From: an uncultured bacterium
GTDB lineage: Bacteria > Patescibacteria > Microgenomatia > Levybacterales > UBA12049
Assembly (NCBI GenBank): GCA_946885425.1
Contig: CAMPGJ010000015.1
Coordinates: forward strand, 1 to 14,669
Direction of reading: 5' to 3'
Length of the DNA: 14,669 nt
Positions 1 to 14,669 of this stretch are shown in pieces; the stretch's first letter is position 1; each line of letters starts with the position of its first letter. Made by a program: the position numbers and the translations under genes. The notes beneath the pieces were generated by a model. It did no database searches. It had not been told where the DNA came from and saw only the letters and a program-made list of their open reading frames with translations.

Positions 1-45
1 ATGAGAGATGGTTTTTTTGCAATGTGGAACTAGAGAGAAGGGGAG

Positions 46-54
46 TGGTACAAT
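46..54 (+). promoter_or_regulatory. Extended -10 promoter candidate for the murF-ddl-alr genes
   Basis: TGGTACAAT combines the TG of an extended -10 with a TACAAT hexamer that differs from consensus at one position. It lies about 95 nt before the preferred murF start. No convincing -35 is present at 17 bp, which is tolerable for extended -10 promoters. A transcript from here would carry the 65-144 inverted repeat in its leader. Confidence 0.4.
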
Positions 55-64
55 AAAGAAATAA

Positions 65-144
65 ATATCCAATATCTAATGCCAAATATCAAATGTCAAA
101 TGGACGTATTGGATATTGGAAATTGGATATTAGATATTGGATAT
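65..144. repeat. AT-rich inverted repeat just upstream of murF
   Basis: A perfect 16-bp inverted repeat (arms 65-80 and 129-144, first arm ATATCCAATATCTAAT) encloses a 48-nt loop holding further partial copies of the same motif. The second arm ends 5 nt before the ATG at 150. In RNA it would fold into a hairpin directly abutting the start codon. An upstream in-frame ATG at 93 lies inside the loop, and the peptide it would add is only translated repeat. Confidence 0.75.
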
Positions 145-149
145 TAAAA

Positions 150-1568
150 ATGTTGGAAACAATCAAGAATAAGCTATATTTTCCCCTCGCCTGGTATTTC
201 AGATTTTTTGCTGAGATTCGGCTTCGTCGGTGGAAGCCGCGTATTGTGGTGGTGACCGGATCCAGTGGAAAGACAACGCTTTTGCATTTGCTTGAATCAC
301 AATTTGGTATACATGCAAAATTTAGTCATCATGCTAACAGCAGTTATGGTATTCCATTTGATATCCTCAATCTTCATAGAAAATCGCTGAAATCATCAGA
401 GTGGATACATCTTTTTTTGAAAGCGCCTCTGCAGGCTTTTAAAGAACCGTTCAAAGAACAATATTATATTGTTGAAGCGGATACAGATCGGCCGGGTGAA
501 GGGAGATTTTTGGCTGAGATGTTACAGCCGGAAGTTGTTTTATGGGTGAGTGTCAGTGCAACCCATGGGATGAATTTTGATAAGTTGGTAATTCCTGGAG
601 TGGCAACGTCCACGATAGGATCTCCCCAAAAAGGTTCTATCGCTTCGTCCACCCCTGTCAAGCAGGCGTCCTCCTTACGTCCGGCCCAGAATGACAAAAA
701 ATTTAACTCTGTCGAAGAGGCTATTGCTTATGATTTTGGTTACTTTTTGGAATATTGTTCTAAGATGGCTGTGATCGATGGTGATTCAAAATTACAAACA
801 AAACAGGTGAACCGCACAAAAGCAAAAGTGAGAGCAGTACAGAAGCGGGATTATCTGGAGTCATATAAAGTAGAGCGTTATGGAACGGAGTTTGAGATAG
901 AGGGCAAAAAGTATTTATTTTCGGCATTGCTTCCCAGGGAAGTCTTTTATTCGATAAAGATGTGTAGAGATGTAGTGGAATATTTTAATTTGCCATTTGA
1001 TAAGTCATTTTCAAATTTTGTTATTCCTGAAGGAAGAGGATCACTTTTTAGAGGAGTGAAAGATACAGCATTGATTGATAGTACCTATAATGCAAATCTT
1101 TCATCAGTGGAAGCTATGCTTGGGATGTATGCTAAGTTTCCTGCGGAGAAAAAATGGGTGGTGTTAGGCGATATGCTGGAGTTGGGTGAAAAAGAGCAGG
1201 AAGAGCACGAACGGTTGGGGGAAATTTTGGGGAAGATGGAGTTGGAGAGGATTATACTTGTGGGGAAAAGAGTTAGTAAATATACTCTTCCGTCATTGCG
1301 AGGAAAAATGACGAACCCCGCTCAGCGGGGCGCGCTTCCTACGGTCGCTCGCAATGACGATAAAGTAGTTGCCTTCGAAAAACAGAGTGAGGCATTGGAT
1401 TATCTGGAGGAGAATATTGAGGGGGGGGAGGCGATTCTATTTAAGGGATCGCAGTCAATCTTTTTGGAAGGTATAATAGAAGCACTGTTGGCTAATAAAG
1501 AAGACGCATCCAAATTGCCAAGACGGGGGATTTTTTGGATGAATAAGAGAAGGGATTTGGGTTTATAA
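150..1568 (+). CDS. murF: MurF-type ligase (UDP-MurNAc-tripeptide:D-Ala-D-Ala ligase)
   Basis: Probable cytoplasmic ATP-dependent ligase adding D-alanyl-D-alanine to the UDP-MurNAc peptide. Of 472 residues, 37-43 form the P-loop GSSGKTT. A central region contains THGMNFD followed by an EEAIAY segment. The C-terminal third has the MurF-like run IDSTYNAN, LGDMLELGE and later FKGSQSI. The usual MurF N-terminal substrate-binding domain is reduced to about 36 residues. The start at 150 is preferred over the in-frame ATG at 93, because residues added from 93 are translated repeat. Two stretches (about residues 155-183 and 381-404) are in-frame repeat insertions absent from ordinary MurF proteins. 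The alternative is another Mur-ligase-family member, but co-location with ddl and alr favours MurF. No Shine-Dalgarno sequence is visible. Confidence 0.85.
   Translation: MLETIKNKLYFPLAWYFRFFAEIRLRRWKPRIVVVTGSSGKTTLLHLLESQFGIHAKFSHHANSSYGIPFDILNLHRKSLKSSEWIHLFLKAPLQAFKEPFKEQYYIVEADTDRPGEGRFLAEMLQPEVVLWVSVSATHGMNFDKLVIPGVATSTIGSPQKGSIASSTPVKQASSLRPAQNDKKFNSVEEAIAYDFGYFLEYCSKMAVIDGDSKLQTKQVNRTKAKVRAVQKRDYLESYKVERYGTEFEIEGKKYLFSALLPREVFYSIKMCRDVVEYFNLPFDKSFSNFVIPEGRGSLFRGVKDTALIDSTYNANLSSVEAMLGMYAKFPAEKKWVVLGDMLELGEKEQEEHERLGEILGKMELERIILVGKRVSKYTLPSLRGKMTNPAQRGALPTVARNDDKVVAFEKQSEALDYLEENIEGGEAILFKGSQSIFLEGIIEALLANKEDASKLPRRGIFWMNKRRDLGL
614..697. repeat. Repeat element inserted in frame in murF (first)
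   Basis: The stretch reads on the minus strand as GTCATTCTGGGCC followed by a GC-rich segment ending in GAGATCCTATCG. This style matches dispersed GTCAT-type repeats. It holds a CGATAG/CTATCG stem. The 11-mer GATAGGATCTC at 614-624 recurs exactly at 2050-2060 inside ddl. It encodes about 28 low-complexity residues (Ser, Pro, Gln, Lys, Ala rich) between the THGMNFD and EEAIAY segments of MurF, where the family has a short connection. Exact ends are uncertain. Confidence 0.6.
1291..1359. repeat. Palindromic element inserted in frame in murF (second)
   Basis: A perfect 12-bp inverted repeat, CGTCATTGCGAG at 1291-1302 and CTCGCAATGACG at 1348-1359, encloses a second perfect hairpin CCCCGC/GCGGGG (1316-1321 and 1325-1330). 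The 69-bp unit is a multiple of three, keeps murF in frame, and adds about 23 residues in the C-terminal domain. Confidence 0.85.
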
Positions 1569-1570
1569 AC

Positions 1571-1664
1571 GTCATCCTGAACTTGTTTCAGGATCTAATA
1601 ATTCCTTTGAATTCTCTTAAATATAAAGTTGTAGAATGAGATGCTGAAATAAATTCAGCATGAC
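1571..1664. repeat. Dispersed two-hairpin repeat before ddl (copy 1)
   Basis: Bounded by GTCAT (1571-1575) and ATGAC (1660-1664). It contains hairpin 1, ATCCTGAA/TTCAGGAT, and hairpin 2, ATGCTGAA/TTCAGCAT (1641-1648 and 1654-1661). A 30-bp stretch (1572-1601) recurs exactly at 13119-13148, and hairpin 2 also recurs. It ends 8 nt before the ddl ATG. No promoter or ribosome binding site is obvious between it and the gene. Confidence 0.85.
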
Positions 1665-1672
1665 AATTAATT

Positions 1673-2647
1673 ATGAACAAGTTGAGGGTGGCTGTATTGA
1701 TGGGTGGTAAATCGGCGGAGCATGAGGTTTCGCTGAATTCTGCTATGAATGTTATTAGTTCTCTGGATGGAGAGAAGTATGACATTGTTGAGGTAAAGAT
1801 AGATAAAGAAGGGAATTGGGATAAGAGTCTTCTTGAAGGCGTAGATGTCGTTTTTCCTGTATTGCATGGTCCATATGGAGAAGATGGGAGTATGCAGGGA
1901 TTTTTGAAAATCAATAATCTACCTTTTGTCGGCCCAGGGGTGCTAGGTTCGGCTGTTGCTATGGATAAGGATGTGGCCAAGCGACTCCTACGCGATGCTG
2001 GTTTACCAATTGGAAAGTTCGTCGTCATCCTGGAGGGAGCACAGCGAGCGATAGGATCTCAATTTGAAGAAATTAAAAATAAGCTCGGTTTACCTCTCTT
2101 TATCAAACCAGCAAATCTTGGTTCCTCTGTCGGAGTGACAAAAGCGCATAATGAAGAAGAGTTTATAAAAGCGCTTGAAGAGGCGTTTGCGTACGATACC
2201 AAGATAATTGTTGAAGAATTTATCAAAGGGCGGGAGATTGAGTGTTCTGTTTTGGGAAATGAAAATCCTAAAGCATCTGTACCAGGCGAAATTGCAGCGA
2301 GCCACGAATTTTATGATTATGACGCCAAGTACATTGATAAAAAGGGAGCAGATCTGAAAATACCTGCTGATTTATCAAATGAACAGGTTAAAGAGGCACA
2401 AGACCTGGCTGTTAAGACATTTCAAACATTATGCCTAGAAGGAATGGCGAGAATTGATCTATTTCTCACGGATGAGAATAAGTTTTATGTAAATGAAGCG
2501 AATACAATTCCTGGATTTACGAATATATCAATGTATCCGAAGTTGTGGGAAGCAAGCGGGATTGGCCATGGGGAATTGGTGGATAGGTTGATTCAATTAG
2601 CGATGGAGAGATTCAAGCGAGAAAATAGTTTAAAAAGCTCGCTTTGA
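1673..2647 (+). CDS. ddl: D-alanine-D-alanine ligase
   Basis: Joins two D-alanines using ATP to supply the dipeptide for MurF; cytoplasmic. The 324-aa protein has the expected ATP-grasp order: GGKSAEHEVS at 11-20, HGPYGEDGSMQ at 65-75, the ATP-binding FIKPANLGSSVG at 143-154, the EEFIKGREIE segment, and near the C terminus NTIPGFTNISMYP, with the metal-binding Asn and the glycine-rich substrate loop. Length is normal for the family. Residues 118-130 are encoded by an in-frame repeat insertion in the linker between the N-terminal and ATP-grasp regions. The start is the first ATG after the repeat, with no Shine-Dalgarno sequence. The stop is TGA. The gene lies 104 nt after murF and about 145 nt before alr, all on one strand. 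Confidence 0.95.
   Translation: MNKLRVAVLMGGKSAEHEVSLNSAMNVISSLDGEKYDIVEVKIDKEGNWDKSLLEGVDVVFPVLHGPYGEDGSMQGFLKINNLPFVGPGVLGSAVAMDKDVAKRLLRDAGLPIGKFVVILEGAQRAIGSQFEEIKNKLGLPLFIKPANLGSSVGVTKAHNEEEFIKALEEAFAYDTKIIVEEFIKGREIECSVLGNENPKASVPGEIAASHEFYDYDAKYIDKKGADLKIPADLSNEQVKEAQDLAVKTFQTLCLEGMARIDLFLTDENKFYVNEANTIPGFTNISMYPKLWEASGIGHGELVDRLIQLAMERFKRENSLKSSL
2024..2060. repeat. Partial repeat element inserted in frame in ddl
   Basis: Begins GTCATCCTGGAGG and ends GATAGGATCTC, with complementary ATCCT and AGGAT near its ends. The last 11 bases equal those at 614-624 in murF. The first part matches the GTCATCCTG head of the intergenic repeats at 1571 and 13119. It encodes residues 118-130 of Ddl, a variable linker. 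Confidence 0.6.
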
Positions 2648-2721
2648 TTTGCCATTGTTTGTTTATTTAAAAATTGATTAATTGAAATAAATGGAAAATG
2701 GGGCGGACTGAAGGGAGCCCG

Positions 2722-2764
2722 CTTGTCCTTCGACCATGAGCTCAGGGCCGAATGGCTTGACAAG
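2722..2764. repeat. Short inverted-repeat element before alr
   Basis: CTTGTC (2722-2727) and GACAAG (2759-2764) flank a segment reading CCTTCGACCATGAGCTCAGG, in the style of dispersed CCTTCGAC...GCTCAGG repeats. It lies 27 nt before the preferred alr ATG. A TTG inside it is in frame with alr but is unlikely to be the start. Confidence 0.5.
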
Positions 2765-2791
2765 GGTGGGCAACTGGAAAATGGAAAATAT

Positions 2792-3913
2792 ATGTTTTTT
2801 CTAGATATATTTAAAAAGACATACCATCCTCTCAACCTCGTTGAGGTTTCTTCAGATGCGCTTCTTTCCAACTACAGCTATCTTTCTTCACTAAATACAA
2901 ATATATCCGTCGCTCCTGTCCTGAAGAGTAACGGTTATGCTCACGGGCTTGTAAACGTTGCAAAAATAATTGATGGTGTAGGTGCACCATTTGTTTGTGT
3001 AGATAGCATTTACGAGGGCTACGAGCTACTCAAGAGCCATATGCAGTCGCCGATCCTCATCATGGGGTATATCAATCCAGAAAATTTAAAAGTGAAAAGA
3101 TTGCCGTTTTCATATGCTGTGTACAATCGGGAACAGGTTTTTGGTATTAGCAGATATCAGCCTCATGCGGGAATTCATGTTTTCGTTGACACCGGCATGC
3201 ATAGAGAGGGTGTCTCGCTTGATGATTTGCCGGAATTTTTGCAGTACGTGAATGAGCTTGGTCTACGCATGGAAGGTCTGATGTCTCACCTGGCTGCAGC
3301 GGATAACCCTGATAGCGAGTTAACAAAAAAACAAACAGGAAATTTTGAAACAGCGCAAGAGATAGTCAGGATAGCTGGTTTATTTCCTAAATGGATTCAT
3401 CTCGGAGCATCCTCTGCTCTTTTAAATCATTCGAAATATGTAGGAAAGCTGGGAAACATGGTGCGGGTAGGAATTTCGCTGTATGGGATTGATCCAGAAG
3501 GTAAAAATAAGCAATTGCAGCCGGCTTTGACGTTGGTATCGACTCTAAGCCAAGTGAAGAGCTTGAAAGAAGGCGAGAAAATAGGGTATGACTTCACGTA
3601 CACAGCTCCGAGAAACATGATAATTGGTATTTTGCCAATAGGGTATTACGATGGGGTTGAAAGAAGACTGTCTAATAAAGGTCTAGTCGTCATTAATAAT
3701 ATAAAATGTCCAATCATTGGTAGAGTTAGTATGAATCTAACAACTGTTGATATAAGTTCGGTAAAAGATCCAAAGGTAGGGGATAGGGTGATAATTTACT
3801 CAGCTAACACTGCAGATCCTAATTCGATTTCTCATGCTGCTGCTCTGTGTGAAACCATCCCATACGATATCATAGTGGGATTAGCATCCTCAACAAAAAG
3901 GATAGTGCGCTGA
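2792..3913 (+). CDS. alr: Alanine racemase, PLP-dependent
   Basis: Converts L-alanine to D-alanine for Ddl; cytoplasmic PLP enzyme. The 373-aa protein has the PLP lysine in PVLKSNGYAHG (Lys45), GMHREG with an arginine at about 138, the RVGISLYG segment around 225-232, and a GYD motif whose Tyr (about 266) matches the catalytic tyrosine position of the family. It then has GYYDGVERR and GRVSMN. Where most family members have Met-Asp in that last motif, this one has Met-Asn (about 315), a mild oddity. The ATG at 2792 is preferred over the in-frame TTG at 2723, because the 23 extra residues would be translated repeat. It is the third gene of the D-Ala-D-Ala set. Confidence 0.93.
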   Translation: MFFLDIFKKTYHPLNLVEVSSDALLSNYSYLSSLNTNISVAPVLKSNGYAHGLVNVAKIIDGVGAPFVCVDSIYEGYELLKSHMQSPILIMGYINPENLKVKRLPFSYAVYNREQVFGISRYQPHAGIHVFVDTGMHREGVSLDDLPEFLQYVNELGLRMEGLMSHLAAADNPDSELTKKQTGNFETAQEIVRIAGLFPKWIHLGASSALLNHSKYVGKLGNMVRVGISLYGIDPEGKNKQLQPALTLVSTLSQVKSLKEGEKIGYDFTYTAPRNMIIGILPIGYYDGVERRLSNKGLVVINNIKCPIIGRVSMNLTTVDISSVKDPKVGDRVIIYSANTADPNSISHAAALCETIPYDIIVGLASSTKRIVR

Positions 3914-3922
3914 TAGTTAATA

Positions 3923-3992
3923 GGGGATCTTAGAGGTGTGTGTAAGGCTTGCGCCTAAATCTAGCAGAGCTAGTCACATACATAAGATCCCC
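3923..3992. other. Possible structured RNA or repeat: three-way-junction fold
   Basis: A perfect 10-bp outer stem, GGGGATCTTA (3923-3932) with TAAGATCCCC (3983-3992), is followed inward by TGTGTG/CACATA (one wobble) and two small hairpins: AGGC/GCCT (loop TTGC) and CTAGC/GCTAG (loop AGA). The 70-nt unit lies between the convergent alr and pup genes. No U-run follows on either strand, so a simple intrinsic terminator is unlikely. It is not a tRNA, since no T-arm consensus is present. Confidence 0.5.
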
Positions 3993-4029
3993 AATTGGGA
4001 GAGAGTCGAGCGAGTGCTGGGTGATTAGA

Positions 4030-4073
4030 TCATGAGTACAGCTTCGTACTCCCCAGTCTCACAAGACTCATGA
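4030..4073. other. Second inverted-repeat element, directly after the pup stop
   Basis: Outer arms TCATGAGT (4030-4037) and ACTCATGA (4066-4073) are perfectly complementary. Inside are GAGTAC/GTACTC (4034-4039 and 4046-4051) and AGTCT/AGACT (4055-4059 and 4064-4068). The outer and inner stems share bases, so two folds compete. On the minus strand it starts 4 nt after the pup stop codon and may protect or end the pup transcript. No U-run follows. Confidence 0.45.
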
Positions 4074-4077
4074 GCTC

Positions 4078-4296
4078 TTACTGCCCGCCTTTCTGTACGA
4101 ACGAGCGTACGAATTCTTCGGCGTTCTCTTCGAGAACGTCGTCGATTTCGTCCAGGACGGAGTCCGTGTCTTCGGACAGCTTTTCCTGGCGTTCCTTGAG
4201 TTCCTCGGAGGCCTGCGCATCTTGCGCCTGCTCTTCGACTTCTTCAGTCGAACGCGTGGTTTTCTGCTGTCCGCTACCGGTGTCTTTGGTAGCCAT
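4078..4296 (-). CDS. pup: Prokaryotic ubiquitin-like protein Pup
   Basis: A 72-residue, very acidic and probably disordered protein modifier. In pupylating bacteria Pup is ligated through its C-terminal Glu to substrate lysines by PafA, after Dop deamidates the terminal Gln, and delivers them to the Mpa/ARC-proteasome. Residues 35-72 contain the characteristic core (ERQEKL, LDEIDDVLEENAEEFVR) and end QKGGQ, closely matching the C-terminal half of actinobacterial Pup as I remember it. The N-terminal half is Gln/Glu/Thr rich, as usual. The start is fixed by a good GGAGAAG site 5 nt upstream. An in-frame ORF extends upstream to 4428 but crosses the promoter. 48 of 73 codons end in G or C, versus 9 of the first 30 in the divergent neighbour. 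No PafA, Dop, ATPase or proteasome subunit lies in the window. Confidence 0.93.
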   Translation of the reverse strand: MATKDTGSGQQKTTRSTEEVEEQAQDAQASEELKERQEKLSEDTDSVLDEIDDVLEENAEEFVRSFVQKGGQ

Positions 4297-4301
4297 GGCT
4301 A

Positions 4302-4308
4302 CTTCTCC
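4302..4308 (-). promoter_or_regulatory. Strong ribosome binding site of pup
   Basis: GGAGAAG on the minus strand, with 5 nt to the ATG at 4296. This decides the Pup start. It is notable because most other genes in the window have no Shine-Dalgarno sequence. Confidence 0.8.
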
Positions 4309-4351
4309 ATTCCACTTGGAAGAGTTGGAGACCCCTTGTATCTCCGGGGTG

Positions 4352-4360
4352 ATTATAGCA
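4352..4360 (-). promoter_or_regulatory. Extended -10 promoter of pup
   Basis: TGCTATAAT on the minus strand is a perfect extended -10. There is no good -35 at 16-18 bp. Transcription would start near 4345, giving a leader of about 50 nt that can form GGAGA/TCTCC (4341-4345 with 4327-4331) and TTCC/GGAA hairpins before the ribosome binding site. Confidence 0.7.
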
Positions 4361-4413
4361 CAGGCTAAATAATGGCTGAGTACTGTCAGGTGTTTGTCCA
4401 TGAAAGGCGATTG

Positions 4414-4433
4414 CTGCAATGCTAGCATTGCAG
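4414..4433. promoter_or_regulatory. Perfect 20-bp palindrome between pup and the divergent gene
   Basis: CTGCAATGC-TA-GCATTGCAG is perfectly self-complementary. It ends 3 nt before the ATG at 4437 and lies about 57 bp upstream of the pup -10. It could be an operator for a dimeric regulator acting on both genes, or an RNA hairpin abutting the start codon. Confidence 0.55.
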
Positions 4434-4436
4434 TAG

Positions 4437-5414
4437 ATGGGTAGTCCTGAAAGGAAATTCCAGCCAGCTTCAGAAGTTAGAAGGAGTGGTGAAGATATTG
4501 TTAACGTACGGCTTCCAAAAGCCGGGCAGGCTGATCTTATTTTACCTACGTGGGATCAGGTTGTTACCGCATTACAGTATTTTCAGACAGAAGAATTTCA
4601 GAATCTTCCAATACCTCCTTTAGAAGCATTTGAAGAGAAAAAGCTGAGGGACAAAGGGAAGAGTGGGCTTCTCTCAAAGTATTCAGAGCAACAAATAAAT
4701 TTTTTCACCTCATATTACAACACATTCCCCACAAATGAAAATCATGTGAGTAACTTATTATTACAAGCGAAGCCAAAACTTGAGGAAGGGAGAAAATTCG
4801 TTAATGCGAGCTCATTTAATGGACGGGCTTTATATGAATCAAAGTTAGAGATTGAAAGTTTATATCAACAAGATCAAGAGCCCATTTATAAGCTATCGGT
4901 TGGATCTGAAATATTGGGAAATTTTCTCGAAGATAAATTAGAATCAAAAGGTGTAGAAAGAGCATCGCAAGCTAAGTTTGTTGTTATTGAGTACGCTCAG
5001 AAAGAGGGAAAATTTACTGTTAATTTTGATGATGTATCCAAAAGGTTGCGTACGGCTTTGGGAAATGATAATAAACAACTAAGTGGAACTAGCTTGGCTC
5101 ATCGTTTTAATAGTCAAATACATGAATCTGAAAAGGTAACTGAGTTGGGTAACTATGAGGGTTTTCATTTACAAATGCATGTCCGGCATGATTGTGGTTT
5201 TAATAAAGGAGAAGGAAATACAGTAGTGGGATCAATTCCAAGGCCACTCCAGGGTGGGTTGATTACTCCTTCATTGGATATTTCAATTGCGACATCGGGT
5301 CTCCAAAAAAAAAGCGATAAAGGATATTTGCGGGATTATTTAATCATCACTCCCGATCAACGTCAGGCAGCACAACATTTGGGTGAAAGATTAGCAAAGG
5401 CATTTAAGAGTTAA
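4437..5414 (+). CDS. Protein of unknown function, divergent from pup
   Basis: A 325-aa protein I do not recognise. It has no signal peptide or membrane helix. The N-terminal 30 residues are polar. A WDQVVTALQYFQ segment near residue 39 looks helical. Residues 60-190 are charged and helix-rich. The C-terminal third is more globular and contains HLQMHVRHDCGFNKGEGN, with closely spaced His, Asp and Cys residues that could bind metal or form an active site, and later YLRDYLIITPDQ. A stop codon immediately precedes the ATG, and no Shine-Dalgarno sequence is present. Translation may depend on the palindrome upstream, or the start may be leaderless. It is followed after 14 nt by the ADP-ribosylglycohydrolase gene, so the two are probably co-transcribed. 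It does not resemble PafA, Dop or a proteasome subunit. Confidence 0.75.
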   Translation: MGSPERKFQPASEVRRSGEDIVNVRLPKAGQADLILPTWDQVVTALQYFQTEEFQNLPIPPLEAFEEKKLRDKGKSGLLSKYSEQQINFFTSYYNTFPTNENHVSNLLLQAKPKLEEGRKFVNASSFNGRALYESKLEIESLYQQDQEPIYKLSVGSEILGNFLEDKLESKGVERASQAKFVVIEYAQKEGKFTVNFDDVSKRLRTALGNDNKQLSGTSLAHRFNSQIHESEKVTELGNYEGFHLQMHVRHDCGFNKGEGNTVVGSIPRPLQGGLITPSLDISIATSGLQKKSDKGYLRDYLIITPDQRQAAQHLGERLAKAFKS

Positions 5415-5428
5415 GAAACTTTCATAGT

Positions 5429-6799
5429 ATGCTCGAAAAATTCTTTAGACCATTAGGTTATGCGGATAATCTTCCAACGGAAGTGAGGCAGAGCCGTGAG
5501 GAAGGGAAGGATGTTAGTAGTGTTGAAAGAGTAGCAAAAGTGATCTTTGAAAGCCCAAAAATCCCTCAAAGAGAGCAAGCCGCAGGGAGCATATATGATA
5601 AGCTTGCCCAGGAACCGGTAATTGAAAACTTCAGATATGTAGAGCCTTCAGATTTGAAAAGTATCCAAGCAGCACGGCCCAAATATGAGCGGGTTGTACG
5701 TCCGCCTGAGATTGAAGAACAGAAAATGTATGACAAAGTGTATGGAGCATGGCTGGGAAGGACAGCGGGGGTTTTACTGGGACAGCCGGTTGAAGGATGG
5801 CATAGAGACCGGATAGTAGGTTTGTTAAAAGATACGGATAATCATCCAATCAATTATTACATCTCTTCCAATATTCCTCAGGATCTGCGGGATAAATATC
5901 AGGTTGTTGATAAGCCAGGACCTTATGGAAGTCCGCATAAAAATTGGATTAACAATATAGATATGGCACCAAAGGATGATGACACTGACTATACGATAAT
6001 CGGTTTGAAAATACTCGAGGAATATGGACCTGATTTTAAGCCGGTTGATGTCGCTGAGACATGGTTGAGTTATTTGCCGGTTAGACGTGCTTGTACTGCG
6101 GAAAGGGTAGCGTATAAAAATTTAGTCAATGGAAAATTGCCGCCTGAATCCGCAACGTACCGCAATCCTTTCCGTGAGTGGATTGGTGCGCAAATACGTG
6201 GGGATTTTTTTGGATATATCACACCCGGGAAGCCCGAGCTGGCAGCTGATATGGCGTGGAGGGACGCGTCTATATCGCACACAAAAAATGGCATTTATGG
6301 GGAAATGAATGTCGCCGCCATGCTCTCTACAGCAGCTGTAACGAATAATGTAGGAGAAATCATACAGGGCGGACTCAAGCAAATTCCTGAGAAATCGCGT
6401 CTGACAGAGGGGATACAGGAGGTTATGAAATGGAAGAAAGAGGGGATTACCTGGCAGCAAGCGCTGGATAGAGTTCATGAAAAATATGATGAGAAAGTTG
6501 AGCATGATTGGTGTCATACTATTTCTAACGCGATGATTGTTGATATCGCGCTGCTTTATGGAGATTTGGACTTGGAGAAAACAGTAGGAATCACTGTAAT
6601 GGCTGGTTTTGATACAGATTGCAATGCCGCCACAGCAGGATCCATAGTTGGGATGGTAGTGGGTGCAGAAAAGCTTCCAAGTAAATGGACTGCGCCGTTG
6701 AATGATCAGCTGAGAACGAATGTTGAGGATGGGGTGGTTAACATCTCTGATTTGGCTAAAAGAACTATGGAAGTAAAGAAAAAGTTGCATTTTGTTTAA
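5429..6799 (+). CDS. ADP-ribosylglycohydrolase family protein
   Basis: Probable DraG/ARH-fold hydrolase that removes ADP-ribose or cleaves a related N-ribosyl bond, using two Mg ions; cytoplasmic. Of 456 residues the first 100 are an unrecognised, mostly polar extension. The catalytic domain starts at YDKVYGAWLGRTAGVLLGQPVEGW (101-124). The first metal site is DDDTDYT (183-189), a helix-rich middle contains DASISHTKNGIYGE (279-292), and the second metal site is GFDTDCNAATAG (393-404), followed by a conserved LPSKW. All expected acidic metal ligands appear intact. Some relatives cleave ADP-ribosyl-arginine and others act on small nucleosides, so the substrate cannot be named. The gene lies 14 nt after the unknown 325-aa gene, and no Shine-Dalgarno sequence is visible. 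Confidence 0.88.
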   Translation: MLEKFFRPLGYADNLPTEVRQSREEGKDVSSVERVAKVIFESPKIPQREQAAGSIYDKLAQEPVIENFRYVEPSDLKSIQAARPKYERVVRPPEIEEQKMYDKVYGAWLGRTAGVLLGQPVEGWHRDRIVGLLKDTDNHPINYYISSNIPQDLRDKYQVVDKPGPYGSPHKNWINNIDMAPKDDDTDYTIIGLKILEEYGPDFKPVDVAETWLSYLPVRRACTAERVAYKNLVNGKLPPESATYRNPFREWIGAQIRGDFFGYITPGKPELAADMAWRDASISHTKNGIYGEMNVAAMLSTAAVTNNVGEIIQGGLKQIPEKSRLTEGIQEVMKWKKEGITWQQALDRVHEKYDEKVEHDWCHTISNAMIVDIALLYGDLDLEKTVGITVMAGFDTDCNAATAGSIVGMVVGAEKLPSKWTAPLNDQLRTNVEDGVVNISDLAKRTMEVKKKLHFV

Positions 6800-6819
6800 A
6801 CAGTTATTACACTAGAATT

Positions 6820-6906
6820 ATGAATGTGAAATTTTTTCTTTGGGGTTGTGTCGGTACTCTTATATTAATTGTTATGGGTATGCTGTTGGTAGGGTTACTC
6901 CAATAA
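6820..6906 (+). CDS. Possible 28-residue membrane microprotein
   Basis: A short frame starting MNVKFFLWGC encodes 28 residues: a short lysine-containing start, then one hydrophobic segment of about 22 residues rich in Leu, Val, Gly and Met, ending in Gln. It would be a single-pass membrane peptide. It starts 20 nt after the ADP-ribosylglycohydrolase stop and ends 20 bp before the convergent GH13 stop. A TACACT hexamer lies 6 nt before the ATG, which would suit a leaderless transcript. There is no Shine-Dalgarno sequence. It could be chance, as hydrophobic short frames are common in AT-rich DNA. Confidence 0.35.
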   Translation: MNVKFFLWGCVGTLILIVMGMLLVGLLQ

Positions 6907-6926
6907 ATCCATTTAACCTTTTTGAT

Positions 6927-8651
6927 CTAGAGTGATTTCCATATATAGGAATAAGGGGCGAGAAAGTAGTTATTATCTTCGTAGGTAACGGTAACTTCCT
7001 CTCCGCTGAGGTTGTGAAGAGTAAGCATATTTCCTTCAGAAGCTTCCCGAAGAAGGGCAAAAACTCTTTCATCCAGAGATAAAACTGTTTGTGGTGCGTT
7101 GGGGTGAAAAGCCGGGTGGTTGGTCCTTCGTTTTAATAATTCTTTAAATGATTCAAAAACTTTGTGTCCTTTAGAATCATTCTTGGTGAGTTCTTCCTCA
7201 AGAGCAGCCAAATCGAGGTTTTCTCTATTTATATCCCTGGTGTGATTCGTCTTTTCAAATCCTGCTGTATCATTTTCTTTACCAAAGAGGGACAGATAAT
7301 AGATTCCAGGAATACCCGCTAATGCAAAGCAAATTGCGTATGATGTAATAAATCTATTACAGTTTGTTTCAAATGTGTCAGTTTCTTTATTGATGACTGA
7401 CCACCACGTTCCGCACACTTCATAGGCACTTTTTTGTCCATTAGGTAGAGAACGATAGGATACTTTTCCACCATTTTCAGATATTTCATTGCACATAGTT
7501 TCAATATCTTCATCATCAATAACCCCTTTTGCTCCGAGCATGCCTATGCCATCATGTGATGCAAGAAAATTAAAGAAGGTTGTTTCTTGCGATGGGGGAG
7601 TAAGCGACTTTGCCCAATTGGTAAGTGATTCAGATCTACCTTTTTGGAAGGAATACAGTACAAGCGGAGGAAGGGCAAAATTATATACCATTTGTGCTTC
7701 ATTATGCCCATTGCCGAAATATGAAATATTTTCACTATGAGGAACATTGGTTTCTGTTATGAGTAATGCTGAAGGAGCAATTTCATTTAATAAATCGCGT
7801 ACAATTTGGATAATCATATGTCCTTCTGCTAGATGAACTGATGAGGTTCCCGTTTTTTTCCAGACGTACGTAACAGCATCTAATCTCAACAATTGTGCTC
7901 CTTTTTGTATAAGCTGGAGAATAACTTTTATAATCTCCAGAAGAACTTGATGATTTTGATAATTAAGATCTACCTGATCAGTTGTAGTACCAACACTAAA
8001 CGTTGTCCATACATAGCGAGGTCCATCTTGAGTCTCGAATTTTGTGAGAAGGGGTGTAGAGCGAGGACGGAAAACTTTTTGTAGGTCTGATTTTAATTCT
8101 GGAGTGAGATCCGCTTCTTTAAAGCTTATGAAAAAATTTTCATAAGCAGGATCACCTTGCAAGAATTTCTGAAACCAATTACTTTGGGTTGAAACATGGT
8201 TCAAAACAAGATCACACATGAGTTTCTTCTCTTTGGAGATTGTTTCAATATCTTCCCAGTCGCCAAACTCTTCTTTTACTTTATTAAAGTCGATAATAGA
8301 AAATCCTCGATCTGAGGAGTAGGGGAAGAAGGGGAGAATATGAACTGAGTTGAGAATGGATAGTTGCTTGTCCCGCGTAGCTTCTTGCCCTTCCGTAGCC
8401 TTTGGCGAAGGATGGTTAGCGAAGTGGGAAGAGTTGAGAAATTTGTGAAGTGTCTGCAATGGCTTCTTACCGTTCTCCTGAAAAGAGTCTGCATAGGTGA
8501 TCAAAACGGCATCTTTTTCACTGAAGTATTCCCGCTGGGGTACATGTATATTGGTCTTGGCTACAGCGACAATTTCCTTAATCTCTTCAAAAATCGTTTC
8601 TGCTCTTTCTTTTCCGTAGAGGAAAGTAAGTTTATTAAAAATATCATCCAT
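6927..8651 (-). CDS. GH13 sucrose phosphorylase-like glucosyl phosphorylase
   Basis: A 574-aa alpha-amylase-superfamily enzyme most like subfamily GH13_18 (sucrose phosphorylase, glucosylglycerate or glucosylglycerol phosphorylase), which reversibly phosphorolyses alpha-glucosides to glucose 1-phosphate. Landmarks are ITYADSF (51-57), VHILPFFPYSSDRGFS (103-118), CDLVLNHVS (146-154), nucleophile Asp258 in RLDAV, acid/base Glu300 in LITETNVPH, and the transition-state His-Asp pair in ASHDGIG (366-367). Residues about 76-97 are an in-frame repeat insertion between helix 1 and the VHILPFFP strand. The start at 8651 is placed 7 nt after a TACTAT -10, suggesting a leaderless mRNA. The acceptor sugar cannot be read from sequence. 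It lies 31 nt after the GIY-YIG gene and converges on the upstream plus-strand genes. Confidence 0.88.
   Translation of the reverse strand: MDDIFNKLTFLYGKERAETIFEEIKEIVAVAKTNIHVPQREYFSEKDAVLITYADSFQENGKKPLQTLHKFLNSSHFANHPSPKATEGQEATRDKQLSILNSVHILPFFPYSSDRGFSIIDFNKVKEEFGDWEDIETISKEKKLMCDLVLNHVSTQSNWFQKFLQGDPAYENFFISFKEADLTPELKSDLQKVFRPRSTPLLTKFETQDGPRYVWTTFSVGTTTDQVDLNYQNHQVLLEIIKVILQLIQKGAQLLRLDAVTYVWKKTGTSSVHLAEGHMIIQIVRDLLNEIAPSALLITETNVPHSENISYFGNGHNEAQMVYNFALPPLVLYSFQKGRSESLTNWAKSLTPPSQETTFFNFLASHDGIGMLGAKGVIDDEDIETMCNEISENGGKVSYRSLPNGQKSAYEVCGTWWSVINKETDTFETNCNRFITSYAICFALAGIPGIYYLSLFGKENDTAGFEKTNHTRDINRENLDLAALEEELTKNDSKGHKVFESFKELLKRRTNHPAFHPNAPQTVLSLDERVFALLREASEGNMLTLHNLSGEEVTVTYEDNNYFLAPYSYIWKSL
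8367..8431. repeat. Repeat element inserted in frame in the GH13 gene
   Basis: Begins CTTGTCCCGCGTAGC. Its core, 8389-8411, folds as CCTTC/GAAGG around GCC/GGC. The GH13 protein carries about 22 extra residues here (HPSPKATEGQEATRDKQ region), exactly where sucrose phosphorylases go directly from helix to the VHILPFFP strand. The reading frame is preserved. Ends are approximate. Confidence 0.7.
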
Positions 8652-8658
8652 GTGTTAC

Positions 8659-8687
8659 ATAGTACATGGATTTAGGAGAAATTTAAA
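8659..8687 (-). promoter_or_regulatory. Leaderless promoter candidate of the GH13 gene
   Basis: On the minus strand: -35 TTTAAA (8682-8687, 4 of 6 matches), 17-bp spacer, -10 TACTAT (8659-8664), then 7 nt to the A of the ATG at 8651. Transcription would begin at the start codon. The -35 overlaps the end of the GIY-YIG gene. Confidence 0.5.
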
Positions 8688-8961
8688 GTTTTAAGAATTG
8701 TTTTTTCTCGAACTGTTTTTTAAGCATAGTTTTTAATGTTGTTCTCCCTCTATTAGATTTTAAATATAGCTCTCTTCTTTTAGCATCTTCTATACTTTTG
8801 TATGCTTCATAATGGAGTAATTCTAAGGGTATATATGATTTTGTAGACTTATTTTCTCCTTTATTGTGAGAGGCATACCGACTTTTAAGATCTTCTGAGT
8901 AACCGATATAGATAAAGTTTTTAGAGAGATTTTGAAGAACGTAGACGTAGTAGAATTTCAT
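8683..8961 (-). CDS. GIY-YIG nuclease domain protein, UPF0213/YhbQ-like
   Basis: A single-domain 92-aa GIY-YIG protein. YYVYVLQN (4-11) and FIYIGYS (16-22) supply the two name-giving motifs. They are followed by DLKSRYASHNKGENKSTK, with the conserved Arg and His, and by REL-LK with the conserved Glu (REYLK-type helix), then SNRGRTT. It is full length for the family. Such proteins act on branched or damaged DNA, or have no known role. In CPR-like genomes they are common single genes. It sits upstream of the GH13 gene on the same strand, with no functional link evident. There is no clear Shine-Dalgarno sequence. Confidence 0.92.
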   Translation of the reverse strand: MKFYYVYVLQNLSKNFIYIGYSEDLKSRYASHNKGENKSTKSYIPLELLHYEAYKSIEDAKRRELYLKSNRGRTTLKTMLKKQFEKKQFLKL

Positions 8962-8994
8962 TAACTCAAATTCTGATGTTAGCCGTAGCTAATT

Positions 8995-9067
8995 GGGAGG
9001 TACAAGACTGCACCTCCCTGCGTCACAAATCTGCTTCTGTCTACTGCGTAGCCAGGCGCAGACTTGT
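8995..9067. repeat. Cluster of inverted repeats 3' of tRNA-Leu
   Basis: The non-coding stretch 8962-9070 holds several nested inverted repeats: GGGAGGT/ACCTCCC (8995-9001 and 9012-9018), ACAAATCTGC with GCAGACTTGT (one wobble, second arm 9058-9067), and CTAC/GTAG. A further hairpin, CCAGGCGCA with TGTGCCTGG, overlaps the encoded CCA of the tRNA. On the minus strand these lie just 3' of the tRNA and may act in 3'-end formation or be a dispersed repeat. No U-run is present. Confidence 0.5.
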
Positions 9068-9070
9068 GCC

Positions 9071-9156
9071 TGGTACCGGGGGGGGGACTCGAACCCCCAA
9101 GGCCTTGCGACCAGTAGTTTTTGAGACTACCGCGTATACCATTCCGCCACCTCGGC
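9071..9156 (-). tRNA. tRNA-Leu, anticodon CAA, CCA encoded
   Basis: The minus strand gives acceptor GCCGAGG, D-stem GCG/CGC with a GG-containing loop, anticodon arm GTAGT-CTCAAAA-ACTAC (anticodon CAA, reading UUG), a long variable arm GGTC-GCAA-GGCC typical of class II tRNAs, T-arm GGGGG-TTCGAGT-CCCCC, 3' acceptor CCCCGGT, discriminator A and encoded CCA. The acceptor pairs poorly: G1-U72 is a wobble and A5-C68 a mismatch. The 3' strand expected for perfect pairing would be CCTCGGC. The run of nine C is also an easy place for an assembly error. Confidence 0.93.
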
Positions 9157-9251
9157 ATGTACAAATGCTGTAATTAAATCACAACTGATTTACAAACTAA
9201 AATTAAGATCCTAAGCTGTGTACAATTTGAGTAAGAGCATTTGTACATGCC
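9154..9251. repeat. 16-bp inverted repeat involving the tRNA-Leu 5' end
   Basis: GGCATGTACAAATGCT (9154-9169) and AGCATTTGTACATGCC (9236-9251) are perfect reverse complements 66 bp apart. The first arm includes the first bases of the tRNA. With one mismatch the pairing extends so that the acceptor GCCGAGG can pair with upstream CCTAGGC. The region between, 9170-9235, is AT-rich and must hold the tRNA promoter. I see no gene in it. Confidence 0.75.
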
Positions 9252-9278
9252 TAGGCAAATAATTCAGTTTAAAAGCCT

Positions 9279-9305
9279 GTGGTACTTGTGGTACCCGTGA
9301 CACCC
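9279..9305. repeat. Three degenerate 9-bp tandem units
   Basis: GTGGTACTT, GTGGTACCC and GTGACACCC follow each other without gap in the intergenic stretch before the NIF3 gene. Confidence 0.45.
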
Positions 9306-9308
9306 TTC

Positions 9309-9328
9309 TGCAAGGCTCCTGCCTTGCA
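9309..9328. other. GC-rich hairpin overlapping the NIF3 gene promoter
   Basis: TGCAAGGC-TCCT-GCCTTGCA is a perfect 8-bp stem with a 4-nt loop. Its right arm contains most of the proposed -35 box (9324-9329). It could be an operator or the end of an upstream transcript, but no U-run follows. Confidence 0.5.
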
Positions 9329-9352
9329 ATAATTACCTTCCTATTATATACT
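9324..9352 (+). promoter_or_regulatory. Leaderless promoter candidate of the NIF3 gene
   Basis: -35 TTGCAA (9324-9329), 17-bp spacer, -10 TATACT (9347-9352), then exactly 7 nt to the A of the ATG at 9360. The spacing puts the transcription start on the start codon, matching the absence of a Shine-Dalgarno sequence. Confidence 0.6.
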
Positions 9353-9359
9353 TCATTCT

Positions 9360-10316
9360 ATGACTATTCAAGAAATATATGAACTTGGTGTTGAGATGGG
9401 CATAAAAGCCGATCCACGAGGCGAAAAAGCCGTAAGAAAGTTGCTGGAAAAAGCCGCGAAAGAGTATAAAGAATTATCTGAGAAAAAGAAAAAATACTTC
9501 GATCTAGAAACTTTAACAAATCCATATTCAGATTCTCGCATCCTCTTTGGTGACTCAAATACAAAAGTGACGAAGATTTTGGCTGGAATTGACGCCAATG
9601 CGACAGAGGTTCTTTTGGCTGATCGTCTTAATGAGAAGGGTGAAAAGATTGATCTCGTCATTGGTCATCATCCTGAAGGGCATGCATATGCCAGTCTGCA
9701 TGAAGTGATGGATTTGCAAGTTGCTGTGTATGCAGAAGCAGGAATTCCTGTAAATGTCGCTCATGCACTTATGAATGAGAGAATGGTCGAAGTACAAAGA
9801 AGGATCCATCCTGTGAATCATAATCAGGCAATTGATGTTGCTAAGCTTTTGGGTATGCCATTCTTAGCGCTTCACACTATTTGGGATAACCTGGGAGATA
9901 ATTTCATTAAAAATTATTTGAAAGGGAAAGAATTTGATACAGTAGGGGAGATCCTTGAGCATCTTATGGAACTTCCTGAGTATGTAGAAGCAAAGAAAGG
10001 CAAGGCAGGTCCATATGTTGTTTCAGGATCAGAGAAGAGTAAAGCAGGGAAGATTGTTGTTTTCTTTACCGGTGGTACAAATCCATCCAAGGAAATGTAC
10101 ATAGAGATGGCAAAAGCAGGTATTGGTACTGTTATCGATATGCATATGCCTGAAGATTCTATAAAGGAAATGAAGAAGTTACATATTAACGTAATCAATG
10201 CCGGACACATGTCATCAGATTCTATAGGAGCAAACCTTTTCTTTGACGAACTTGAGAAAAAGGGCGTAGAGGTCATTCCTTGTTCAGGATTGATTCGCGT
10301 AAAACGCGGCAGTTGA
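9360..10316 (+). CDS. NIF3/YbgI-family dinuclear metal protein
   Basis: A 318-aa member of the NIF3 (DUF34) family, widespread toroidal metal-binding proteins. Recent work links some members to metal homeostasis or GTP cyclohydrolase-like chemistry, but the bacterial role is unsettled. Visible metal-ligand motifs are IGHHPEGH (101-108) and the C-terminal NAGHMSSDSIG (His at about 283, acidic Asp at about 287), which match the paired His...Glu/Asp sites of the family. A GGTNPSKEM segment precedes the last motif. The N-terminal 50 residues are a Lys/Glu-rich helical extension before the usual core. The ATG at 9360 is supported by the leaderless promoter. The next gene is efp, 86 nt downstream on the same strand. 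Confidence 0.85.
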   Translation: MTIQEIYELGVEMGIKADPRGEKAVRKLLEKAAKEYKELSEKKKKYFDLETLTNPYSDSRILFGDSNTKVTKILAGIDANATEVLLADRLNEKGEKIDLVIGHHPEGHAYASLHEVMDLQVAVYAEAGIPVNVAHALMNERMVEVQRRIHPVNHNQAIDVAKLLGMPFLALHTIWDNLGDNFIKNYLKGKEFDTVGEILEHLMELPEYVEAKKGKAGPYVVSGSEKSKAGKIVVFFTGGTNPSKEMYIEMAKAGIGTVIDMHMPEDSIKEMKKLHINVINAGHMSSDSIGANLFFDELEKKGVEVIPCSGLIRVKRGS

Positions 10317-10324
10317 GAAATGAG

Positions 10325-10396
10325 AATTGAGAATTGAGAAATACTTATAATAGATTTTTCATTTAACTCTCAACTCTCCATTCTCAACTCTCAATT
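10325..10396. repeat. Inverted repeat abutting the efp start
   Basis: AATTGAGAATTGAGAA (10325-10340) and TTCTCAACTCTCAATT (10381-10396) pair over 16 bp with one G-U-type mismatch. Additional GAGAATTGAG and CTCAACTC units lie beside each arm. The second arm ends 6 nt before the efp ATG. The TATAAT box lies in the loop. Confidence 0.75.
10346..10351 (+). promoter_or_regulatory. -10 promoter box candidate for efp
   Basis: A perfect TATAAT lies inside the loop of the inverted repeat upstream of efp. No good -35 at 16-18 bp was found. Transcription from here would leave only the right arm in the leader. Confidence 0.4.
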
Positions 10397-10402
10397 TTTA
10401 TT

Positions 10403-10963
10403 ATGTTTGGAGTAACAGACCTGCGTGCAGGAACTACATATCAGGAAGACGGGCAATATTTTGTCGTTATTTCTTATGCGCATATTAAGATGGGGCGTGG
10501 AAGCGCCAATATCAAACTTAAGGTGCGTAATTTGAAGACGGGATCTATTACTGACAAAAGCTATATCAACGGTGCTAAGGTGCAGAAAGCTGAAGTAGCA
10601 AAGAGAGACATGCAATACCTTTACAAAGATGAGGAAAATGTCTATTTCATGGATCCTCAGACATATGAACAAGTAAGTATCAATATTACATTGGTACCTG
10701 AGCATATTTATTTGAAAGAAGGGGAGCAGTTCACGGTCAGTTTTCTTGATGGTGAAGCGCTTTCTCTGGAGCTACCTCCCAAGATGACATTCCGCGTAGC
10801 GGATACTGCTCCTGGAGCAAAAGGAAATTCAGCTACTAATGTGTTTAAGGAAGCAACGCTTGAGAATGGACTGGTAACGAAGGTGCCTCTTTTTATTGAT
10901 ACGGGTGAACTTATCCGTGTTGATACCCGTACCGGGGCTTATTGCGAGAAAGCTAGCGCTTAG
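10403..10963 (+). CDS. efp: Translation elongation factor P
   Basis: Rescues ribosomes stalled at polyproline stretches by entering the E site. The 186-aa protein has the normal three-barrel layout: KOW-like domain 1 (about 1-65), OB domain 2 (about 66-128) and the C-terminal OB domain (about 129-186, with TNVFKEATLENGLVTKVPLFIDTGELIRVDTRTGAY). The modification loop reads HIKMGRGSAN, so Arg32 stands at the tip where many bacteria have Lys in PGKG, and the usual proline before the glycine is Met. Arg32 is typical of EarP-rhamnosylated EF-P in beta/gammaproteobacteria, but whether it is modified here is unknown. There is no Shine-Dalgarno sequence, and the ATG lies 6 nt after a hairpin arm. Confidence 0.95.
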   Translation: MFGVTDLRAGTTYQEDGQYFVVISYAHIKMGRGSANIKLKVRNLKTGSITDKSYINGAKVQKAEVAKRDMQYLYKDEENVYFMDPQTYEQVSINITLVPEHIYLKEGEQFTVSFLDGEALSLELPPKMTFRVADTAPGAKGNSATNVFKEATLENGLVTKVPLFIDTGELIRVDTRTGAYCEKASA

Positions 10964-11025
10964 AGCAGAACCACGCTGAATTCTACGCAGAACTAAGCAG
11001 ACAGCGAAAGGTAGATTTAAAACCA

Positions 11026-12285
11026 ATGAAGACTAACATTCTGCGAGCGCTCTCTCAAAAATCTTTCCTCTATCTTTGGGTCGGACAAGTATTTACACAA
11101 ATATCCATAAACCTCTTCAATTTTTTTGCCATTATTGTCGTTTTTGAAAAAACTCAATCTAATACGGCAGTAGCAGGTGTTGTACTATCTTTTACCATTC
11201 CGGCAATTATTTTTGGTTCCATAGCAGGAGCGTATGTTGACCGCTGGAATAAGAAGACAGTTCTGATTGTTACTAATCTGCTTAGGTCTGCTTTATTTTT
11301 CATCCTCGCTTTTTTTATAGACAGTATTTTCGTGTTATATGGAATATCTTTCTTGATAGCACTTTTAACGCAATTTTTTATTCCTGCCGAGACACCAATG
11401 GTACCTCTGGTAGTACAGAAAAAACACCTCCTTTCAGCAAATGCGCTTTTCGGTATGGGTATTTATGGCTCAATTATGGTCGCGTACGTTCTTTCCGGTC
11501 CTTTAATTATTTTACTAAAACCGGCCGGGACGCTTCTTTTTTTGGCTGCAATGCTGGTAATAGGAGCTTTCTTCATCCTTTTCATACAGCTTAAAAGCAA
11601 ACACCAAAAGATAGACGAGGAGCCAAAGAAAGTAAATATCTTCAAGGACTTAAGCAACACTTTTGCTCTTATGTCCAGAACAAATGCTGTATCTCAGTCC
11701 CTTTTTCTCCTTTGTCTATCGCAGGTTCTGATCCTTGTATTGGCGACCATTGCTCCCGGATATGCCCACCAGGTTCTAGGTATCAGTGTTGAGCAATTTC
11801 CATTGCTTTTTGTAGCTCCGGCGGCGCTGGGAATGGTGGTTGGGGCAACAATATTGGTGAATAAGTTTCATTCCCATCCGAAGCAAAATGTTATTACAGG
11901 AGGCATTTTACTCTCAGGTTTTGCAATGATGCTTCTGCCATATGGTTCAAAAGTTGCTTCTCGTGGTTTTGTACAGGTAATTAATGATTATGTCCCACAT
12001 ATTTTTGAGATCAATATTTTGCATATCATGGTTGTTCTTGCTTTTATTTTGGGTGTCGCTAATTCATTTATTTTTGTTCCTGCAAATACGCTTTTACAGG
12101 AAAAAACATCAGATGAGATTCGTGGAAAAATCTATGGATTTCTTAATTCGTTTGTAGGTATTCTTTCACTGTTGCCAATTTTGATTGTGGGAGGATTATC
12201 TGATTTAATAGGTGTAGGTGTCGTTATTGCCATAATCGGTGCATGTTTATTAGGGTTGGGAGTTGTGAGAGTGTTTATAAAATAA
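11026..12285 (+). CDS. Major facilitator superfamily transporter, drug-exporter-like
   Basis: A 419-aa polytopic membrane protein with about 12 predicted hydrophobic helices, probably a proton-coupled exporter. The loop after helix 2 carries the MFS signature in the form GAYVDRWNKKTVL (family pattern G-x-x-x-D-R-x-x-x-R/K), as in the DHA3/EntS-like exporters. A central charged loop (about residues 185-205, KSKHQKIDEEPKKVN) separates the two six-helix halves. A second half-signature, SDEIRGKIYGF, appears near residue 365. The substrate cannot be told. It lies 62 nt after efp. A GAAAGG 13 nt before the ATG is a possible ribosome binding site. Confidence 0.88.
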   Translation: MKTNILRALSQKSFLYLWVGQVFTQISINLFNFFAIIVVFEKTQSNTAVAGVVLSFTIPAIIFGSIAGAYVDRWNKKTVLIVTNLLRSALFFILAFFIDSIFVLYGISFLIALLTQFFIPAETPMVPLVVQKKHLLSANALFGMGIYGSIMVAYVLSGPLIILLKPAGTLLFLAAMLVIGAFFILFIQLKSKHQKIDEEPKKVNIFKDLSNTFALMSRTNAVSQSLFLLCLSQVLILVLATIAPGYAHQVLGISVEQFPLLFVAPAALGMVVGATILVNKFHSHPKQNVITGGILLSGFAMMLLPYGSKVASRGFVQVINDYVPHIFEINILHIMVVLAFILGVANSFIFVPANTLLQEKTSDEIRGKIYGFLNSFVGILSLLPILIVGGLSDLIGVGVVIAIIGACLLGLGVVRVFIK

Positions 12286-12296
12286 TCGTTTAGCGG

Positions 12297-12351
12297 TTAC
12301 GGTTACGTAAGACGACAGACGCCTCACACGATACGGGCATCGTTACCGTAA
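12297..12351. repeat. Imperfect inverted repeat between the MFS and Lgt-like genes
   Basis: TTACGGTTACG (12297-12307) pairs with CGTTACCGTAA (12341-12351) over 11 bp with one mismatch. A smaller CGAT/ATCG hairpin lies inside. The unit fills most of the 87-bp gap and ends 21 nt before the next ATG. No U-run follows. Confidence 0.45.
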
Positions 12352-12372
12352 TACGATAAGTCGACAAAGAAT

Positions 12373-13053
12373 ATGGAACTATTAATTTTAATACCATCAT
12401 TATTTGTATTATTATATTGCTTGTATAAGCTTTTTAAAGATGACTATGTTTTTATGCGTAAAAATGTCTCTGCTGAGCAGGCTTTTGATGTCGCATTTGC
12501 TGTTATCTGGGTAAGTCTTCTTTCTTCCCGTCTTGTGTATCTTTTGCTGCATCCACAAGGGCAAAATTTATTCCTTTCATTTTTTTCAGCAAAAATAGGA
12601 GGACTTTCTTTTGTGGGAGGGGTTATTGGAGGCATAATTATGTTATATTTGATAAGCAAATACAAAAAACTGCCACTAGGAAGGTTATCTGATTTCTTTA
12701 CTATTTCATTCCTCGTTTCATTGCCATTAGCATTTCTAAGTAATGCTTTTTTACATAGAAAAATTGCACTACTATTTGATATTTTCAATGCGGCCATATA
12801 TTTTCTGCTTGTATTGTTCTTTACGAAAGTACTGTATCCTAAGCTCATGCAGAGGACACTGAAGGAAGGTAATATAACAATAATCTTCATGCTTTTCTTT
12901 TCTCTCATTTCATTCGGAAGTTCTTTCTTAATTGCAGATAAAAAAGTTATGCCATGGATGGAGCCTCAAAATTTTCTTTATCTGGGATTATTCATCCTGG
13001 CCATCATCCTTCTTATTAAGCAGGGGATGGGAAAGGGGAGGAAGGGAAGCTAG
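12373..13053 (+). CDS. Degenerate Lgt-like (prolipoprotein diacylglyceryl transferase fold) membrane protein
   Basis: A 226-aa integral membrane protein with about seven hydrophobic segments. The stretch SRLVYLLLHPQ, then GGLSFVGGVIGGIIMLYLISKYKKLPLGRLSDFF, has the order of Lgt helices 2-4, including the GGLSFxGGxxGG segment and the Asp of the following helix. Classical Lgt has His after Phe in that segment, and a signature R-x-G-N-F-x-N-x-E later. Here the His is Val, and the later region reads AFLSNAFLHRK, lacking the arginine, Gly-Asn pair and Glu. It is therefore probably not an active lipoprotein transferase of the standard type. It may be a paralogue with another role, or a divergent enzyme. 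The assignment rests on motif order only. The C terminus is a short Lys/Gly/Arg tail. Confidence 0.6.
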   Translation: MELLILIPSLFVLLYCLYKLFKDDYVFMRKNVSAEQAFDVAFAVIWVSLLSSRLVYLLLHPQGQNLFLSFFSAKIGGLSFVGGVIGGIIMLYLISKYKKLPLGRLSDFFTISFLVSLPLAFLSNAFLHRKIALLFDIFNAAIYFLLVLFFTKVLYPKLMQRTLKEGNITIIFMLFFSLISFGSSFLIADKKVMPWMEPQNFLYLGLFILAIILLIKQGMGKGRKGS

Positions 13054-13056
13054 AGG

Positions 13057-13092
13057 GTATCAAGAGTATCAAAAGTATCAAGGGTATCAAGG
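13057..13092. repeat. Four 9-bp tandem repeats
   Basis: GTATCAAGA, GTATCAAAA, GTATCAAGG and GTATCAAGG follow one another immediately after the Lgt-like gene stop, in non-coding DNA. Confidence 0.8.
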
Positions 13093-13118
13093 GCTATGGT
13101 GCCAGGCTTTATTGTCCA

Positions 13119-13183
13119 TCATCCTGAACTTGTTTCAGGATCTAATAAGGAATCATAAGATGCTGAACTAAATTCAGCATGAC
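13119..13183. repeat. Dispersed two-hairpin repeat before rluA (copy 2)
   Basis: The first 30 bp equal 1572-1601. The second hairpin ATGCTGAA/TTCAGCAT (13160-13167 and 13173-13180) equals that before ddl. The middle is about 29 bp shorter than in copy 1. It ends 8 nt before the rluA ATG, the same distance as copy 1 before ddl. Confidence 0.85.
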
Positions 13184-13191
13184 AAATTAAT

Positions 13192-13956
13192 ATGAATATT
13201 GAAGTTATTTTTGAAGACGAAGATTTAATAATTATTGATAAGCCTGCGGGGATAACTGTGAATAGGGCTGAGACAACGCGGGGTGAGATAACGGTGCAGG
13301 ATTGGGCGGAGGGACGATTTGGTGAAAAGTTTCAGAAAGAGAAAGAGGAGGATGATAAAAAACCTGCACTCCCTGAAGGGGAATACAAGAATGAATTTTA
13401 TAGTAGAGGAGGAGTAGTGCATAGGCTTGATAAAGAGACTTCAGGAATTTTGATTTTAGCTAAAAATCCACAAGTTTTTGCAGAATTGCAAAAACAGTTC
13501 AGAGAGAGAACTGTTAAGAAGGTTTACCAAGCACTAGCACATGGCGTTGTAGCGCCCTCAGAAGGGGAGATAAGTGTTCCTGTGGGTAGATTGCCCTGGA
13601 ACAGGAAAAGCTTTGGTATTGTACCAGGAGGACGTGAGTCTAAAACCTTATATAAAGTACTGAAGACATTCCAGGATTCTAAGACGAAAGAAAAGCTCTC
13701 TTTAGTTGAGCTCTATCCACAATCAGGAAGAACCCACCAAATCCGTGTGCATCTCAAATATATTAATCATCCCATTTTCGCTGACTTTCTCTATGCGGGA
13801 CGCAAAACCTCCAGGAATGATAGAAAGATATTAGCCCGTGTGTTCCTCCATGCGGCAAAAATCTCATTCACTCACCCGAAGAGTGGAGAAATTGTTACTT
13901 ATGAAGCACCCTTAACTCCAGAGCTGCAGGGAGTGCTGGATGGTTTTTCTCATTAA
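13192..13956 (+). CDS. RluA-family RNA pseudouridine synthase
   Basis: A 254-aa enzyme isomerising specific uridines in rRNA or tRNA. The family landmarks are in order: DLIIIDKPAGITVN (11-24), the catalytic motif HRLDKETSG with Asp80, AKN, the YQAL segment, and RTHQIRVHLKYINHPIFAD followed by LYAG. The C terminus is the usual THPKSGE plus short tail. There is no N-terminal S4 domain, so it is of the short RluA/RluC-like type lacking S4. A charged insertion of about 35 residues (about 38-72, Lys/Glu rich) lies before the catalytic motif. The target base cannot be assigned. No Shine-Dalgarno sequence precedes the ATG; the dispersed repeat ends 8 nt upstream. Confidence 0.92.
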   Translation: MNIEVIFEDEDLIIIDKPAGITVNRAETTRGEITVQDWAEGRFGEKFQKEKEEDDKKPALPEGEYKNEFYSRGGVVHRLDKETSGILILAKNPQVFAELQKQFRERTVKKVYQALAHGVVAPSEGEISVPVGRLPWNRKSFGIVPGGRESKTLYKVLKTFQDSKTKEKLSLVELYPQSGRTHQIRVHLKYINHPIFADFLYAGRKTSRNDRKILARVFLHAAKISFTHPKSGEIVTYEAPLTPELQGVLDGFSH

Positions 13957-13960
13957 ATTT

Positions 13961-14036
13961 GTAGTGGCGCGATTTATCGCGATTTAGTTTGGAAAAGTTG
14001 CTTAGTTTGCTAAAGCGTCATAAATGCCGCCACTAC
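13961..14036. repeat. Inverted-repeat element after rluA
   Basis: GTAGTGGCGCGATTTAT (13961-13977) pairs with the 17 bases at 14020-14036 with two mismatches. The outer nine bases, GTAGTGGCG/CGCCACTAC, pair perfectly. An inner TTTAG/CTAAA stem is present. The 76-bp unit has the style of dispersed intergenic repeats and starts 4 nt after the rluA stop. Confidence 0.7.
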
Positions 14037-14053
14037 ACTCTCAAAGGTTATCC

Positions 14054-14120
14054 TTCGAGCGACCATAGGGAGTCGAGAAGCAGGTGTGAGATTCCCACTC
14101 TGTTCTCGACTACGCTCGAA
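14054..14120 (+). terminator. Inverted repeat with following T-run, possible terminator
   Basis: TTCGAGC (14054-14060) and AGTCGAGAA (14071-14079) pair with GCTCGAA (14114-14120) and TTCTCGACT (14103-14111), leaving a 10-nt insertion in the left arm. On the plus strand AATATTTTT follows, so it may end the rluA transcript. The sequence also resembles a dispersed repeat, so the terminator role is inference. Confidence 0.45.
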
Positions 14121-14150
14121 CAATATTTTTAATTATGCTAAGCTTAAGGT

Positions 14151-14453
14151 ATGCTCTGGCAAGATTATTTTTTGAGTCTTGGTTCGCTCATTCTCGCTCT
14201 TGGATTGATTCCATCCCTTTTGGGCAAAAGTAAGCCAGCTTTTTTGACGAGTTTGATAAGCGGGTCCGTACTGATGGGATTTGGTTTCCTTTTTTATTCG
14301 CTTTCTTTGTGGATCAGTGCCAGTGCAGCGACAATCCAGGGTATACTGTGGTTTATCCTCGCGTATCAGAAACTTTCGAGGAAAAAAGTTAGTGGTGCAG
14401 CAGTACTCCGGCAACAATCGAAACGTTCAGTACGAACAGCAAAGAATGGGTAA
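14151..14453 (+). CDS. Small three-helix membrane protein, unknown function
   Basis: A 100-aa protein with three hydrophobic segments (about 5-25, 32-52 and 55-74) joined by very short loops, then a basic tail of about 25 residues. I do not recognise a named family, but the layout (three helices, proline in the first, GLIPSLLGKSKPA after it) recalls PQ-loop/SemiSWEET half-transporters. The last 22 codons overlap the 3' end of the SemiSWEET gene on the other strand; the helical core lies outside the overlap. Coordination with the neighbour is possible but unproven. There is only a weak AAGG close to the ATG. Confidence 0.65.
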   Translation: MLWQDYFLSLGSLILALGLIPSLLGKSKPAFLTSLISGSVLMGFGFLFYSLSLWISASAATIQGILWFILAYQKLSRKKVSGAAVLRQQSKRSVRTAKNG

Positions 14454-14631
14454 TCATGAGCGGCTTTTCGTTATGCTTGAGAGCGTAGATGAACCACATT
14501 GCCGATACACAAGCAAACCCACCCCAGGTAATCAGTGATATACCTTGAGTATCACTGGACCAAGCGCTGATGAGCTGGGGAATAGTCATAAATGGAGCGA
14601 TGAGAGCCACAACGTACATGAATTTGTCCAT
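14389..14631 (-). CDS. SemiSWEET-type PQ-loop transporter
   Basis: An 80-aa membrane protein with three hydrophobic segments: about 4-22, ending in the PQ motif MTIPQL (Pro18-Gln19), about 33-50, and about 58-77. Lengths and motif fit SemiSWEET half-transporters, which dimerise to move sugars across the cytoplasmic membrane. A conserved Asn (FVLNVS) in the third helix and a Trp (WFIYAL) in the second are as expected for the family. GGAGAG lies 12 nt before the ATG. The gene ends inside the convergent three-helix gene. The presence of a GH13 phosphorylase in the window makes a sugar substrate plausible, but the two are not linked. Confidence 0.88.
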   Translation of the reverse strand: MDKFMYVVALIAPFMTIPQLISAWSSDTQGISLITWGGFACVSAMWFIYALKHNEKPLMITHSLLFVLNVSIVAGVLLHH

Positions 14632-14669
14632 GACATTATCTTTCTCTCCTTTTGCTTTTTTCTTCCTTC

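Follow-up and report, generated by a model that had tools for sequence, protein, structure and literature searches.

The locus described here lies in a window of 14,669 nucleotides (the whole stretch of DNA that was analysed), in which a pup gene is set between an alanine racemase gene (alr) and a divergently oriented gene of no known family. A sequence-only reading of this DNA had put pup at exactly the coordinates given in Table 1; the gene is on the minus strand, and the same place on the plus strand gives a different reading. To the left of pup lie murF-like, ddl and alr genes. To the right are found the gene for the protein without a Pfam family and genes for an ADP-ribosylglycohydrolase, a sucrose-phosphorylase-like enzyme (with a score under the NCBIfam cut-off), a GIY-YIG protein and a tRNA-Leu and, farther to the right, genes for a NIF3-like protein, EF-P, an MFS transporter, an LGT-like protein and a pseudouridine synthase. 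Repeat-like elements were also observed in the window. A 29-nt imperfect inverted repeat (83 %; 9150–9178 and 9227–9255) is located at the 5′ end of the minus-strand tRNA-Leu gene, and palindromic repeat-like pieces are apparently in frame within the murF-like gene (1276–1375 and 597–712) and ddl (2005–2066). The murF-like piece exemplified by CGTCATTGCGAG...CTCGCAATGACG folds with a z of −4.1 and that at 597–712 with a z of −2.6, while for the ddl piece shuffled sequences fold equally well (z 0.15). An intergenic repeat, made up of TCATCCTGAACTTGTTTCAGGATCTAATAA and a second hairpin piece, is present in two copies (1572–1677 and 13119–13196), and the stretch 1568–1667 folds with a z of −5.4.

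Table 1. Coordinates of the features at and around pup (positions are those of the window)
Feature	Position	Strand	Remarks
Alanine racemase gene (alr), left neighbour of pup, patescibacterial	2792–3913	plus	
Region 3′ of pup, containing two branched stem-loops	3914–4077	minus	stem-loops at about 4003–4069 and 3923–3992; fold z −5.0
Most GC-deviant block of the window	3986–4350	none	GC 0.545, window mean 0.404
GGGTGATTA, the left of two 9-bp direct repeat copies on either side of pup	4019–4027	plus	right copy at 4347–4355
pup	4078–4296	minus	72 aa; C-terminal end QKGGQ
GGAG, putative Shine–Dalgarno-like site	4305–4308	minus	8 nt before the ATG of pup
TGCTATAAT, putative extended −10-like site upstream of pup	4352–4360	minus	
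Perfect palindrome of 20 bp in the gap separating pup from its divergent neighbour	4414–4433	none	
Right neighbour of pup, no known family, divergent from pup	4437–5414	plus	4 relatives found

The suggestion that pup has patescibacterial surroundings was borne out for alr, the sole gene placed. Organism names were attached to eight of the best 120 alr relatives listed, and six of these are patescibacterial, one is Limnocylindrales and one is simply 'bacterium'. A tree was built from 119 of these 120 (P0208 was dropped because of its length), the window sequence and L001. Its smallest well-supported set to include named rows comprises 58 rows and mixes one Saccharimonadales label with one Limnocylindrales label, so that alr does not fix the class of the organism. 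Judged from this one gene, the surroundings of pup are non-actinobacterial. Two scans of assembled genome contigs were made for close relatives; the first found none, and the sole match of the second was a Bacillales racemase of 28 % identity, in a genome without a Pup match. The right neighbour, which ends 14 bp ahead of the ADP-ribosylglycohydrolase gene, has just four relatives at E≤1e-3 among 5.8 billion proteins and none among viral contigs, and it matched no Pfam family. Its structure model is of moderate confidence (pLDDT 75.2, five sequences) and gave no fold match at E≤0.001; weak PAS-domain matches (E 6e-3, TM 0.15) came nearest. No support was found for the idea that this protein is an ADP-ribosyltransferase paired with the ADP-ribosylglycohydrolase.

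The product of pup is confirmed as a real Pup. The 72 residues, the ERQEKL and LDEIDDVLEENAEEFVR core and the QKGGQ end previously read from the gene are all present in the translation, and the Pfam profile that had been proposed as a check on its designation as a canonical Pup (PF05639) matches it over model positions 1–69 of 69 (E 3.2e-29; 102.1 bits against a cut-off of 27). The NCBIfam model TIGR03687 gives 75.3 bits against a cut-off of 41.45, and seven distinct PDB sequences (solved Pup chains) align with the last 28–45 residues. The C-terminus is of the Gly-Gly-Gln/Gly-Gly-Glu kind that characterizes the family, and the best 120 of 2209 relatives end in GGQ (63) or GGE (57). This family match is not due to chance, since 2209 of the 2213 candidate proteins in the protein search with the window Pup reached E≤1e-3. 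The protein is therefore a Pup family member in an unexpected host.

Its sequence marks the protein as more than merely Pup-like, namely as an actinobacterial Pup of Streptomycetaceae type. The organisms named among the best 120 of 2209 matches are Streptomyces, Kitasatospora, Actinacidiphila and Wenjunlia, and the closest named relatives within that set are Streptomycetaceae, at 89–90 % identity. Once trimmed to the MATKDT start, 99 of the 120 listed relatives are 72 residues long; P0003 (see below) was left out, and the consensus of the remaining 98 differs from the window Pup at seven positions. At position 37, the Q of the window Pup is present in 48 of the 98 relatives and the consensus letter in 49, while the changes G8S and V44T fall at positions that are G in 98/98 and V in 97/98 relatives, respectively. 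The N-terminal half is the most variable part among the relatives, and here the window Pup differs from them as much as they do from one another (8.0 against a mean of 8.1 differences); in the C-terminal half it is somewhat more different (4.8 against 3.1). The phylogenetic placement that had been proposed for this Pup could be carried through as a comparison with Streptomycetaceae, on 59 rows and 72 columns, which are too few columns to place the donor inside or just outside the family. This tree was built without 69 of the 120 listed relatives (chiefly rows lacking an organism label, P0003 among them) and without L005, L006 and L008 (duplicates or partial), and 34 of its 54 inner branches are open. 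The window rows cluster with the long-branched L003, L004 and MT835496 (98/76), a grouping that we do not trust. A constraint holding the 50 Streptomycetaceae rows together with the window outside was not rejected (p-AU 0.685), so that the donor may lie just beyond the family as sampled here.

The locus has counterparts on other contigs. The same Pup is encoded on an 864-bp ENA contig (P0003; sample origin not stated) within the same 116-residue open frame, which starts 132 bp upstream of pup and shows one difference in 116, and 43 of the 44 residues of the upstream reading are identical to those of the window. On a third contig, of 989 bp (P0004; sample origin not stated), the same Pup is found minus one Glu. 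Two alr relatives (P0128 and P0130) and two relatives of the right neighbour (P0124 and P0125) are located on JGI contigs of matching sizes, 5995 and 6668 bp, and from these equal sizes we infer that the two genes share the same two contigs. The sibling loci may lack pup, because JGI contigs of 5995 or 6668 bp are absent among the best 120 of 2209 Pup matches.

The composition of pup sets it apart from its neighbours. A scan of blocks of 100–1500 bp across the window placed the most GC-deviant block around pup (Table 1), and the gene itself has a GC content of 0.56 and a GC3 of 0.66, the GC3 of the 11 other window genes being 0.29–0.40. The deviant block fits horizontal transfer, and acquisition by this route is likelier than an old patescibacterial Pup because the protein is Streptomycetaceae-like. 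As regards a mobile element, the 9-bp direct repeat that flanks pup is not significant, since 157 of 2000 shuffles contained an equally long repeat, and no long inverted repeats bracketing the gene were found. There was no match to phage records for positions 4000–4440 (distant mode), and none to phage or plasmid records for the whole window (near mode); the single plasmid-collection hit was to pup itself, in a Nonomuraea record of 11.85 Mb.

Candidate expression signals precede the gene (Table 1). The TGCTATAAT site is the sole exact match among 20 with at most one mismatch, where 20.7 would be expected from shuffles, and a two-hexamer promoter scan did not report it; as an expression signal, this promoter-like site is thus a weak candidate. 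The 3′ region of pup overlaps that of alr, which is encoded on the opposite strand. On the minus strand 0/200 shuffles folded as well as this region, the plus strand gave a z of −4.2, and no Rfam family above cut-off was found in it.

In the pupylation pathway, Dop deamidates the terminal Gln of Pup and PafA ligates Pup to lysine, according to PMC3511204. The QKGGQ end found here would, as the sequence-only reading held, need a Dop-type deamidase. Pfam scans of 15 distinct window proteins and eight additional open frames (among which was an extended version of the pup frame) detected no PafA, Dop, ATPase or proteasome genes, in agreement with the sequence-only reading, which had seen no Dop in the window. 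Among the proteins scanned in these 14.7 kb, Pup is therefore present without PafA or Dop, and without the conserved order of dop, pafA, ATPase and proteasome genes beside it. The lone pup is unusual because pupylation gene order is described in PMC3511204 as rigid apart from duplications, and this combination points to transfer of the tag alone.

The explanation to which we tentatively lean is that a single pup was acquired from a Streptomycetaceae-like actinobacterium and is retained and expressed as an orphan tag, acting on the enzymes of a partner. Patescibacteria are a group of tiny, mostly host-dependent cells. A patescibacterium would have taken up the lone gene at a point between alr and a gene found only in close kin, and selection would have retained it in expressed form. 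If the chemistry is as for Pup, a Dop-type enzyme would deamidate the terminal Gln and a PafA-type ligase would join the tag to lysines. Such a tag can act only where the enzymes are and, supposing that they are absent from the rest of the genome as well, we therefore lean to an actinobacterial host or partner as their source, with the tag acting outside the cell, where the additional Pup would supply, redirect or block pupylation in the partner. For Saccharimonadia, Actinomycetota are given as the preferred hosts in PMC13293708. Against export of Pup it must be said that no export route is visible and that no signal sequence is apparent by eye. The more specific version, in which a patescibacterial episymbiont without enzymes of its own steers or jams the pupylation of its actinobacterial host, and which would amount to tag mimicry by a bacterial parasite, we consider rather doubtful.

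Enzymes of the organism's own, encoded elsewhere in its genome, are not much less likely than an actinobacterial partner. PafA and Dop, perhaps with an Mpa/ARC ATPase, would then pupylate proteins in the organism's own cell, with or without a proteasome, a proposal that is itself doubtful. In its favour, the tag is intact over the entire Pup model and retains the stretch with which solved Pup chains align, and two papers mention sporadic Dop/PafA homologues outside Actinobacteria and Nitrospirae (PMC7947786) and some actinobacteria that retain pupylation genes without proteasome genes (PMC3511204). However, no such gene is present in about 4 kb on one side of pup and 10 kb on the other, despite the rigid gene order noted above (PMC3511204), and Patescibacteria are not among the phyla named for these homologues in the passage of PMC7947786 concerned.

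It is likewise doubtful that pup is a functionless passenger of recent arrival, whose donor may have been of intermediate GC. This would agree with its being alone among the window proteins scanned and with a GC content still unlike that of the rest of the window; however, the same Pup is found on P0003, the ENA contig, and, with one Glu missing, on the third contig (P0004), and its frame is open and preceded by putative Shine–Dalgarno-like and −10-like sites. The number of residue changes bears on this question through the composition of the donor. In simulations of neutral drift alone down to a GC3 of 0.66 (2000 runs per donor GC3), donors of GC3 0.80–0.95 led to medians of 34–47 residue changes against the seven seen, and to seven or fewer changes in 1.3 % of runs or fewer, so that a GC-rich donor (GC3 of at least 0.80) makes so few changes unlikely. 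For a donor GC3 of 0.75, seven or fewer changes occurred in 10.6 % of runs and drift is not rejected. Streptomycetaceae genomes are GC-rich, and only a donor with a GC content as high as theirs would make selection on pup after the transfer likely. A strong claim of amelioration is weakened by the pup of Nonomuraea, a real actinobacterial gene, which has seven A/T-ending codons against ten in the window pup over 30 shared residues.

Finally, an assembly chimera or contamination, with an actinobacterial fragment joined into a patescibacterial contig, which had been named as a finding that would overturn the sequence-only reading, is suggested by the high identity to Streptomycetaceae Pup and by the aberrant GC block, but is made improbable by a GC content and GC3 of pup that are low for Streptomyces, by the recurrence of the same Pup and upstream region on P0003, and by flanking genes that, judged from the equal JGI contig sizes, are apparently neighbours in two siblings, so that a misjoin would have had to lead back to this one locus.

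An intact Pup of Streptomyces type, standing by itself amid patescibacterial genes, would mean that Patescibacteria have a pupylation pathway or else that the tag is used from one cell to another; if the latter is true, pup also points to the organism's host. In a body of literature that left out most subscription papers and all of bioRxiv, we found no paper joining 'pupylation' with 'Patescibacteria' and, judged by titles and the openings of abstracts, no report of Pup in Patescibacteria. PMC12911398, considered as a possible report on Pup or the proteasome, was set aside, the words concerned in the part available being 'puppet' and the name of a filtering step.

Pups were also found in records of viral collections. 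In all nine records examined, a Pup scores above the Pfam cut-off; eight of the nine gave no match to PafA/Dop (PF03136), and none of the nine contains PF00227 (proteasome). L004 and L005 encode one same Pup, as do L007 and L008, so that the eight records with a lone Pup represent at most six independent cases, and several of them are short fragments. In L002 (IMGVR_UViG_3300005529_000024), a 174-kb viral-collection contig without a PafA/Dop match, a Pup ending in GGE is encoded at 8001–8195, and the stretch of this contig that was analysed has 38 % GC, unlike the composition of a GC-rich actinobacterium. The 47-kb record of Streptomyces phage Dagobah (L010) has an annotated Pup (5926–6162) between endolysin and primase genes, again with no PafA/Dop match. 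MT835496.1 (L011–L013), labelled Bacteriophage sp., has two PF03136 genes, one to either side of pup, but no PF00227, and is probably a fragment of an actinobacterial chromosome.

Compared with the Pup of Streptomycetaceae (PF05639, TIGR03687), the window protein is alike in its whole length, its MATKDTG start, its core, its GGQ end and an identity of up to 90 %, whereas its gene has patescibacterial neighbours and a lower GC content, and no dop, proteasome or pafA gene is seen beside it. UBact, the Pup-like proteins of several candidate phyla, is likewise a Pup-like tag outside Actinobacteria; the window protein, for its part, is 90 % identical to Streptomycetaceae Pup. With the lone Pups of viral records (L002–L008 from IMG/VR, and Dagobah) it shares a Pup above the Pfam cut-off without PafA/Dop in the record (8/8), and these may, by analogy, likewise interfere with or supply the pupylation of a partner; however, the viral sequences are much more divergent, and the window matches no phage records. 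A parallel in origin is offered by the pupylation loci of Nitrospirae, whose genes are considered in PMC3511204 to have been acquired horizontally from Actinobacteria; there a whole ordered locus was taken, whereas here pup stands alone in 14.7 kb.
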